Of a DNA stretch of 64,000 nt, positions 1-64,000 are shown piece after piece. Position 1 is the stretch's first letter. Every line of letters starts with the position of its first letter. This DNA comes from an uncultured Spirochaetota bacterium (GTDB lineage: Bacteria > Spirochaetota > Spirochaetia > JAFGXN01): the NCBI GenBank assembly GCA_944388995.1, contig CALXKN010000003.1, positions 1 through 64,000 of the forward strand, read 5' to 3'. The notes under the pieces were generated by a model. The model worked only from the letters and a program-made list of their open reading frames with translations, was not told the origin of the DNA and ran no database searches. The position numbers and the translations under genes are program-made.

Positions 1-97
<97 letters not shown>

Positions 98-121
98 CGA
101 TATCTTTTCGGAGGTGTTATG

Positions 122-475
122 ATGAAAAATTTAATGATTGTTGTTTTAGCTGCGTTGATGGTCTCCGGATGCGTGACCAAAGTCTTTTTTGATTCATCCG
201 AACCGGGAGCCGAAGTGTATCTTGATGGAGAAAAAATCGGCGAAACCCCGTTTACAGCAAATGTCTCGGCGTATGCGTGGTACGATCCGGCAGTAACAAT
301 TAAGAAGGAAGGGTACAAAGAGCTGAGAACCTTCCTGAAACCTGAACCGCGTGTCGGAAACATTGTTGCCGGCGTTCTTTTTTTTTCGGCATTGCCCATT
401 TCTATGCCGTGTCTGTTTACCTGTTACGGACCTCAAAAACGGCAATTTTTCGAATTGGAAAAAGAGAGTGAATAA
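122..475 (+). CDS. PEGA-domain lipoprotein
   Basis: A small exported protein of about 117 residues. The N-terminus is a short basic start, a hydrophobic stretch and a lipobox ending Val-Ser-Gly-Cys, so Cys at about residue 17 is probably lipidated. Right after it comes a PEGA-type beta motif (SEPGAEVYLDGEKIGETPF), a surface-associated module named for this Pro-Glu-Gly-Ala signature. A second hydrophobic stretch with two Cys lies near residues 80-105. Two tandem ATGs exist (119 and 122). GGAGG at 110-114 is better spaced for 122. The function beyond envelope localisation is unknown. It is monocistronic: T-tract promoter upstream and a strong terminator downstream. Confidence 0.8.
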   Translation: MKNLMIVVLAALMVSGCVTKVFFDSSEPGAEVYLDGEKIGETPFTANVSAYAWYDPAVTIKKEGYKELRTFLKPEPRVGNIVAGVLFFSALPISMPCLFTCYGPQKRQFFELEKESE

Positions 476-483
476 AACCGACG

Positions 484-507
484 GCGGAGCGAGAGCTCCG
501 CTTTTTT
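484..507 (+). terminator. Intrinsic terminator after the PEGA lipoprotein gene
   Basis: Perfect 7-bp stem GCGGAGC/GCTCCGC with a GAGA tetraloop, followed by six T. The same stem recurs at 23407-23433 with a different loop. Confidence 0.9.
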
Positions 508-508
508 A

Positions 509-537
509 TTGACAACCTTGTTTTTCTGCATTAGAAT
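509..537 (+). promoter_or_regulatory. Promoter of the acetyltransferase gene
   Basis: TTGACA (509-514), 17-bp spacer, TAGAAT (532-537). It starts right after the previous terminator. It lies inside an in-frame upstream extension of the next open frame, which shows the gene starts downstream at 566. Confidence 0.8.
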
Positions 538-565
538 TTCTAAAACTGAATCGGGAGAAATAGGA

Positions 566-1171
566 ATGACTGAAAGAGAAAAAATGCTGGCAGGCGAACT
601 TTACGACTGCGGAGATCCGGAACTGATTGAACAGTGGCATGCTGCGAAAAATCTGACGCTCCGTTACAACTCTCTGAAGTCAGACGACTTCAAACGCAAA
701 CAAAGAATTTTAAAAAAACTGCTTGGCGGCTGCGGTGAGAATGTGTGGATTACCTCTCCGTTTTATGTCGATTACGGAAATAACATCTTTCTCGGAAATC
801 ACTGTGAAATCAATATGAACTGCGTTTTTCTTGACGACAACCGCATAGAAATCGGTGATTACGCACTCATTGGTCCGTCGGTTCAAATTTACACGGCGTT
901 CCATCCGGCGGATTTTCGAGAACGGTTTGCTCTGCCGCGGAAAGAGGGTGAGTTTGCTTTTTGCCGTACGCAGACGGCTCCGGTAAAAATCGGCAATGGT
1001 GTTTGGATCGGCGGAGGGGCGGTGATCCTGCCCGGTGTGACCATCGGCGACAACGTCACTATCGGTGCCGGCAGTGTCGTGACTCATTCGATTCCTTCCT
1101 ATACGATTGCTTGCGGAAATCCGTGCCGCCCCATTCGTTCAATAACGGAAAAGCCGCCGCAAAATTTATAA
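566..1171 (+). CDS. maa: Maltose/galactoside-type O-acetyltransferase (left-handed beta-helix)
   Basis: Acetyl-CoA-dependent O-acetyltransferase of the Maa/LacA/NodL family, which acetylates sugars or oligosaccharides in the cytoplasm. The 201-residue length is typical. The N-terminal helical part opens MTEREKMLAGELYD, the classic Maa/LacA opening. It is followed by hexapeptide repeats (IGDYALIGPSVQIYTAFHP, with the catalytic His in that segment) and then VWIGGGAVILPGVTIGDNVTIGAGSVVT. Start chosen at ATG 566, with GGAGAA at 553-558; the open frame reaches further upstream, but that part is the promoter. The 3' end overlaps the convergent glycosylase gene by 6 bp. The true acceptor cannot be told from sequence. 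Confidence 0.88.
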   Translation: MTEREKMLAGELYDCGDPELIEQWHAAKNLTLRYNSLKSDDFKRKQRILKKLLGGCGENVWITSPFYVDYGNNIFLGNHCEINMNCVFLDDNRIEIGDYALIGPSVQIYTAFHPADFRERFALPRKEGEFAFCRTQTAPVKIGNGVWIGGGAVILPGVTIGDNVTIGAGSVVTHSIPSYTIACGNPCRPIRSITEKPPQNL

Positions 1172-1657
1172 CAACGCTTCTCGATAGCGGCAAACCAATT
1201 CTTCGAAACTCACCGCACGGTTGGCCGGTGATGTTGAAGGCAGCGGCAGTGCCGGACGTCCGACAATCGGTTCGCACAGTGTTTGATAGAGACAGAAGGC
1301 TGTCTTTCCCGTCGTTAAAATTTTCCGAATTGCGGCTGCGTTTAAAATCACGGATAAATCATTCGCTTTTGCTCGGCGAATCGAACCGTCTTCAGCGCCT
1401 TTGATTTCGCAGGAGGCGATCACATCCCACAGCGCGATCTTTTGTCGGCGCAGAAATTCCTTTTTTTCTTCTATATTAGCAGGAATCTCTTCCTCAAAAA
1501 CTGCTGCCAGCGTTTTCCAGAATCGGTTTTGAGGATGACCGTAATAAAATCCGCACTCGCGCGACTTTGGCGACGGAAATGAGCCTAAAATCAGCGTTTC
1601 GGAATCGTTTTCGAAAAACGGCGGCAGTTCATGAAAGAGGAGTTTGCTTTCCTGCAT
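1166..1657 (-). CDS. DNA-deoxyinosine glycosylase-like (UDG superfamily)
   Basis: A 163-residue protein of the uracil-DNA glycosylase fold. The N-terminal signature LILGSFPSPKSRECGFYYG followed by HPQNRFW matches the hypoxanthine/deoxyinosine glycosylase branch (UDG family 6, Mug-like). LPSTSPAN near residue 140 is the C-terminal active-site motif of the superfamily. Expected role: excision of deaminated bases at the start of base excision repair. No ribosome-binding site precedes ATG 1657; instead a TAAAAT lies 6 bases upstream, so the mRNA is probably leaderless. Assignment to the inosine-specific branch is by motif only; uracil or mismatch substrates remain possible. Confidence 0.75.
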   Translation of the reverse strand: MQESKLLFHELPPFFENDSETLILGSFPSPKSRECGFYYGHPQNRFWKTLAAVFEEEIPANIEEKKEFLRRQKIALWDVIASCEIKGAEDGSIRRAKANDLSVILNAAAIRKILTTGKTAFCLYQTLCEPIVGRPALPLPSTSPANRAVSFEELVCRYREALL

Positions 1658-1663
1658 GCGGAT

Positions 1664-1691
1664 ATTTTACGCCGGCGCGGCGGTTTGTCAA
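1664..1691 (-). promoter_or_regulatory. Leaderless promoter of the glycosylase gene
   Basis: Read on the minus strand: TTGACA (1691-1686), 16-bp spacer, TAAAAT (1669-1664), then 6 bases and the ATG at 1657. Transcription would start at or next to the A of the start codon. Confidence 0.7.
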
Positions 1692-1756
1692 TTATAATTT
1701 TTTAAAAAATTCTTCCGTTTAACAAAAAATCATTTATTCTATAATTGAGGTTTTTT

Positions 1757-3553
1757 ATGAAGAAATATTTGTTATTACCGATTCTGTCGATTTTTACTGT
1801 TTGTGCGTTTGCCGAATCGGCTATTTCCGTTTCTCCCGTCCGTTGGGACGAAGCTGAAGCAAAAGCCGATGCACTGCTTGCTCAGATGACCGACGAAGAG
1901 AAGGCCGGACAAATGATTCAGGCTGAACGGCGTTACATGAAAATTTCGGACATTACGAAATACTGTCTAGGATCTGTACTCAGCGGGGGAGGATCGGCTC
2001 CCGGAAAAAATACCGTTGATGATTGGCGCACTATGATTGAGAAGATGCAGGCCGCTGCCGCTAAAACCCGCCTTGCCATTCCGATTATCTATGGTGTTGA
2101 CGCCGTTCATGGGCACAACAATTTGGCCGGCGCAGTCATCTTTCCTCACAACAGCGGTTTAGGGGCGTCGGCGAGCACGCAGGGGACTTTCGAAGCGGCT
2201 CGGGAAACGGCACGCGCCATTCGTCAAACCGGCGTGACGTGGACCTTTGCTCCGTGTTTAGCTGTTGCGCGCGATATTCGCTGGGGGAGGACTTACGAAA
2301 GTTTTTCCGAAGATCCTCAGAAAGCGGCCGCATTCGGAATCGTGTCCATGCGCGGTCTGCACGACGGCGGAGCTGTTTCGAGTATCAAGCACTTCGCCGG
2401 TGACGGAGGGACAGCTTTCGGAACTTCGAAAAAAACGCCCGGGTTTTTGGATCAAGGCGACACAAAGCTTTCCGAAGAAGAATTTTTCCGTTTGCATCTG
2501 AATCAGTATAAAAGAGCGGTTGAAGACGGAGCGTTGAATGTTATGGCGTCGTACAGCAGTTTTAACGGAGTTAAAATGCATGAAAACCGCCGCTTTTTGA
2601 CTGAGATTCTGAAAGAAGAGTGGGGATTCCGCGGTTTTGTCGTCAGTGATTACGCTGCTGTCGAACAATGTTCCGGAAAAAATTACCGGGATAACGTTAT
2701 TCTTTGTGTTAATGCCGGAATCGATATGCTGATGGAACCGATCCGCTGGAAGCAGGCGTACCGTTCGATTTTATACGGATTAAAAAAAGGTTTGATTGCG
2801 CAAGAGCGCATCGACGATGCCGTGAGGCGGATTTTAACGGTAAAATACCTTTCCGGTTTAATGGATGAGCCGATTCCTGCTTTTGAAGAGATTGACGAAG
2901 CGGCGGTTCGGGAGAAAGCGCGGAAAGCAGCTGAAGGGACCTTTGTTCTGCTGAAGAACGAGGCATCGCTGCTGCCGTTAAAACCAAATATTTCCGTCTG
3001 TATTCTCGGTCCGGCGGCAGACAGTGTCGGTGTTTTGTGCGGAGGCTGGACGATCGAGTGGCTGGGAAAAACAGTCAATCCGGCGGTCGGCGGGAAGACG
3101 TTTCGGGAGGCGGTCACACAATTTCTGGAAGCCGGCGGCGGTGCGGTGACGGATCATCCCGATGAAGCCGATGTGATTCTTCTTGCTCTCGGTGAAGAGC
3201 CGTACGCCGAGTTTTTCGGAGATGCGGCCGATTTGTCTCTGTACGGGGATAAGGCGCTGAAGGGGAACCGCGCGGCGGTCGAAGCGGCACGAAAGGCGGG
3301 AAAACCGACGGTTACGGTGCTGGTTGCCGGGCGTCCGAGAATTGTCTCGGAAGAAATCAAATCGTGGAAGGCCTTTGTCATGGCCTGGCTGCCGGGCAGC
3401 GAAGGCGCGGATGCACTGGTGAATGCCCTGTGGGGAAAAGTTCCCTTTGTCGGACGCCTTCCGTTTACCTGGCCGGTATCGTCAGAGACATCTGCCGAAA
3501 CGGAAAGCCGCCGTTCCGAAACAGTTCTTTTTCCGTACGGATTCGGACTGTGA
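1757..3553 (+). CDS. Exported family 3 glycoside hydrolase (beta-glucosidase/exo-glucanase type)
   Basis: Retaining beta-glycosidase of GH3, releasing glucose or related sugars from beta-linked glycans. 598 residues. A signal peptide of about 20 residues ends CAFA, suggesting periplasmic or outer-surface location. The N-terminal barrel contains KHFAGDGGT (about residue 210) and the nucleophile Asp298 in VVSDYAAV. The C-terminal alpha/beta sandwich ends LFPYGFGL, the usual end of the two-domain enzymes that lack a fibronectin-like third domain. ATG 1757 chosen with GAGG at 1747-1750; an upstream in-frame TTG at 1745 would destroy the signal peptide. TATAAT occurs at 1693-1698 and 1740-1745. 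No transporter gene is adjacent, so the substrate is not indicated by context. Confidence 0.9.
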   Translation: MKKYLLLPILSIFTVCAFAESAISVSPVRWDEAEAKADALLAQMTDEEKAGQMIQAERRYMKISDITKYCLGSVLSGGGSAPGKNTVDDWRTMIEKMQAAAAKTRLAIPIIYGVDAVHGHNNLAGAVIFPHNSGLGASASTQGTFEAARETARAIRQTGVTWTFAPCLAVARDIRWGRTYESFSEDPQKAAAFGIVSMRGLHDGGAVSSIKHFAGDGGTAFGTSKKTPGFLDQGDTKLSEEEFFRLHLNQYKRAVEDGALNVMASYSSFNGVKMHENRRFLTEILKEEWGFRGFVVSDYAAVEQCSGKNYRDNVILCVNAGIDMLMEPIRWKQAYRSILYGLKKGLIAQERIDDAVRRILTVKYLSGLMDEPIPAFEEIDEAAVREKARKAAEGTFVLLKNEASLLPLKPNISVCILGPAADSVGVLCGGWTIEWLGKTVNPAVGGKTFREAVTQFLEAGGGAVTDHPDEADVILLALGEEPYAEFFGDAADLSLYGDKALKGNRAAVEAARKAGKPTVTVLVAGRPRIVSEEIKSWKAFVMAWLPGSEGADALVNALWGKVPFVGRLPFTWPVSSETSAETESRRSETVLFPYGFGL

Positions 3554-3571
3554 AAATCTTTGTATAATCAT

Positions 3572-3598
3572 TTAAAATGAGAAAAATTCTCATTTTAA
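3572..3598. promoter_or_regulatory. 27-bp perfect inverted repeat upstream of the 3666 operon
   Basis: Two perfectly complementary 12-bp arms (3572-3583 and 3587-3598) flank AAA. It is A/T-rich and lacks a T-run, so it is more like an operator than an intrinsic terminator. It contains TTCTCATTT (3587-3595), which recurs exactly 32 bp later at 3619-3627, about three helical turns away. Confidence 0.6.
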
Positions 3599-3610
3599 GA
3601 AAGAAAATTC

Positions 3611-3645
3611 TTGCATTTTTCTCATTTGAGCTATATAATAGCTCA
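3611..3645 (+). promoter_or_regulatory. Promoter with inverted repeat over its -10 box
   Basis: TTGCAT (3611-3616), 17-bp spacer, TATAAT (3634-3639). A 7-bp inverted repeat TGAGCTA/TAGCTCA (3627-3633 and 3639-3645) is centred on the -10 box, a typical repressor-site placement. The spacer also holds the second TTCTCATTT half-site (3619-3627). Confidence 0.65.
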
Positions 3646-3665
3646 TCATTATTGAGGAGGCTGTT

Positions 3666-4103
3666 ATGGCTCAATTAAAATCGGGTTTGGCATTGAATGA
3701 AGGAGAAAATCTGGTGATGGAACTGGAAGCGGAATTTTTCGCCGGCAGTTCCAACCCGCTCGCTCAGTTCATCGGAAATGTCCAGAAGCTTATTTTGAAA
3801 ATTTTGGGTACGAAACTCAAAGGGTATCTTGTTATCACGGATCAGCGTGTTGTCGAGGTTTATTCCTACGTTCGCTGTTACATTTTCAACGTCAGCAAGA
3901 CGGTAAAATGTCTGCTTCCGTCGAGCATCAAAGAGGTCGGTTACAAAAAACAGGCCACCTGCGGTTTTTTCTGTCCGGCATATTACCTCTATTACGATGC
4001 CCATACGCAGCATACCGAAATTCAGCTGTCGGCCTTTGATGAAGCGGAAGCCTCGAAAGTGGTTGATGCCTTCTTCAAGGCGATTGCCAAAGCCCAGAAA
4101 TAA
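3666..4103 (+). CDS. Unknown conserved-type protein, PH-like beta fold suspected
   Basis: 145 residues, no signal peptide. The layout is an N-terminal helix (LNEGENLVMELEAEF), a strand-rich middle with LKGYLVITDQRVVEV, and a C-terminal helix ending AFFKAIAKAQK. The phrase G-Y-L-x-I-T-D-Q-R-V is common in bacterial PH-like domain proteins, but I do not recognise the family with certainty. Ribosome-binding site GAGGAGG at 3654-3660. It is first in a three-gene unit with two membrane proteins joined by 1-4 bp overlaps, so it may act at the membrane with them. Function unknown. Confidence 0.7.
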   Translation: MAQLKSGLALNEGENLVMELEAEFFAGSSNPLAQFIGNVQKLILKILGTKLKGYLVITDQRVVEVYSYVRCYIFNVSKTVKCLLPSSIKEVGYKKQATCGFFCPAYYLYYDAHTQHTEIQLSAFDEAEASKVVDAFFKAIAKAQK

Positions 4104-4522
4104 TGAATGCGGAATTCCGTTTTCTGTATTTGAATTTTTATGCCGGTCTGCTGCTTCTCTCGGGAGCGGCAGCCGCTGCAGTGCCGTTATACCGTATAAC
4201 GGCACTGTTTCTTTTTATCCAGATTCCGGCTGCGCTTTTCTGTCTGTATCAGTCGGCACGGATTTTTTCCGTCTGGCCGGATAAAAAGCGGCGATACCGG
4301 AAACTTCTCGAACGCAATCGGGAAAAATGGGAAGAACATTCGTTCCGTCCGTATATGATTTCACCGTGCGGGCGCCTTCTGGTAAAAGCCGTATTATCCG
4401 ATTTAAACAGAAAAGAGGAGTACCGGAATCTGAAGCAGTATATTCCGTCTCTGAGGAATCAGATAAAACTCAACTGCAGAACGGAAAAAACAGTTGTTTA
4501 CATTAATAAGGATATCAAATGA
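4103..4522 (+). CDS. Unknown small membrane protein
   Basis: 139 residues with two hydrophobic segments near residues 10-28 and 31-48. A basic, polar cytoplasmic-type tail follows (WPDKKRRYRKLLERNREKW). Its ATG overlaps the stop of the upstream gene by one base (TAATG), so translation is coupled. I recognise no domain. Confidence 0.65.
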   Translation: MNAEFRFLYLNFYAGLLLLSGAAAAAVPLYRITALFLFIQIPAALFCLYQSARIFSVWPDKKRRYRKLLERNREKWEEHSFRPYMISPCGRLLVKAVLSDLNRKEEYRNLKQYIPSLRNQIKLNCRTEKTVVYINKDIK

Positions 4523-5154
4523 TACTTTTTTTGGTGATTGCGGCCGTTTTGACGGCATCGCTTCTCTCTTTTGTTTTGTCCAAACTGCTCCTGAAACGTA
4601 TAGCGGATAAGGGGTTCCGGATTTTTATGGCGGTGGTTCTGTATTTGGTGACCATTGTCGCATTCGTTCTTATTTTTCCGTCGGGGGCAGTCGGGGATTA
4701 CGCGGCTGATGCGATCGCGGAGTATCGCGGGCGGCTGACGGCACTGGCCGACACACAGTATCCGGGATGGGCGGATAAGACAGTCAATACCGGCAATATG
4801 CAGGAGATGATTGACCGGTTTACCGAACTGACGCAAACCGATGAAGAGAGCGGTCTGATTGAAACGATCGCTTTTTGGTATATCAGGCATAAAACAGCGG
4901 TCGGAACGGAATCGCTTTCGTTCCTGATTGCTCAAATCGGCGGCGGAAAGGATATTGTGACGATGGGCGAACTGAGCGAAAGAGCGTTCGCAGAGATCGG
5001 CGAAGCTGTTCTGTCCGTCGTTTTTTGGATTCGTATCGGTGTTGCGGTCGTTTATCTTCTGTTCCTGGGACTTTTTTTAATCGTATCCCTTTCGCTGCGA
5101 AAAAGCGGACGTCCGCGGGTCAACAAGTCGATTACCTTCGGTTCTTCCGACTGA
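4519..5154 (+). CDS. Unknown membrane protein, last gene of the 3666 operon
   Basis: 211 residues. Hydrophobic segments at about 2-20 and 34-53 are followed by an extracytoplasmic-type loop of about 120 residues and a C-terminal membrane helix (VVFWIRIGVAVVYLLFLGLFLIV, split by context). A basic tail ends the protein. ATG overlaps the preceding stop by 4 bp. No recognisable enzymatic motif. An intrinsic terminator follows at 5173-5198, closing the operon. Confidence 0.65.
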   Translation: MILFLVIAAVLTASLLSFVLSKLLLKRIADKGFRIFMAVVLYLVTIVAFVLIFPSGAVGDYAADAIAEYRGRLTALADTQYPGWADKTVNTGNMQEMIDRFTELTQTDEESGLIETIAFWYIRHKTAVGTESLSFLIAQIGGGKDIVTMGELSERAFAEIGEAVLSVVFWIRIGVAVVYLLFLGLFLIVSLSLRKSGRPRVNKSITFGSSD

Positions 5155-5172
5155 CTTGCCGGTCGATTCGAA

Positions 5173-5198
5173 AAGCTGTCCTTTCGGACGGCTTTTTT
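5173..5198 (+). terminator. Intrinsic terminator of the 3666-5154 operon
   Basis: A 9-bp stem AAGCTGTCC/GGACGGCTT (one G-T pair) with a TTTC loop and six T. On the other strand the same hairpin is followed by only four T, so it may also partly serve the converging HEPN-like gene. Confidence 0.85.
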
Positions 5199-5220
5199 AT
5201 TTAAACAAAAAAATCAGGTC

Positions 5221-5865
5221 TTATTCGGTTGTCCGCGGCGGCAGGCGGACGGCGCGCGGTTTGAAGATTTCGTCGATGACGGCCCGGGTGCGGGTCAGGG
5301 CGTAATAGGCCCATAATTCGGCCGAGTCGGACCCGACCGTGTGCGCACGTATCTCTTCTTCCGGCAGCACGACCGATTTGAACTCGGTTTTGGCTTTACG
5401 TATTTGTTTGACTTCGTCGAGTTCGAATTCCGGCAGCATGCCGTGAATCGAGGTGTTGCGGATGAACTGCAGCGTTCTCATTTCGTCGTACTGCGTCTGT
5501 GTGCAGATGCCGTAGCTTTTGGCCAGTTCCAGCAGCAGGCCGAGGCTGCTGCGGTTCAGTTCGTTGGGGCCGCTGACCACCGCATCGCGGTTTTTATAGC
5601 GCGTTTTCAGGCGGCCGGCCGTGGCCAGCTTTTCTTCCAGTAACACTGTCAGCGCCTGTTCCAGCAAAATCCCCGAAAGGCAGACGGCCGCTTCGTGATA
5701 CCCGAAGTAGTAGTTCTGGTGCGTTTGAAACAGCAGGTTGAGAATGTGGTCGACGCGGCCGGCGGTTTTGCGGCCGACGGTCAGTTTTTCGTATTGCAGC
5801 TTTTCCTTGCGTTCCTCCGCACGGTTTAAAAACTCTTCGTTGTAACGTTGCGACAGTGTGCCCAT
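5221..5865 (-). CDS. HEPN-like / DUF4145-like helical protein
   Basis: A 214-residue, mostly helical protein. Near residue 135 it has RNTSIHG, fitting the R-x4-H motif of HEPN-fold proteins, which include RNases and DUF4145 proteins. Upstream helices (AVCLSGILLEQALTVLLEEKL) resemble the dimerising helices of that fold. ATG 5865 is chosen because AGGAGA lies 5 bases upstream; the frame extends to 5910 without a better signal. It lies 118 bp downstream of an XRE regulator on the same strand and has its own promoter. It could be a toxin or RNA-processing enzyme, or simply a structural HEPN protein. Motif-based; not certain. Confidence 0.6.
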   Translation of the reverse strand: MGTLSQRYNEEFLNRAEERKEKLQYEKLTVGRKTAGRVDHILNLLFQTHQNYYFGYHEAAVCLSGILLEQALTVLLEEKLATAGRLKTRYKNRDAVVSGPNELNRSSLGLLLELAKSYGICTQTQYDEMRTLQFIRNTSIHGMLPEFELDEVKQIRKAKTEFKSVVLPEEEIRAHTVGSDSAELWAYYALTRTRAVIDEIFKPRAVRLPPRTTE

Positions 5866-5881
5866 AACATCTCCTTTTTTT

Positions 5882-5910
5882 ATTGTACCATAAAAAAGGG
5901 GACGGGACAA
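5882..5910 (-). promoter_or_regulatory. Promoter of the HEPN-like gene
   Basis: Minus strand: TTGTCC (5910-5905), 17-bp spacer, TACAAT (5887-5882), then the ribosome-binding site and ATG at 5865. Confidence 0.55.
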
Positions 5911-5983
5911 TCAAAAAAGGTTCCTCTGACATCAGGTGTCAGGCAACAGTGAGTAAATTCAGGTAACAGCCTCGGAGGAAGGG

Positions 5984-6262
5984 TTAAAAATAGCGGTTGA
6001 TCAGTTCGGTCATCGCTTTGCGGGCTTCTTCTCTGTCCCCGTCCGGTTCTCGGAAAAGGACGGCCGGATTGATTTGCAGGGCATCGCAGATTTTCAAAAT
6101 CGTGTGAAGTGTGGGAATCCGTTTCCCTGTTTCAATGAAGTTGACAAGATTCTGTGACACTTTTGCCTTATACGCAAGATCCAGCTGTGAGATGTTCGCC
6201 CGCTTCCTTTCCTCTCTCAGACGGGCCGCAAAATGTTTTTCCTGTTCTTCAATGGATGACAT
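5984..6262 (-). CDS. XRE-family transcriptional regulator
   Basis: 92-residue DNA-binding protein made almost entirely of one Cro/C1-type helix-turn-helix. It reads ERKRANISQLDLAYKAKVSQ, then NLVNFIETGKRIPTLHTILKICDAL, i.e. helices 2-5 of HTH_3. A short tail follows. ATG 6262 is preferred over GTG 6289 because TTGCCC-N17-CATAAT ends 6 bases before it; neither start has a ribosome-binding site. The intergenic inverted repeat at 6298-6315 is a good candidate operator for it. It may control itself, the divergent 6379 operon and/or the HEPN-like gene downstream. Confidence 0.88.
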   Translation of the reverse strand: MSSIEEQEKHFAARLREERKRANISQLDLAYKAKVSQNLVNFIETGKRIPTLHTILKICDALQINPAVLFREPDGDREEARKAMTELINRYF

Positions 6263-6268
6263 AAAGCG

Positions 6269-6297
6269 ATTATGAAGAATCTTAAACACTTGGGCAA
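6269..6297 (-). promoter_or_regulatory. Leaderless promoter of the XRE gene
   Basis: Minus strand: TTGCCC (6297-6292), 17-bp spacer, CATAAT (6274-6269), then 6 bases and ATG 6262. No ribosome-binding site. The -35 directly abuts the TTCACA/TGTGAA inverted repeat. Confidence 0.6.
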
Positions 6298-6315
6298 TTC
6301 ACAATAGTGTGTGAA
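6298..6315. promoter_or_regulatory. Candidate operator between divergent XRE and 6379 genes
   Basis: Inverted repeat TTCACA-N6-TGTGAA, with an inner overlapping register CACA-N4-TGTG. It sits between the -35 boxes of the two divergent promoters, where one dimeric repressor could affect both. Confidence 0.55.
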
Positions 6316-6324
6316 AATTTATAC

Positions 6325-6352
6325 TTGACAACATGATGATTTGTGTTATAAT
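6325..6352 (+). promoter_or_regulatory. Consensus promoter of the 6379 operon
   Basis: TTGACA (6325-6330), 16-bp spacer, TATAAT (6347-6352): both hexamers are perfect. A second TATAAT at 6354-6359 is too far from the -35 to be the main one. Confidence 0.8.
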
Positions 6353-6378
6353 ATATAATACAAAAAGGAGTTTTCAAG

Positions 6379-6741
6379 ATGTCTTTTTTGGATGACTTGG
6401 GTGATGTGATTGTCGAAAAAATCGACGATTTTACGGAAGCCGTAGAAGACAAACTGGAAGATATCGGCAACAAAGCCGTCGATTTTCTCGATTCGATTGC
6501 GGTGAATCCGTATGATGTTCCCAACATGTTTATGCCCAACTACATCGTTTGGCAGTTTTCGACAGCCGAAAAAGAGGAGGCGCTGGTTGTGTCTTTCTCC
6601 CATAAGCAGGATATGAAACCGATTGTGGCGATGATTCAGGGGGAAATTGCCAAATCGGGATATGCGATCGAACTGACGGAAGAAGATCGCCGTCCGGATG
6701 ATCTGAAGCAGAAATATCCGCTGCAAAAACTGATTCCGTGA
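6379..6741 (+). CDS. Unknown acidic cytoplasmic protein
   Basis: 120 residues, no signal peptide. An amphipathic, acidic N-terminal half opens MSFLDDLGDVIVEKIDD and continues with EAVEDKLEDIGNKAVDFLD, probably helical. A C-terminal mixed region follows. The first residues resemble the tiny acidic protein at 10279 (MSLLDEMG). Ribosome-binding site GGAG at 6367-6370. The stop overlaps the start of the exported two-domain protein, so the pair is co-translated. Function not recognised. Confidence 0.65.
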   Translation: MSFLDDLGDVIVEKIDDFTEAVEDKLEDIGNKAVDFLDSIAVNPYDVPNMFMPNYIVWQFSTAEKEEALVVSFSHKQDMKPIVAMIQGEIAKSGYAIELTEEDRRPDDLKQKYPLQKLIP

Positions 6742-7478
6742 TGAGAAAGATTCTTTCGATTGTTCTTTTGTTTGCTGCCGCCCTGTGCCTTCCGGCGCAG
6801 GAGTCGGCGGAGGCGCAACGCTGTATCGATATTATTCGTACCAGTTCGTTTACAATTTATCCCGACATTACGGTGGACCGGCTTTTTTCCCCGATGACCG
6901 GGTTGGAGTGGACGGCCCGTCCCGATAACCGCAAACCGCACATCTGGTATGTTCGGGCCGACGGAATGATGACGGTCGAAGGCGTGCCGCTGCCGACAAC
7001 TTTTTTCTTCCGCCTGGATACGCAAACCGCTTCCTGGCGGGTGGAACGGGTGGTCGTAGCCGGGATCGAATCGCTTTCGGCCAACGATGTCGGCGAGATT
7101 CTCGACTACCTGCAAATGGCACAGGATAAGGATCTGCACCCGGCCGTCAAATGTGTCCGGTCGGGGGTTTTCGCCGATTCGCAATACAGCAGTGCGACTG
7201 TCGGGCGGATGTTCGATACTGTTTTTGCCGGATTGAAGTGGTCGGTGAAAGATTCCGGCCGCCGTCACCGGTTTTATGTGACCGCATCGGGAGAAATGGC
7301 GCATAACGGCGTGGCTCTGCCGGCAAAAGTGACTTTCGATGTCGATGTCTCACGCGAAACGTGGCAGATATGCGAAATCGAACTGATGGGCAGCCGCTCC
7401 TCTTCGGCTTGGGAAATAGCGGAAATGGTCGATCTCATCGATTCCGTCTATTTCGAAAAATCGGGTGATTATTTCTGA
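6741..7478 (+). CDS. Exported protein with two copies of a local repeat domain
   Basis: 245 residues with a signal peptide (residues 1 to about 19, ending LCLPAQ). It has two homologous domains of about 90 residues (about 33-123 and 143-236). Each has V-x-x-x-F-D/S-x-V/M-x-x-x-L-x-W, then a strand pair, then W-R/Q-V/I and an acidic end. The same domain occurs once each in the proteins at 8056 and 8497. ATG 6741 overlaps the stop of the upstream gene (TGATG). I recognise no named family; an envelope-located, structural or binding role is an inference. Confidence 0.7.
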   Translation: MRKILSIVLLFAAALCLPAQESAEAQRCIDIIRTSSFTIYPDITVDRLFSPMTGLEWTARPDNRKPHIWYVRADGMMTVEGVPLPTTFFFRLDTQTASWRVERVVVAGIESLSANDVGEILDYLQMAQDKDLHPAVKCVRSGVFADSQYSSATVGRMFDTVFAGLKWSVKDSGRRHRFYVTASGEMAHNGVALPAKVTFDVDVSRETWQICEIELMGSRSSSAWEIAEMVDLIDSVYFEKSGDYF

Positions 7479-7534
7479 ATAAAAAAAGGCAATTTCGGTG
7501 AATCCGAAAAAATAAACTTTAAGGAGTGCGTCTT

Positions 7535-8038
7535 ATGGAAAAAGACAAAAAAATTGTCGCCTTCATCAACGGCGATCCGACGGGCGAGCGGGAAACATCG
7601 TCATCCGCTTATTTTACGCGTTCTTTCGAGAAATTCGATTACAAAGGAGCACCTGTTTTCGGTTTTCAGTGGAACTGGATGTCCTTTCTGTTCGGACCGA
7701 TTTATATGATGTGGCGCCGCCGTTACTGGGAAGGGGCGTTGTATGCTCTGCTCTCGCTGCCCCTGTCGTGGATGCTTCTGGTGGTTCCTTTCTTGAACGG
7801 AACATTGATTCCGTGGATTATGAACTGGTCGTATCGCCGGCATAAAGCGAAAGCGGAAAAGTTCTTCCCGGGCAATGAGGCCGATCAGCTGGCTTATCTG
7901 TCGAAAGTCGGCGGGACCAACAAAAACGTCATTATTATTGCCGCCGTTCTGGCCGGTGTTTCTGTATTCATTTGGCTGCTTGTTCTGATTATAGCTGCCA
8001 TTGCTGCCGCCTCTATGGCTTCCGCATATTATTATTGA
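7535..8038 (+). CDS. DUF2628-like membrane protein
   Basis: 167 residues. The centre (FGFQWNWMSFLFGPIYMMWR, then RRYWEGALYALL) matches the W-N-W-x-x-F-x-F-G-P-x-Y/W pattern of DUF2628 proteins. Those are small membrane proteins of unknown role. Two hydrophobic segments follow in the middle and a third near residues 128-158. ATG 7535 has AAGGAG at 7521-7526; an upstream in-frame GTG would overlap that site. It sits between members of the local repeat-domain family, perhaps as part of the same envelope unit. Confidence 0.75.
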   Translation: MEKDKKIVAFINGDPTGERETSSSAYFTRSFEKFDYKGAPVFGFQWNWMSFLFGPIYMMWRRRYWEGALYALLSLPLSWMLLVVPFLNGTLIPWIMNWSYRRHKAKAEKFFPGNEADQLAYLSKVGGTNKNVIIIAAVLAGVSVFIWLLVLIIAAIAAASMASAYYY

Positions 8039-8055
8039 GATAAAAGAGGTTAAAA

Positions 8056-8484
8056 ATGAAAAGAGGATTTCGATTTTTATTTGCTGTAATGATTGCTTCG
8101 GTTTTTTCGGGTTGTTTCGGTAATTCCGCTGTTAAAATGCTGAAAAACGGCTATCTGGAAGATCGGGAAGATGTCACGGTCGGAGAGGTCTTTGATTCTG
8201 TTTTTCGTGATTTGAAATGGACTCAGGAAGATGGAAATCGTCCCGAAATTGTGTTTGTAAAGGCGTTCGGTATTTTCACCGATCCCGGAAGCGGTGTTCA
8301 GATACCGTTGGGGGTCAGTTTTGAAGTGAATACGGACAGTGAGACATGGCAGGTGAATGAAGTGGTTTTCGGACGTGGCGCATCGAGAGAATCCTCGACT
8401 TATGATTCCGATATCAGTGAAGTGATCGATATGATTTATACTTCGTACGATACCGGTAACGACGGGGAGTCGTTTTTCTTTTAG
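8056..8484 (+). CDS. Lipoprotein with one local repeat domain
   Basis: 142 residues. A signal sequence with lipobox Val-Phe-Ser-Gly-Cys places the lipidated Cys at about residue 20. The remainder is a single copy of the domain found twice in the 6741 protein: TVGEVFDSVFRDLKW, then GIFTDPGSGVQIPLGVSFEV, TWQVNEVVF and an acidic helix ending DMIY. Ribosome-binding site AGAGG precedes ATG 8056. Base composition looks more A/T-rich than the genes before it. Function unknown. Confidence 0.72.
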   Translation: MKRGFRFLFAVMIASVFSGCFGNSAVKMLKNGYLEDREDVTVGEVFDSVFRDLKWTQEDGNRPEIVFVKAFGIFTDPGSGVQIPLGVSFEVNTDSETWQVNEVVFGRGASRESSTYDSDISEVIDMIYTSYDTGNDGESFFF

Positions 8485-8496
8485 GAGAAATGGTCA

Positions 8497-8883
8497 ATGA
8501 AAAAAATAATGATGCTGTTGCTGGTTTGTGCATCCGTATTTGCTCAAAGTTGCCGGAAAGAACATCCGGCTTTGGCTTACCTGAAAACCGCTGCACTGGA
8601 AAATTGGCCTTATCCGACGATCGGAACGGCAATCAGGCAATCCTGTCAAAACCCTGTTTGGAAAGTCGAAAGTGAGGATGAAGGCGTTTATACGGTGACT
8701 GTCAGCGGACGCGTGCGTGCTCTTTCCGGAGAGGTGATGCCGTTAACGGTCTACTTCGAGGTCGATCCCGTGAAGAAAGAAATTGATACGGATAAAATCC
8801 GTTTGGGAAAACAGACTTTCAGCCGTTACTCCGATATCAATGAGTTTTGGGATTTTATTTACTACAGAGAAAACGGAGAATAA
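8497..8883 (+). CDS. Exported, probably lipidated protein with one local repeat domain
   Basis: 128 residues. The signal peptide ends SVFAQSC, an imperfect lipobox (Gln at -2) that spirochaete lipoproteins might tolerate. The body is a diverged copy of the same domain: TIGTAIRQSCQNPVWKV, then a V-T-V-S-G-R strand, then VMPLTVYFEV and a final helix NEFWDFIY. It keeps the Trp and the strand pattern but lacks the central W-x-V/I. ATG 8497 with AGGAG at 8483-8487. It probably belongs to the same transcription unit as 8056 and 8889. Confidence 0.68.
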   Translation: MKKIMMLLLVCASVFAQSCRKEHPALAYLKTAALENWPYPTIGTAIRQSCQNPVWKVESEDEGVYTVTVSGRVRALSGEVMPLTVYFEVDPVKKEIDTDKIRLGKQTFSRYSDINEFWDFIYYRENGE

Positions 8884-8888
8884 AGAAG

Positions 8889-10097
8889 ATGAAAAAGAAT
8901 AAAATTTTTTCGGTTCTCTTGGGTGCTTTATTCTTGGTCGGATGCTCCCAAAGCAATGTCATACGTTATCAGGCTTCGGAGAAGATTCATGTCACAATAA
9001 AAAACGGATGGGGTGCCGAATATCTGCCCGAACGGTCTCAGTGGGATCCCGAAAGCGGGAAAGGCACTTTGGTTTTTTCGCAGGAGATTAAACGCATTCC
9101 GAAGAAAGCGTTCTCGAAAAGAAAGGCTTTAACGCAAATAGAAATTCCGCCGACAGTGGAAATTATTCGCGATAATGCATTCGAATTCTGCGAAAATTTA
9201 TCGGAAATAACGGTCTCCGGTAACGTGGTTGTCATCGGAGAAAGTGCGTTCTTTCGCTGCCGTAATCTTAAACGGTTCGATTTTCCGAAATCACTTCAAT
9301 TTATAGGTGACAATGCTTTTTACGGTTCCGGCTTGGAGCGTGTTGATTTACCGTCCGGTCTCAAATCATTGGGGTACGCAGCATTCGAAAACTGTACCGA
9401 TTTAAAGACAGCGCATCTTGACGGTACGTTTACCTCTTTAGGTTCTTCGTTGTTTTCGGATTGCGAATCTCTAACGGCTGTCGAAATTCCCGAAACGGTG
9501 ACGAAAATCGATAACAGTGCATTCGAGAACTGCCGGAGTTTGCCGGAATTCGTGCTTTGGGAACATGTGTCGATACTCGGAGACGGAGTCTTTCGGGGGT
9601 GTTCTTCTTTTAAAAATTTTGTATTACCCGATACTCTTGAAGAATTCGGGAGCGGACTTTTTGAGAATTGTGAGGCATTAACATCGGTGCAGTTTCCTGC
9701 CGAAATAATGAAAACCGTCCCCGACTCGACATTTGCGAATTGCCGTTCTCTTAAAGAGGCGGTTATTCCCGAAACGGTGACTGCTGTCGGAGAAAAAGCA
9801 TTTATGAATTGCCGGAGCCTTTCCCGAATGACGATCCCGGCGGGAGTCACTTTTATCGGCTCGGATGCGTTTGACGGTTGCGAGAGCTTAAAAGAAGTCT
9901 CTTTGTCTTCGGCGGAGCCGCCGACGATTTACAAATCGGAATACAGTTGGTATTATAATTCGTATGTGATTGCCTGGGATTGGGGTGTCGATCGGGAAAA
10001 ATGTACGATCTATGTTCCGGCCGATTCTGTCGAAACATACACTCAGGCATGGCCGTTTCACAAAAATCAAATTAAAGTGCAAGGTGTGAAAAACTGA
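8889..10097 (+). CDS. BspA-like leucine-rich-repeat lipoprotein
   Basis: 402 residues. A signal sequence with lipobox Phe-Leu-Val-Gly-Cys is followed by about eleven tandem LRR_5 (BspA/TpLRR) repeats of 23-24 residues. The repeat pattern is L-x-x-V/I-x-I-P-x-T/S-V-x-x-I-x-x-x-A-F-x-x-C-x-x-L. A C-terminal cap begins near TIYKSEYSW. Proteins of this type in treponemes and Bacteroides bind host or bacterial surfaces, so a surface-adhesion role is likely by family. ATG 8889 chosen for the signal peptide, with GGAG at 8875-8878; the frame opens upstream inside the previous gene. The gene has A/T-rich codon use compared with the later clusters. Confidence 0.88.
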   Translation: MKKNKIFSVLLGALFLVGCSQSNVIRYQASEKIHVTIKNGWGAEYLPERSQWDPESGKGTLVFSQEIKRIPKKAFSKRKALTQIEIPPTVEIIRDNAFEFCENLSEITVSGNVVVIGESAFFRCRNLKRFDFPKSLQFIGDNAFYGSGLERVDLPSGLKSLGYAAFENCTDLKTAHLDGTFTSLGSSLFSDCESLTAVEIPETVTKIDNSAFENCRSLPEFVLWEHVSILGDGVFRGCSSFKNFVLPDTLEEFGSGLFENCEALTSVQFPAEIMKTVPDSTFANCRSLKEAVIPETVTAVGEKAFMNCRSLSRMTIPAGVTFIGSDAFDGCESLKEVSLSSAEPPTIYKSEYSWYYNSYVIAWDWGVDREKCTIYVPADSVETYTQAWPFHKNQIKVQGVKN

Positions 10098-10119
10098 TTT
10101 TTGATGTTGTTCATACCGT

Positions 10120-10160
10120 ACCTCCTGTCCCCGTTAATATGCGGCGGCGGGAGGTTTTTT
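10120..10160 (+). terminator. Probable intrinsic terminator after the LRR lipoprotein gene
   Basis: Outer stem ACCTCC (10120-10125) with GGAGGT (10150-10155), inner CCG/CGG pairing, and a T-run to 10160. The interior is imperfect, so confidence is moderate. Confidence 0.5.
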
Positions 10161-10229
10161 ATACCCGTCGACAGAAAGGTTTTCGGGAGCATTTGTCAGC
10201 CGGCGTCTGCGTCGGAACGATAATTCGGA

Positions 10230-10258
10230 TTGACGGCTGCGGAATTCCGTTGTACAAT
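10230..10258 (+). promoter_or_regulatory. Promoter of the small acidic protein gene
   Basis: TTGACG (10230-10235), 17-bp spacer, TACAAT (10253-10258), followed by GGAGG (10269-10273) and ATG 10279. Confidence 0.7.
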
Positions 10259-10278
10259 AATAAAAAACGGAGGTTCTT

Positions 10279-10446
10279 ATGAGTCTTTTGGACGAAATGG
10301 GCGGCAGTCTTGACGATTGGGTTGACGATCCCGAACAGCTGCTTGAAGATTACATCGAAGACAACGGTATTGACGAAGAGGATATTGAAGACATCGGGGA
10401 AGACGAACTGTTTGACGACTACGTCGAACGCGAAGGGTGGAATTAA
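10279..10446 (+). CDS. Very acidic 55-residue protein
   Basis: A small gene supported by its own promoter and a correctly spaced GGAGG. The product opens MSLLDEMGGSLDDWVDDPEQ and continues with alternating Asp/Glu and hydrophobics to a C-terminal GWN. More than a third of the residues are Asp or Glu, with only one basic residue. The opening resembles the protein at 6379 (MSFLDDLG). Such proteins may act as anti-regulators, nucleic-acid mimics or adaptor peptides, but nothing in the sequence decides this. It stands alone between the LRR lipoprotein and the GNAT gene. Confidence 0.65.
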   Translation: MSLLDEMGGSLDDWVDDPEQLLEDYIEDNGIDEEDIEDIGEDELFDDYVEREGWN

Positions 10447-10468
10447 CCGCGCCTGACGGCGTCTCCGC

Positions 10469-10497
10469 TTGCCTTTTTTCTCTTCTCTCGTTATAAT
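10469..10497 (+). promoter_or_regulatory. Promoter of the GNAT acetyltransferase gene
   Basis: TTGCCT (10469-10474), 17-bp spacer, TATAAT (10492-10497). GGAGG (10503-10507) and ATG 10513 follow, so the leader is short, about 9 bases. Confidence 0.65.
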
Positions 10498-10512
10498 GCG
10501 GCGGAGGTTTTT

Positions 10513-10950
10513 ATGATTCGCAGATATGAAGCGTCTGATCGTTCGACGGTGACGGAGATGCTGGACGAATTTTATCACAGCCCGGCGGTTCTTCATCCCA
10601 TACCGCGGGCGCATTTTGAAAAGACCCTCAACGCGGCGGAGGCCGGCAACCCGTGCGTGCGGTTGTATGTAATCGAAAGCGGCGGCCGGCCGGCCGGCTA
10701 TGCGTTGCTGGCGCTGACATTCTCAAATGAAGCCGGAGGCGACGTCGTTTGGCTCGATGAAATTTACATTCGCCCCGAGTTCCAAGGCAAAGGATTGGGA
10801 AACGAGTTTTTCGATTTTTTGGAAAAAGAGTTTGCCTCTGCCGCGCGGTTTCGTCTTGAAGTTGAGGCCGACAATGAAGGCGCCGTTCGGCTCTACAAAC
10901 GACGCGGTTTTCGGCCGTTAGAATATGTTCAGTTTATCAAAGGGGAGTGA
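10513..10950 (+). CDS. GNAT-family N-acetyltransferase
   Basis: 145-residue acetyl-CoA-dependent acetyltransferase. It has the GNAT core: strand pair around GYALLALTFS, the acidic strand DVVWLDEIYI, the acetyl-CoA loop RPEFQGKGLG (Q-x-x-G-x-G) near residues 95-104, and the terminal NEGAVRLYKRRGFRP helix-strand. The substrate (small molecule or protein N-terminus) cannot be inferred. The 3' end overlaps the convergent mscS-like gene by 14 bp. Confidence 0.88.
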   Translation: MIRRYEASDRSTVTEMLDEFYHSPAVLHPIPRAHFEKTLNAAEAGNPCVRLYVIESGGRPAGYALLALTFSNEAGGDVVWLDEIYIRPEFQGKGLGNEFFDFLEKEFASAARFRLEVEADNEGAVRLYKRRGFRPLEYVQFIKGE

Positions 10951-11812
10951 CAGAGTTGCAGTGGACATCCAGCTGCGGAAACGGAATCGAGATACCGTTT
11001 TCATCAAACGTCTTTTTGATTTCGGTAAAAACAGCGTTGCGCACTTCCCAATATTGATCGCTTTTCAGCCACACCGCCAAACGCATACCGATACCTGAAT
11101 CGCCGAACTCCTCAAAATAAACGGCGGGCGCAGGCTCTTTCAGCACGCCGGAACACCGCGTCGGCACTTGCAGAAGGACTTCGGCTGCCTTTTCAAGCGG
11201 TGTATCGTAGGCAACCGAAACCGAAACGGAGAGGCGGCGGATCGGAAAGTATGTTGAATTCTGTAAATTCGATTTGATGATGGTTTCGTTCGGAATGCGC
11301 ACCAATTGATTATCCGGTGTGTGAATTTTCACGGAAAGCAAATCGACTGAGTCGACGGTACCGGCAATTGTGTCAACGGTGATATAATCGCCGACCTTGA
11401 CCGTTTTTTCAGAAAGAAAGAAAAAACCGCTGATGATGTTGCTGAAAGACGTTTGAGCCGCAAAACCGACAGCAATTCCGGCAATTCCGGCCGCTCCCAG
11501 CAACGCCGTCAGTTTTACACCGAAAATCCCCAGTAAGTAAAATGCACAAAAAAGGAACAGAATGTATTTAACCGCTTTTTCAACGGCCGAGCGGCTTTGA
11601 GGCGGCAGCTTGGTTTCGGGCACACGGCGGATGATGCGGCGAATCACTCTGTAAAGCAGCCAGAAAACAGCGATTGTAATGAGGGCGCTCATTGTTTTCG
11701 GGAACCATTGGGATTGAAAAAAGTCGGAAAGAAAGTGCGGTTTTAAAAATTCGGCAGCCTCTTCCAGCGGCGGAAGGACTGACTCTTCGGTTTGCATCGT
11801 TTCTGGATCCAC
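10937..11812 (-). CDS. mscS: Small-conductance mechanosensitive channel (MscS family)
   Basis: 291 residues. It is an inner-membrane channel that opens on hypo-osmotic stress. Transmembrane helices lie near residues 40-58 and 84-103. The pore-lining TM3 has the Gly/Ala pattern GAAGIAGIAVGFAAQTSFSN, followed by GFFFLSEKTVKVGDYI, which enters the cytoplasmic beta domain. GTG at 11812 is the start: AAAGGAGG is spaced 6 bases from it, whereas the next ATG is 18 away. It begins one base after the nth stop codon, and its ribosome-binding site lies in the nth 3' end. The two are therefore one operon. Confidence 0.92.
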   Translation of the reverse strand: MDPETMQTEESVLPPLEEAAEFLKPHFLSDFFQSQWFPKTMSALITIAVFWLLYRVIRRIIRRVPETKLPPQSRSAVEKAVKYILFLFCAFYLLGIFGVKLTALLGAAGIAGIAVGFAAQTSFSNIISGFFFLSEKTVKVGDYITVDTIAGTVDSVDLLSVKIHTPDNQLVRIPNETIIKSNLQNSTYFPIRRLSVSVSVAYDTPLEKAAEVLLQVPTRCSGVLKEPAPAVYFEEFGDSGIGMRLAVWLKSDQYWEVRNAVFTEIKKTFDENGISIPFPQLDVHCNSVTPL

Positions 11813-11813
11813 T

Positions 11814-12479
11814 TTAATCCTCCTTTACTCCGTTTCGTTTACAGATGTCGGCAATCGGGCACGTCTCACACTGAGGCTTTCGGGCGGTGCAGATGTAGCG
11901 TCCGTGTAAAATGAGCCAGTGATGGGCGTGTTCCAGGTATTCTTCGGGAATGACGCGCAGTAAATCGTTTTCTACCTGAAGGGGTGTTTTTCCATCGGAG
12001 AGTCCTATCCGCGGAGCGATGCGCAAAAGGTGAGTATCAACCGGCATAGTCGGACGATGAAAAACGACGTTCAAAACAACGTTGGCGGTTTTCCGACCGA
12101 CTCCCGGAAGCGACTCCAACGCTTCTCTTGAATCCGGAATCTCTCCGCCGTAGCGTTCGTCCAGAATTCGGCTTAACTCAATGACGTGTTTGGCCTTGGA
12201 ACGGTACAATCCGATGGTACGGATGTACTCAATCAGTTTTTCCTCTCCTAAGTCAGCCATTTTTTTCGGCGTATCAGCGACTTTGTACAGCGCTTCCGTC
12301 GCTTTGTTGACACTTTTGTCTGTCGCTTGTGCCGAGAGAACGACCGAAATCAGCAGAGTAAACGGATTCGGCGCTTTCAGTTCGCTTTCGGGGCGGGCAT
12401 TCGCCTCCCGGAAACGGGAAAAAACAGCCGCAATTTCCGGTTCGGAGAGAAAACGGAACGGAGAATGAATTTCGTTCAT
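11814..12479 (-). CDS. nth: Endonuclease III
   Basis: 221-residue bifunctional DNA glycosylase/AP lyase for oxidised pyrimidines in base excision repair. The helix-hairpin-helix LPGVGRKTANVV contains the catalytic Lys130, and Asp148 lies in MPVDTH. The C-terminal iron-sulphur loop has Cys197, 204, 207 and 213 (C-x6-C-x2-C-x5-C). ATG 12479 has no ribosome-binding site, but TAAAAT ends 5 bases before it, so the mRNA is probably leaderless. mscS follows immediately. Confidence 0.95.
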   Translation of the reverse strand: MNEIHSPFRFLSEPEIAAVFSRFREANARPESELKAPNPFTLLISVVLSAQATDKSVNKATEALYKVADTPKKMADLGEEKLIEYIRTIGLYRSKAKHVIELSRILDERYGGEIPDSREALESLPGVGRKTANVVLNVVFHRPTMPVDTHLLRIAPRIGLSDGKTPLQVENDLLRVIPEEYLEHAHHWLILHGRYICTARKPQCETCPIADICKRNGVKED

Positions 12480-12484
12480 GGCTT

Positions 12485-12513
12485 ATTTTATCCGATTTTT
12501 CCGGATTGGGCAA
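12485..12513 (-). promoter_or_regulatory. Leaderless promoter of nth-mscS
   Basis: Minus strand: TTGCCC (12513-12508), 17-bp spacer, TAAAAT (12490-12485), then 5 bases and ATG 12479. It has the same -35 hexamer and spacing as the XRE gene promoter. Confidence 0.65.
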
Positions 12514-12557
12514 TCGGATTGACGGTTTCCGTTAAAACCACACAAAGATAAAAAAAG

Positions 12558-12585
12558 TTGCATTTTTTTAAGAACAGATTATAAT
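12558..12585 (+). promoter_or_regulatory. Promoter of the first barrel-protein gene
   Basis: TTGCAT (12558-12563), 16-bp spacer, TATAAT (12580-12585). The -35 and following T-run (GTTGCA then TTTTT) are shared with the promoter of the paralogue at 13225. Confidence 0.7.
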
Positions 12586-12609
12586 TTTTACAGGGAAGGA
12601 CGGTAAACT

Positions 12610-13203
12610 ATGAAAAGCAAAACGGCGATAGGTCTTTTTTTAATTCTGTCGGCGCTGTTTCCTGTTTATGCGGAGGAAGCGGATACTCCGGCCGCCGCGC
12701 CGTCTTCAGCCGGTGAAACGGAGGTTCCTGCGGACGGAGCTGCCGGTGAAACGGCGGAAAACGAGGCCGCGCCGGTTTCCCTGAAGAAAAATAAACTCGG
12801 TTTTGTCTTCGGAATGCCGGTAGCGCTCTCCTACTCGCACGAGTTCACGGATTTGGTTGAACTGGATCTGCTGGTTTCGACCTATCCGTTTTTATGGCGG
12901 TTGATCGGAGAAATGAGCGTTTATTGCGGCGTTCTGTTCACTTTGGCTGACGGCGCCGTCAAAGACAGACCCTGGGCGCTGACGCTGGGACCGTCCGTCG
13001 GAACAACTCTGCTGTTTTCGGGCGGATTCGGCGCTTCACTGGATCTTTATGCGGATTTACGGTGGGAAATCGACTTTCCGCAGACGAGCCGGGTGAACTT
13101 CTTTTTGAATTTCGGTTGGGGAGCCGTGATGAGATTTGACGGCGGAACCGTTGACGCCCTGTTTCCTCCCCGCGGCGGTTTCGGTGTGCGCGGCCGTTTT
13201 TGA
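12610..13203 (+). CDS. Outer-membrane barrel-like protein, paralogue A
   Basis: 197 residues. A signal peptide ending VYA is followed by an Ala/Pro/Glu-rich linker (about 24-60) and a strand-rich domain containing SYSHEFTDLVELDL and PWALTLGPSVGTTLLFSGGF. The C-terminal residue is Phe, as is usual in bacterial outer-membrane barrels. It is clearly homologous to the next gene over its whole C-terminal domain and differs mainly by the extra linker. The function is unknown; location in the outer membrane is inferred from signal peptide, amphipathic strands and terminal Phe. Confidence 0.72.
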   Translation: MKSKTAIGLFLILSALFPVYAEEADTPAAAPSSAGETEVPADGAAGETAENEAAPVSLKKNKLGFVFGMPVALSYSHEFTDLVELDLLVSTYPFLWRLIGEMSVYCGVLFTLADGAVKDRPWALTLGPSVGTTLLFSGGFGASLDLYADLRWEIDFPQTSRVNFFLNFGWGAVMRFDGGTVDALFPPRGGFGVRGRF

Positions 13204-13224
13204 ACGGCGGAATGAAAAAACAGG

Positions 13225-13253
13225 TTGCACTTTTTCCCCGAAAAGAATATAAT
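13225..13253 (+). promoter_or_regulatory. Promoter of the second barrel-protein gene
   Basis: TTGCAC (13225-13230), 17-bp spacer, TATAAT (13248-13253). The two paralogues therefore have separate but similar promoters. Confidence 0.7.
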
Positions 13254-13285
13254 CGTTTTATCATAATGCAAAAAGGAGATCTTCT

Positions 13286-13771
13286 ATGAAGAAAAAACTT
13301 TTGATTTCGCTTCTTTTACTGGCAGTCGGCAGCGCGTCGGTTTTTGCGAGCAGCAAAGACAAATTGGGAGCTTATGTCGGCTGGCCGCTCGGTTTGTCCT
13401 ATTCGCATGAGTTTACCGATTTGGTTGAATTGGACTTGATCGCCGCTTACAACGGTTGGGGACCCGGAGTCGGCGGTTTGAATATCTTTTTGGGCGCGCT
13501 GTTCACGCTGACCGACGGTTCGGTTGACGGACATCCGTGGGCGCTGACGCTCGGTCCTTCGTTCGGTACGACGCTCGGTTTTTGGGGCGGTTTCAGCGCT
13601 TCGCTTGACGTTTTGGCCGATTTGCGCTGGGAAATCGACTTCGCGACTGTAAAGGGGTTCAACTTTTTCCTTGACTTTGCTCCCGGGGTAACGTTTCGTT
13701 TTCATAATGAAGAGTATCCTGTCTACTTCGGTTACCGCGCCGGCGTCGGTCTGCGTTACCGTTTTCAATAA
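13286..13771 (+). CDS. Outer-membrane barrel-like protein, paralogue B
   Basis: 161 residues with a signal peptide ending VFAS. The mature part matches paralogue A: SYSHEFTDLVELDL, then HPWALTLGPSFGTTLGFWGG, then a shared ASLD-ADLRWEIDF core. It lacks the Ala/Pro linker and ends YRFQ. Ribosome-binding site AAGGAG precedes ATG 13286. A terminator follows at 13793-13817. This looks like a tandem duplication with retained expression of both copies. Function unknown; an envelope location is inferred. Confidence 0.72.
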   Translation: MKKKLLISLLLLAVGSASVFASSKDKLGAYVGWPLGLSYSHEFTDLVELDLIAAYNGWGPGVGGLNIFLGALFTLTDGSVDGHPWALTLGPSFGTTLGFWGGFSASLDVLADLRWEIDFATVKGFNFFLDFAPGVTFRFHNEEYPVYFGYRAGVGLRYRFQ

Positions 13772-13792
13772 TTTCTTCGCTTAACCGGAAGG

Positions 13793-13817
13793 GCGCCTCT
13801 TTGCGGGGCGCTTTTTT
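13793..13817 (+). terminator. Intrinsic terminator after paralogue B
   Basis: 7-bp stem GCGCCTC/GGGGCGC (one G-T pair), 5-base loop, six T. It separates the barrel genes from cheW. Confidence 0.85.
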
Positions 13818-13832
13818 CGTCATTAAATTTGC

Positions 13833-13861
13833 TTGATTTTAACCGGTTTCTGTATTAATAT
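13833..13861 (+). promoter_or_regulatory. Possible promoter of the cheW operon
   Basis: TTGATT (13833-13838), 17-bp spacer, TAATAT (13856-13861). It is a weaker match than the others, but it is the only reasonable pair between the terminator and the AGAGGG ribosome-binding site (13866-13871). Confidence 0.4.
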
Positions 13862-13878
13862 AAACAGAGGGATTTTGC

Positions 13879-14379
13879 ATGGCTGAAAATACGAATCGCA
13901 AATATGTGACCTTTCGGGTCGGAAATGAGATTTACGGAATCGACATTATGCTGGTTCATTCGATTGTCGATTATGAGGATGTCCGCCCGATCCCCAATGC
14001 TCCGGTCTACGTCGAAGGACTCTACAATTTACGGGGTGAAGTCATTCCGATTATTAATCTTCACAGACGCTTTCAAATTCCGGTTTCCGATGTTATTGAT
14101 AAAGATGCGGTTGACGGAATCATCATCATTGATGTAAACGGGTGTAAAGTCGGATTGGTGGTCGATTCGGTATTAAAAATTATATCGATTGAAACGGGAG
14201 AGATTCAACAGTCGTCCGCCGCGCAGGACAAAATCGGAAACGCTTATGTGACCGGTGTTTATGTGGATAAAGAAGATTATGTTGTCATTTTAGAGGCAGA
14301 GAAAATTTTTGCGCCGAAAGAGTGGCAGTATATGGTGAAAACGGCTGACGGAGTTTTGAATGAAAATTCCGGTGTTTAA
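13879..14379 (+). CDS. cheW: Chemotaxis coupling protein CheW
   Basis: 166-residue adaptor that links methyl-accepting receptors to the kinase CheA in chemoreceptor arrays. Typical CheW segments are visible: YVTFRVGNEIYGIDI near the N-terminus, then RPIPNAPVYVEGLYNLRGEV and IPIINLHRRF, and later DVNGCKVGLVVDSVL. No CheY-like or other extra domain is fused. Its last 20 bases overlap the start of the DegT-like gene, and nadK and recN follow. As I recall, T. pallidum has the same order, so the arrangement seems conserved in treponemes although the functions are unrelated. Confidence 0.93.
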   Translation: MAENTNRKYVTFRVGNEIYGIDIMLVHSIVDYEDVRPIPNAPVYVEGLYNLRGEVIPIINLHRRFQIPVSDVIDKDAVDGIIIIDVNGCKVGLVVDSVLKIISIETGEIQQSSAAQDKIGNAYVTGVYVDKEDYVVILEAEKIFAPKEWQYMVKTADGVLNENSGV

Positions 14380-15400
14380 CCCGACGATCCGGCGGAGGGA
14401 TTTGGACGCGGTTCTGACCTGTATGGTTGACGGTAAGTTGAGCGGCGGCGAGGCGGTTGACGCGCTGATTGCGGTCGTTTGCGAAAAACTGGGCCATTCC
14501 GGCGGTATTGCCGTGCGCGATCCGGGAAAGGGAATCGGACTGCTTTTCCGCCTGCTGTGCGCGGAAGAGGGTAAACGCGAAGTTGCGGTTTCGGCGTTGG
14601 CGCCGGCCTGGTACGGCGATCCGTCGGCGTTAAAGGAAGCCGATCTTAAACTTTGCGACGTTGACGTCAAAACGGCGCTGCTTTCTCCCGAAAGCGTTTC
14701 TGAACGGCTTTCGGAAGCGACCGCTGCCGTTATTTTAACTGACACTTTGGGAACTGTCGCAGATGCGCTGGATTTTGCCGCGTTTAAACTTCCGTTGATC
14801 CGCGATGTCAGCGCTTCTTTCGGACTGACGGCCGCCGACGCCGAAAGGGAAGGCGGGCGGCCGCTCGGAGAAGATGTCGATTACTGCCTTTTGAGTTTGG
14901 AACCGGAGAGTATGGTGACCGGCGGCGGCGGTCTGATTGTCACGGCAAAATCCCGCGCGCAGGCAGCCAAACTGAAACGGCTGTTGGCGGAATACTCCGA
15001 ACAGACGGTTCTTTCTGATTTGAACGCTTCCTTAGCGCACATTCAGGTTCAGACTTCCGAAACGGCGCTTCGCCGGCGGAAGGAGATTTTTTCCGTTTAT
15101 ATGGCCGCGTTTGCGCGGAGCCGGAAAGAGACGCTGGCGTTTTCGGATCTCTCGGACGGTTTTTATTACGTGTTTCCGGTTTTGGTGGATGTCGATGCGG
15201 CGGAAATCATCAGATACGCCTCCAAAAAAGGCGTTGAAATCCGGTTTGCCTTTGAAAAGTCCCTGCTTTCGCTTTTCAATGAGAACGGTTGTCCCGCCGC
15301 GCTGAGCTTAAAAACCCGCTGTCTGATTTTTCCTTTGTATCCGATGCTGTCGGCGGAGGACTGCAAAGTGATTTCCCGGCTGATAACGACCGTCTCTTAG
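14360..15400 (+). CDS. DegT/DnrJ-like protein lacking the PLP lysine
   Basis: 346 residues with the outline of a DegT/DnrJ/EryC1 aminotransferase. The start is IPVFNPTIRRRDLDAV; a D149 followed by S-x-S-F-G lies where the PLP-pyridine Asp motif is expected; and a glycine-rich strand reads MVTGGGGLIVT. Members normally have a Lys forming the PLP Schiff base 6-8 residues before that glycine strand. Here the segment (about 177-190) is LLSLEPESMVTGGG with no Lys. The protein is therefore probably not a working aminotransferase; a binding or regulatory role is an inference. ATG 14360 has GGAG at 14350-14353 and overlaps cheW by 20 bp. Confidence 0.7.
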   Translation: MKIPVFNPTIRRRDLDAVLTCMVDGKLSGGEAVDALIAVVCEKLGHSGGIAVRDPGKGIGLLFRLLCAEEGKREVAVSALAPAWYGDPSALKEADLKLCDVDVKTALLSPESVSERLSEATAAVILTDTLGTVADALDFAAFKLPLIRDVSASFGLTAADAEREGGRPLGEDVDYCLLSLEPESMVTGGGGLIVTAKSRAQAAKLKRLLAEYSEQTVLSDLNASLAHIQVQTSETALRRRKEIFSVYMAAFARSRKETLAFSDLSDGFYYVFPVLVDVDAAEIIRYASKKGVEIRFAFEKSLLSLFNENGCPAALSLKTRCLIFPLYPMLSAEDCKVISRLITTVS

Positions 15401-15408
15401 GAGGTCAG

Positions 15409-16242
15409 ATGACGGTTCTTCTGATCGTCAACCGCGCGAAACCGGGAGCGGTTGCGTTAATTGATGAAATGACCGCCTTTTGCCGCAGCCGCCATGCCGA
15501 TACGACCGTCTGTTTTTCCGACGGGGCGGGCGGGAAAATCGATCCGGAAAAGGCCGGCTTGGTTGTGACGCTGGGGGGCGACGGAACGGTTTTGTATGCG
15601 GCGCGCCGTTTGAGGAAGGAAATTCCCGTTGTCGCCGTTAATTTGGGAACCGTCGGTTTTATTACCGAATGGAACAGGGAAAACTGGAAAGAGGCTCTGG
15701 ACCTTTTTTTTGACGGCCGCGCCGTTTTTTCGCGGCGGCTCATGCTATCCGTCGGACTGAAGCGCGGAGGCGCTACTGTTATCCGGCCGGCATTGAACGA
15801 GGCGGCGGTCTGTGCCGAAGGGATCGCCAAATTGGCGTCGCTTGATCTGTGCATTGACGGTTCGTTTGTCGGACGCATCCGCGCCGACGGATTGCTGTGC
15901 GCGACGCCGACCGGTTCAACAGCCTATTCGGCGGCGGCCGGCGGTCCGATCTGCGATCCTGAAACGGAGGTTCTGCTGATTACGCCGGTGTGCCCTTACA
16001 CGCTTTCCGGCCGTCCGTTGGTGGTTCCGTCGCATAAAACCGTAACCATCTCTCCATCTCGGGAGAACAAAACAGAGCTTGTTTTGACTCTTGACGGACA
16101 AGAGGCGATTAAATTGAATCAAGAGGATTCGCTGACTGTCCGAATCGATCAAACCAAGCTGCTTTTGGTAAAAGATTCTGAGCGGCATTTTTACGAAGTG
16201 CTGAGAAATAAATTGAACTGGTCAGGGGGAACGCATGCTTGA
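15409..16242 (+). CDS. nadK: NAD kinase
   Basis: Phosphorylates NAD to NADP in the cytoplasm. 277 residues. The NAD kinase signature GGDG is at residues 56-59 (VVTLGGDGTVLYAAR), followed by NLGTVGFITEW, a conserved N-E pair in PALNEAAV, and ADGLLCATPTGSTAYS. The start is ATG 15409 with AGGAGG at 15399-15404; the frame opens further upstream within the previous gene. It overlaps recN by 8 bp. Confidence 0.95.
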   Translation: MTVLLIVNRAKPGAVALIDEMTAFCRSRHADTTVCFSDGAGGKIDPEKAGLVVTLGGDGTVLYAARRLRKEIPVVAVNLGTVGFITEWNRENWKEALDLFFDGRAVFSRRLMLSVGLKRGGATVIRPALNEAAVCAEGIAKLASLDLCIDGSFVGRIRADGLLCATPTGSTAYSAAAGGPICDPETEVLLITPVCPYTLSGRPLVVPSHKTVTISPSRENKTELVLTLDGQEAIKLNQEDSLTVRIDQTKLLLVKDSERHFYEVLRNKLNWSGGTHA

Positions 16243-17914
16243 ATCGATACACATCCGCCGTTACGCATTGATCCGCGATGAAGAAATTGCGTTCGGCCCC
16301 GGTTTTACCGTGCTGACCGGCGAAACCGGCAGCGGAAAGACCGTCTTTGCCGGTGCGCTGCGGTTCCTCTTCGGCGCCAAACCGGATACGGGTGTCATTA
16401 CAGAGGGGGAGGATGAGTGCACGGTTTCCGGGGTTGTTGACATTGGAAACAACGGCGAGGCGAAAAAATGGCTTTCAGCACACGATTTGGAAGATGAAGA
16501 CGGCGCTGTGATTCTCCGGCGGGTTTTAAAGCGTTCGGGAAAGTGTTCACAGACTATTCAGGGTGTTCCGGTAACGCGAAGCGATTTAGAGGAATTTTCT
16601 TCACTGCTGATTGACGCGCACGCTCAGCATGAGCAGATGACATTGTTGAAACCGACGAAACAACGTCAACTGTTGGATCGTTATGCGCGGTGTCTTGATC
16701 TTGCTGAAACTGTTGCAGCCGGTTTTAATCGTCTCTGCGAGCTTCAAAAGCAGCGGGAACGGATGCAGTCGGATGAGCGGGAGCGGGCGCGCGAACTCGA
16801 TTTGCTGCGTTACGGTGTTGAAGAAATCGAAGCGGCCGCGCTGAAACCGGGGGAAGAAGAAGAAATTGAGATGCAGCTGAAAGTTTTTTCGCAGTCGGAG
16901 AAAATTTTTTCGCAGACAGAGGCGTTTTATCGGGCTGTCAATGAGTCGGCCGGGGGAGCGTTAAAGTCCCTCCGCTCCGGATTGCAGGCGCTTCGCCATT
17001 TAAGCGGTGTTGACGGACGGCTGGAGAGCGACTGCGAGCGTTTTGAGGCGGCATTTTACGAAATCGAAGATGTGGCAAACGGAATTGCTGATTTTGCCGA
17101 AAAACTTTCGTTTGATCCGGAAACGCTGGATGCATTGCAGCAGCGGCTTCATCAAATTCGAAAACTTGAATCAAAATATGGGGAAAGCGTCGTCGAAGTG
17201 ACGGAGTATGCCGAAAAAGCCCGTAAACGAATTTCCGAACTGGAGAATTACGACAGCGCTTGCGAAGCACTGGAAAAGGAGCAAAAAGAGCTTGAAAACC
17301 GTGTTTTGCGGCAGGCAGTCGATCTTTCCCATGCGCGGAAGAAGGGGGCGGCTGCCTTGGAGGAGAAAATTCAAGCAATGCTGCGGCCGTTGGGCATGAA
17401 AAAAGCGGTTTTTAAAGTCAGGCTGGATCAGAAAACCAATGAACACGGACAGCCGATTTGTACTGTCAACGGATTTGATACACCGGTTTTCTGTATCGCT
17501 CCCAATGAAGGAGAGTCGATGAAGCCGTTGTCGGCCATCGCTTCCGGAGGCGAACTTTCCCGCATTCTGTTGGCAGTAAAGTCGGTTTTCGCTTCTGTCG
17601 ATAATATAGAGACAATGCTTTTCGATGAAGTTGATTCCGGTGTGGGAGGCGAGGTTGCGTTGACTATTGCTGCCCGGCTAAAGGAGTTGAGCGCCGGAAA
17701 ACAGGTGCTGTGCATCACCCATTCGGCGTCGATCGCGGCGCAGGCTGACCGTCACATTCTCATCAAAAAAGAGAGCGCCGGCGGCCGCACCGTTACGCAT
17801 TTGAGTGAAATTGAAGGAGAACAAAGAGTTTCCGAAATTGCACGTATGTTGGCAGGAAATGCTTCTGCCGATATTTCATTGACCCATGCGAGGGAATTAT
17901 TGAGGAAGGATTGA
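16235..17914 (+). CDS. recN: DNA repair protein RecN
   Basis: 559-residue SMC-like ATPase for recombinational repair of double-strand breaks. Walker A GETGSGKT is at residues 29-36. Long charged helical arms (about 165-360) form the coiled coil. The C-terminal half has the ABC signature IASGGELSRILLAVK and Walker B LFDEVDSGVGGEVA, followed by the QVLCITHSASIAAQAD switch. The length is normal. It overlaps nadK at the 5' end, and its stop overlaps the next start (TGATG). Confidence 0.95.
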   Translation: MLESIHIRRYALIRDEEIAFGPGFTVLTGETGSGKTVFAGALRFLFGAKPDTGVITEGEDECTVSGVVDIGNNGEAKKWLSAHDLEDEDGAVILRRVLKRSGKCSQTIQGVPVTRSDLEEFSSLLIDAHAQHEQMTLLKPTKQRQLLDRYARCLDLAETVAAGFNRLCELQKQRERMQSDERERARELDLLRYGVEEIEAAALKPGEEEEIEMQLKVFSQSEKIFSQTEAFYRAVNESAGGALKSLRSGLQALRHLSGVDGRLESDCERFEAAFYEIEDVANGIADFAEKLSFDPETLDALQQRLHQIRKLESKYGESVVEVTEYAEKARKRISELENYDSACEALEKEQKELENRVLRQAVDLSHARKKGAAALEEKIQAMLRPLGMKKAVFKVRLDQKTNEHGQPICTVNGFDTPVFCIAPNEGESMKPLSAIASGGELSRILLAVKSVFASVDNIETMLFDEVDSGVGGEVALTIAARLKELSAGKQVLCITHSASIAAQADRHILIKKESAGGRTVTHLSEIEGEQRVSEIARMLAGNASADISLTHARELLRKD

Positions 17915-18702
17915 TGGCGGACGACGAAGAAGATATCGTTAAAACCGAAACAGCTAAACTGAAAGCCAAAATTGAAGAGTTGCAGAATGCGGTTTCCGAA
18001 AGTGAAGCAGCTGCCAAAGCGGCGCAGACCGATTCGGAACGCATTTCTGCACTGCTGCAGGCGTATGAATTCAGTATTGACTTGGTCGGTTACACTATCA
18101 TGATCACTGACTTTGCTTATCCGATTACAAAGGTAAAAAACGAATCTTGGCTGACGGAAGGACGAAAGGTGTGCTTGCGTGCCATCATCATTATGGAAGA
18201 GTTGGTAACCGGATTGGTGGAGACGGATTTCGCTTCGGTTGAGGAGAAGCTGCTGCCGCTGGAAGAAGTGATCGATGACGATGAAAAGTGGCGGCTGGTG
18301 CGAAAAACGGGATTTGCCATCAGTACTTTCTGCGACTCTTTTATGGAAAATTCAAAATGGAAGTGGATTCTGGTTGAAATCCGCGCCCGTTTTGCCGTCA
18401 TCGTCAAGAACCTGATCAACTACAAAACTTTTACCGCGCTCAATGTGCCGAATCAGCCCGGCTACGAATCGCGTTTTTACCTTGTGGAAACGGCGAAAAA
18501 GCTGATGCAGGAAGCCGCCGATAACTACCGGGAAAAATATGAAATTGCGGGACAGAACATTTCCGACATCAATACTGCCATTCACTACCTTTCGGCACTG
18601 AGACAAATTCATGTTTACTTGGGAGAGTCCGTTCCCGCCGAAGACGTCAAAAAGAGAATCGAAGTGTGGACGGCCAAGATGAAGGACGATTCCCGCGGCT
18701 AA
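17914..18702 (+). CDS. Unknown helical protein downstream of recN
   Basis: 262 residues, mainly helical. A charged coiled-coil N-terminus (about 8-50: KTETAKLKAKIEELQNAVSE) is followed by a hydrophobic-patterned helical domain without a signal peptide or obvious membrane segment. ATG 17914 overlaps the recN stop. GAGGAAGGA upstream (17902-17910) is a strong ribosome-binding site. It ends the cheW-recN operon, overlapping the convergent GH57 gene by 4 bp. I do not recognise the family; it may be spirochaete-specific. Confidence 0.65.
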   Translation: MADDEEDIVKTETAKLKAKIEELQNAVSESEAAAKAAQTDSERISALLQAYEFSIDLVGYTIMITDFAYPITKVKNESWLTEGRKVCLRAIIIMEELVTGLVETDFASVEEKLLPLEEVIDDDEKWRLVRKTGFAISTFCDSFMENSKWKWILVEIRARFAVIVKNLINYKTFTALNVPNQPGYESRFYLVETAKKLMQEAADNYREKYEIAGQNISDINTAIHYLSALRQIHVYLGESVPAEDVKKRIEVWTAKMKDDSRG

Positions 18703-20948
18703 GACGGATTGCTCAGTCCGAGAATGGTCCTCAGTTTCCGGTAACTTTCATTGTCAATGCCGAACGGAAGCGGTGCCGAAAAGACGAAATTCTGTAAAAA
18801 CGCTTTATTCAGTGTAAGCGGCGATCGGTCGATGGTTTCGATCGTTTCCATTAAAATTGCCAAATCTTTTCCGTTTTTCTTTTTGTAAATTCGCATCAGT
18901 TCATTGTACAAGTATTTATGCAGAGCGATTTCCAATTCGTATGCAGGATCGGTCATTTCGGAAATTTCTTTCATTCGATGAGTTTTCAAAAGCTGAATGA
19001 TTTCCTTTCGTCGGTTTCGATAGCGGCAGCGCGGCGAGCAGAGGTACTGCAGTCGATAAAAGACGACAATAGCGATCGAATCGCGCATGATTGACGGGTT
19101 AATGGCATTGATGATCGAAAACGTCTGAAAAAATCGCCGGCTATTCTTTCTTAAATGCGGAAAAAGCGATTTAATGAATTGACGGATGTGGTGGCTTTCG
19201 ATGTAGTCGTCAAACGCAAAATCGTCAAATTTTTTTGTTTTTCCGTTATTGGAGATTAAGAGGCGAAACGAGTCTCCGGGAAAAGTAAACCGCCAGCGGA
19301 GATGAAAAATTTCCGACGTTGAATCTTTTTTGACAGTCAGTGTGCGCCGTCCGATTTTCAGGAGCGAAAGACCGTTTGAGCGCGTCGGCTTTGAATCAAA
19401 TCGGCCGAGAAGAATGTAGGCTGCAGCCGCCTTTTCAACGGAATACTTCTGCGGTTTGACATAACGGTTGAAGATGTCGCGGCCGTTTCCTTGTTCCGGT
19501 AAATTGCTTTGCGCTGCGGCCAAGTGAGAGCAGAGAAGATCGGTTAAATCCTCGTTTGTGTAGCGCCGGAAGATCTCTGCCGCGCGGGCCGCGTAGCACA
19601 TATTTTGCACCGGTTCGATACCTGAAAGTTCTGCAAAGAACCATCCGCACGATGTGTACATGAACTGGGCAAGCTTAAATCCTTCAAGAAGATTCAGCAG
19701 ATCGGTGCGGTTGCGTTTTGTGTTTTTTTTCAGGAAGCGGGCGGCAAATTCTTCCGGAGCGGTTTTTCCGCAGAGCACGTCAATGTACTTTTCCGCAACG
19801 GCGGCAGGCGCTTCCGTTGTCAGTTTAGCGGTTTCCGCTTCAAACAGAATATCAATTCGTCGGCGGAGAGCGTCGAATGATTCCCTTAAAGGCGTCCGCC
19901 ACTTTTGATTCCATTCGGAGGGCCCTCCTGTGGAGCAGCCGCAGTCCTTATACCACCGTGAAACGCCGTGAAAGCAGCTCCACGACGATCCTTTTCCCGC
20001 TTCGCCTTTTTGCAAAGAAGCTGTCAGGCTCGGAGGGTTGCGTTCAAGAAAATATCCGTAGTTGGAAAAACGCAGCGGTGCGCTTTCCCCGTCGGCTTCG
20101 ATTTTTTTCCGCAGCGCCGCAAGGCACATATCGGCATACGCTTCATGGTGACCGTAAATTTCTCCGTCAGTGGCGGTGTGCAGCAGTGTTCCCGGAGCTT
20201 TTCCCGCAAAGGTTTTCAGCTTTTCGTAAAACGAATCGGCGTTCTGCAGATAGTGTCCGAATGAGATGCCTTGCGCCAGAATATGGTTGTAAAAAAATGC
20301 AGCCAAGGAGCCGCCGTTGCTTCCTTTTAAAAGGTAGGCGGAGCGGGAAACGGAGAGAGGAGCGGAGACTTTTGTCATCTTTCCCGTTTTCGGATCTTCG
20401 ACCGCCTCGGCCTGCCACGGCGAGAGAATGATGAAACGGATGCCGGCCTCAATCAGGCAGTCAACGGTTTCCTGATTGACGGCGGTTTCGGCGAGCCACA
20501 TTCCTTCCGGGTCCCGGTGAAAGTGAGAACGGAAATCTTCGAGTCCCCATTGAATTTGAATTCGTTTGTCGGCGCGGGAGGCAAGCGGCATGATGACGTG
20601 GTTATAAACCTGCGCGATGGCGTTGCCGTGACCGCCGTTTTTTTGACGGCTGATTTTATCGGCTTCAATAATTTTTTCATAAATATTCGGGCTTTCGGTT
20701 TTTAACCAATGCATCAGCGTCGGTCCGAAATTGAATGAGAGGATTTCGTAATTATTGGAAATGTCAAGAATCTCACCGTAAGCTCCCAGGTAGCGGGAGT
20801 AGCAATTGGCGGCGTAACACTCTTGAGTGATGCGTTTGTTCCAATCGTGAAACGGCGCTGCGCTCGGTTGGTTGGGAATTAAGCCTGTCCACGGGTTTTC
20901 CCGCGGCGGTTGATAAAAATGTCCGTGTAAGATCAAATCTGTCTGCAT
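18699..20948 (-). CDS. GH57 alpha-amylase/glucanotransferase-type protein with DUF3536-like C-terminus
   Basis: 749 residues, cytoplasmic (no signal peptide). Conserved GH57 regions are seen: HGHFYQPPRENPW at the N-terminus, the nucleophile region GMWLAETAV with Glu154, and TDGEIYGHHE with the acid Asp261. The long helical C-terminal part (about 330-749) fits the DUF3536 extension seen on GH57 proteins of this type. Likely acts on alpha-1,4-glucan (glycogen). The frame opens at 21029, but MQTDLILHGH at ATG 20948 is the natural start. It has no ribosome-binding site and a TATAAT 6 bases upstream, indicating a leaderless mRNA. The gene is divergent from a second GH57 operon. Confidence 0.85.
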   Translation of the reverse strand: MQTDLILHGHFYQPPRENPWTGLIPNQPSAAPFHDWNKRITQECYAANCYSRYLGAYGEILDISNNYEILSFNFGPTLMHWLKTESPNIYEKIIEADKISRQKNGGHGNAIAQVYNHVIMPLASRADKRIQIQWGLEDFRSHFHRDPEGMWLAETAVNQETVDCLIEAGIRFIILSPWQAEAVEDPKTGKMTKVSAPLSVSRSAYLLKGSNGGSLAAFFYNHILAQGISFGHYLQNADSFYEKLKTFAGKAPGTLLHTATDGEIYGHHEAYADMCLAALRKKIEADGESAPLRFSNYGYFLERNPPSLTASLQKGEAGKGSSWSCFHGVSRWYKDCGCSTGGPSEWNQKWRTPLRESFDALRRRIDILFEAETAKLTTEAPAAVAEKYIDVLCGKTAPEEFAARFLKKNTKRNRTDLLNLLEGFKLAQFMYTSCGWFFAELSGIEPVQNMCYAARAAEIFRRYTNEDLTDLLCSHLAAAQSNLPEQGNGRDIFNRYVKPQKYSVEKAAAAYILLGRFDSKPTRSNGLSLLKIGRRTLTVKKDSTSEIFHLRWRFTFPGDSFRLLISNNGKTKKFDDFAFDDYIESHHIRQFIKSLFPHLRKNSRRFFQTFSIINAINPSIMRDSIAIVVFYRLQYLCSPRCRYRNRRKEIIQLLKTHRMKEISEMTDPAYELEIALHKYLYNELMRIYKKKNGKDLAILMETIETIDRSPLTLNKAFLQNFVFSAPLPFGIDNESYRKLRTILGLSNPS

Positions 20949-20954
20949 GCGCCC

Positions 20955-20982
20955 ATTATACACCATTATTTGAAATTCGCAA
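20955..20982 (-). promoter_or_regulatory. Leaderless promoter of the GH57/DUF3536 gene
   Basis: Minus strand: TTGCGA (20982-20977), 16-bp spacer, TATAAT (20960-20955), then 6 bases and ATG 20948. The start site would coincide with the initiation codon. Confidence 0.7.
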
Positions 20983-21022
20983 AAGATTTTTTTGAGGGAA
21001 AACGGAAATAAAATTTTCGGCA

Positions 21023-21051
21023 TTGACAAAGAAAACGGCGTTATTTATAAT
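21023..21051 (+). promoter_or_regulatory. Consensus promoter of the DUF4912-GH57 operon
   Basis: TTGACA (21023-21028), 17-bp spacer, TATAAT (21046-21051): both boxes are perfect at optimal spacing. This is the strongest sigma-70-type promoter by eye in the window. Confidence 0.88.
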
Positions 21052-21099
21052 TATTGATAGTTGTTCTGTTTAAAAAATCATATCAGGAGTGAGTGACGA

Positions 21100-21834
21100 A
21101 TGACTAAGTCGGATTTGCTGAAATTGCCGCGAAAGAAGCTGGCGGAGATTGCCGAAGAATTTTCTCTCAGCTTGGACGATTACGATTCCAAAGAAGAATT
21201 TATCGAAGATCTGTTTGAGGCGGCGGCTGAAGAGACGCGGGAAAGTTTAAAAGCGAACAATACGGTTTCACAAATTCGTCGTTCAAAATTTGTTTTTAAC
21301 AGTGAGTTGAGTTTGATTTTATCAAAAATCGAATCGGAAAGCTGTGAAAATTCGGCATTGTTTGTCAATACTTTTTTTAAGGCAATTTTGCGGGACAATC
21401 AATGGGTTTTTGTTTTGTGGCAAATCTCCAATGTCGATTCGATGAATTTTCGTCTGAATGATCATGATTACCGGCTTTTAATCCGTGTTTGCGAATGCGA
21501 ATCTGTTGACGGAAAACTGAACCAAGTTGACGAATTTGATATCCAGGTAACTTCTGCCGACTCTTCCCGTTACATCAATCTTCCTCATCAGGATCGGTAT
21601 TATTACATGGAGCTCTTTTGTGTCCGCCCTTCTTCCCGCGTGATGCTGGCCCGGACCAATACGGTCTTTTCCCCTCAGTTGCGGATTGATAATTTAGGCG
21701 ATTTTGTCAATATTGATTCACTTCTGATCTCAAATAAAATTTATGAAAGCGTCCTTTGTCCGCCGGCGGAGACTGATTCATCTTCGCAAAAGATTATCAG
21801 AGACCATCAGAATGAAGGAGATTTTCCGTCATGA
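21100..21834 (+). CDS. DUF4912-type protein paired with GH57
   Basis: 244 residues. The N-terminus (TKSDLLKLPRKKLAEIAEEF) is a small helix-extended-helix module, Rho-N/SAP-like. The middle and C-terminal beta-rich part (WVFVLWQISNVDSMNF, then YRLLIRVCE and YINLPHQDRYYYMELF) fits DUF4912, an immunoglobulin-like domain common beside glycan enzymes. ATG 21100 has GGAG at 21086-21089 and a consensus promoter. The stop overlaps the GH57 start by 4 bp, so the two proteins are made together. A glycan-binding or scaffolding role for the enzyme is an inference. Confidence 0.72.
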   Translation: MTKSDLLKLPRKKLAEIAEEFSLSLDDYDSKEEFIEDLFEAAAEETRESLKANNTVSQIRRSKFVFNSELSLILSKIESESCENSALFVNTFFKAILRDNQWVFVLWQISNVDSMNFRLNDHDYRLLIRVCECESVDGKLNQVDEFDIQVTSADSSRYINLPHQDRYYYMELFCVRPSSRVMLARTNTVFSPQLRIDNLGDFVNIDSLLISNKIYESVLCPPAETDSSSQKIIRDHQNEGDFPS

Positions 21835-23393
21835 AGGGCAGTTTGAATTTGATTTTACAGTCTCACTTGCCGTTTGTCCGACACCCCGAATACGATTCGT
21901 TTTTGGAAGAGAATTGGTTTTTTGAAGCGATGGACGAATCGTATCTTCCGCTTCTTCGGGTTTTTGATTCGCTGTCAAAGGACGGGATTCCGTTTCGTTT
22001 GACGATGTCGCTGTCGCCGACTTTGCTGTCGATGATGAGGGACGAGTTGCTTCGGGATCGTTATATTGCGCATTTAAAAAAGATGATTACGCTGACGGAA
22101 AAAGAAATGGATCGTGTCGGAGATGACGGATCGTTTGCTCCATTAGCGAAAATGTACTATGACTTATATACGGATAATTTTAACGATTTCGTTCGCCGTT
22201 ATCAGTGTGATATCATAGGCCGTTTTGCGAAATATGAGAAATCGGGGAATTTGGAATTGATAACAACGGCAGCTACTTATGCGTATCTGCCGCTTTACGA
22301 GTCGGAGCCGGCGGTCATCAAAACTCAGTTGGATACGGCGCTGCAGGTTTTTGAGTCGTGTTTTGAGCATCGTCCGCGCGGGTTTTGGTCTCCCGATTTG
22401 GGTTATTTCCCCGGTTTGGAGAATTATTTAAAAGCGGCCGGTATTTCCTATTTTTTTGTTTCCTCTCACGGATTGCTTTTGGGTCCCGATAAAGCGGCTT
22501 ACGGCGTCTTTTCCGCCTATAAAACTCCGAACGGGGTGCGTTTCTTTGCCCGTGACGTCGACTCCGGGACTGTTGTGCCGGGATATGCGTCGGCTCCGGT
22601 GTACAGAGAATTTTTCCGCGACATCGGTTTTGATCTGCCGTTTGACTACGTCCGCGATTATATGCCTGATAAAAAGAACCGGGTCTTTACCGGTATCAAA
22701 TATTATGCCGTCACCGGAACCGAGGATAAAAAAATTTATAATATTGAGGAGGCGCAGAAACAGGTTAAGGAGCACGCCGCTGATTTCATTGAAACGGTGC
22801 AGTTAAGATTCAAAAAGCTGTCGAAGCAGATGGATAAAAAACCGGTGATTGTCGCGCCTTTTGATACGGAATTGTTCGGGCACGGTTGGTTCGAAGGGGT
22901 TCGGTGGATTGAAGAGGTCTTCCGCCGATCGACGGAAATAAAGACGTTTGTGTGGGAAACGCCGTCCGAATATCTTGCCCGCAATCAGGAAATTGATGTG
23001 GTTTCGCCCATTTTTTCGGGATGGGGCAATAAGGGCTTTTCCGATGTATGGTTTAACGAAAAAAACGATTGGGTTTTCCGTCCGGTTTTTCAGTCCATTG
23101 AAATGATGAAGGATTTTGTGACGCGTTTCCCGAATGAAAGCGCTTTAAAAGAACGGATTCTGAATCAGGCGTTGCGGGAGATTCTGCTGATGCAGGCGTC
23201 GGACTGGCCGTTTATTTTGTATAATGCGACGGATGTGACGTATGCGGAGGGGCGGATTAAAGAGCATATCGAAAATTTCAGACGGATTTACGACAATCTG
23301 TGCAACAACGAAATCAACACCGAATGGGTGATTAATCTGACTCAAAAAAACAATATATTTCCGAAAATCGATTACCGTATTTTTACCGAGTAA
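21831..23393 (+). CDS. GH57 branching-enzyme-like protein with Asp at the nucleophile site
   Basis: 520 residues, about the length of the GH57 1,4-alpha-glucan branching enzymes. The DUF1957-type helical C-terminus is present. Motifs: LILQSHLPFVRHPE (region 1), RGFWSPDLGYFPG (region 3) and FDTELFGHGWFEG (region 4, acid Asp345). In characterised branching enzymes region 3 reads W-x-P-E with Glu as nucleophile; here it is Asp189 (codon 22395-22397). Either activity is altered or the protein is a structural relative. Cytoplasmic. It is translationally coupled to the DUF4912 gene and followed by a strong terminator. Confidence 0.82.
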   Translation: MKGSLNLILQSHLPFVRHPEYDSFLEENWFFEAMDESYLPLLRVFDSLSKDGIPFRLTMSLSPTLLSMMRDELLRDRYIAHLKKMITLTEKEMDRVGDDGSFAPLAKMYYDLYTDNFNDFVRRYQCDIIGRFAKYEKSGNLELITTAATYAYLPLYESEPAVIKTQLDTALQVFESCFEHRPRGFWSPDLGYFPGLENYLKAAGISYFFVSSHGLLLGPDKAAYGVFSAYKTPNGVRFFARDVDSGTVVPGYASAPVYREFFRDIGFDLPFDYVRDYMPDKKNRVFTGIKYYAVTGTEDKKIYNIEEAQKQVKEHAADFIETVQLRFKKLSKQMDKKPVIVAPFDTELFGHGWFEGVRWIEEVFRRSTEIKTFVWETPSEYLARNQEIDVVSPIFSGWGNKGFSDVWFNEKNDWVFRPVFQSIEMMKDFVTRFPNESALKERILNQALREILLMQASDWPFILYNATDVTYAEGRIKEHIENFRRIYDNLCNNEINTEWVINLTQKNNIFPKIDYRIFTE

Positions 23394-23406
23394 AAAATTC
23401 GCAGAA

Positions 23407-23433
23407 GCGGAGCGGAAGCTCCGCTTTTTTTTT
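23407..23433 (+). terminator. Intrinsic terminator after the GH57 gene
   Basis: 7-bp stem GCGGAGC/GCTCCGC with a GGAA loop, followed by nine T. The stem is identical to the one at 484-507. Confidence 0.92.
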
Positions 23434-23482
23434 ATCCGCTTTCGGCTTTTTCCAAAAAAACTTTAAAAAAAAATTTTTTCTG

Positions 23483-23512
23483 TTGACAAAAAGGGAACAA
23501 GTGCATTATTAT
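23483..23512 (+). promoter_or_regulatory. Promoter of the dcw cluster (mraZ promoter)
   Basis: TTGACA (23483-23488), 18-bp spacer, TATTAT (23507-23512). The expected start near 23519 lies at the first MraZ box. Confidence 0.75.
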
Positions 23513-23519
23513 GAGAAAT

Positions 23520-23564
23520 GTGGTAAAAAGTGGTAAATAAACTACTTTTGTGAGAGATTGTGGG
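23520..23564 (+). promoter_or_regulatory. MraZ boxes (autoregulatory operator)
   Basis: GTGGT at 23520 and 23530, GTGAG at 23550 and GTGGG at 23560 are all in exact 10-bp register; the 23540 position is degenerate. MraZ is known to bind TGGG/GTGG-type repeats with 10-bp period in the leader of its own operon, so this is its predicted operator. It spans the interval from the likely transcription start to the ATG. Confidence 0.75.
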
Positions 23565-23566
23565 AA

Positions 23567-24013
23567 ATGTTTCAAGGGCAATTCAACGCGGCCATTGACG
23601 AAAAAGGCAGACTCACTGTTCCGGGAAAACTCAAAGAGTTGCTGGGAGGGGACAATCTTGTCGTTACCAACGGTGACGGCAGGAATCTTTGGTGTTACCT
23701 TCCGGAAGAGTGGCAGCGCACGCGCGACCGGGTACTTGAAAACGTTTCCCAATACACGCAGGACGGGCGTCTGATTATGAGGCGCTTTATTGCGCCGGCG
23801 CAGGAGGTTGAACCTGACAAAACGGGACGCTTTCTGCTGCCGCAGGCGTTGCGCGACGGCGCCGGCCTGAAAAAGGATGTCGTCGTTTTGGGAATGGCGA
23901 CTTATATTGAAGTGTGGAGCCGGGAAGCGTTTGACGCTTACATGGAAGGAGCCGAAGCGCATTACGGCGAGGCGCTGTCGGAGGCGCTCGGTTCCGTTCA
24001 TGTGAAGCCGTAA
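23567..24013 (+). CDS. mraZ: Transcriptional regulator MraZ
   Basis: 148-residue DNA-binding repressor of the division and cell wall cluster, made of two AbrB-like halves. The first half carries FNAAIDEKGRLTVPGKLKELL. The second has EPDKTGRFLLPQALRDGAGL, with the conserved D-x-x-G-R in each. ATG 23567 gives the canonical MFQG start; an in-frame TTG at 23558 lies inside the operator repeats. The ribosome-binding site is poor (GAGAG at 23552-23556). Its predicted binding sites lie directly upstream. The stop overlaps the rsmH start by one base. Confidence 0.93.
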   Translation: MFQGQFNAAIDEKGRLTVPGKLKELLGGDNLVVTNGDGRNLWCYLPEEWQRTRDRVLENVSQYTQDGRLIMRRFIAPAQEVEPDKTGRFLLPQALRDGAGLKKDVVVLGMATYIEVWSREAFDAYMEGAEAHYGEALSEALGSVHVKP

Positions 24014-24963
24014 TGTACGAAGCGGTCCACCGTCCCGTTTTGGCGGCCGAAGCGTTGCGGCTGCTGGCGCCCGATGCGCAGAGAGAAGCTCTTTTTATCG
24101 ACGCAACGACGGGGGAAGGCGGCCATACGGAGCTGTTTTTAAGCAGCCGTCCGCGTTTGACGGCGGTTGCCTTGGATGCGGACAGGCGGATTCAGGAAAA
24201 GGCAAAGGAGCGGCTTGCCCGCTTTCTGCCGCGGGTGACCTTCGTCCGCGCGTGGTTTGACGATTTTTTTGCGGATTATCCGCTTGAAAGACGGCCTGAT
24301 ATTATTCTGTTTGATTTGGGAATCAGCGTCTTTCACTATGAGCGCTCCGGGGGCGGTTTTTCGTTTGCCAAAGACGAACCGCTGGATATGCGGCTGAATC
24401 CGTCGTCCGGAAAGAGCGCGGCGGATTTGATAAGCGGACTCAGTGAGCGGGAGTTGGCGGATTTGATTTTCCGTTACGGCGAAGAGCGTTATTCCCGCTC
24501 GATTGCGCCGGCGCTGCAGGCCGCGTTCCGGAGCGGCCGCCTGAAAACCGCCCGGGAAGCGGCGGAGGTCGTTGCGCAGGCCGTTCCTCCGGCTTACCGC
24601 CGGGGGCGTCTGCATCCGGCGACGAAGAGCTTTCAGGCGCTCAGGATGGCGGTCAACGATGAACCCGGACGGCTGGCGCGCGCGTTAAACGGAGCTTTTT
24701 CCGTTCTGAATCCGGGAGGCGTGCTCGGCGTGATTTCGTTTCATTCGCTCGAAGACCGCGCGGTGAAACGGTTTATGAAGGCGAAGGCCGGGGAACGGCA
24801 TTCGGTGAACAAGTACAGGCCCCGTCCGCAGGCTGCCGCAGCCGAAGGCGAACTGTTGACGCCGAAACCGGTGACTGCCGGCGCGGCGGAAATAAAGGAA
24901 AATCCTCCGTCCCGCTCTGCGAAACTGAGGGCTATAAGGAAGAAGAAAAATGAAGTCGAATAA
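24013..24963 (+). CDS. rsmH: 16S rRNA m4C1402 methyltransferase RsmH (MraW)
   Basis: 316 residues. Methylates N4 of C1402 in the ribosomal decoding centre using S-adenosylmethionine. N-terminal HRPVLAAEAL is followed by the SAM-binding DATTGEGGHTE, FDLGISVFHYE, and the family motif PLDMRLNP. RLHPATKSFQALRMAVND and VISFHSLEDRAVKRFM mark the C-terminal part. As in many bacteria it is the second dcw gene. Base composition is notably G/C-rich compared with neighbouring ftsQ/ftsA. Confidence 0.95.
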   Translation: MYEAVHRPVLAAEALRLLAPDAQREALFIDATTGEGGHTELFLSSRPRLTAVALDADRRIQEKAKERLARFLPRVTFVRAWFDDFFADYPLERRPDIILFDLGISVFHYERSGGGFSFAKDEPLDMRLNPSSGKSAADLISGLSERELADLIFRYGEERYSRSIAPALQAAFRSGRLKTAREAAEVVAQAVPPAYRRGRLHPATKSFQALRMAVNDEPGRLARALNGAFSVLNPGGVLGVISFHSLEDRAVKRFMKAKAGERHSVNKYRPRPQAAAAEGELLTPKPVTAGAAEIKENPPSRSAKLRAIRKKKNEVE

Positions 24964-25228
24964 GCTTTGGATGGCGGTTTTTTTGATTCCCGCGTTTGCG
25001 CTGCTTCAGATTGCGGTGATTCACGTTTACCGCGAGGCGGTAAAAGAAGAAAAAAAGGCGTTTGAAGAACAGGTCGAGCTGTATAACAGTAACCGGCAGG
25101 CTGTCATTGAGCTGACGGGGCGGCAGTCTCCGGCGGAAATCGAGCGGACGTTGACTGGGAGCGGCGTCGAAATTCAGGATGCGGGCGAGGTTGATGTGAT
25201 AAAAATCAGGAGGAACGCAGCGGAATGA
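24950..25228 (+). CDS. ftsL: FtsL-like cell division protein
   Basis: 92 residues. A short cytoplasmic start, one membrane helix (about 7-25) and a charged coiled-coil-type periplasmic part (YREAVKEEKKAFEEQVELYN). This is the architecture of FtsL, which recruits FtsQ/FtsB and activates septal peptidoglycan synthesis. Sequence identity in this family is low, so the call rests on topology and on position between rsmH and murF. It overlaps rsmH by 14 bp and murF by 4 bp. Confidence 0.7.
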   Translation: MKSNKLWMAVFLIPAFALLQIAVIHVYREAVKEEKKAFEEQVELYNSNRQAVIELTGRQSPAEIERTLTGSGVEIQDAGEVDVIKIRRNAAE

Positions 25229-26601
25229 GAACCGTCGCGCTGTACGAACTGCTTCCGTTTGCCGTTTCGATTATCGGGTCTGAAGAGAAAGGTTTCCGCG
25301 GTGCGGCCGTCGATTCCCGGGTGTGCGGGGAGGGCTCTCTGTTTGCAGCGCTGCCGGGGGAGCGGACGGACGGTCACCGGTTCATTCCCGAACTGATTGC
25401 CGGCGGCGTGCGCGCGTTTTTGATTGCCCGTTCGTTTGCCGATGAAAACAAAGAGCGTTTGAACGGTTGGGTAAAAAACGACGGCGCCGCGTTTTTGGTT
25501 GCGGAGGATGTGCTGGAAACGCTGCAGTCGGCAGCTGAGTGGTATCTGAGTCTGATGCCTCAGGTGCGCCGGATCGGAATTACCGGCAGCAGCGGCAAGA
25601 CAACGGTGAAAGAGCTGACAGCCGCCGTTTTGGGCCGCCGCTATCGGGTTGCGTATACGAAGGGAAATCTGAATTCGGAAATCGGCCTGCCGTTGGTGGC
25701 CTTTTCCGTTGATCCTGACGATGAAATCGCCGTTTTTGAGATGGGAATCAACCGTCCCGGAGAAATGGATGTGCTGACGCGGATTGTCAGACCGCAGACG
25801 GCTGTGATTACCAATATCACATCGGCGCATGCCGGAATGTTTCCGGACGGAGACGGGTTGGTTCGGGAGAAAATGAAAATTTTTTCCCGAGCGGGCGGCG
25901 GACTGACGGCCTTTGTCAACCGGAACGACGGGAACCGCCCCCTCTACGGAACGGTTTATCCCGGAACGTACATCGAATACGGTTTCGGAGTGACGCCGGA
26001 TGTGGAGGCGGTCGAAAATCTCGGATACGGAGGTTGGCGGCTGAGAATCGGCGGCGAAGAGGCGGAAACTCCTCTTTTCGGCCGTTACAATTTGGAGAAT
26101 ATTTGCGCGGCAGTTGCCGTCGGACGCGCTTTCGGTTTAAGCGACGAAGAGATCGCCGGCGGAATTGCGTCGGTCCGCGGGGTCGGTTTCGGCCGCGGTT
26201 GCCTGAAAAACGGCCGGGTTTTTGTTATCGAAGACTGTTACAATGCCAATCCCGGTTCCATGGCGGCGGCCGTTGAACTCTTTCGGGAGACGCCGTCGGA
26301 AGGGCGGAGGATTTTTGTCGCGGGAGCTATGCGCGAACTGGGAGCCCGTTCCGATGAATATCACCGCGAGCTCGGCTGCCGGACGGCGGCGGCCGGTTTT
26401 GACGCCGTTCTGTTTTACGGGAATGAGGCGGCGGCGGCGTTTGAGGCGTTTGAAGCGGCTGGCGGCCGGAACGGATTTTTTACTGCCGATTTTGACGTAC
26501 TGAAAGACCGTTTGGTTGCCGAGGCAAAGGACGGCGACCGCGTTCTGCTGAAAGGATCGCGCGGTTTGCGGTTGGAACGTCTGGAAGCGGTATTGGAGTA
26601 A
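25225..26601 (+). CDS. murF: UDP-MurNAc-tripeptide--D-Ala-D-Ala ligase MurF
   Basis: 458-residue ATP-dependent ligase that adds D-Ala-D-Ala to the UDP-MurNAc-tripeptide in the cytoplasm. N-terminal domain with AVDSRVCGEGSLFAAL (UDP-binding), central ATPase with GITGSSGKTTVKEL (about 118-131) and FEMGINRPGEM, then NITSAHAGMF. The C-terminal domain has EDCYNANPGSMAAA. The other mur ligases (murC, D, E) and murG are absent from this dcw cluster, a spirochaete trait. ATG 25225 overlaps the ftsL stop (ATGA). Confidence 0.95.
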   Translation: MRTVALYELLPFAVSIIGSEEKGFRGAAVDSRVCGEGSLFAALPGERTDGHRFIPELIAGGVRAFLIARSFADENKERLNGWVKNDGAAFLVAEDVLETLQSAAEWYLSLMPQVRRIGITGSSGKTTVKELTAAVLGRRYRVAYTKGNLNSEIGLPLVAFSVDPDDEIAVFEMGINRPGEMDVLTRIVRPQTAVITNITSAHAGMFPDGDGLVREKMKIFSRAGGGLTAFVNRNDGNRPLYGTVYPGTYIEYGFGVTPDVEAVENLGYGGWRLRIGGEEAETPLFGRYNLENICAAVAVGRAFGLSDEEIAGGIASVRGVGFGRGCLKNGRVFVIEDCYNANPGSMAAAVELFRETPSEGRRIFVAGAMRELGARSDEYHRELGCRTAAAGFDAVLFYGNEAAAAFEAFEAAGGRNGFFTADFDVLKDRLVAEAKDGDRVLLKGSRGLRLERLEAVLE

Positions 26602-26620
26602 TAAAGAGGCGGGAGGGGTT

Positions 26621-27694
26621 GTGTTTAAAGAAATTTTCAATCTGGTCGATCGGATTCCCATTTTTAATCTCTTTCAGTATATTACGTTCCGTTCGGGATT
26701 TGCCGCCATTACCGCCGTTCTGATCGTTTTTTTGATTGCGCCGAAGATGATTGCGTGGCTGCGCGCGAAAAAAGCCGAGCAGTCGATTCGCAGCGACGGC
26801 CCGCAGACCCATTTGGCGAAAGCCGGAACGCCGACGATGGGCGGCCTGCTGATTGTGCTGGCCATTTCGGCCGCGGTTTTGCTCTGGCAGGATTTGAAAA
26901 ATCCGTACACATGGGTTCTTTTGATTTCTTTCTGGGGTTACGCGCTTATCGGTTTTTTCGACGATTATCTGAAAATTTTCCGGCACAATTCGAAGGGGCT
27001 GAATGCGAAATGCAAGCTGATCGGACAGTTTGCCGTGTCGGCTGCCGCCGTTGTCTACCTTTATTTCACGGTCGACGGAATTACGCTGCTTTATGTGCCG
27101 TTTGTCAAAAATCCGGTGGCGGACATGGGCGTTTTTTACATTCCGTTCGCGGTGCTGCTGCTGGTCGGATTTTCGAACGCCGTCAACCTTGCCGACGGTT
27201 TGGACGGACTGGCGTCGGGTCTGATCACCTTTGTCGGACTGACTTTCGGTCTGCTGACCTATATTGTCGGACACGCCGCCTTTGCCCGTTACCTGCAGTT
27301 TCCGTTCATTCCGCTGTCGGGAGAACTGACCGTTACCTGTCTGGCGCTGACAGGCGCCTGTCTGGGTTTTTTGTGGTACAATGCGCATCCGGCTCAGATT
27401 TTTATGGGCGATACCGGCAGCCTTGCGTTGGGAGGCTTAATCGGCGTTCTCAGCCTGCTGATCAAAAAAGAACTGCTCATTTTTATTGTCGGCGGTGTTT
27501 TTGTCATGGAGGCGCTCAGCGTCATTTTGCAGGTATTCTCGTACAAACTTTTTAAAAAGCGGGTTTTTAAAATGGCGCCGCTTCATCACCACTTTGAACT
27601 GAAGGGTTGGACGGAAACGCAGGTGGTTGTGCGGTTTTGGATTTTGGGCGGACTGTTTTCGCTCATCGGATTGATTACTTTAAAGGTGCAGTGA
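26621..27694 (+). CDS. mraY: Phospho-MurNAc-pentapeptide transferase MraY
   Basis: 357-residue integral membrane enzyme making lipid I from UDP-MurNAc-pentapeptide and undecaprenyl phosphate. About ten transmembrane segments. Catalytic motifs: FFDDYLKI with the Asp pair, SNAVNLADGLDGLASG, and the MAPLHHHFELKG loop near the C-terminus. GTG 26621 is the start, with GGAGGGG at 26612-26618; no ATG fits. Its stop overlaps the ftsW start (TGATG). Confidence 0.96.
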   Translation: MFKEIFNLVDRIPIFNLFQYITFRSGFAAITAVLIVFLIAPKMIAWLRAKKAEQSIRSDGPQTHLAKAGTPTMGGLLIVLAISAAVLLWQDLKNPYTWVLLISFWGYALIGFFDDYLKIFRHNSKGLNAKCKLIGQFAVSAAAVVYLYFTVDGITLLYVPFVKNPVADMGVFYIPFAVLLLVGFSNAVNLADGLDGLASGLITFVGLTFGLLTYIVGHAAFARYLQFPFIPLSGELTVTCLALTGACLGFLWYNAHPAQIFMGDTGSLALGGLIGVLSLLIKKELLIFIVGGVFVMEALSVILQVFSYKLFKKRVFKMAPLHHHFELKGWTETQVVVRFWILGGLFSLIGLITLKVQ

Positions 27695-28803
27695 TGGCGG
27701 ATATAGAAATTGAGGGCGTGAAGCGCAATTCTTCCGGTTTCCTCTTAAAAATGCTGATTTTACTGCTGTTCTTTATCGGCTTCGTAACATTGATGAGCGT
27801 CTTGTCCGTCTCTCCGACAGGGAATCCTGTAAAACAACTGGTAATTTCGTTTGTTTCTCTGATGGTTTTTCTGATTCTTTCATCCGGCGGCATGAAGGCG
27901 GCGTTTGTCGATAGGGTGCTGCGTTCCCGTTTTCCGATTGTTTTTCTCTGTGTTACTTTGATTTTGTCTTTGATTACGGCGTTTTTCGGTCCGGAAGTCA
28001 ACGGCGCCCGACGCTGGCTTTTTATCGGCGGGTTTTCAATTCAGCCGTCGGAATTCCTGAAAACGGCGGTTATTCTCTTTTTGGCGTCGTATTTCGGCCG
28101 GCCGTATACCGCCAAGAACGAAAGAAAACGGTTTGTTTTTCCGCTTATGCTGATGATCGGCTGCTTTGCGGTGATTCTGTTTCAGAAGGATTTTTCGACT
28201 GCTCTTATTCTTGCTCTTCTGATTTTCTCAATGATGCTTTTTGCCGGACTTCCGCTCATGCAGTTCGTTTTGATTGCGCTGACTGTTTTGATCGGATGTC
28301 TGATTGCCGTTTTTACGGAAGAGTACCGGCGGGATAGGGTTTACCGTTTTTTCAAAGGGGAAGACAATTTCCAGTCAACTTGGGCGATTCATGCTGTCGG
28401 AAACGGCGGTTGGCTCGGCTGCGGGTGGGGAGCCGGAACCATTAAAGCGCGCGGTATTTTACCGGAGGCCGAAAGCGATTTCATTTTCGCCGTTCTGGCG
28501 GAAGAGTTCGGTTTTTTGGGCGTGTTGTTTTTACTTTTGCTGATTTTACTGATCGGCGCACGGGCTTTGCTTTTGGCGGATCGGGTTAAAAACCGTCCGG
28601 AGAGATTTTTTTTGGTTTTGGGTATTGTGTTTCTTTTTTTGAGCCAAACGTTCGTCAATTTGGCGGTTGTGGTCGGACTGCTGCCGACTACCGGAATTCC
28701 GCTTCCTCTTTTTTCCCAGGGAGGATCTTCTTTGCTTTGCACAATGTTTATGATGGGATTGTTGGTGCATATTGCCCGGAATGCGGAGGATGACAATGGA
28801 TAA
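27694..28803 (+). CDS. ftsW: Septal peptidoglycan glycosyltransferase FtsW
   Basis: 369-residue SEDS-family polymerase that polymerises lipid II at the septum. It has about ten membrane helices. SEDS motifs are visible: GARRWLFIGGFSIQPSEFLK, FQKDFSTALIL, and the C-terminal GLLPTTGIPLPLFSQGGSSL. ATG 27694 overlaps the mraY stop; the frame opens earlier inside mraY. Its partner transpeptidase gene (ftsI) is not in the cluster. The 3' end overlaps ftsQ by 8 bp. Confidence 0.95.
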   Translation: MADIEIEGVKRNSSGFLLKMLILLLFFIGFVTLMSVLSVSPTGNPVKQLVISFVSLMVFLILSSGGMKAAFVDRVLRSRFPIVFLCVTLILSLITAFFGPEVNGARRWLFIGGFSIQPSEFLKTAVILFLASYFGRPYTAKNERKRFVFPLMLMIGCFAVILFQKDFSTALILALLIFSMMLFAGLPLMQFVLIALTVLIGCLIAVFTEEYRRDRVYRFFKGEDNFQSTWAIHAVGNGGWLGCGWGAGTIKARGILPEAESDFIFAVLAEEFGFLGVLFLLLLILLIGARALLLADRVKNRPERFFLVLGIVFLFLSQTFVNLAVVVGLLPTTGIPLPLFSQGGSSLLCTMFMMGLLVHIARNAEDDNG

Positions 28804-29656
28804 TATTCTTTACCCGAATCATCGCTACAAACAGGTTTCCAAACGCCGCTCCCGGAAAAATTTCCGGCCGATGTTCAGCCGTTCGCGGAGGCAGAAATGG
28901 ATAAACACACTGTTGATTCTCGGTATTGTTTCGGTCGCCTGTTATCTTGTTGTCTTTTTTATCTATCACGGAATGGTTAAACCGACGCTGTTCGTCGACA
29001 ATGTTAAGATTTACTTTCAGGAAAAATTGGATATTGATCAGCGGGATATTTTAATGGCCGCCGGGTTAAACGAAAACGTTCGTTTCATCGATGTCGATGA
29101 AGAGGCGGTTGCTCAGGCTGTGGTAAAGAGCTTCCCGTATGTTGAGGAGGTTGCGGTTAACAAAATTTTCCCAGGAACCGTTGCTGTTAAAATTTTCGGG
29201 AGAAAGCCTCTTTGTATTTCTTTATTTGATACGGGGACTGTTTCGGTTCCGTTTGCGATTGACTCCGGAGGGTGTGTTTTTGAGTTGGGAACAGGCGTTA
29301 AAGAATTCGATTTACCCGTTTTGACAGGTGTCGAACTTTCGTCATGGGAAATGAAAGCGCAGATTCCGGCTGCTTACATGCCGGTTTTGGAGGATTTGGC
29401 AAATTTAAAAGACCGGAATCCGGATATTTACAGCCGGATATCCGAAATAGCGGTGGACGAAAAGGGCGGAAAAGGATATGATTTATACGTTTATTTCCGG
29501 ACTTACGATTTGCCGATTCAAATGGGGAGTCGGATGCCCGCGGAGGAAATTGAAGCAGCCGTTCAAATTCTGGATTTACTGCAGTCGACAGGAGCATTTG
29601 AGTCCTATCAAAAATTGGATTTTCGTTCGAGTAAGCCGATTTTGAAAAGAAGGTGA
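28796..29656 (+). CDS. ftsQ: Cell division protein FtsQ/DivIB
   Basis: 286 residues. A basic cytoplasmic N-terminus of about 40 residues, one membrane helix (about 38-58) and an extracytoplasmic part. The latter starts with a POTRA-type domain (VKPTLFVDNVKIYFQEKLDIDQRDIL split by context, then PYVEEVAVNKIFPGTVAVKI). FtsQ bridges early and late divisome proteins. ATG 28796 has GGAGG at 28785-28789. Position between ftsW and ftsA supports the call, since the sequence itself is weakly conserved. Confidence 0.88.
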   Translation: MDNILYPNHRYKQVSKRRSRKNFRPMFSRSRRQKWINTLLILGIVSVACYLVVFFIYHGMVKPTLFVDNVKIYFQEKLDIDQRDILMAAGLNENVRFIDVDEEAVAQAVVKSFPYVEEVAVNKIFPGTVAVKIFGRKPLCISLFDTGTVSVPFAIDSGGCVFELGTGVKEFDLPVLTGVELSSWEMKAQIPAAYMPVLEDLANLKDRNPDIYSRISEIAVDEKGGKGYDLYVYFRTYDLPIQMGSRMPAEEIEAAVQILDLLQSTGAFESYQKLDFRSSKPILKRR

Positions 29657-29677
29657 TAAGTGATATGGGAGGGGAGC

Positions 29678-30937
29678 TTGTCTGAAGAGAGAGTGATTTG
29701 TATCGATATCGGTTATTCAAAAATTGTTGCGGCCGTTGTCGATTCAGATATCAATCATCAGCCCGAAGTATTGGGAATTGCCGAAGCGCCTGCAAGCGGA
29801 TTGTTCCGCGGGAAGGTTAAAGAGGTAGAGGCTGTTTCAGAGGCAATCCGGGAAGCAGTCACAAAGGCATTCGAAAATATCGGTTCCGCACGGGTTGACA
29901 GCGTTTTGGTCGGCGTTACCGGAATGGACATTGAGGGCCTCAATAGTTGCGGAGTTGCGCCGATCCAGTCTCACAGTAAAACTGTTACAGAGAAGGAAAT
30001 CGAAATAGCGGTAAATAATGCCAAAGCCGTTTCTTTGCCGACAGATCGCGAAATTTTTTTGGTAGATCGGCAACAGTTCATTATTGACGATAAAATTGTC
30101 TCTTCCAATCCTGTCAAAATGGCGGCGGTCAATAAACTGGAAGCCCAGGTTCATCTTCTGACCTGTTTGGAAAATATAAAGGAAAATTTTGAACGGTGTC
30201 TGATTGATGCGGGAATCGAACGTTCGCGGATTTATTACAGCGGAGCAACCGGAGCAGAGGCCGTTTTAACCGAGCAGGAAAAAGAACTCGGAACTCTTTA
30301 CATGGATTTCGGGAAAGACACAATTGATGTGCTGTTTTACAAAAATCAAAGTCTCCATTACAGTAAAGTGTATCCGTTCGGATTTAACTTGATAACAAAC
30401 GATCTATGCATTGTTTATCATATTTCGTATGATGATGCCGAACATTTGAAACGGGAAGGAACAGCTTATCCGTTGACGGATGACGGCGATGCGGAGGTTT
30501 ATATCCGCGGGTTAAACGGTGGAGAGCCGAAAATTTGCCGTCAGCGGGATATCAATGCGGCCATAGAGGCCCGTGTGATAACCGTATTGGAAATGATTGC
30601 CGCCGATTTTTGCCGCTCAAATTTTCAGAATGAGTTGAAATTCGGAATCGTGATTGCCGGCGGAGGTGCGCTTCAAACGGGGATTGAGCAGTGTGTCAAA
30701 AAAATTTTCGGAGCGGCGGTCCGTATTGCCGTTCCGGAGAAAATCAACGGTCTGAAAGCTTCCTTTTTGACGCCCGCCTACGTTTCGATTTACGGATTGA
30801 TTTGCGCCGACAGACGGAGCGGTCATACGGTTGTTTCGGAGGGAGAAATCAAAGCCGTTAAACGGAACGGCAGTTTGATTCGAGGTGCGCAGTCGTTCTT
30901 TTTAAAAGCAGCTGATTTTTTTAAATCGTTTTTGTAA
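29678..30937 (+). CDS. ftsA: Cell division protein FtsA
   Basis: 419-residue actin-fold ATPase that tethers FtsZ to the membrane. Phosphate-1 motif ICIDIGYSKIVAAVVD at the N-terminus, the inserted 1C domain (about 85-165), phosphate-2 TLYMDFGKDTIDVLF and adenosine motif IVIAGGGALQTGIEQ. The final residues (FFLKAADFFKSFL) form the amphipathic membrane-targeting helix. The start is probably TTG 29678, because GGAGG (29668-29672) lies 5 bases before it. GTG 29660 is in frame but lies before that site. Confidence 0.93.
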   Translation: MSEERVICIDIGYSKIVAAVVDSDINHQPEVLGIAEAPASGLFRGKVKEVEAVSEAIREAVTKAFENIGSARVDSVLVGVTGMDIEGLNSCGVAPIQSHSKTVTEKEIEIAVNNAKAVSLPTDREIFLVDRQQFIIDDKIVSSNPVKMAAVNKLEAQVHLLTCLENIKENFERCLIDAGIERSRIYYSGATGAEAVLTEQEKELGTLYMDFGKDTIDVLFYKNQSLHYSKVYPFGFNLITNDLCIVYHISYDDAEHLKREGTAYPLTDDGDAEVYIRGLNGGEPKICRQRDINAAIEARVITVLEMIAADFCRSNFQNELKFGIVIAGGGALQTGIEQCVKKIFGAAVRIAVPEKINGLKASFLTPAYVSIYGLICADRRSGHTVVSEGEIKAVKRNGSLIRGAQSFFLKAADFFKSFL

Positions 30938-30964
30938 TAAAAGAAATTTCGGGAGGGAACTTTT

Positions 30965-32179
30965 ATGGGTTTATTGGATGATGCGGAGTTGATTAATGAA
31001 AACTTTCACGATGAGTTTTCTTCAATGATTTCGCCGACCATTATTAAGGTCATCGGTGTCGGCGGCGCCGGCTGTAAGGCCGTCAACCGCATGGTTGAGC
31101 AGCGGCTGAACGGGGTTGAGTTTATGACGATCAATACCGATGTTCAGGATCTGCAGACATCGAGGGCGGCCAACCGTCTGGCAATCGGAAAATCCGCGAC
31201 GCGGGGGCTCGGCGCCGGAGGAGATCCGAAAAAAGGCGAAGCGGCCGCCGAAGAGAGTCGTGAGGAGATTAAAAAAGAGCTTTCCGGCGCGAACATGGTC
31301 TTTATTACAGCCGGAATGGGCGGCGGAACGGGAACGGGCGCCGCTCCGGTGATTGCCTCGATTGCCAAAGAGCTGCAGATTCTGACGGTCGCCATCGTTA
31401 CCACTCCGTTTGAACATGAAGGAGCCGTAAAAGAGGGGTATGCGCGCGAAGGCATTGAAAAACTGAAAAAGGAGGTCGATTCCATCATTGTGATTCCGAA
31501 CCGGAATTTGACAAAGGTCCTGCCTCCGGATATCAGTATGAAGGAAGCGTTTTTGGCGGCCGACTCCATTCTGCGCGACGGTATTTTGGGAATGTCGAAA
31601 ATCATCTCTGTTCCCGGAGATATTAACATCGATTTTGCCGACGTCAAGGCCATGCTGAAAAACAGCGGCCAGGCGTATATCGGTTTGGGCGAGGGCGTCG
31701 GAGAGACAAGAGTTGTCGACGCCATCAGCAAAGCCGTCAACAATCAGATTCTGGACAATGGCGATATTACCGGAGCGCGCGGCGTCATCATCAATGTGGA
31801 GGCGGACGAAGATTTCCCGATGAAGGATTTTCAGGAAATCTGCGACGAAATTTCGCGCAGCGTGGATCCGAAGGCGATTGTCAAACACGGTTTGATTTAC
31901 AATAAGGAAAAAACCGATACGGTGAGAATCACCCTGCTGGCGGCCGGTTTCAATCAGGAAGAGGAACGGAGTGAAAGCGCCGCTGAAAAAGAGCGCGATG
32001 ATTTTTTCCATGAGGGAGTGCTTGGGCAAGGCGAAGGCGCCGGCGCGACGGTTTCGGCCAAGGAGTGGAGTCAGATGGACCGCGCTCTGTTCGGAACGGC
32101 TTCGGCCAAACCGGTTTTGAACGAATACTCCGCGTTTGAGTCCGATATCGATTTTCCGCCGGTTTTAAAACGGCGCTGA
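30965..32179 (+). CDS. ftsZ: Cell division GTPase FtsZ
   Basis: 404-residue tubulin homologue forming the Z ring. It has a 20-residue N-terminal extension, the nucleotide-binding VIGVGGAGCKAVNRM, the tubulin signature GGGTGTG at residues 119-125, and the T7 loop NIDFADVKAML. A linker of about 60 residues precedes a conserved C-terminal tail ending DIDFPPVLKRR, the FtsA-binding peptide. GGGAGG precedes ATG 30965. The gene is followed within 8 bp by xerD. Confidence 0.97.
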   Translation: MGLLDDAELINENFHDEFSSMISPTIIKVIGVGGAGCKAVNRMVEQRLNGVEFMTINTDVQDLQTSRAANRLAIGKSATRGLGAGGDPKKGEAAAEESREEIKKELSGANMVFITAGMGGGTGTGAAPVIASIAKELQILTVAIVTTPFEHEGAVKEGYAREGIEKLKKEVDSIIVIPNRNLTKVLPPDISMKEAFLAADSILRDGILGMSKIISVPGDINIDFADVKAMLKNSGQAYIGLGEGVGETRVVDAISKAVNNQILDNGDITGARGVIINVEADEDFPMKDFQEICDEISRSVDPKAIVKHGLIYNKEKTDTVRITLLAAGFNQEEERSESAAEKERDDFFHEGVLGQGEGAGATVSAKEWSQMDRALFGTASAKPVLNEYSAFESDIDFPPVLKRR

Positions 32180-32186
32180 GGGGCGG

Positions 32187-33071
32187 ATGAGCGTCAGCGC
32201 ATTTGAGGCGTATTTGAGGATCGGGCGGCGCCTGGCGCCTTTAACCGTCTCGACTTACCTTTCCGAGTGCCGGATCTTCAACGCATACTGCCGGGAGCAA
32301 ATCCTTTCTCCCGAAACCGTTGACCGGAACGGCATTTCGGAGTACCTGAAATACCGCCGCCGTCCGGAAGGCGGCGGATTGGGAATTCGGGCGGCCGAAA
32401 AGGCGCTGACGGCGGTGCGCAGTTATATGGAGTTTCTGGTTAAGGAAGGGCTGCGCGCCGAAGATCCGACCGAATTGATCCGCATCGGCGGCCGGTTTTC
32501 GTCATTGCCGCAGGTTCTGACTGAAAGTGAAATTGACCGTCTGCTGGAATCGATTCCCGCCGACACCGCCGAGGGTAAACGGGATTATGCGCTTTTTGAG
32601 ATGATTTATTCGTGCGGACTGCGGGTCTCCGAAGCGGTCGGACTAAAAACGGAAAACTTCCGTTTCCGGGAATCGGCGGTTCTTGTTGACGGCAAAGGCG
32701 GCCGGCGGCGCTGGATTCCCGTCGGCGAACGGGCGCTGCAAGCGGCGATTCGTTACCGCGACGAAGCGCGCCCGCAGTTGTCCGGAGTTCTCTCTGACAA
32801 CGGTGCATTTTTTTTGACGCGCCGGGGTCGACCGATGACACGGCACCAAATTTGGGAGCGTTTGAAAAAATATGCCGTTTTAAGCGGTTTGGAGACAAAA
32901 ATCCATACGCTGCGCCATTCGTTTGCGACTCATTTGCTGCAAAACGGAGCAGATTTACGGAGCGTTCAGGAATTGCTCGGTCACGCCGACATTTCAACAA
33001 CGCAGATTTATACCCATGTAGCCGACCGGGATTTGGTTCTACAGCATGAAAAATTCCATCCGAGGGGGTGA
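32187..33071 (+). CDS. xerD: Tyrosine recombinase, XerD-like
   Basis: 294-residue site-specific recombinase for resolving chromosome dimers at dif. It has an N-terminal SAM-like core-binding domain (YLRIGRRLAPLTVSTYLSEC) and a C-terminal catalytic domain. The catalytic residues are Arg (SCGLRVSEAVGL), Lys (GKGGRRRW), His-x-x-Arg (HTLRHSFATHLL), His (LLGHADISTTQ) and nucleophile Tyr (QIYTHV). A second Xer gene lies at 36828, so the XerC/XerD pair is encoded in this window. Naming D versus C is by similarity and position. Confidence 0.88.
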   Translation: MSVSAFEAYLRIGRRLAPLTVSTYLSECRIFNAYCREQILSPETVDRNGISEYLKYRRRPEGGGLGIRAAEKALTAVRSYMEFLVKEGLRAEDPTELIRIGGRFSSLPQVLTESEIDRLLESIPADTAEGKRDYALFEMIYSCGLRVSEAVGLKTENFRFRESAVLVDGKGGRRRWIPVGERALQAAIRYRDEARPQLSGVLSDNGAFFLTRRGRPMTRHQIWERLKKYAVLSGLETKIHTLRHSFATHLLQNGADLRSVQELLGHADISTTQIYTHVADRDLVLQHEKFHPRG

Positions 33072-33075
33072 TTAT

Positions 33076-33819
33076 ATGGAAAAAAAGACGGAAAAAGTTG
33101 CAAAAAAATCTTTTTTGCTCATTATTCTTATGGCAGTGATTGCTGTTGTATCGGCGTGCCGCAGTGAAGAGAACAAGGCGTTGGAGGCGGCTCTCAATCC
33201 CTACCGCATCCTCTCTTTGTCTGATGAAAAACGGAGCGCATTTCTGACAGAAACGGAGGGAAAAATCGCCGCGGCTGCCGAGACTTCCGCAGAATCGGCA
33301 GAGGCCAATACCGAAGCGCTTTGGAGAATTGCAGCCGGATACGGTTATGTCGCAGCCGGAGAGTTTGAAACGGCGTTGAAGAGCTTTGAATCGGCATTTG
33401 ATAAACTGCACGGACTGACATCCTATCCGCAGTTTTATTACTACGCCGGTGTTGCGGCTGCCTCTCAAGCTAAGCAGTCGCCGATTGAGAGTCAAAAAGC
33501 GCTGCTGTTTGAAAAGGCGATTTATTACTACAACCGAGCATTGGAGTTGAGTTCGACTTATACCAATGCGTATTACGGTTTGGGAGTGATTTATTATTTC
33601 GAACTGGGGGATGCGGATACGGGATTGGAGTATGCCCTGAAGGCAGTCGGAGCGGATCCGGATCACTTCGGCGCCCGTTATATGGCGGCCCGTATCTATG
33701 TTGAGAAAGGCGATAACGCGAAAGCGGTAGAGCAATACAATTACATTATTCGCCATGCGGATAAGGAAACCGCGGCGAGTGCCGTCCGTAACAAGGAGAT
33801 TCTGGAATCGGACGGCTGA
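33076..33819 (+). CDS. TPR-containing lipoprotein
   Basis: 247 residues. N-terminal basic segment, hydrophobic helix and lipobox Val-Val-Ser-Ala-Cys at about residues 24-28. The mature part has tetratricopeptide-type helical repeats (ALWRIAAGYGYVAAGEFETA, then AIYYYNRALELSSTYTNAYY and GARYMAARIYVEKGDNAKAVEQYNY with changes). Probably an envelope scaffold. It lies inside the division/recombination block, so a role in septation or envelope assembly is possible but unproven. ATG 33076 chosen, with a G-rich ribosome-binding site; an earlier in-frame ATG at 33046 lies in xerD. Confidence 0.8.
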   Translation: MEKKTEKVAKKSFLLIILMAVIAVVSACRSEENKALEAALNPYRILSLSDEKRSAFLTETEGKIAAAAETSAESAEANTEALWRIAAGYGYVAAGEFETALKSFESAFDKLHGLTSYPQFYYYAGVAAASQAKQSPIESQKALLFEKAIYYYNRALELSSTYTNAYYGLGVIYYFELGDADTGLEYALKAVGADPDHFGARYMAARIYVEKGDNAKAVEQYNYIIRHADKETAASAVRNKEILESDG

Positions 33820-33846
33820 GGAGGGCGTCTGAAAACCGAAATTTCT

Positions 33847-34797
33847 TTGATTCGGCTGGCTGTGCACCGGCTGGAGTTTTTACGGGAGAAGGAGAAGCGG
33901 CTGCTGTCGGAGATTTACGAAGGCTACGAGTCGGCTTTTGAACGGCTGACGGTCGCCGAAATCGAAGGCATCATCGGCAGGCGGTTGCGGGTTAAGGCGG
34001 TTGCGGCGGCGGAAAATTTGAAGGCCGCCGACCGGGATTTGCGGTGGCTGAGCGGGTTGGAAGGATTTGCCGTAGCCTCTGACGGCGAAGGCTATCCTCC
34101 GTTGCTGCGCGAAATTTACGATCCGCCGTTTTTGCTGTTCGGCCGCGGCGTCGAACGGCTGCGGGCCGTTCCGGTTGCGGTTGTCGGCACCCGCTATCCG
34201 ACGGGGAAGGCGCACCGCGCCTGCTTTGAATTGAGCCGCTACCTCTCGTCGAAAGGCGTCTGTGTCGTTTCCGGTTTGGCGCGCGGCATTGACGCAACGG
34301 CGCATGCGGGAGCGTTGGCCGGAGGCGGGCAGACGGCGGCGGTTTTGGGAAACGGCATCGATACCGTTTACCCCGCTGAAAACCGCCGGCTGGCGCAGAA
34401 AATCGTGGAAAGCGGAGGCGTTATTCTCTCCGAATTTCCGCCGGGAACGGAGGTGCGCAAATACCGGTTTCCGCAGCGCAACCGCATCATCAGCGGAATT
34501 TCCCCGCTGAGCATCGTTGTGCAGGCGCCCGAACGGTCGGGGGCGCTGATTACGGCGGATCAGGCGCTGGAACAGGGGCGGGATGTGGTTGTCCTCTCCG
34601 CAGGGCTGGAGGATGTTTACGGCGACGGAACCGTCCGCTTGGCGGAGCAGGGGGCTCCCGTTTGGGAAGAACCGCAGGATATAGATTGCTGGCTGCAGAG
34701 GTATGAAGAAATTTATGGAAAAGAGTACAAAGACGAAGGAAAAGAAGAAAACAACGCTGATTATTGTCGAATCTCCGGCCAAGGCGCTGACCATTGA
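33847..34797 (+). CDS. dprA: DNA processing protein DprA (Smf)
   Basis: About 316 residues. DprA binds incoming single-stranded DNA and loads RecA. The Rossmann-like core is clear: VAVVGTRYPTGKAHRACFEL, VVSGLARGIDATAHAGAL, GNGIDTVYPAENRRL, SEFPPGTEVRKYRFPQRNR and GALITADQAL. The start is unclear. TTG 33847 is the first conventional codon, but GGAGG at 33820-33824 points to a CTG at 33829, just after the preceding stop, in the same frame. The C-terminal about 30 residues (polar, Glu/Lys-rich) are encoded in DNA shared with topA, an unusually long overlap of 83-95 bp. Confidence 0.9.
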   Translation: MIRLAVHRLEFLREKEKRLLSEIYEGYESAFERLTVAEIEGIIGRRLRVKAVAAAENLKAADRDLRWLSGLEGFAVASDGEGYPPLLREIYDPPFLLFGRGVERLRAVPVAVVGTRYPTGKAHRACFELSRYLSSKGVCVVSGLARGIDATAHAGALAGGGQTAAVLGNGIDTVYPAENRRLAQKIVESGGVILSEFPPGTEVRKYRFPQRNRIISGISPLSIVVQAPERSGALITADQALEQGRDVVVLSAGLEDVYGDGTVRLAEQGAPVWEEPQDIDCWLQRYEEIYGKEYKDEGKEENNADYCRISGQGADH

Positions 34798-36853
34798 AAA
34801 ATATTTGGGAAGCGGATACAAAGTCGAAGCCTCAATGGGCCATTTGGTTGATTTGCCGAAATCGCGGATGGCCATCGATGTGGAACATGATTTCGAACCG
34901 CAGTACATCACCGTCCGCGGTAAAGGACCGCGGCTGAAAGAACTGCTGTCGATGGTTTCCCGCGCGGATGAAGTGCTGCTGGCCAGCGATAACGACCGCG
35001 AAGGAGAGGCGATTGCCTTTCACATCCGCAATGCGATACTGAAAAAATTTCCGGGTAAAACGATCCGCAGGATTGTTTTCAATGAAATCACTCCCGACGC
35101 CATCCGGGAATCGGTCCGCCATCCGCGGGAAGTCGAAGAAAACAAGGTGTGCGCCCAAAAAGGCCGCCGCGTCCTTGACCGGCTGGTCGGTTACAACCTT
35201 TCGCCGATTTTGTGGGCAAAGGTCAAAAACGGTCTCTCTGCCGGCCGCGTTCAATCCGTGGCGTTGCGGCTGATTTGTGAACGGGAGAAGGAAGTCGAAA
35301 ATTTCATTCCGGAGGAGTACTGGACGGTTGACGCTCTTCTGAATAAAGGAAAGACGCCGTTCAAAGCCTCTCTCGTCAAGTGGCAGGATAAAAAATTCGA
35401 GGCAAAGTCGAAATCCGAAGTCGACGCCGTTACCGGCTCTGTTCCGCTGGGGGCGTTTAGCGTTTCCGAAAAGGAAATCCGCAAAAAACAGCAGAAACCC
35501 AAACCGCCGTTTACAACCTCGACTCTTCAGCAGGCGGCCGCCAACCGGTTGGGATTTACGTCGCGTAAAACGATGCAGATTGCGCAGCAGCTCTATGAAG
35601 GCGTCAATATCGGAGCCAACAGGGTCGGTCTGATTTCGTATATGAGAACCGATTCGACGCGCATTTCCGAAGTGGCGCTTGCCGACGTCCGGAAATACAT
35701 CGGCGAACACTATCCGAAAGCGCTGCCTTCCGAGCCCCGGATTTATGCCGCCTCCCAAAAGGCTCAGGACGCTCACGAAGCGATTCGTCCGACTTATGTC
35801 TCCTATGAACCGGAAAAGGTGAAGGATTCCTTAAACCGCGATCAGCAGAAATTGTACGCATTGATTTGGGAGCGTTTCGTCGCCTGTCAGATGACAAACT
35901 CCGAAACGCAGCTGACGACTTACACCGTCAAAAGCGGAGCTGCAGAGTTCCGTTGCCACAGTTCATCGGTCAGCGAAAAAGGTTTCTCGGCGGTCTGCAA
36001 ACTTCTCAAAAGCAAAGACGACGAGGAGGCTCAGCGCATTCCCGATTTGAAAATCGGCGAAACGCTCGTTTTTGTGGAATGGAAAAAAGACCGCCACTTT
36101 ACCCAGGGTCCTTCCCGCTATACCGACGCCTCCATCGTCAAAATGCTGGAAGAGAAAGGCATCGGCCGGCCGTCGACCTACGCGCCGATTATTTCGGTTC
36201 TGCTTGACCGTTATTACGTCGTTCGGAAAAACAAACAGTTGCAGCCGACCGTTCTCGGCAAAATCATCTCGGATTTGCTGAGCGAACAGTTTCCGGAAAC
36301 CATCAATGTCGATTTTACAGCGGAGATGGAGAACCGGCTGGACGAAGTCGAAGAGGGGCGTCTTGACTGGCACAAGATGATCGGCGATTTCTACAAACCG
36401 TTTCACGATAAGGTTGAAAAGGTTCAGGCGACGCTGGAGTCGGTCAAAGGCGTTTTGGAGGAACCGACGGATGAGGTGTGCGAAAAATGCGGACGTCCAA
36501 TGGTGAAAAAATTGGGACGGTTCGGATTCTTTTTGGCGTGTTCCGGTTTTCCGGAGTGCCGCAATACGCAGAGTATTCCGTTGGCCGACTGTCCGCGTGA
36601 AGGATGCGGCGGAAAAATTGTAGCGCGCAAAAAAGCCGGCGGTCGCGGCCGTGAATTTTACGGCTGTACCAACTATCCGGAATGCGACTTTATTTCATAT
36701 TTCAAACCGACAGAACAGAAGTGCCCGAAGTGCGGACAATTTTTGGTCGAAAAGAGCGATAAAGTTCACGGCGTTTACCGCGCCTGTATCAACGACCAAT
36801 GCGATTTTTTACATTATGACAGCGGGGATGAAGAAAGTGGAGACGAACGTTGA
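34703..36853 (+). CDS. topA: DNA topoisomerase I
   Basis: 716-residue type IA topoisomerase that relaxes negative supercoils. TOPRIM motif SDNDREGE at residues 95-102, active-site Tyr313 in [12 protein letters not shown], and three C-terminal zinc-ribbon-type cysteine clusters ([15 protein letters not shown] and CPKCGQF, each with a second Cys pair). ATG 34703 and ATG 34715 are both possible; conserved sequence begins near [12 protein letters not shown]. Both overlap dprA. The 3' end overlaps xerC by 26 bp. Confidence 0.95.
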
Positions 36854-37751
36854 GAATTTTCTTGAATCGCTGAGTCTGCTGCACGGCGCTTCCGACGGAA
36901 CCGTTACCGGGTATCGCCGGGATCTTTCCAAATTGGAGGCGTACTGCGAGCGCAATGGATTGAACCTCTTAACGCTTTCGGCCGCCGATGCCCGCGGTTT
37001 TCTGATGTCGACTGAAGTCCGCTCATTGTCGCCGGTCAGCGTGAATCGGTTGCTGTCGGCGGTTAAAGGGTGTTATCGGTTTTGGGAAGAAAACGGAACG
37101 GTCCAAAACAACCCGTTTGCCGGAATTAAAAACTTCAAAACCGAACGGAAATTGCCGCGTTTCTTCTTTGAAGAGGAGATGAATTCGCTGCTGGAAATCG
37201 AAGCTGTCGATTTTGCCTCAGCCAGGGACCGTTTCCTTTTTGAATTGCTCTATTCGACCGGTTGCCGGATCAGCGAAATCATCGCCATGAACAGCCGTGA
37301 TTTTCGACGAGCCGGCGATACGATGACCGTTGTCGGAAAGGGTCGGAAAGAGCGGGTGGTCTGTATCGGACGCTTCTGCAGGGAAGCCTACCGCGACTAC
37401 TCTCTGTTCCGAAGCGCTTACGAACGGGCTCACGGATGGGAGGAAAACGAAGCGCTGCTGATCAACAGCAAAGGGAAGCGGCTGACGCCGCGCGGGGTTC
37501 ACTTCATCATCGGCGAGAGGCTGATGAAAAACGGAACCATCGGGAAATCGGCCGGCGCCCATGCGTTCCGCCATTCGTTTGCGACGCATATGCTCAACCG
37601 CGGAGCCGACATCCGCATTGTGCAGGAAATGCTCGGTCACAGTTCGCTGTCGACGACGCAAATTTACACTCATGTCGAATTGGACCGCCTGAAAGACGTT
37701 TATTCGTCCGCGCATCCCCATGCGGGAAGCGGAAAGAAGGGGAGAAGCTGA
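36828..37751 (+). CDS. xerC: Tyrosine recombinase, XerC/CodV-like
   Basis: 307 residues, second Xer recombinase of the window. Core-binding domain ([20 protein letters not shown]) and catalytic domain with Arg ([12 protein letters not shown]), Lys (GKGRKERVV), His-x-x-Arg ([12 protein letters not shown]), His ([11 protein letters not shown]) and Tyr (QIYTHVELD). It lies directly before hslV and hslU, as in the Bacillus codV-codW-codX arrangement. ATG 36828 is inside the topA end; the frame opens earlier without a good signal. hslV begins at the base after its stop. Confidence 0.9.
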
Positions 37752-38285
37752 ATGGAATTTCACGGAACAACCGTTATCGCCGTCAGGCGCGGCGGGCAGA
37801 CCGCAATGGCCGCCGACGGGCAGGTTACGCTGGGCAATACCATTATGAAGGGAAACGCCCGTAAAGTAAGAAGAATTTACGACGGAAAGGTGCTGGTCGG
37901 ATTTGCCGGCGCGACGGCGGATGCGTTCACTCTTTCCGAACGGTTTGAAAAGCACTTAAAGGGAACCGGCGGCGACATTACCCGGGCGGCCGTCGAATTG
38001 GCAAAAGAGTGGCGCACGGAGCGGGCGCTGGCCAAATTGGAGGCCATGCTTCTGGTTGCCGACAGGGAAAAAATTCTGCTGATTTCGGGAAACGGGGACG
38101 TCGTGGACCCCGAAGAAGGGATTGCCGCCATCGGTTCGGGAGGAATGTTCGCCTACGCCGCCGCTTTGGCATACGCCGAAGCCTCCGATTGGAGCGCCGG
38201 CGAAATTGCGGAAAAGTCGTTGTCCGTCGCCGGACGCATCTGCATTTATACAAACCGGAATTTGACGCTGGAGGTTCTGGAATGA
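37752..38285 (+). CDS. hslV: ATP-dependent protease subunit HslV (ClpQ/CodW)
   Basis: 177-residue proteasome-like peptidase. The N-terminus reads [16 protein letters not shown], so the catalytic Thr (GTT segment, residue 6 or 7) would be exposed by processing of a short leader. Following strands [14 protein letters not shown] and [15 protein letters not shown] are typical. It works with HslU to degrade unfolded or regulatory proteins in the cytoplasm. No gap from xerC; overlaps hslU by 4 bp. Confidence 0.95.
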
Positions 38286-39631
38286 CCGGAGAGTGGGAAA
38301 CGCTGACACCGGCAAGGATTGCCGCCGCATTGGATCAATTCATTATCGGTCAGAGCGAAGCCAAAAAAGCGGTGGCCGTCGCTCTGCGCAGCCGTATGCG
38401 CCGGCGTAAACTGCCGGCGGAAATGGCGGAAGAGATTATCCCGAAAAACATTCTGATGATCGGTCCGACCGGCGTCGGTAAAACGGAAATTGCGCGGCGG
38501 CTGGCAAAACTGGTTTCCGCGCCGTTTTTGAAAGTCGAGGCGACAAAGTACACCGAAGTCGGTTACGTCGGCCGCGATGTGGAGTCTATGGTGAGGGATT
38601 TGTTCAACGTGGCGCTGCAAATGGTAAAATCCGAAATGGCGGAAGCCAACCGCGGGGCAGCCGAAATCCGTACCGAAGAGCGGATTCTCGATTTGCTGCT
38701 GAATGTACGGCCCGATTCACCGCCGCCGACCGAAGCGGACAAAGAAGCCCGGGAACGTTTCCGGCGCAAGCTGCGCAACGGCGATTACGAGCAGACACCG
38801 ATCCGCATCCGAATCACCGAGAATAAGCCGCTTGAAATGACCGGTATGTTTGCCGTTCCGGGAATGCCGGACGGAGACGACGGCAGCCGTATTTCCGACA
38901 TTATAGGTGATATTTTTGCCGGTAAACGCAAAACGGAACAGAAACTTCCCGTTTGCGAAGCCCGGGAAATTCTTTTAAAAGAGGAAACCGAAAAGCTGGT
39001 GGAAAACGGCAACGCGGTCAAAGCGGCAAAAGAGCGCACAGAACAGTCGGGAATCATTTTTATCGACGAAATCGACAAACTGGCGACGACGGCCCGTCAC
39101 GGTTCGGGCGAAGTTTCCCGCGAAGGCGTTCAGCGCGATCTGCTGCCGATTATCGAGGGTTCCAAAATCAACACCAAATACGGGCTGATTGATACCTCGC
39201 ATATTCTTTTCATTGCGGCGGGCGCTTTTCATATGAGCAAACCCTCCGATTTGATGCCGGAGCTTCAGGGCCGCCTTCCGGTCCGCGTCGAACTGAAGTC
39301 GCTGACGCCGGAGGATTTTTACCGCATTCTGACCGAGCCTCAGAACGCATTGGTCAGGCAGTATACGGCTCTGATGGAAACCGAAGGCGTTGCGCTGCAT
39401 TTTGAGGAGGCGGCGCTCCGCCGGCTGTCGCAAATTGCGGCGCAGGTCAACCGCAATACGGAAGACATCGGCGCGCGGCGGCTGTACACCATTATGGAGC
39501 GGCTGCTCGAGGATCTGTCGTTTGAGGCGGAGACTTACAGCGGCCGCGCTTACACGGTCACGGAGGCGCTGGTCGACGAAAAGCTGAGCGCCTTATGCGA
39601 GTCGCAGGATTTATCCGCCTATATTTTGTAA
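38282..39631 (+). CDS. hslU: ATP-dependent protease ATPase HslU (ClpY/CodX)
   Basis: 449-residue AAA+ unfoldase partner of HslV. N-terminal [22 protein letters not shown], Walker A GPTGVGKT at residues 61-68, the pore segment [17 protein letters not shown], the inserted I domain (about 110-240), Walker [11 protein letters not shown], and C-terminal [15 protein letters not shown] with the terminal LSAYIL tail that docks into HslV. ATG 38282 overlaps the hslV stop; the frame extends upstream but only as a shadow of hslV. Confidence 0.96.
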
Positions 39632-39688
39632 AATATGGTTATGGAGACGGAATTTCCTTCCGATAAGATAAAGAAGAGGAGACCAAAA

Positions 39689-40117
39689 ATGTTTATCGAA
39701 ACCGGATTCGGACGCAATTTGGATATTATGCACCGCCTGATGGACACGGCGGTTTTACGGCACAATGTCATTGCCAACAATATGGCCAACTCCGAAACGC
39801 CGAATTTCAAGCGCTCCGAAGTGAACTTCGAAAAAGAGCTGCTGCGTCGTTTGGAGTTGGAGCGCAACGGAAAGTATACGCTCGATTTCGACCGTGCAAA
39901 AGAGTGCCGGTTCGCTTTTCAGGATCCGGAACCGTATTCAACCTTAAAACCGATTCGGTCGCTTGATTACCTGTCGCAGGCGGATAACAACGGCAACAAT
40001 GTCAATCTGGAAGAAGAAGGTATGTCGGCTTTAAACAACCAGCTTCGTTATGAAATGATGACTTATTCCGTGTCGGCCATGTTTAACAACATCCGGACCG
40101 CGCTGACGTCGAGATAA
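39689..40117 (+). CDS. flgB: Flagellar rod protein FlgB
   Basis: 142 residues. Proximal rod subunit of the periplasmic flagellum basal body. N-terminal rod-family motif VLRHNVIANNMANSETPNFKR and the C-terminal helix LRYEMMTYSVSAMFNNIRTA are clear. ATG 39689 has GAGGA at 39676-39680; the frame opens at 39635, but those residues are not rod-like. First gene of the flagellar block, 58 bp after hslU, with no terminator between them. Confidence 0.93.
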   Translation: MFIETGFGRNLDIMHRLMDTAVLRHNVIANNMANSETPNFKRSEVNFEKELLRRLELERNGKYTLDFDRAKECRFAFQDPEPYSTLKPIRSLDYLSQADNNGNNVNLEEEGMSALNNQLRYEMMTYSVSAMFNNIRTALTSR

Positions 40118-40128
40118 GGAGGCGGTAA

Positions 40129-40584
40129 ATGGGAATTTTTACGACTTTGAGTACGGCCGGCAGCGGTCTGACGGCTCAGCGGATGCGTTTGGACGTCATT
40201 TCCGATAATATTGCCAACGCCGATACGACGAGAACGGTTGACGGCGGCCCGTTCCGCCGCAGCCGCGTGATTTTGCAGGCCAAAAATGAGGGAGCGTACT
40301 GGAACTCGCCGTTCCTGCCGAAATCATTGGATAACGGTTTGGGCAGAGGGGTGGAGGTTGTCGAAATCGAAAAAGACACCGACAGCCGGACGCGGTTGGT
40401 TTACGATCCCTACCATCCCGACGCATACAAAACCGGACCGAAAGCCGGTTACGTCGAATATCCGAACGTCAACGTTGTACAAGAGATGGTCGATATGATT
40501 TCGGCGTCGCGTGCTTACGAAGCCAACGTCTCACTGATTAATGGCGCAAAGTCGATGTTTACCAAGGCGATGGACATTAAATAA
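40129..40584 (+). CDS. flgC: Flagellar rod protein FlgC
   Basis: 151 residues. Rod subunit with the motif TAQRMRLDVISDNIANADTT near the N-terminus and YPNVNVVQEMVDMISASRAYEAN (split) at the C-terminus, both typical of FlgC. Secreted by the flagellar export apparatus and assembled with FlgB. GGAGG precedes ATG 40129. Confidence 0.94.
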   Translation: MGIFTTLSTAGSGLTAQRMRLDVISDNIANADTTRTVDGGPFRRSRVILQAKNEGAYWNSPFLPKSLDNGLGRGVEVVEIEKDTDSRTRLVYDPYHPDAYKTGPKAGYVEYPNVNVVQEMVDMISASRAYEANVSLINGAKSMFTKAMDIK

Positions 40585-40596
40585 AAGGAGGAGAAT

Positions 40597-40920
40597 ATGA
40601 ATTCCGTTGCGGGATTGGGGAGCGCGTTTGACCGCGCCGTGACTTTTCAGCATTTGGGAAAGGAAAACAACTACACGGAGAACGGAAAAACCGTCGTCGA
40701 CGTCAGTTTCGGAAAGACGTTTTCCGAATTGCTGGACAAGGCAAGCGATACCGTCAATTTAAGCGAACGCATGAGCGAACAGTTTATTCTGGATCCGCAA
40801 AGCATCGATCACCATGATGTGACAATCGCCGTTGCCGAGGCCAATATGGCGGTTACGATGACAAAGGCGGTGACCGACGGCGTCATTCGCGCTTATAAAG
40901 AAATAATTAACTTGCGGTAA
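40597..40920 (+). CDS. fliE: Flagellar hook-basal body protein FliE
   Basis: 107 residues. Joins the MS ring (FliF) to the rod. The C-terminal signature DHHDVTIAVAEANMAVTMTK followed by AVTDGVIRAYKEI is characteristic of FliE. AAGGAGGAG precedes ATG 40597. The stop codon region carries a promoter-like sequence for fliF. Confidence 0.94.
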   Translation: MNSVAGLGSAFDRAVTFQHLGKENNYTENGKTVVDVSFGKTFSELLDKASDTVNLSERMSEQFILDPQSIDHHDVTIAVAEANMAVTMTKAVTDGVIRAYKEIINLR

Positions 40921-40940
40921 ATCCGGTTACAGGTTATAAT
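40912..40940 (+). promoter_or_regulatory. Internal promoter before fliF
   Basis: TTGCGG (40912-40917, in the last codons of fliE), 17-bp spacer, TATAAT (40935-40940). A 61-bp fliE-fliF gap is large for this operon, and fliF has its own GGGAGG. Confidence 0.5.
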
Positions 40941-40980
40941 ATAATGAATAAATCGTTCTGTATTCAGTCTGGGAGGGAAA

Positions 40981-42702
40981 ATGAACGATAAGCTGAAAGC
41001 CGCGCTCGACAAGGCGAAAAACCAATGGAACAAGTGGTCGAAAGCTCAGAAAGGGATTTTCGGCGGAGTCATCGCTCTCATTGTCGTTGCGGTCATTGTT
41101 TTGGGAACCGTCTCAACCCGCGACGGAAGAGTCTCTCTTTTTAACGCGTCGATCAACGATGCGCAGGCGTTTGAACGGATTGTCACCCGCCTTGAAGAGG
41201 AAAACGTTCCGTTTACGACGACAGCCGACGGACGCATTTATGTGGAAAATTCCCGCGTCGCCCGTCGCTTGAAAGCCGTTGTCGTTCAGGAAGGATTGCT
41301 GCCTTCCAATATGGACGTATGGAGTTTTCTTAACGTCAATCAATTTACTGTTACCGATTTTGAACAAAAAGAGAAAGTCCGTTTGGCAATTGCCAAAGAT
41401 TTGGAAGCGCTGTTGAAGTCGCTTGACGACGTTGATAACGCTTCCGTAAAGATTGCCATGCCGGAAACGGAGCTTTTTGCCGAAGACAATAAACCGGTTA
41501 CAGCGTCTGTTGTCATCACTCCGTCGTTTTCATCCGATCTGGTAACAAATCGCGCCAAAATCGAAGGAATTGAACGGCTGGTGACGCGTGCCATTCCCCG
41601 TATCGATCGGGAGAATATCACCATTACCGATAACTCCGGTATTGAGCTCAACAGCAAAAACTTTCAAGTTGTCGACCGCCTTCATTTGACGGAAGCACAG
41701 CTGAAAATTAAACAAAAAGCCGAAAAGCTTCTTTATGAGAAAGTCAAACGGGTTTTGACAAATAATGGAGTCGGCAGCGCTCCGATTCCTCCGTCGCGTA
41801 TCAGTATTTCGCCGGTTGAAATCGATATGCAATTTAATGAAGAGTCGTATATCTACGACGAAATCCTCCCGATCATTTTAAAGGCTGACAATCCCGATAC
41901 GCCTTATGACGATCAACAGATCATCGAAAAAGTGTTGGTTGAATCGGTTGTCAATAATGAAGAGTACAACGGTACGGGATTTAATCCCGAAGGGCCGGCC
42001 GGTGTGGAAGGACAGGTTCCGCCGGCATACAAAGACTTGCAAGGATTGGTTGCACGTTACGGAAAAGATCAGAGCGAAAGCCGTTACGAAACCAGCAAAA
42101 AACAGACCACAGTCAACAAAACGCCGTGGCAAATCAACGGAATTTCGGTTTCTGTATTGATTGACGGTATTACTATAAAGGAACGAGACGCTTCCGGAAA
42201 TTATATTGAATCCGAAAACGGCGGTATTCAGCGTTCTTATGTTCCCGTTGACGAAGAAACGCTGCGAAGCCTCCGTTCTGCGGTCGAAGGAGCCATTCGC
42301 TATGATCAAAACCGCGGGGATATAGTCGAAGTCCGCAACGTTCAGTTTGACCGGACGGCGGAGTTTGAGCAGGAAGACAACGCTTACCGGACGTCGAAGA
42401 AAATAAGACAGGCTGTAGCCATCACTTTGCTGTTACTGGTTGTTTTATTGTCGTTGATTTTTTTGGTTCGTTTGTTCGTTCATTGGAGGGAGAGACGGCG
42501 TAAATTACGGGAGGAAGAAAGAGCCAAGCAGATAGCCATCGAACGGGAAGCTATGCTCAATAAGTTGGATAATTCAATCAATATTCCGATGACGGGAGAA
42601 GATGCGGAGAAGAACGAGCTGTTCCGCGAAGCGCAAGTGATGGCGCGCGAACATCCCGAAGATGTGGCGCAGTTGATCAGAGCCTGGTTGGTGGAGGAGT
42701 AA
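40981..42702 (+). CDS. fliF: Flagellar MS-ring protein FliF
   Basis: 573-residue inner-membrane protein forming the MS ring. Cytoplasmic N-terminus, membrane helix (about 25-45), a large periplasmic part with the YscJ/FliF ring-building domains, second membrane helix (about 467-490) and a cytoplasmic C-terminal tail. The tail ends PEDVAQLIRAWLVEE, the FliG-binding segment. The length is close to that of other FliF proteins. fliG starts 2 bases after its stop. Confidence 0.95.
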   Translation: MNDKLKAALDKAKNQWNKWSKAQKGIFGGVIALIVVAVIVLGTVSTRDGRVSLFNASINDAQAFERIVTRLEEENVPFTTTADGRIYVENSRVARRLKAVVVQEGLLPSNMDVWSFLNVNQFTVTDFEQKEKVRLAIAKDLEALLKSLDDVDNASVKIAMPETELFAEDNKPVTASVVITPSFSSDLVTNRAKIEGIERLVTRAIPRIDRENITITDNSGIELNSKNFQVVDRLHLTEAQLKIKQKAEKLLYEKVKRVLTNNGVGSAPIPPSRISISPVEIDMQFNEESYIYDEILPIILKADNPDTPYDDQQIIEKVLVESVVNNEEYNGTGFNPEGPAGVEGQVPPAYKDLQGLVARYGKDQSESRYETSKKQTTVNKTPWQINGISVSVLIDGITIKERDASGNYIESENGGIQRSYVPVDEETLRSLRSAVEGAIRYDQNRGDIVEVRNVQFDRTAEFEQEDNAYRTSKKIRQAVAITLLLLVVLLSLIFLVRLFVHWRERRRKLREEERAKQIAIEREAMLNKLDNSINIPMTGEDAEKNELFREAQVMAREHPEDVAQLIRAWLVEE

Positions 42703-42703
42703 A

Positions 42704-43771
42704 ATGAGTTATACGGACGCTGTACAGGGAAAACCGGCCGGACAAAAAAAATCCGGCTCGGCGCTGCATAAAAAAGAGATGACGGGACGGCAGAAGGCGG
42801 CCGTTTTCCTGGTTCTGATGGGAACCGAAGTCGCGTCGGAGATTTTCAAGCACCTGCGCGAAGATGAAATAGAAGCGCTGACGTTTGAAATTGCCCGGGT
42901 CGAAAACGTCGACTCCGCCGACAAGGAGATGGTTCTGGCCGAATTCAAAGACCTGATGATGGCGCAGAACTTTATCACAACCGGCGGTATCGATTACGCC
43001 CGCGAACTGTTGGATAAGTCGCTCGGAGCTCAGAAAGCGGCTGACGTCATCAACCGTCTGACCAATTCGCTTCAGATCCGTCCGTTTGACTTTATCCGCC
43101 GGACCGATCCGGCTCATTTGATGAACTTTATTTTGCAGGAACATCCGCAGACGATTGCGCTGATTCTGGCCTATTTGGAACCGCAGAAGGCTGCCGTGAT
43201 TTTGGGCGGCCTGCCGGCTGAAGACCGCAGCGATGTGGCCAAACGCATTGCGACCATGGACCGCACCTCGCCGGAAGTCCTGCGCGAAGTGGAACGGGTT
43301 TTGGAAAAGAAGCTCTCCACCCTTTCCAGTGAAGACTACACTTCGGCCGGCGGCGTCGAAAGCATCGTCGAAATTCTCAACCTTGTCGACCGTTCGACGG
43401 AAAAAACCATCATCGAAACGTTGGAAGAAGACGATCCCGAATTGGCCGAAGAGATCAAAAAGAGAATGTTTGTCTTCGAAGACATTGTTCTGTTGGACGA
43501 CCGTTCGATTCAGCGCGTTGTGCGCGAGGTGGAAGGCAACGAGCTGGCGAAAGCGTTGCGCGGTGTCGATGCCGAAGTTCAGGATAAGATTTTCAAGAAT
43601 ATGAGTAAACGGGCTGCCCAGACTCTGAAAGAAGAGATGGAGTATTTGGGGCCGATTCGTCTGAAGGACGTCGAAGAGACGCAGCAGAAAATCGTCGCCA
43701 TTATCCGCAAGCTGGAAGATCAGGGGGAAATTGTTGTGGCCCGGACGGGAGAGGACGAGGTTATCGTTTAG
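42704..43771 (+). CDS. fliG: Flagellar motor switch protein FliG
   Basis: 355-residue rotor protein transmitting torque from MotA. N-terminal FliF-binding domain (KAAVFLVLMGTEVASEIFKH), middle domain with the EHPQTIALILAYL motif, and C-terminal torque domain with MFVFEDIVLLDDRSIQRV and charged helix. The first about 25 residues are a Lys/Ser-rich extension. It is placed directly after fliF as in most flagellar operons. Confidence 0.96.
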   Translation: MSYTDAVQGKPAGQKKSGSALHKKEMTGRQKAAVFLVLMGTEVASEIFKHLREDEIEALTFEIARVENVDSADKEMVLAEFKDLMMAQNFITTGGIDYARELLDKSLGAQKAADVINRLTNSLQIRPFDFIRRTDPAHLMNFILQEHPQTIALILAYLEPQKAAVILGGLPAEDRSDVAKRIATMDRTSPEVLREVERVLEKKLSTLSSEDYTSAGGVESIVEILNLVDRSTEKTIIETLEEDDPELAEEIKKRMFVFEDIVLLDDRSIQRVVREVEGNELAKALRGVDAEVQDKIFKNMSKRAAQTLKEEMEYLGPIRLKDVEETQQKIVAIIRKLEDQGEIVVARTGEDEVIV

Positions 43772-43814
43772 TTTTCGGCCGTACCTGTCGATGGAAAAAT
43801 GAAGGAGTTGTATC

Positions 43815-44723
43815 GTGGCGAGAAATGTCTTTAAATCTTACGAATTGCCTTTGGACCGGCATGCGGTAAAAATCATGCCTCCCGAATTGTTTTCCGAACA
43901 GGCCGAACCCGAAACCGAGGCGGTCGCCGTTTACGACGGTCCGACGGTTGCCGAGCTGGAAGAGGAGGCCAATCAATTCCGTATCCGGTTTGAGGAAGAG
44001 AAGCGGGAGATGATCCGCCGCGCGCAGGAAGAGATTGAAGCCATCCGCTCCGCCGAAAAAGACGATCTGCTGCGGATGAAAAACGAAGCGGTCGCCGAAG
44101 CCGACGCGGTCCGCGAGGCCGCCAAAAGAGATGCCGAAGAAACGGCGGCAAAAGCCAAAGCCGACGCCGAAGCCGTTGCGGCGGAAGCCGAGGCATCCCG
44201 TCAGGCGGTTGTCGATGAGGCCAGAAAAGAAGGGTTTGAGGCCGGACGCAAAGAGGGATACGATTCCGGCAAAGAAGAAGCCGACCGGCTGATCAACAAG
44301 CTTCACGTGATGCTTTCGGGTGTTGCCGATAAACGTCAGAGAATCATTGACGAGTCGGAATCGCTGATTGTCGATCTGATTCTGAATATTGTCCGCAAAG
44401 TGGTGCGTTCCGTCACGGAATCGCAGAAAGACGCGGTGGTGAGCACTGTGCTGAAAGCGCTCGCCAAACTGAAAACTTCAGCCGACGTCACGCTGCGCGT
44501 TAATTTCGATGACGCCGCTCTGACAACGGAGCATATGAAGCAGTTTCTGAAAAAAGTCGAAAAAGCGAAATCCATTACCGTTATCGAAGACTCATCCGTC
44601 GACCGCGGCGGATGTATTGTGGAAACCGACTACGGCTCGATAGACGCGCGTATTTCCAGTCAGTTGCGGGAAATCGAGGATAAGATCCGCGAGCTTTCGC
44701 CGCTGGTGACGCAGACAAATTGA
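43815..44723 (+). CDS. fliH: Flagellar export regulator FliH
   Basis: 302 residues. Peripheral stalk protein that binds the ATPase FliI. Long acidic/Ala-rich coiled coil (about 55-165, AAKRDAEETAAKAKADAEAV region) followed by a folded C-terminal domain (VRKVVRSVTESQKDAVVSTV, then CIVETDYGSIDARI), the FliH/V-type E-subunit domain. GTG 43815 is the start: GAAGGAG lies 7 bases before it and no ATG is suitable. Confidence 0.9.
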   Translation: MARNVFKSYELPLDRHAVKIMPPELFSEQAEPETEAVAVYDGPTVAELEEEANQFRIRFEEEKREMIRRAQEEIEAIRSAEKDDLLRMKNEAVAEADAVREAAKRDAEETAAKAKADAEAVAAEAEASRQAVVDEARKEGFEAGRKEGYDSGKEEADRLINKLHVMLSGVADKRQRIIDESESLIVDLILNIVRKVVRSVTESQKDAVVSTVLKALAKLKTSADVTLRVNFDDAALTTEHMKQFLKKVEKAKSITVIEDSSVDRGGCIVETDYGSIDARISSQLREIEDKIRELSPLVTQTN

Positions 44724-44747
44724 CCGGCGCGGCATGCGGGGAGGGAT

Positions 44748-46094
44748 ATGCAGGCTGTAAAAGAGGCGGATGCCGGACTGTTTAACAAATACATTGAACT
44801 CATCGATCAGTTGGATCCTGTCAGGTATGTGGGAACGGTCAAAAAGTGCACTTCGTCGATTATTATCAGCGAAGGTCCGCAAGCCTCCGTCGGCGAGCTT
44901 TGTGAAATTCTCTCGTTAAGAACCGGTGAAAAATTTTTGGCGGAAGTGGTGGCTTTTGAAGAAAACGAAGTCAAGCTTTTCCCTTATCACTCCGTCGCGC
45001 ATATTGAGAAAGGCAGTTTGGTGGCGGCTATGGGACGCCCGCTTTCGATACCCGCGTCCGAGGATTTATGCGGCCGCGTTATCGACGCTCTCGGCCGGCC
45101 GATAGACGGGAAAGGGCCGCTGCGGGTCGCTCATCATATCTCGGTTTTCAACCGCCGCCCCCACGTTTTGACGCGCCGCCCGATCGACGAACGCATTCTG
45201 ACCGGCGTCAAAGCGGTGGATTTTTTTACGCCTTTGGGAAAAGGACAGCGGATCGGACTGTTCGCCGGCAGCGGTGTCGGAAAGTCAACCTTAATGGGAA
45301 TGATGGCGCGCGACTCTTCGGCCGACGTCAACGTGATTGCGTTGATCGGCGAACGCGGGCGGGAAGTTCAGGAGTTTATCCGCGACTCTCTCGGGGAAGA
45401 GGGGATGAAACGGTCGGTCATTGTTGTTTCCGACTCTTCGGATACTCCGCTTTCCCGTTTCCGCGGCGCCTACACTGCGACGGCCATTGCCGAGTTTTTC
45501 AGGGACCGCGGGAAAGACGTCATGCTTTACTTTGACTCAGTCACGCGGCTGGCGATGGCGATTCGCGAAATCGGTCTGGCGGCCGGGGAAGTCGCCGCTT
45601 CCCGCGGTTATACGCCGAATGTTTTTGCCTCTTTGCAGGAGCTTTTGGAGCGGTGCGCCACATCCGATAAAGGAACCATTACCGGTATCTATACCGTTTT
45701 GGTGGAGGGCGGCGATTTCGACGAACCGATTACCGACTGCGTGCGCGCCATTATCGACGGGCACATCATTCTGGACCGGAAATTGGCGGAACGGGGACAG
45801 TATCCGGCCATTGACATCCCCGCTTCTTTATCGCGGTTGGAAAGCGCCGTCGCTTCCCGTTCGCAGCGGCAGGCGGCTGTCAAATTACGCACTCTGATCA
45901 GCGTTTACCGCGAACGCAAGGATTTGATTGACGTCGGCGCTTACGTCAAAGGTTCGGATCCGCTGACCGACGAGGCGGTAGAGAAAATCGACCGTATTAA
46001 TCGCTTCATCTCTCAGGAAACCGATGAAAGCGTTTCGTTTGACGCTATTTGTGCGGAAGCCTCCTCCCTGACCGGAACGGAGGTGACGCCGTGA
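44748..46094 (+). CDS. fliI: Flagellar export ATPase FliI
   Basis: 448-residue F1-beta-like ATPase of the type III flagellar export system. P-loop AGSGVGKST at residues 173-181, GERGREVQEF, catalytic and arginine regions in YFDSVTRLAMAIREIGL, and the family signature YPAIDIPASLSR. GGGAGGG precedes ATG 44748. It overlaps fliJ by 4 bp (GTGA). Confidence 0.96.
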   Translation: MQAVKEADAGLFNKYIELIDQLDPVRYVGTVKKCTSSIIISEGPQASVGELCEILSLRTGEKFLAEVVAFEENEVKLFPYHSVAHIEKGSLVAAMGRPLSIPASEDLCGRVIDALGRPIDGKGPLRVAHHISVFNRRPHVLTRRPIDERILTGVKAVDFFTPLGKGQRIGLFAGSGVGKSTLMGMMARDSSADVNVIALIGERGREVQEFIRDSLGEEGMKRSVIVVSDSSDTPLSRFRGAYTATAIAEFFRDRGKDVMLYFDSVTRLAMAIREIGLAAGEVAASRGYTPNVFASLQELLERCATSDKGTITGIYTVLVEGGDFDEPITDCVRAIIDGHIILDRKLAERGQYPAIDIPASLSRLESAVASRSQRQAAVKLRTLISVYRERKDLIDVGAYVKGSDPLTDEAVEKIDRINRFISQETDESVSFDAICAEASSLTGTEVTP

Positions 46095-46525
46095 AAAAAT
46101 TCGTTTTTTCCCTTCAGCCGGTTTTAAATCTCCGCGAACAGGAAGAAAAGTCGGCCCGGACGGAGTTGGGAAAAAAGACGGCCGAGTGTGAACGCATTCG
46201 GGGCAAGATGAAGGCGCACATTGCGCTTTTGGATCGTTTCGAGGCGCCTGAAAACGGCGCGGTCGACTGGTCGGCGTATCAACAGACGGCCGACTTTATC
46301 CGCGTTCAGAACCTCCGCCTGAAAGACGATTTGAGCCGCGCGGAAGAACGGCGGCAGAGCGCGTTGGCGGCTTACCGCGAAGCGCGCAACCGTAAAAAAG
46401 TGTTTGAAAAACTGAAGGAACGGCGGGAACTTGAATTCCGCGCCGAAATGAAGGAAAAAGAAAACAAAGCGCTGGACGACCTGTTTTCGTCGCGCGGGAC
46501 TTATCACAGGAGTTTGAAAAAATGA
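46091..46525 (+). CDS. fliJ: Flagellar export chaperone FliJ (FlbA)
   Basis: 144-residue, almost entirely coiled-coil protein (FSLQPVLNLREQEEKSARTE at the start is typical of FliJ). It is the central stalk for FliI and a chaperone escort. GTG 46091 is the start, with GGAGG at 46079-46083 inside fliI. The upstream open frame is only a shadow of fliI. It overlaps the next gene by 4 bp. Confidence 0.87.
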   Translation: MKKFVFSLQPVLNLREQEEKSARTELGKKTAECERIRGKMKAHIALLDRFEAPENGAVDWSAYQQTADFIRVQNLRLKDDLSRAEERRQSALAAYREARNRKKVFEKLKERRELEFRAEMKEKENKALDDLFSSRGTYHRSLKK

Positions 46526-47148
46526 AAATTCTTCGCTACAAAAACGACCGCAGCCGCAAATTGTTCCAAATTCTTATTTTGCTCTTATTGATTGTCATCG
46601 CTTCGATGGGCGCTTTGATTGCCTTTGATTATTTAGGATTGATCCGCCTGAATTTCATGAAGCGCGCGTATGTGGATCCGAAATTCACCCAGCGGGTTGA
46701 CCTGACCGGAATCGATCTTTTGGACAGCGAACGGCTTTACAAAGTCTGGGGCTCGATGGATGAATGGGAGTCGGAGCTGAAGGCGCAGGCCGAAAATATT
46801 GAATTAAAGGACAAAGAAATCGACGAGAAAACGGAACTTTTAAAGACAGAGACTGAAGCGTTTCGGAAAGAACAGGAGAACAGAGAGACAGCGTTGCGGG
46901 AGAATCAGACACTTGAACAAAAATTCTATGATATTACCGTCAATTTACTCGGTATGCCGCCGGAAACAGCCGTGAAAAGTTTGGAAAAAATGGCAGATTA
47001 TGATGTTATAGAAATTTTAAAAAGTGCCGATAGAATAGCAGAGGAGAGGAATCAGGGAAGTATGAGCTCCTACTGGCTTTCTCTCATGGAACCTGAAAAG
47101 GTTGCCGCAATCAACAGGAAGCGGCTTCAGACTCCGGCTGAAGAGTAA
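46522..47148 (+). CDS. flbB: Periplasmic flagellar collar protein FlbB-like (MotE-like)
   Basis: 208 residues. A short cytoplasmic start, one membrane helix (about 16-38), a charged coiled coil (about 75-125: ELKAQAENIELKDKEIDEKT) and a C-terminal helical part (GMPPETAVKSLEKMADYDVI then SMSSYWLSLMEPEKVAAINR). The latter resembles MotE/MgtE-N-type chaperone domains. In Borrelia the gene at this place is flbB, which organises the spirochaete-specific collar and stator assembly. Assigned by position and architecture. Confidence 0.78.
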   Translation: MKILRYKNDRSRKLFQILILLLLIVIASMGALIAFDYLGLIRLNFMKRAYVDPKFTQRVDLTGIDLLDSERLYKVWGSMDEWESELKAQAENIELKDKEIDEKTELLKTETEAFRKEQENRETALRENQTLEQKFYDITVNLLGMPPETAVKSLEKMADYDVIEILKSADRIAEERNQGSMSSYWLSLMEPEKVAAINRKRLQTPAEE

Positions 47149-47153
47149 ACCAG

Positions 47154-47180
47154 AGCCTTCCTGTTAAGGGAGGCTTTTTT
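47154..47180 (+). terminator. Terminator-like hairpin enclosing the fliK ribosome-binding site
   Basis: 5' arm AGCCTTCC (47154-47161), loop TGTTAA, 3' arm GGGAGGCT (47168-47175) with one T-G pair, followed by a T-run to 47181. The 3' arm contains GGGAGG, the ribosome-binding site of fliK, whose TTG start follows the run. The structure could terminate transcription in mid-operon or mask fliK translation. Confidence 0.7.
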
Positions 47181-48580
47181 TGATTGTTACAGGCCAGCAT
47201 TCGTTTCCGTTTTCATCTTCCGAGGAATTGCTTCCGGCCGGAATAATGCCGGATACAGGCGGTTTGGCTTTTGCTGAAATGCTGAAACAAACCGACGGTC
47301 ATTGTGATATTACGCTCGATCAAAATCAAAACCGAAATCTCGAACTCTTTAACGAATCGATTTTAAACGAATCTGAAAGCTATCGTGTTGTTGTTTCCGG
47401 AAACGGAGAAGTCGAGACTGAAAAAAAAGGTCCTCCGGCCGTTTCAGATCCGTCTGAATCGGCGGAAGAAGAAGATGCGGATTCCGGAATTTCTCTGTCT
47501 GTTCGGAGCGATCGCAGTGAATCGGAAGAGATTTCCGAATGCGATAAAACGGAAAAAGACGGTGGGGAAGGTAAAGAATCTCGTCCGGAAGTCTGCGGGG
47601 TAGAGACGGCAGAAAAAACAGCGAAAAAAATAGCGTTTGCCCGTTCTGGAGAACTCTCCGGTGAAAAAACCGGGGCGGCGAAGCTTTCGGCGGCGGCCGG
47701 AAAGGAAAAAAATGCGGAACAGGCGGTTCCCGCCGGGACGGCGGACGGCGCGGCTGAAAAGCCGGAAACGCTGCGGAAGGCCGAAACGGTTGCGGCTGCC
47801 GTGATCCGATCCGATGCGAAGGCAAAGACCAAAAACGATGCCGGCCGAGAAACGCTTGCGGCAGACGGAAAGGCAAAGGCGGTTCCCAAAGAATCTGAAA
47901 CAGCGAACCGATTGGACCGAATTGTAACGATTTCTGTATTGCGGGAGGAAGCCGGTCAAAAAGGAGAGGGGGCTCTTAACGCCGGTAAAAATCGAGTGCA
48001 GGGTAAAATGACGGCAGGTGAAGAGAAAAATACGGAATTGCGCTCCGACAAAACCGCATTTGATCCGTCGTCGCTGCCGGTTTCGCTTCAGGGCGGAAAG
48101 GAAACCGCTCTTGCGGAAAATGCGGCGCTCCGCCACATTACGAAAGCCGATTTGATTCGGGAACTGAAGGATCAGGGCAGCGCCGAAATTCTCCGGGAGG
48201 CAAAAATTCTGGTTAAAGACGGTCAGTCCGGCGAAATCAAATTGGTTTTGCGTCCGCAGGAGCTCGGTACCGTAAAAATTAATTTGATTTTGGAAAATAA
48301 ACATATAGTCGGACGGATTTTTGTCGAAAATAATATAGTAAAGGAAGCTTTGCAGACGGCCTTCGGCGATTTGAAAGAGGTCTTCGCTCAGCAGGGGATG
48401 GAATTGGGAGCGCTTGACGTTTTTGTCAGTCAGGAGTCCCGGGAAGATTTTTGGCAGGCGGAAAACGATGATGCCGACACTATGCCGTTTAAATTGGCTC
48501 AGGCCGTCGGTGCCGTTGAAAAACATGCGCCGGTTGTGACTGTTTTAGAGGATTACAGCCGAATCAATATAGAAGTATAA
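47180..48580 (+). CDS. fliK: Flagellar hook-length control protein FliK (FlbC)
   Basis: 466 residues. Low-complexity, Glu/Lys/Ala-rich middle (about 70-300) expected of the FliK ruler. The C-terminal domain (about 335-430) has the Flg_hook signature LRPQELGTVKINLILENKHI, which switches export specificity at the FlhB gate. TTG 47180 is the start, with GGGAGG at 47168-47173 and no suitable ATG. The ribosome-binding site is part of the hairpin at 47154-47180, so translation may be controlled. Confidence 0.85.
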   Translation: MIVTGQHSFPFSSSEELLPAGIMPDTGGLAFAEMLKQTDGHCDITLDQNQNRNLELFNESILNESESYRVVVSGNGEVETEKKGPPAVSDPSESAEEEDADSGISLSVRSDRSESEEISECDKTEKDGGEGKESRPEVCGVETAEKTAKKIAFARSGELSGEKTGAAKLSAAAGKEKNAEQAVPAGTADGAAEKPETLRKAETVAAAVIRSDAKAKTKNDAGRETLAADGKAKAVPKESETANRLDRIVTISVLREEAGQKGEGALNAGKNRVQGKMTAGEEKNTELRSDKTAFDPSSLPVSLQGGKETALAENAALRHITKADLIRELKDQGSAEILREAKILVKDGQSGEIKLVLRPQELGTVKINLILENKHIVGRIFVENNIVKEALQTAFGDLKEVFAQQGMELGALDVFVSQESREDFWQAENDDADTMPFKLAQAVGAVEKHAPVVTVLEDYSRINIEV

Positions 48581-48611
48581 AGCGTTAAAACGTTTTAATC
48601 GGAGGAAAATG

Positions 48612-49079
48612 ATGGAAATGTCGGGGATCAATCCGAGCGTACAGATGAACCGTTATTTTAATGCCGAAGAGCGTCTTGGGTTGGAAGAAACCATTGCCGG
48701 GCTCAACAGCGATTTAACGGCAAATAATAAACGGGTTGCAAAAACAGAAATGGGGAAGGATGATTTCCTTTTGATTTTGGTTAAACAGTTGGCTAATCAG
48801 GATCCGACTGCCCCGGTTGAGGATAAACAGTTTATTGCGCAAATGGCGCAGTTTTCGACGTTGGAGCAGATGACGAATATGGCAAACGGATTTACACGTT
48901 TGTCTGAAGCGATTTCTGCATCTCAATCGGCGGCTTTGCTTGGAAAAGAGGTTACGGTTATCGACGGCGATTCGACGGTCACCGGAGTTGTGGAAGAGGT
49001 GAAAGGCCGCGAATATCCGCAGCTGAAAATCAACGGTTATTATTACGGTTTTGATAAAATCGAGAGCGTTCGCTCGTAA
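48612..49079 (+). CDS. flgD: Flagellar hook cap/assembly protein FlgD
   Basis: 155 residues. FlgD caps the growing hook. The conserved core KTEMGKDDFLLILVKQLANQ DP with APVEDKQFIAQMAQFSTLEQ is the FlgD N-terminal signature. The C-terminal part is short (LGKEVTVIDGDSTVTGVVEE), without the large Ig/tudor hybrid domain of enteric FlgD. Tandem ATGs at 48609 and 48612; GGAGG (48601-48605) is better spaced for 48612. Confidence 0.92.
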   Translation: MEMSGINPSVQMNRYFNAEERLGLEETIAGLNSDLTANNKRVAKTEMGKDDFLLILVKQLANQDPTAPVEDKQFIAQMAQFSTLEQMTNMANGFTRLSEAISASQSAALLGKEVTVIDGDSTVTGVVEEVKGREYPQLKINGYYYGFDKIESVRS

Positions 49080-49094
49080 ACAGGGGGTTCCGTT

Positions 49095-50477
49095 ATGATG
49101 AGATCTTTATATGCCGGTGTTTCCGGGTTGCAAAATCACCAGACGCGCATGGACGTGATTGGTAACAATATTTCCAATGTTAATACGGTCGGTTTTAAGA
49201 AAAGCCGCGTCAATTTTCAGGACATGATCAGTCAGTCGATCGGCGGTGCAGCGGCTCCCAACGAGGTGCGCGGCGGTATCAATCCGAAACAGGTTGGATT
49301 GGGAATGTCGGTCGCGTCTATCGATACAATTCACACGCAGGGAGCGTTTCAGTCGACCGGTGTCGTGACAGACGTCGCCATCAGCGGTGAAGGATTTTTT
49401 ATCATGAGTGAAGGAGAAAATTCGTTTTATACCCGCAACGGTGCCTTTGATGTGGATAAAGACGGAATTCTCGTCAATCCTGCAAACGGAATGCGGGTCA
49501 TGGGATGGCAAACGCAGAATATCGAAGGAACCGACGTTCTTTCGACAGCGGACGATTTGACCGAGCTCTACATTCCTATCGGGCAGAAAGATCCGGCGCG
49601 CCAAACCGGATTGGTCGAACTCTCCTGTAATTTGAATAAAAATACATTGGCCATTGAGAATCCCGATGATTTGCGGGAAGTCATGGACCGCAGTTGGGTT
49701 GTCAATAAAACGATTTTCGATTCGGCCGGAAACGAACATGATTTGAGAGTGACGTATACTCGTGTTCCCGATCAGGAAAATCAGTGGCTGGGAACCGTTG
49801 AAATCGATCCGATGCTTGGTCAGGAAGCAGTCGGCGTGACTGTCGGCGGCGAAGGAGCGACGAATACATTTACGGTTCAGTTTGACAATTACGGCGTTCT
49901 GCAAAACGTTACCGACGGCAACGGTGTCATCGATGAAGAGGGCGAACTGAATCTGGATATCGCTTATACGGTTGTACAGTCCGGTCCCGACGCAGACGGA
50001 AACCTTCAGCGGCTGAACTTTACATTGAAACTCGGTGAAATCGGCAATACGAGGGATTCAATGACACAGTATGCCGACACGTCGACCACCAAAGCGTTCC
50101 GGCAGGACGGTTACGGTCTCGGTTACATGGATTCGTTCAGAATCGATGATGCCGGACAGATTACCGGCGTCTTCTCCAACGGAAACCGCCGCGTATTGGG
50201 TCAAATCGCGTTGGCGACCTTTACCAATCCCGAAGGTCTGGAAAAAGCCGGAGACAACACCTATGTTGTTTCAAACAACTCCGGTGATGCGTTGATCGGT
50301 CCTGCCGGAATTGCCGGAAAAGGAAAATTTTTGGCCGGTTCGCTGGAAATGAGCAACGTTGATTTGGCTGAATCTTTTACCGATATGATTGTCACGCAAC
50401 GCGGATTTCAGGCCAATTCGAGAAGCATAACGACTTCCGATCAAATGCTGCAAGAGTTGCTGACGCTGAAACGGTAA
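49095..50477 (+). CDS. flgE: Flagellar hook protein FlgE with lysinoalanine cross-link residues
   Basis: 460-residue hook subunit. N-terminal axial motif SGLQNHQTRMDVIGNNISN followed by NVNTVGFKKS, FlgE middle domains, and C-terminal coil (VDLAESFTDMIVTQRGFQAN). Counting from ATG 49095, Lys165 (codon 49587-49589) and Cys178 (codon 49626-49628) coincide with the pair that forms a covalent lysinoalanine cross-link in Treponema denticola hooks. Cys178 sits in VELSCNLNKNT. The cross-link makes spirochaete hooks polymerise into stable high-mass complexes. Confidence 0.96.
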   Translation: MMRSLYAGVSGLQNHQTRMDVIGNNISNVNTVGFKKSRVNFQDMISQSIGGAAAPNEVRGGINPKQVGLGMSVASIDTIHTQGAFQSTGVVTDVAISGEGFFIMSEGENSFYTRNGAFDVDKDGILVNPANGMRVMGWQTQNIEGTDVLSTADDLTELYIPIGQKDPARQTGLVELSCNLNKNTLAIENPDDLREVMDRSWVVNKTIFDSAGNEHDLRVTYTRVPDQENQWLGTVEIDPMLGQEAVGVTVGGEGATNTFTVQFDNYGVLQNVTDGNGVIDEEGELNLDIAYTVVQSGPDADGNLQRLNFTLKLGEIGNTRDSMTQYADTSTTKAFRQDGYGLGYMDSFRIDDAGQITGVFSNGNRRVLGQIALATFTNPEGLEKAGDNTYVVSNNSGDALIGPAGIAGKGKFLAGSLEMSNVDLAESFTDMIVTQRGFQANSRSITTSDQMLQELLTLKR

Positions 50478-50498
50478 CCCGAATCACGGTGATCGGTC

Positions 50499-50696
50499 AT
50501 GATTCAAGTCACAAAGCTGAACGGGCAGGTGTTTTATCTCAATCCGCATCAAATTGAGTCGATTGAGCTGACTCCCGATACAACCATTACCATGTTATCG
50601 GGAAAAAGACTTGTCGTAAAAGATGATTATGATGTAATATTAGAGAGAATCATTGATTACCGTAAACGGATCGGAGCTTTTAAAAACGAGGAGTAA
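50499..50696 (+). CDS. flbD: Flagellar protein FlbD
   Basis: 65 residues. Small FlbD/SwrD-type protein. It contains MIQVTKLNGQVFYLNPHQIE and the TPDTTITMLSGKRLVV strand pair. In Bacillus the homologue (SwrD) raises flagellar torque; here it lies before motA, as in other spirochaetes and many Firmicutes. No membrane segment. Confidence 0.92.
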   Translation: MIQVTKLNGQVFYLNPHQIESIELTPDTTITMLSGKRLVVKDDYDVILERIIDYRKRIGAFKNEE

Positions 50697-50702
50697 GCAT
50701 TT

Positions 50703-51482
50703 ATGGATATCGCAACGATAATCGGTTTTGTCAGCGGTTTTATTCTGATTATTCTTTCTATTCTCATTGCCGGAGCCAGTCTGCTCCTGTACGTTGACGT
50801 CGCATCCGCCGTTTTGGTTATCTTCGGATCTTTCTTTGCGTGCGTCGCCGCATATCCGCTTTCCGTCACCAGAAATATGTTCAAGTATTTGGGCTTTATT
50901 TTCAGAAAGTACAAATATGATTACACCGGCGTCATCACGACAATTGTTTCTTTTTCCGAAAAGGCGCGCCGCGAGGGAATTTTAGCTCTGGAAGACGATA
51001 TCGAAGATTTGGACGAACCGTTTTTGAAAAAAGGCATTCAGTTGGCGGTTGACGGAACCGATCCTGAAATCATCAAAAATATGCTGTTTATTGAGCTGGA
51101 TAAGATGGAAGACCGTCACAATTCGGCTATCGGATTTTTCAACTTGTGGGCTGGTGTCGGTCCGGCGTTTGGTATGATCGGAACGCTGCTTGGTTTGATT
51201 CAAATGTTGGCGAACTTGGAAGATCAGTCAAACCTCGCTTCCGGTATGGCGTTGGCACTCGTTACGACCTTGTACGGATCGGTTATGGCGAACCTCTTTC
51301 TGCTGCCGATGAGAACCAAGCTGCAGGGGCGCCACGATTCCGAAGTCATGATGAAGGAAATCATGATTGAAGGAATCCTTTCGATTCAGGGCGGAGACAA
51401 TCCGAGAATGATTCAGATGAAACTGGCAGCCTTCCTGCCGCCCAAAGAGCGATCGATTTTTGAACAAACGGCCGGAGTTTAA
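50703..51482 (+). CDS. motA: Flagellar stator protein MotA
   Basis: 259 residues. Proton- or sodium-channel stator subunit with four membrane helices (about 5-25, 33-52, 145-170, 182-203). The cytoplasmic loop has charged residues that contact FliG (SEKARREGILALEDDIED). The C-terminal helix pair contains GPAFGMIGTLLGLIQML. 6 bp after flbD and 3 bp before motB. Confidence 0.95.
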   Translation: MDIATIIGFVSGFILIILSILIAGASLLLYVDVASAVLVIFGSFFACVAAYPLSVTRNMFKYLGFIFRKYKYDYTGVITTIVSFSEKARREGILALEDDIEDLDEPFLKKGIQLAVDGTDPEIIKNMLFIELDKMEDRHNSAIGFFNLWAGVGPAFGMIGTLLGLIQMLANLEDQSNLASGMALALVTTLYGSVMANLFLLPMRTKLQGRHDSEVMMKEIMIEGILSIQGGDNPRMIQMKLAAFLPPKERSIFEQTAGV

Positions 51483-51485
51483 GGA

Positions 51486-52232
51486 ATGGCGGAAAGAAAA
51501 AAGAAGCAGAAAATAGAGGATATGCCGGCTCCCGCGTACATGACAACGTACGGGGACATGGTAACGCTTCTGTTGACCTTTTTCGTTCTGATGTACTCGG
51601 CCGAAACCGCCAAAGGCGAAGACGTTCAAGTCATTCTTTCCGCCTTCAAAGGCATGGGCATGATGTCCGGCGGCAATACGCTTGAAGAAGGAAAACTGGC
51701 CGAATTGGGAAATACTGTCGACAGTTTGCCGTCGCTGGAAAAAGGCCGCTCGCTGTCCGATGCCCGCAAACGCGCTGTCAGCGAATTCCAGACCGACACA
51801 GAAATCAAAAAGATGAAGGTTAAGGCGGATGAACGCGGTTTGGTGATTACGATTGCCGGCGATCTTTTGTTTGAAGAGGGTTCCGCTGAAGTTAAGATTG
51901 AAGAGACGCGCGATGTTCTGCAGCGCGCCGCGCAAATCATCCGCGAGTACGCTGACGGCCGGAAAGTCCGTATTGAAGGGCACACGGACAGCGGCGCCCC
52001 GCCGATTGACAGTCCGTATAAAAATAATTGGGAACTCTCCGCCGCCCGCGCCATCAACGTGCTGCGTTATTTGGTTGATTACAATGTCGATGAATCGTGT
52101 TTTCAGGTTGCGGGTTTTGCCGACACCGTTCCGATTGAAGATAACGATTTGCCCGAGGGGCAGGCGTACAACCGCCGCGTGGACATCGTCATTCTCTCCG
52201 ACGGGCATCTGAACACAAAATATGATTTTTAA
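51486..52232 (+). CDS. motB: Flagellar stator protein MotB
   Basis: 248 residues. One membrane helix (about 24-40) with the ion-binding Asp24 in TTYGDMVTLLLTFFVLM. A plug/linker follows, then an OmpA-like peptidoglycan-binding domain (about 130-240: IEGHTDSGAPPIDSPYKNNW, then LSAARAINVLRYLV). It anchors the stator to peptidoglycan. The ion (proton or sodium) cannot be decided here. Confidence 0.95.
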   Translation: MAERKKKQKIEDMPAPAYMTTYGDMVTLLLTFFVLMYSAETAKGEDVQVILSAFKGMGMMSGGNTLEEGKLAELGNTVDSLPSLEKGRSLSDARKRAVSEFQTDTEIKKMKVKADERGLVITIAGDLLFEEGSAEVKIEETRDVLQRAAQIIREYADGRKVRIEGHTDSGAPPIDSPYKNNWELSAARAINVLRYLVDYNVDESCFQVAGFADTVPIEDNDLPEGQAYNRRVDIVILSDGHLNTKYDF

Positions 52233-52257
52233 TCTTGGCAAAGGGCAAAAAATCTGT

Positions 52258-52283
52258 TAAAATTTTTCGGAAAATAACGATAA
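52258..52283 (+). promoter_or_regulatory. Sigma-28-like element before fliL (tentative)
   Basis: TAAA (52258-52261), 14-bp spacer, AACGATAA (52276-52283), compared with TAAA-N15-GCCGATAA. TATAAT at 52285-52290 lies next to it without a clear -35. The 84-bp motB-fliL gap is one of the widest in the block, which is compatible with an internal start. Confidence 0.3.
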
Positions 52284-52316
52284 TTATAATAGGTATGTTT
52301 TTACGGGAGGTGCTTT

Positions 52317-52862
52317 ATGCCCGATGTGGACAATGAGGAATTGGAAAACGAGACGACTTCAAATTCGCCTGCGGGTTTCGGCGGTGCGCACCGTTCCTTT
52401 TTGGGATTGATTGTCACCGTTTTAAAATGGGTTCTGCTGGTCATTGTCGGGGTGGTGATCGTCGCCGCCATCAGTGTCGGTGTAAATTATATCATGAACC
52501 GGGGGGACGGAGCGGGACGTCAATCGCAGTCTTCCGCCTACGACGGCGTTCAGCCGGTGCGTTCCTGGTACGACGGTATCGGGGAAATCCGCGTTTCGAC
52601 AAAAGATTCAACGCCGTATACGGTCATGGTCCGCGTGCAGCTGGGGTATAAGCAGGATGATAAAGCGATTCAGACGGCGCTGGTCAGTCAGAATCCGTAC
52701 ATCAAAGCCAAAGTGCGCGAATATTTTTCGGAAAAACGGGTCAACGAGCTGAATGACGAAGCCAAAATCGCCGCGGAACTGAAACAGAAAATCAACAATA
52801 TTATTGGCGGTAAAGGCATCGACATCGTCATCATTACGGAAAAGACCGTTATCGAGATGTAA
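52317..52862 (+). CDS. fliL: Flagellar basal body-associated protein FliL
   Basis: 181 residues. Acidic cytoplasmic N-terminus (about 30 residues), one membrane helix (about 33-58), and a periplasmic stomatin-like domain (YTVMVRVQLGYKQDDKAIQT, and the end ITEKTVIEM). FliL forms rings around stator units and stabilises periplasmic flagella in spirochaetes. GGGAGG precedes ATG 52317. Confidence 0.9.
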   Translation: MPDVDNEELENETTSNSPAGFGGAHRSFLGLIVTVLKWVLLVIVGVVIVAAISVGVNYIMNRGDGAGRQSQSSAYDGVQPVRSWYDGIGEIRVSTKDSTPYTVMVRVQLGYKQDDKAIQTALVSQNPYIKAKVREYFSEKRVNELNDEAKIAAELKQKINNIIGGKGIDIVIITEKTVIEM

Positions 52863-52878
52863 CGGCAGAGGATTCGCC

Positions 52879-53910
52879 ATGAGTGATACGTTAAGTCAGG
52901 ACGAAATAGACGAGCTTCTCAAAGCCATCTCTTCCGGTGAAATGGAGGATACCAACTACAGCAGGGAAGCCAATAAGCGGAAAATCAAAATTTACGATTT
53001 CCGCCGTCCCGACAAATTTTCAAAAGATCAAATCCGCACTGTTTCGATTATGCATGAAACATTTGCGCGGCTGACGACAACCTCTTTGTCGGCGCAGTTG
53101 CGCTGTTTGATCAACGTTCACGTGGCCAGTGTCGATCAGCTGACCTACGAGGAGTTCATCCGCTCGATTCCGAATCACACCACCCTGGGAATCATCAACA
53201 TGGATCCGCTGAAAGGTTCGGCGGTTTTGGAGATCGACCCGTCGATTACTTTCAGCATCATCGACCGGCTTTTCGGCGGAGCCGGAACAAATTTCAAAAT
53301 GCAGCGCGATCTGACCGATATCGAACAGGCTGTCATGGAGGGGATTATTGTCAAAATCCTCGGCAATTTGCGCGAAGCGTGGGGGCAGGTCATCGATCTG
53401 AGGCCGCGGTTGGGAAATATTGAAACCAATCCTCAGTTTGCCCAGATTGTTCCGCCGTCCGAGATGGTTGTTTTGGTGACGCTGGAGACAAAAATCGGCG
53501 ATGTCGAGGGAATGATCAATCTTTGCATTCCGTACATCACCATCGAACCGATTATTTCCAAACTGTCGGCGCAGTATATGTACGCATCGGTCCGCAGCGG
53601 CGGTACGACAGAGAGTCTGAACATTCTCCGCTCGCGGATTTCCAACGTCAATGTCAGCCTGATTGCCGAGATCGGCAGTTTGGACATTAAGGTTAAGGAT
53701 GTCGTCAATTTGAAAGCCGGCGACTTTGTCCGGTTGCCGGGCGTGCGCTACGACGGTGAAATTATTCTGAAAATCGGAAACCGCAACAAATTCCGCTGTA
53801 AGCCGGGAATTGTCGGTAAAAAAATGGCGGTTCAAATCACGGGGCTGTTGGAGGACAACGACCGCGACAAATTCGATGAGCTGCAGGCAGAAGGAGAAGA
53901 AAATGAGTGA
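52879..53910 (+). CDS. fliM: Flagellar motor switch protein FliM
   Basis: 343 residues. C-ring protein. N-terminal CheY-P-binding peptide LSQDEIDELLKAI (residues 5-17), central CheC-like domain (with GGAGTNFKMQRDLTDIEQAV), and C-terminal SpoA domain (LKAGDFVRLPGV). ATG 52879 gives the canonical start MSDTLSQDEID; the frame extends upstream through fliL only as a shadow. It overlaps fliY by 8 bp. Confidence 0.96.
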   Translation: MSDTLSQDEIDELLKAISSGEMEDTNYSREANKRKIKIYDFRRPDKFSKDQIRTVSIMHETFARLTTTSLSAQLRCLINVHVASVDQLTYEEFIRSIPNHTTLGIINMDPLKGSAVLEIDPSITFSIIDRLFGGAGTNFKMQRDLTDIEQAVMEGIIVKILGNLREAWGQVIDLRPRLGNIETNPQFAQIVPPSEMVVLVTLETKIGDVEGMINLCIPYITIEPIISKLSAQYMYASVRSGGTTESLNILRSRISNVNVSLIAEIGSLDIKVKDVVNLKAGDFVRLPGVRYDGEIILKIGNRNKFRCKPGIVGKKMAVQITGLLEDNDRDKFDELQAEGEENE

Positions 53911-54982
53911 CGGTTCTTTAAGTCAGGAAGAAATCGATGCGTTGTTGCAGGGCGTTCCTTCGTTCGATTCGAAGCCGGCCGCCGCAAAAAAAGCGCCCGC
54001 CGCTTCGCCAATCAAAGACGAATTTGAACGCATTCCCCGTAAAATACAGGACGACTACGTAAAAAATCTGGAAACGTTGACCGGAGTCTCCGTGGCGCTC
54101 AAAGGAATCGAGATTGAGGAAGCCGATTCCGAATCGGTTTTGACCAAGCTGCCGGATGAGGTGGTTTACTTTAACGCTTCTTTCGACGGGTTTGAGAAAA
54201 ACAGCCACCTTTATCTTTTTTCAAAAGAGACCGCGCGCGTGATTGCCGAAAAAATGATGGGGCAAACGCTGGACGGAATTTCCGAGGCAACGGTTTCGGC
54301 AATCGGCGAGGTGATCAATCTTTTCAATTCGGCTGTCGTGACCGAAATGGAAAAGGAAAGTGTTTCGCTGACGCCCGGCGCCGTCACCGGCAGTCTGAAT
54401 CTCTCCGGTTCCGTCGGACTTCCGAAGGGATCGTTTATTCTGGTTTCTTACGATTTGAAAATCAACGGATTTGAAGACGGTAAACTGTATGAATTGTATG
54501 CGGATTCGGTTGCCGAAGTGATGCTCAGAAAAGGCAGCGCCCCGTCAACGCAAAAAAGCTCTTTGGAGGATATGTTAAATATGAACGCTCAACCCGCTTC
54601 CGGAGCCGGCGCGAATGCCGGCCAAACAGCCGCCCAAAATTCTCCCGTCAATCAGGTGGGGGCGGTGCATCCCGCTGTTTTTTCCGGTTTGACGGACGTT
54701 TCCGGACTGTCGCCTGCCGAACAGAGCAACATCAGCCTTTTGATGGACGTCTACATGGAGATGACGGTCGAATTGGGGCGGACAAAGCGGCTGATTAAAG
54801 ATATTCTTCAAATGGGCGAGGGAACCATCATTGCGTTGGACAAACTGGCCGGCGAGCCGGTGGATATTCTGGTCAATCACAAACTGATTGCCAAAGGCGA
54901 GGTCGTCGTTATTGACGAGAACTTCGGTGTGCGCGTTACGGAAATCATCTCGCCGATGGAGCGGGTTTCCGACATCATGTAG
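53903..54982 (+). CDS. fliY: Flagellar motor switch protein FliY (FliN-type)
   Basis: 359 residues, three parts. An N-terminal peptide SLSQEEIDALLQGV closely resembles the CheY-P-binding peptide of FliM. A CheC/CheX-like middle domain (about 45-210) follows. After a Ser/Ala/Gln-rich linker there is a C-terminal SpoA/FliN domain (MEMTVELGRTKRLIKDILQM ... VRVTEIISPMERV). It is thus a FliY-type protein that may both form the C ring and dephosphorylate CheY-P. The start is ATG 53903 in the fliM end, with AAGGAGAA upstream. Confidence 0.93.
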   Translation: MSDGSLSQEEIDALLQGVPSFDSKPAAAKKAPAASPIKDEFERIPRKIQDDYVKNLETLTGVSVALKGIEIEEADSESVLTKLPDEVVYFNASFDGFEKNSHLYLFSKETARVIAEKMMGQTLDGISEATVSAIGEVINLFNSAVVTEMEKESVSLTPGAVTGSLNLSGSVGLPKGSFILVSYDLKINGFEDGKLYELYADSVAEVMLRKGSAPSTQKSSLEDMLNMNAQPASGAGANAGQTAAQNSPVNQVGAVHPAVFSGLTDVSGLSPAEQSNISLLMDVYMEMTVELGRTKRLIKDILQMGEGTIIALDKLAGEPVDILVNHKLIAKGEVVVIDENFGVRVTEIISPMERVSDIM

Positions 54983-54992
54983 GGTCGCGGAA

Positions 54993-55601
54993 TTGACGGC
55001 AAAACGCTTTATTTTTGTTTTTCTGATTTTTTTCTGCCTGCCGCTTTTTCTTGCCGCTCAGGAAAACAGCGGCGGCGGGGAAACCGCTTTGCCGGCGGCG
55101 GAAGCGGCGGTTGATGAAGAGAATCTGCCGATTGCGGCCGAAGCCGCCGCGGAAAATTTTGAAGGCGGAGGCGTCGGTATGCGTCCGGTTGTCAGCATGA
55201 TTTTCGGACTTCTGCTGATAGCGTTGCTTTTCTTCTTTTTGTTCCGTTATTTTAAAAAGCTGACCAAACCGACTGTTTCGCCTGAAGGCGGATTTTTCCG
55301 TGTTTTGGCGTCAGAGCCGCTGTTCGGCAGCCGTTACATCCACATCGTCAAAGCCGGTTCTTCGTACTATTTTTTGGCGTCGGCGGACAATGAGGTCACG
55401 CTCCTGGAAAAAATCGAAGATCCCGAAATGGTTCAGTCGATCGAACTGTACGTCTCTTCAATTCCGTCCGAACCGCAGACCTTTCAGGAGCGGCTGATGA
55501 GCGCCGTCCAGAAATCGAAAATCCGCGTTTCCGTGGACGAAACCGCGCGTAAAATGAGCGACCGCCTGAAAAAACAGGGCGATAAATTTAAAAAAATGTA
55601 G
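54993..55601 (+). CDS. fliO: Flagellar export protein FliO/FliZ
   Basis: 202 residues. Signal-like N-terminus (FIFVFLIFFCLPLFLAAQ), acidic/Ala-rich linker, one membrane helix (about 70-89) and a basic cytoplasmic tail with the FliO core (GGFFRVLASEPLFGSRYIHI). FliO assists assembly of the FliP ring. The start is probably TTG 54993, 8 bases after TAGGG; the longer frame lies in fliY. Position directly before fliP supports the call. Confidence 0.83.
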   Translation: MTAKRFIFVFLIFFCLPLFLAAQENSGGGETALPAAEAAVDEENLPIAAEAAAENFEGGGVGMRPVVSMIFGLLLIALLFFFLFRYFKKLTKPTVSPEGGFFRVLASEPLFGSRYIHIVKAGSSYYFLASADNEVTLLEKIEDPEMVQSIELYVSSIPSEPQTFQERLMSAVQKSKIRVSVDETARKMSDRLKKQGDKFKKM

Positions 55602-55645
55602 CTTTTTACATCCGGATGTGTTATAATTCCCCCATTGGGAGGGAT

Positions 55646-56434
55646 ATGGGCAAGAAGATTCTCTTTTTCTTGGTCTTTTTTGTGCCCGTTTTTTCAGGGA
55701 CGGCTGTGTTTGCGCAGTCGTCTCTTGATAGGCGGACGGAGTCGGAGAATCTGGCGATTCCGTTTGTCGATATGACTGTGCGTTCGCCGCAGAACAATCA
55801 GGAAACGGCACTTTCGATTCAACTCATTCTTTTACTCGCGGTGATTACTTTGTCGCCGTCCATCGTTGTCCTGATGACTTCGTTTTTGAGACTGGCGATT
55901 GTTTTCGATTTTATCAAAAGAGCGCTCTCCCTGCAGTCGGCGCCTCCGAATCAGGTCGTTATGGGAATCGCTCTGTTCCTTTCGCTTTTTATCATGTGGC
56001 CGACGCTCTCGGAGATTTACGAAAAAGCCTACGTTCCGTATACGGAGGGCGAATTGACGACGGCCGAGATGATTGACGAAGCCGAAAGCCCGATCCGTCT
56101 TTTCATGTACCGCCAGATGGCGGGGAATCACGATAACATCGCGCTGTTTATGCGGATGGGAAATCTCCCGAAGCCGAATAACCTCTCCGATGTTCCGACG
56201 CACGTTTTGATTCCCGCTTTTATTTTGAACGAGCTGACTGTAGCGTTTAAAATCGGAATACTGATTTTTTTGCCGTTCATTGTCATCGACTTGATTGTCG
56301 CGTCGATTTTGATGTCGATGGGAATGATTATGCTTCCGCCGGTAATGATTTCGATGCCGTTTAAAATTGCGCTTTTCGTTATGGTTGACGGCTGGACGTT
56401 GCTGACGCAGCAGCTGATGATCAGCTTTAGGTGA
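55646..56434 (+). CDS. fliP: Flagellar export gate protein FliP
   Basis: 262 residues. Cleavable signal peptide (about 1-22), then four membrane segments and a periplasmic loop. Signatures: LILLLAVITLSPSIVVLMTS, FLRLAIVFDFIKRAL, and the C-terminal DLIVASILMSMGMIMLPPVM. It forms the FliPQR export gate. ATG 55646 with GGAGG at 55638-55642. TATAAT at 55622-55627 lies upstream, but no -35 is evident. Confidence 0.95.
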   Translation: MGKKILFFLVFFVPVFSGTAVFAQSSLDRRTESENLAIPFVDMTVRSPQNNQETALSIQLILLLAVITLSPSIVVLMTSFLRLAIVFDFIKRALSLQSAPPNQVVMGIALFLSLFIMWPTLSEIYEKAYVPYTEGELTTAEMIDEAESPIRLFMYRQMAGNHDNIALFMRMGNLPKPNNLSDVPTHVLIPAFILNELTVAFKIGILIFLPFIVIDLIVASILMSMGMIMLPPVMISMPFKIALFVMVDGWTLLTQQLMISFR

Positions 56435-56444
56435 GGGGGCGGGG

Positions 56445-56717
56445 ATGAGTGTTACCGCTGTTGCTAACCTTTTTTCCGAAGCGATTTACTACATTCTTCT
56501 GGTTTCGATGCCGTCGCTGCTGGCGGCGGTGATTGTCGGTTTGGTGATTTCCATTTTTCAGGCGACGACGACCATTCAGGAGCAGACGCTGACTTTTGTC
56601 CCCAAAATCATCGCGGTTTTATTGGTGATTGTGGTTTTGTTTGTCTGGATGTCGAATATGTTGGGAGAGTATACGCGGAATTTATTTGAGATGATTCCGC
56701 ATATAGCGGGAATGTAG
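56445..56717 (+). CDS. fliQ: Flagellar export gate protein FliQ
   Basis: 90 residues with two membrane helices. Typical phrases: PSLLAAVIVGLVISIFQATT followed by TIQEQTLTFVPKI. Part of the FliPQR complex. fliR starts on the base after its stop codon. Confidence 0.95.
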   Translation: MSVTAVANLFSEAIYYILLVSMPSLLAAVIVGLVISIFQATTTIQEQTLTFVPKIIAVLLVIVVLFVWMSNMLGEYTRNLFEMIPHIAGM

Positions 56718-57518
56718 ATGAGTTTGGGATATTTGCTGGCTCATTCTTTTATTCTTCTCTTTTGTTTTGCGCGGATGCTGGCGTTTTTTTCGGTGATTCC
56801 GATGATGTCGGCCGGCGGCGTTCCGTATTTGGTCCGCGCCGCCTTGGCGTTTTTGACTTCAGTCGTTATTCTGCCGCCGGTCGTGGCCCTCGGTTTTTAT
56901 CCGGCGCCGCAGACGCTGTCGGTTTTTGTCTTTTTTATGCTGGCGGAAATCATCATCGGTCTGATGATGGGGTTTCTCGTCTATGCCTACTTTGTCATTT
57001 TTCAGATGGCCGGTCAGCTTTTTACGATTCAGATGGGGCTTTCGGCGTCCGACGTCTTTGATCCGTTGAGTCAGGATGAGATGCCGCTGATCGGCAATTT
57101 TTTTAATTTAGCGGCGCTTTATCTCTTTGTCTCAACGAAGGGGTTTGTGAATTTGTTTTTAGGCGGTATTTATGAATCGTTCCGTCGGTTGCCGGCGCCT
57201 GATTTTATGCTGATTCGTCAGGACGCTTCCGATTTTTTTGTCCGCCTTGTCGATGTTTTGATGCGGCAGTCGTTTGTCACGGCTGTTCCGATTATCGGTA
57301 CTTTATTGATAGCGTCGTTGACAATGGGGCTTTTGGCCAAGGCGGCTCCTCAGATGAACCTGCTGATGCTCGGCTTTCCGATTAATATTGCGGTTGCCTT
57401 TTTTCTGATTATTTTGGCACTCCCCGTTATGATTGATTTTTTTTCGTATTTGTTTAATCGTCTTTTTATTGATCTCGGAACGGTCTTCTATAAAGGAGGG
57501 TTGAATGCCGTTCCGTAA
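56718..57518 (+). CDS. fliR: Flagellar export gate protein FliR
   Basis: 266 residues with about six membrane helices. FliR features: FARMLAFFSVIPMMSAGGVP, GQLFTIQMGLSASDVFDP, and the C-terminal GLLAKAAPQMNLLMLGFPIN. It completes the FliPQR gate. It overlaps flhB by 14 bp, and the flhB ribosome-binding site (AAGGAGG) lies within its last codons. Confidence 0.95.
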   Translation: MSLGYLLAHSFILLFCFARMLAFFSVIPMMSAGGVPYLVRAALAFLTSVVILPPVVALGFYPAPQTLSVFVFFMLAEIIIGLMMGFLVYAYFVIFQMAGQLFTIQMGLSASDVFDPLSQDEMPLIGNFFNLAALYLFVSTKGFVNLFLGGIYESFRRLPAPDFMLIRQDASDFFVRLVDVLMRQSFVTAVPIIGTLLIASLTMGLLAKAAPQMNLLMLGFPINIAVAFFLIILALPVMIDFFSYLFNRLFIDLGTVFYKGGLNAVP

Positions 57519-58689
57519 TGATTTGTCAGCAATGCATCGAAGTTATTTCTTTCTCCGAGAGCGACCGTCGTTTGAGTCCGTTGTATCTCGGATGGACTTG
57601 CAGTGGTTTGCGTCGGCCGAAGATGAAGGGCGGACGTTTGATGCAACGGAAGTTAAAAAAAGGAAATCGCGGGAAGAGGGTAAAGTTGCCAAGTCGGCGG
57701 ATATGGTTTCCGCAGTGGTGCTGCTGGCATGTGTTGTGACGATTTTTATTTCTGGCGGCTATATGATGAAAATCATGCTTGATACCTGCCGATTTTACTT
57801 TTCGAACATTACTGAATGGAATGCTGTTTTTTCGTTAAAGCCTTACGGTTTTATGACGCTGCAGTTTGTTAAAGCGGTGATTCCTCTCTTTCTCATCAGT
57901 GTCGCCGTTGCGCTTTTGACCAATATCGGACAGGTTGGTTTTTTTGTGACGGGGAAACCGCTGGTTCCGAAGGCGGATCGTATTTTCCCGAAATGGGACC
58001 GGTTAAAAAATGCAATGTTTTCCCGGCAGGCGGCGTTTAACTTAATGAAAACTTTTGTGAAGGTCGTTTGCATCAGCGGAATTGCGGTGGCCAATGTTTT
58101 TCTGTATTGGCCGGAATTTGTTCAGGCCATCCGCTATCCGTTGGAAGACGGTCTGTATTCGGTTTTTACGGTCTCCGTTTTGATTGCCGTGGAGGCGGCG
58201 CTGTTTCTGCTGGCGTTTTCGATTCCCGATTGGTTTTTTCAGAAAAAACAGTACGAAGAAGAGCTGAAAATGACGCTGACGGAGTTCCGCGACGAATTAA
58301 AGGAAACGGAAGGGAATCCGATGGTCAAGCAGAAAATCCGCGAACAGCATGACCGTTTGCTGGCGGGCGATATCGAAGGCGCCGTAAAAGAGGCCGACGT
58401 TGTCATTACCAACCCGACGCACTTCGCCTGCGTGCTGGCTTACGATCCGCAAAAAGATCAGGCGCCGCGTTTGGTGCTGAAAGGGGCGGATTTCAATGCG
58501 CTGACCATCAGAAAGGTGGCCAAAAAATTTGACGTTCCGATTGTGGAAAACAAACCGCTGGCCAGAAGCATTTATGCCAATGTAAAACAGGGTGAAACCG
58601 TTCCGCCTTCATTTCACGAAGCTTTGGTCGGGATTTACCGGTATTTTGTCTACAAATACGCAAATGCAGGAGCGGAGGGGGTCGGTTGA
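57505..58689 (+). CDS. flhB: Flagellar export switch protein FlhB
   Basis: 394 residues. Four membrane helices, then a cytoplasmic domain with the autocleavage motif NPTH (residues 303-306), which switches export from rod/hook to filament substrates. The conserved start LQWFASAEDEGRTFDATEVK begins at residue 32, so there is a 30-residue N-terminal extension; ATG 57505 is nevertheless supported by a strong ribosome-binding site. It overlaps flhA (TGATG). Confidence 0.95.
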   Translation: MPFRNDLSAMHRSYFFLRERPSFESVVSRMDLQWFASAEDEGRTFDATEVKKRKSREEGKVAKSADMVSAVVLLACVVTIFISGGYMMKIMLDTCRFYFSNITEWNAVFSLKPYGFMTLQFVKAVIPLFLISVAVALLTNIGQVGFFVTGKPLVPKADRIFPKWDRLKNAMFSRQAAFNLMKTFVKVVCISGIAVANVFLYWPEFVQAIRYPLEDGLYSVFTVSVLIAVEAALFLLAFSIPDWFFQKKQYEEELKMTLTEFRDELKETEGNPMVKQKIREQHDRLLAGDIEGAVKEADVVITNPTHFACVLAYDPQKDQAPRLVLKGADFNALTIRKVAKKFDVPIVENKPLARSIYANVKQGETVPPSFHEALVGIYRYFVYKYANAGAEGVG

Positions 58690-60827
58690 TGGCGGAAGAA
58701 CGGAAATCGTTTTCTTCTACAATCATGAATTTTTTCTCGGCGTTTAAAGGTATGCACCAGACGGTGGTGCTGTCGGTCTGCGTTGTTGTCTGCGTTTTAA
58801 TGATGATTCTGCCGCTGCCGACGCCGTTGCTGGATTTTCTGATGATTTTAAACATCGCTTTGTCGTTGGTGATTCTGCTTTTAGCGCTGAATGTGAAACG
58901 GGCCATCGATTTTGATGTTTTTCCGACCATGCTTCTGCTGTCGACAATTTTCGGACTGGGACTGAATATCAGTTCGACGCGGCTGATTCTGACTCAGGGC
59001 GCCGAATTTGACGGACGCATTGTCCGGATGTTTTCGACCTTTGTGACCGGCAGCGGAGGGACCGTCGGACTGGTGGTCGGATTCATCATGTTTGCCATTT
59101 TAATGATTGTTCAGTTGGTCGTTATTACGAAAGGAGCGACCCGGTCGGCCGAAGTCCGGGCCCGCTTCAAATTGGACAGTATGCAGATCGATAAAATGGA
59201 TGTGACGAACGAGTTTGCGCAGGGGCATATCACGGAAAGCGAATACAAACGACGGAAAAAAGATCTTCAAAGATCGGTCGACCTTTTCGGAACCCTTGAC
59301 GGAGCTTCGAAATTTGTCTCCGGAAACGTCAAGGCCGGTTTGGTCATCACCGTCATCAATGTCGTCGGCGGTCTGATTGTCGGCGTTTTTCTTCACGGCG
59401 AAAGCTGGAGCGGGGCTTTTTCCAATTACATCGGATTGGCAATCGGCGACGGTTTGGTTTCCCAGCTGCCGGCGTTGTTGGTTTCGGTCGCCTCCGGTAT
59501 CATCATTACGAAAGGGGAATCGGAGGACGGCTTCCCTGCCGACGTGTCGAAGCAGTTCCGCGTCAATCCGATTATGTATATCATCATCGGAGCGCTGCTG
59601 TTTCTGATGGCGCTGATTCCCGGATTTCCGTGGTACATTTTGATTCCGGTGGCGCTCGGACTGTTTTATATCGCCTACCGCGTTTGGCAGCAGGATTCGC
59701 AGGCGGATTCGGCAGGCGGTTCTGATGAGACGCCCGAAAGTACCTCCGGAGGATCGGCTCAGGAACAGGAAGTGGTTCAGCCTTTGGATCCGATATCCGT
59801 TGAGATCGGATACGGACTTGTCCCGTTGGTTTCGTCGGGAACCGAAAAGAAAACAGAACTTCTGGACCGTATCCGCAGCCTCCGCAGCGAATTTTTAAAT
59901 GAGTTCGGTTTGTACATTCCGAAAGTCCGCGTAAAAGACAACCTTTCGATGGATCCCAATGAATACCGGATTAAAATTTACGGGAATCCCTATGGGAAAG
60001 GCCAAATGAAATACGGCTATCTTCTGGCGATCGGTTCGCCTTCCGACGGCAGGGAGATTTTGGGAGAGAAAACCGTTGAGCCGTCATTCCAACTTCCGGC
60101 GGTTTGGATCAACTCCGATCAAATCGCCGAGGCGGAACAAAAAGGATATACCGTTGTCGATTGTTCCACCGCCATTGTGACGCATCTTTCGGAAATTCTG
60201 AAACGGCACGCCGCCGATTTGCTGACTTTGCAGCAGGTGCAGAATTTGTTGGAATCGATTAAGCAGGATAATGCGGCCGCCTACGATAAAATCATCTCCC
60301 GTCCCGTTTCACTGACCCTGCTTCAGAAAGTTTTCCGAAACCTGATTTCCGAGGGCGTTTCCATCCGCAATGTCGGCGGAATTGCGGAAGCGGTTTTAAC
60401 GTATATTGATCTTTTCGGCGACAATGCGGATTATCTCTCCGAAAAAGTCAGGCAGGCATTGGGGCCGCAGCTGACGCAAAAGTATCTGGATCAGGACGAT
60501 GTGCTGAACTGTATCACGCTGGCTCCGGATTTTCAGAATTACCTGCTGCGGTTATACATGGAAAATAACAGCTTTGAAATCAAGCATTTGATTCCGGTTC
60601 CCGTAATGAGCCGGTTTATGACGGCTTTGCAGAATACGGTGGCGGACGTCACGGCGCGCGGTTACTTTCCTTTAATTTTGACGACGGCTGATTTGAGACG
60701 CGTGGTGCGGTCGCTGCTCGGAAAAGATTTTGCTTCGATTCCCGTTCTCTCTATCAGCGAAACGGGAGATTTAAAGATGACGGAAATCGCCCGCATTTCG
60801 GTTGATTTGAAGGAGGCGCGCGAATGA
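58689..60827 (+). CDS. flhA: Flagellar export protein FlhA
   Basis: 712 residues. N-terminal half with about eight membrane helices and the cytoplasmic FHIPEP-type loop (VRARFKLDSMQIDKMDVTNE as AEVRARFKLDSMQIDK). The C-terminal four-subdomain cytoplasmic platform (about 350-712) binds export chaperones. ATG 58689 overlaps the flhB stop; an in-frame TTG lies just before. A Ser/Gly/Glu-rich linker at about 335-360 separates the halves. Confidence 0.96.
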   Translation: MAEERKSFSSTIMNFFSAFKGMHQTVVLSVCVVVCVLMMILPLPTPLLDFLMILNIALSLVILLLALNVKRAIDFDVFPTMLLLSTIFGLGLNISSTRLILTQGAEFDGRIVRMFSTFVTGSGGTVGLVVGFIMFAILMIVQLVVITKGATRSAEVRARFKLDSMQIDKMDVTNEFAQGHITESEYKRRKKDLQRSVDLFGTLDGASKFVSGNVKAGLVITVINVVGGLIVGVFLHGESWSGAFSNYIGLAIGDGLVSQLPALLVSVASGIIITKGESEDGFPADVSKQFRVNPIMYIIIGALLFLMALIPGFPWYILIPVALGLFYIAYRVWQQDSQADSAGGSDETPESTSGGSAQEQEVVQPLDPISVEIGYGLVPLVSSGTEKKTELLDRIRSLRSEFLNEFGLYIPKVRVKDNLSMDPNEYRIKIYGNPYGKGQMKYGYLLAIGSPSDGREILGEKTVEPSFQLPAVWINSDQIAEAEQKGYTVVDCSTAIVTHLSEILKRHAADLLTLQQVQNLLESIKQDNAAAYDKIISRPVSLTLLQKVFRNLISEGVSIRNVGGIAEAVLTYIDLFGDNADYLSEKVRQALGPQLTQKYLDQDDVLNCITLAPDFQNYLLRLYMENNSFEIKHLIPVPVMSRFMTALQNTVADVTARGYFPLILTTADLRRVVRSLLGKDFASIPVLSISETGDLKMTEIARISVDLKEARE

Positions 60828-61969
60828 CGGCGGCATTCGGTCCCATTGAAGGATCGTCAAAAGAAGAAGTTTTGGAGAGACTGAACACCTTTTATACGCC
60901 GGGAAGCTACAAAATCACAAAATGGGGGGAAAGGTACGAAGGCTTTTTGAGAAAAAAAAGAATTTACTCGGCGGAAGGTTATTTGGTTCTGGAGTCAAAA
61001 ACTTCTTTTGAAAAGTCCAAGGAAGAGCTGTTAAACGCTATTCCGGTGCAAAAAAGTCAGTCTGAAAACAGGGAGCTTGTGAAAGCCATAGAAAGCCTGA
61101 ATGAACGCTTTGATCAAATGGAACGCCGCCGCAGCCAGGACGAATCGACTCAGTGGGATGCCAATGTTCTGGAAATCCGTTCATTGCTGGAAAAAAACGA
61201 CTTTATTCCGGAATATATTGATGAAATTTGTATGCGCATTCACGAATCGATGCCGCAGTCGGAAGTCAAGCGCTTGGATTATCTGAAAGAAAAGGTTATT
61301 GATTGGATTGCGGCGGATATTAAAATCGAATCGTCGGTTTTCAAAGCGGCGAAACAACCGATGAAAATTCTGATTTTTCTCGGTCCGACCGGAGCGGGAA
61401 AAACAACAACTATAGTCAAAATGGCAGCTTCGTTCGCCGGGGATTCGGATTATGTGTTTTTTACGACCGATAACTACAAAATCGGCGCAGTCGAGCAAAT
61501 CAAGAAATTCGCCGAGCTTTTAAACTACATTCCGTATGAGGTGATCCGGGGGGCGGAGGATATGAAGCGAAAATTTTGGGAAGCTTCCGCCTTTAACCGC
61601 GATTTGGTTTTTATTGACACACCGGGATTTTCTCCGACACATTATACGCTGGCCGCCGATGTCAGACAGATTTTGGAGCCGTGCAGGGCGGAATCGTATC
61701 CGATGCTTTTGATTCCCGCTTATACCCGTTACTCCGATATGATACACATTATTGAAGAATTCAGTGTTTTCGATTATAAAGGAATTGTTTTTACGAAATT
61801 TGATGAAACAACGACGGTCGGGACGGTGATTTCGGTCATGAAAAAAACGGGCAGGCCGGCACTTTTCTTCACAGACGGACAGGACGCCGCCAGAAATATT
61901 GAAGCGGCGTCAAAGCAATTTTTATTAAACAGGTTGATCGGGTTCGGAAAGGCCGGTCAATTCAAGTAG
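60824..61969 (+). CDS. flhF: Flagellar placement GTPase FlhF
   Basis: 381-residue SRP-type GTPase controlling number and position of flagella. N-terminal B domain, helical N domain (about 110-170), and the G domain with P-loop GPTGAGKTTT at residues 187-196, TTDNYKIGAVEQ, G3 IDTPG (DTAG is more usual in SRP GTPases) and G4 TKFDE. ATG overlaps the flhA stop by 4 bp. It pairs with FlhG just downstream. Confidence 0.94.
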   Translation: MTAAFGPIEGSSKEEVLERLNTFYTPGSYKITKWGERYEGFLRKKRIYSAEGYLVLESKTSFEKSKEELLNAIPVQKSQSENRELVKAIESLNERFDQMERRRSQDESTQWDANVLEIRSLLEKNDFIPEYIDEICMRIHESMPQSEVKRLDYLKEKVIDWIAADIKIESSVFKAAKQPMKILIFLGPTGAGKTTTIVKMAASFAGDSDYVFFTTDNYKIGAVEQIKKFAELLNYIPYEVIRGAEDMKRKFWEASAFNRDLVFIDTPGFSPTHYTLAADVRQILEPCRAESYPMLLIPAYTRYSDMIHIIEEFSVFDYKGIVFTKFDETTTVGTVISVMKKTGRPALFFTDGQDAARNIEAASKQFLLNRLIGFGKAGQFK

Positions 61970-61977
61970 GAGGAACC

Positions 61978-62859
61978 ATGCAGGATCAAGCCGAACAACT
62001 GCGCCGGATGATGAGGGGAAGAGCCGGCGGAAATACCGAAGCCGCGCCGCTTCGGAACCGAACCCGGATTATTGCCGTTTCCAGCGGAAAAGGCGGAGTC
62101 GGAAAGACAAATATTTCGACGGCATTGGCGATTGCCTACGCCAAAATCGGGAAAAAGGTTATTTTACTCGACGCCGATTTGGGACTGGCCAATGTCAACG
62201 TAGTGATGGGAATCATTCCGAAGTACAATCTGTATCATTTGATGGAGCGGCAGAGATCCATCAAGGATATTATCCTTGATACGGAGTACGGTGTGAAGAT
62301 TGTCGCCGGAGCTTCCGGATTCTCCAAAATCGCCAATTTGGGGGATGAAGAGCGCGAATATTTTATAGAGGAGATGTCGCAGCTTTCGAGCGCCGACATC
62401 GTGATTGTCGATACGGGCGCCGGCGTTTCCGACAACGTCATTTCGTTTATTTCAGCCGCAGACGACGCCGTCATTGTTACAACCCCCGAGCCGACGGCGA
62501 TTACCGATGCTTACAGCATCATTAAAATCATTGCCGGCGAAGTCGATAATTCCCGGCTGTCCATTAAACTTTTGGTCAACCGGGTTCAGTCCGTCAAGCA
62601 GGGAAAGGACGTCGCCGGGAAGATCATCGGTATTGCGGGGCAGTTTTTGAATTTAAAAGTCGATTATCTCGGTTATGTCATGGAAGATCCTGCCGTTTTA
62701 AACGCGGTGCTGAGGCAGCGTCCTTTTTTCGATCTCAGTCCGGGGTGCAAGGCTTCTGAGTGCATCCGCCACATTGTCGGCCGTTTGGAAAACATCGAAT
62801 ACAAGGAAGGCAGCGGCGTTCCGTCTTTTCTTAAGCGAATGTTTTCCAAAAACAATTAA
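61978..62859 (+). CDS. flhG: Flagellar number regulator FlhG (YlxH), MinD-like
   Basis: 293-residue ParA/MinD ATPase. N-terminal MQDQAEQLRRMM matches the DQAxxLR activator helix that stimulates FlhF GTPase. Deviant Walker A SSGKGGVGKTN at residues 36-45 is followed by LLDADLGLANVNVVMG. VIVDTGAGVSDNVISF is the switch region, and the C-terminal part ends in a basic, possibly membrane-binding helix (VPSFLKRMFSKNN). AGGAGG precedes ATG 61978. Confidence 0.95.
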   Translation: MQDQAEQLRRMMRGRAGGNTEAAPLRNRTRIIAVSSGKGGVGKTNISTALAIAYAKIGKKVILLDADLGLANVNVVMGIIPKYNLYHLMERQRSIKDIILDTEYGVKIVAGASGFSKIANLGDEEREYFIEEMSQLSSADIVIVDTGAGVSDNVISFISAADDAVIVTTPEPTAITDAYSIIKIIAGEVDNSRLSIKLLVNRVQSVKQGKDVAGKIIGIAGQFLNLKVDYLGYVMEDPAVLNAVLRQRPFFDLSPGCKASECIRHIVGRLENIEYKEGSGVPSFLKRMFSKNN

Positions 62860-62877
62860 GAGGCATAAGGAGTTTTT

Positions 62878-63411
62878 ATGAAACCGGGATTTTTCGGTAA
62901 ACCGGTAATGATTGTCTGGGGCGGCGGATTTTTTGTGTCCTTGATCTTAACAATAGCGGCGGGAGGCTCTTTCGGAAGCTGTATGATCCGTTTACTGCTC
63001 AATGCCCTGTTGCTCTCTGTTTTTACGGCCGCCGTGATTTTGATTTGGAATCGCTTCCTGAAAGAAGGCGCTCCGGGAATTTCAAATAGTACTCAAAATG
63101 ATGAAGAAGATGAAATTGTTCTTGAATCCGATTCAAATCGGGATTATACTGAAAAGGGCGATAATGTTTTGTCCGGAACGGATTCGGTAAAAGATCCGGG
63201 CGCGTTATTTTCGGATTATCAGTACCGCGATGAGACAAAAGAGGCCGATTTACGACATATGGATAACAAAAATCCTTATCAGATGTCCGATGCCTTACTG
63301 AGAAAATTCAAGGAAGAGGAAGAAGATTCGATAGCGAAATTTAAGGCGGCTTTTCAGTCTCCCGAGGAAATTGCGAAAGCCGTCAGAACGGAAATGCACA
63401 AAGACGGCTGA
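62878..63411 (+). CDS. Unknown two-helix membrane protein between flhG and fliA
   Basis: 177 residues. Two membrane helices (about 9-29 and 36-58) are followed by an acidic, polar cytoplasmic-type region (NDEEDEIVLESDSNRDY). A C-terminal helical segment (ALLRKFKEEEEDSIAKFKAA then FQSPEEIAKAVRTEM) ends the protein. I recognise no family. The position suggests a spirochaete flagellar accessory, perhaps linked to FlhFG positioning or to FliA control. AAGGAG precedes ATG 62878. Confidence 0.7.
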   Translation: MKPGFFGKPVMIVWGGGFFVSLILTIAAGGSFGSCMIRLLLNALLLSVFTAAVILIWNRFLKEGAPGISNSTQNDEEDEIVLESDSNRDYTEKGDNVLSGTDSVKDPGALFSDYQYRDETKEADLRHMDNKNPYQMSDALLRKFKEEEEDSIAKFKAAFQSPEEIAKAVRTEMHKDG

Positions 63412-63422
63412 ATGGGGGGCAG

Positions 63423-64000
63423 ATGACGAAAGAGGAATGGCTGGAGATGGATGAAGACGAATTGTGGACTCTTTACATAAAAACCAAAGAGCCGCATATC
63501 CGCGATGTCCTGATAGAAAAATACTCGCCGTTGGTCAAATATGTTGCCGGAAAAATCGCCATGAATATGCCGAGAGAGGTCGAGTACGACGATCTGGTCG
63601 GATGGGGAGTGTTCGGGCTGTTTGACGCCATTGATAAATTTTTACCGGAACGCGATGTCAAGTTTAAAACTTATGCCGTGCGCCGCATTCAGGGAGCCAT
63701 TTACGATGCGTTGCGCGCCGACGATTGGGTTCCCCGTTCCGTCAGGAAAAAAGCGAAAGAGGTTGAGCGCGCCATCCACCATTTGGAAGGATTGCACGGG
63801 CGTTCGTGCACCAGCAAAGAAATTGCCGACGAACTGCAGATTTCGGAAGAAGAATACGAAGACATGCTGCTTTCCATCAGCGGAACCAACATTCTTTCTT
63901 TGAATGAAGTTCACTTTTCGGGAGATGATAACGACAAAGTCTCTCTGGATGAAAATTTAAAATCTCCCGTCAGCATGAATCCCGACGTCCAAATCGAAAA
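63423..64000 (+). CDS. fliA: Flagellar sigma factor FliA (sigma-28/WhiG family), cut by the window end
   Basis: The first 192 codons are present; the frame is open at 64000. Region 2 is clear: YSPLVKYVAGKIAMNMPREV, YDDLVGWGVFGLFDAIDKFL, and VKFKTYAVRRIQGAIYDALR with DDWVPRSVRKKA. Region 3 (EIADELQISEEEYEDMLLSI) follows and region 4 is beyond the edge. It directs RNA polymerase to late flagellar promoters. Ending the flhA-flhF-flhG-fliA group is typical. Confidence 0.95.
   Translation, partial: MTKEEWLEMDEDELWTLYIKTKEPHIRDVLIEKYSPLVKYVAGKIAMNMPREVEYDDLVGWGVFGLFDAIDKFLPERDVKFKTYAVRRIQGAIYDALRADDWVPRSVRKKAKEVERAIHHLEGLHGRSCTSKEIADELQISEEEYEDMLLSISGTNILSLNEVHFSGDDNDKVSLDENLKSPVSMNPDVQIE

Follow-up and report, generated by a model that had tools for sequence, protein, structure and literature searches.

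An unnamed, predicted extracytoplasmic domain of spirochaete exported proteins and its putative zinc-ribbon and DUF2628 membrane partners

The locus near the start of a contig from an uncultured Spirochaetota bacterium raises the question of whether the small exported proteins encoded around a membrane-protein gene are built from one domain, whether that domain already has a name, and what it might do in the envelope. The window referred to below is the whole stretch of DNA that was analysed, 64,000 nucleotides in length. The genes concerned belong to a presumed operon of six genes, separated by gaps of -1, 56, 17, 12 and 5 nt (the last between C and the LRR_5 gene) and preceded, 26 nt ahead of the first gene, by a promoter-like site, with the other features as shown in Table 1. 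The DUF2628 gene is the sole copy in its genome and is separate from the genes of the domain, and no zinc ribbon was seen in the window genes. The sequence-only reading had named a DUF2628-like protein and a downstream BspA-like gene as neighbours, and both are recovered by Pfam models.

Table 1. Features of the locus (positions in the window)
Feature	Position	Strand	Evidence and remarks
Divergent XRE/HTH_3 regulator	5984..6289	-	PF01381, E 7.7e-13
Inverted repeat TTCACA-N6-TGTGAA by the promoter, candidate operator	6298..6315	.	sequence only
Promoter-like TTGACA-N16-TATAAT	6325..6352	+	12/12 matches; TG before the -10 (extended -10)
First gene of presumed operon, joining two genes in frame (chimera)	6379..6741	+	comparison with sister species
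Gene A, secreted, two domain copies	6741..7478	+	signal peptide without canonical lipobox; A1 at ~6822-7112, A2 at ~7143-7451; alternative GTG start possible three bases earlier
DUF2628 membrane protein containing two strongly hydrophobic segments	7535..8038	+	PF10947, E 1.9e-6, above Pfam cut-off
Gene B, lipoprotein, one domain copy	8056..8484	+	lipobox FSGC; AlphaFold pLDDT 88.0, pTM 0.80
Gene C, probable lipoprotein, one diverged copy	8497..8883	+	looser lipobox AQS-C; AlphaFold pLDDT 86.8, pTM 0.79
LRR_5 (BspA-like) lipoprotein, last gene of presumed operon	8889..10097	+	PF13306, E 2.5e-73; lipobox LVGC

The window contains four copies of one domain of about 90-110 residues, namely A1 and A2 in gene A, B and C, in agreement with the three genes and four copies first proposed. 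Pairs of window copies reached z-scores of 7-28 in Smith-Waterman comparisons with 500 shuffles, except for A1-C, with a z-score of 3.1. The decisive test used a profile whose sequences were all homologues from other genera than the window's own. Run on 482 window frames, it matched A in two stretches (E 2.1e-16), B at 1.3e-11 and C at 1.1e-5, with the next-best window frame at 0.13 and the top reversed decoy at 0.25, and it also picked up the D and B2 copies of the genus; the genus set and the outside set were aligned by hhalign with a probability of 98.6 and an E of 9e-16. Membership in this unnamed family, taken as a match to a profile lacking the window's genus, was found for A, B, C and D, the last being a lipoprotein on another contig and the fifth copy of its own genome, four of which lie in the window. 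The conserved pattern comprises T(V/I)G...F, an invariant tryptophan, V...G and an invariant phenylalanine, followed by W.V and a C-terminal helix, so that the motif as initially described was broadly right. Export of all members is likewise upheld as a prediction, by the lipobox FSG-C in B, the looser one in C and the plain signal peptide of A. The homology of A1, A2, B and C as a single domain, predicted to be extracytoplasmic, is confirmed by these results.

The AlphaFold models of B and C, which were derived from a common five-row alignment and hence are not fully independent, display the same alpha2-beta4-alpha fold (a short helix, a helix, four long strands and a C-terminal helix) and not unrelated folds. 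It is very improbable that some copies, above all C, are unrelated and alike by chance; the weak A1-C pair and the position of C as the longest branch in the tree are in favour of this, but the outside-only profile matches C far from the decoys, and both models place the elements in the same order, though their alignment is shared. The description of the domain as unrecognised, and not an already named one, also holds, because the best matches of 22 members in Pfam-A (E 0.025) and NCBIfam (E 0.039) were sub-threshold and each came from a single member, the domain in the window proteins was likewise without a curated match in either library, and a profile of the 22 members found nothing among PDB sequences. 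Weak matches to Lum_binding (Pfam, E 0.037) and to Cor superinfection exclusion (PHROG, E 0.037) fell short of the threshold and were discarded. Foldseek searches of PDB and viral structures gave no match at E <= 0.001, with TM-scores up to about 0.39. Among the weak neighbours were orange carotenoid protein and epoxide hydrolases as well as MlaC-family proteins, NTF2 and cystatin C; MlaC-family, NTF2-like and cystatin-like proteins turned up repeatedly, mixed with unrelated proteins, and in one search ribosomal and other unrelated proteins scored equally high. The domain might be a diverged NTF2-like or cystatin-like one missed by existing models, comparable to outer parts known from certain other membrane proteins with zinc ribbons. 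The named neighbours would favour this, but with no neighbour reaching significance and ribosomal proteins scoring as high in one search, we regard this claim about the fold, which is compatible with the functional explanation preferred below, as possible and somewhat less than probable. The best reading is that of a new domain family set in an architecture of known kind.

The profile search found the domain in 38 of the 393 genomes and 10 of the 168 genera of the phylum sample, and outside the phylum it was observed in a plasmid protein of Cytobacillus oceanisediminis, annotated as 'DUF2628 domain-containing', which reads zinc ribbon-DUF2628-domain in one chain. The initial designation as a local family is therefore wrong, the copy on another contig also speaking against it. 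The spread beyond the phylum rests on this one plasmid protein, since a scan of genome contigs gave no locus beyond the known one of G118; tblastn of phages and plasmids with B as the sole query gave no match, a viral-contig match (L065) was rejected as a short chance match to a phage tail-type protein, and L046 was excluded from the family as too weak a match. Three protein forms were observed, namely single-domain lipoproteins, multi-domain secreted proteins with two or three copies, and zinc ribbon-TM-domain proteins, and the domain is predicted to be extracytoplasmic in all three. Several copies per genome are found in one genus (f46 g105), which we take to be Brachyspira-like, with three copies in some of its proteins. 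The architecture of zinc ribbon, TM and outer domain is exhibited by G118, by G360 (where the membrane part is TM2), by the f46 genus (one chain of which also contains a sub-cut-off bPH_3) and by Cytobacillus, and not by the window genes. Exported proteins of spirochaetes, and of at least one Bacillota plasmid, that go unlabelled in the family libraries can thereby be assigned to a family worth naming, for which a profile and a confidently predicted fold are available.

Linkage to membrane partners was observed in several genera, with a chance expectation of about 1e-3 to 3e-3 per linkage. DUF2628 is adjacent to the domain in two genera, G000/G001 and G282 (the G282 match lying below the Pfam cut-off); bPH_3 occurs in six carrier genomes, five of which have it fused to the domain or no more than 2 kb away, three of these five cases coming from one genus and the fused one being sub-cut-off; in G178 and G325 each of the three SHOCT motifs above cut-off is found less than 1 kb from a domain gene, unlike the SHOCT motif of G118; a zinc ribbon-bPH_2 gene stands directly upstream of the domain gene in G149; and TM2 proteins are encoded near it in G344, G414 and G360. 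Beside copy D no zinc-ribbon, PH, SHOCT, DUF2628 or TM2 partner was noticed. At the genome level, co-occurrence with over-cut-off DUF2628 is at chance (2 observed vs 1.2 expected, p 0.33), so that the suggested association was found as adjacency in two genera and fusion in Cytobacillus, but not as shared presence; the DUF2628 signal is one of position and fusion. That the TM segments of the f46 genus are DUF2628 could not be shown (hhalign probability 25), and Variovorax and other proteobacterial DUF2628 proteins were discarded as carriers, being without the domain. The suggested link to LRR_5 proved weak, because LRR_5 is abundant (6-57 matches per genome having it) and was seen to adjoin a domain gene only in the window and G325. 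A divergent XRE gene occupies the same position at the cluster in G000, G282 and G360, which is weak evidence because XRE genes are common. Through these fusions and linkages DUF2628, TM2, SHOCT and bPH are tied together, and a common role becomes testable. In two genomes (L098 1085-2275 and L059 2986-4116), a protein of 376-396 residues without a Pfam match is encoded between a domain lipoprotein and a TM2 protein and is likely another conserved partner.

Comparable arrangements have been described. The YARHG domain is extracytoplasmic, with its ligand unknown, often stands alone behind a signal peptide, probably forms four helices and frequently shares a chain with zinc ribbons at the N-terminus and a TM segment (PMC3355149). 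The present domain is found in the same two settings, and one YARHG protein likewise carries DUF2628, whereas the predicted alpha2-beta4-alpha fold is alpha+beta and not all-helical, no tested copy matches the YARHG model, and YARHG is not among the Pfam matches at E <= 1. A zinc ribbon and a TM segment with a further domain are also shared with YdjG, in which that domain is described as NTF2-like and which is linked to PspA (PMC11237479), and with TcaA, a zinc-ribbon protein (PMC10611510) belonging to a glycopeptide-response operon, but the domain matches none of their Pfam or NCBIfam models and the fold resemblance is not significant. Partners of the phage shock protein system resemble the present clusters in having sub-membrane SHOCT-like or zinc-ribbon domains beside exported or membrane proteins (PMC11237479), unlike in that PspA, PspC, Toastrack and LiaF were not noticed on reading the clusters. 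DUF2628 (PF10947) itself adjoins the domain gene in the window and G282 and shares its chain in Cytobacillus, but it is the membrane part and not the exported domain, and most DUF2628 genomes of the phylum sample are without the domain.

The explanation that we favour, with slightly less than even confidence, is that an envelope module in the inner membrane, made up of zinc-ribbon, DUF2628, TM2, PH and SHOCT components under XRE control, has the domain as its outer part for sensing or binding. It builds on the homology, the common predicted fold, the export signals, the fusions and the gene linkage, to which binding, assembly and control are added by analogy with YARHG (PMC3355149), YdjG and SHOCT-like partners (PMC11237479) and SHOCT (PMC3581485). 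The domain would sit at the inner membrane on its periplasmic side, or be tethered in the envelope by a lipid anchor, and may there bind a ligand or partner; the zinc-ribbon/PH/SHOCT side would assemble a complex beneath the membrane, and the divergent XRE repressor might control how strongly the operon is expressed through the promoter at 6325-6352. The single-chain zinc ribbon-DUF2628-domain form would then appear in the window as separate genes with the domain multiplied. A bolder version, which we consider doubtful, takes the domain as the sensor of an undescribed, horizontally moving envelope-stress module of spirochaetes and Bacillota, comprising a zinc ribbon/DUF2628/TM2 membrane protein, a bPH-SHOCT assembly factor and an XRE repressor, with the spirochaetes multiplying the sensor.

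Surface or periplasmic binding proteins for adhesion or nutrient capture, with the LRR_5 lipoprotein as functional partner, would also account for lipoproteins, for tandem copies such as the two in A and the three in some f46-genus proteins, and for LRR_5 downstream in the window and beside the domain gene in G325, but the zinc-ribbon/PH/SHOCT/DUF2628/TM2 linkage is far more regular than that of LRR_5, whose abundance makes two adjacencies weak, and we hold this alternative to be unlikely. Still less likely is a defence or conflict cassette that moves from genome to genome and in which the exported domain would be the part facing the envelope; boundary duplications are in its favour. In G282, a cluster of domain, DUF2628 and XRE genes plus two other genes lies between 838-bp direct duplications of a carB-like 3' end (92% identical; L054 279-1116 and 4821-5658), and in G325 a bPH_3-SHOCT/domain/LRR_5 cluster is bounded by direct duplications of 215-296 bp (93-94%) of the 3' end of a neighbouring acetyltransferase-like gene (C1:212730-213196 and 217281-217843; L057, L100, L101), the pieces being in swapped order on the far side. 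Full copies of these duplications occur nowhere else in those genomes, and the arrangement suggests that each of the two clusters arrived as a unit. The patchy spread over genera and the occurrence on a Bacillota plasmid would fit such a cassette as well, but none of the genes read between the repeats was recognised as encoding a recombinase, integrase or nuclease, no long flanking repeat is seen in the window, and nearly all positives of the f46 genus have the single-domain lipoprotein, a pattern resembling ordinary inheritance.

Growth of the envelope module by local duplication, as read from the window at first, is upheld in part. In a tree of 34 copies, the nine of the genus cluster at 84/85, below the threshold, and A1, A2 and B group together at 85/87, and this moderate tree support fits an old duplication within the lineage, with local duplication at most a past event. 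The recent history, on the other hand, is one of loss, both loci having lost material since the split from the sister species. The latter retains A and DUF2628 (DNA 95.6% identical) and is without 8042-9996, so that B and C are missing and the LRR_5 gene is reduced to about 100 bp of its 3' end, beside DUF2628 (L014 7755-7820); it also carries an extra domain gene (L014:2182-2592) that is absent from the window. Gene A is under constraint as judged from a dN/dS of 0.31 between the two species, whereas DUF2628, with 165 of 167 residues identical, has too few changes for a selection estimate. On the side of the window, the 5' third of the first operon gene resembles a small acidic gene (72% DNA, L014:1717-1832), the remainder is the 3' end of a membrane-protein gene that is intact in the sister species, and the junction falls at a shared TTCTCGnnTCGATTG. 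The gene is a deletion chimera and probably represents the derived state, since the two kinds of gene that it joins stand apart in the sister species.

Elsewhere in the window, two adjacent exported proteins (12610-13203 and 13286-13771) look like paralogous outer-membrane proteins, and a 38-bp repeat, 87% identical, is shared between them (12829-12866 vs 13397-13434).
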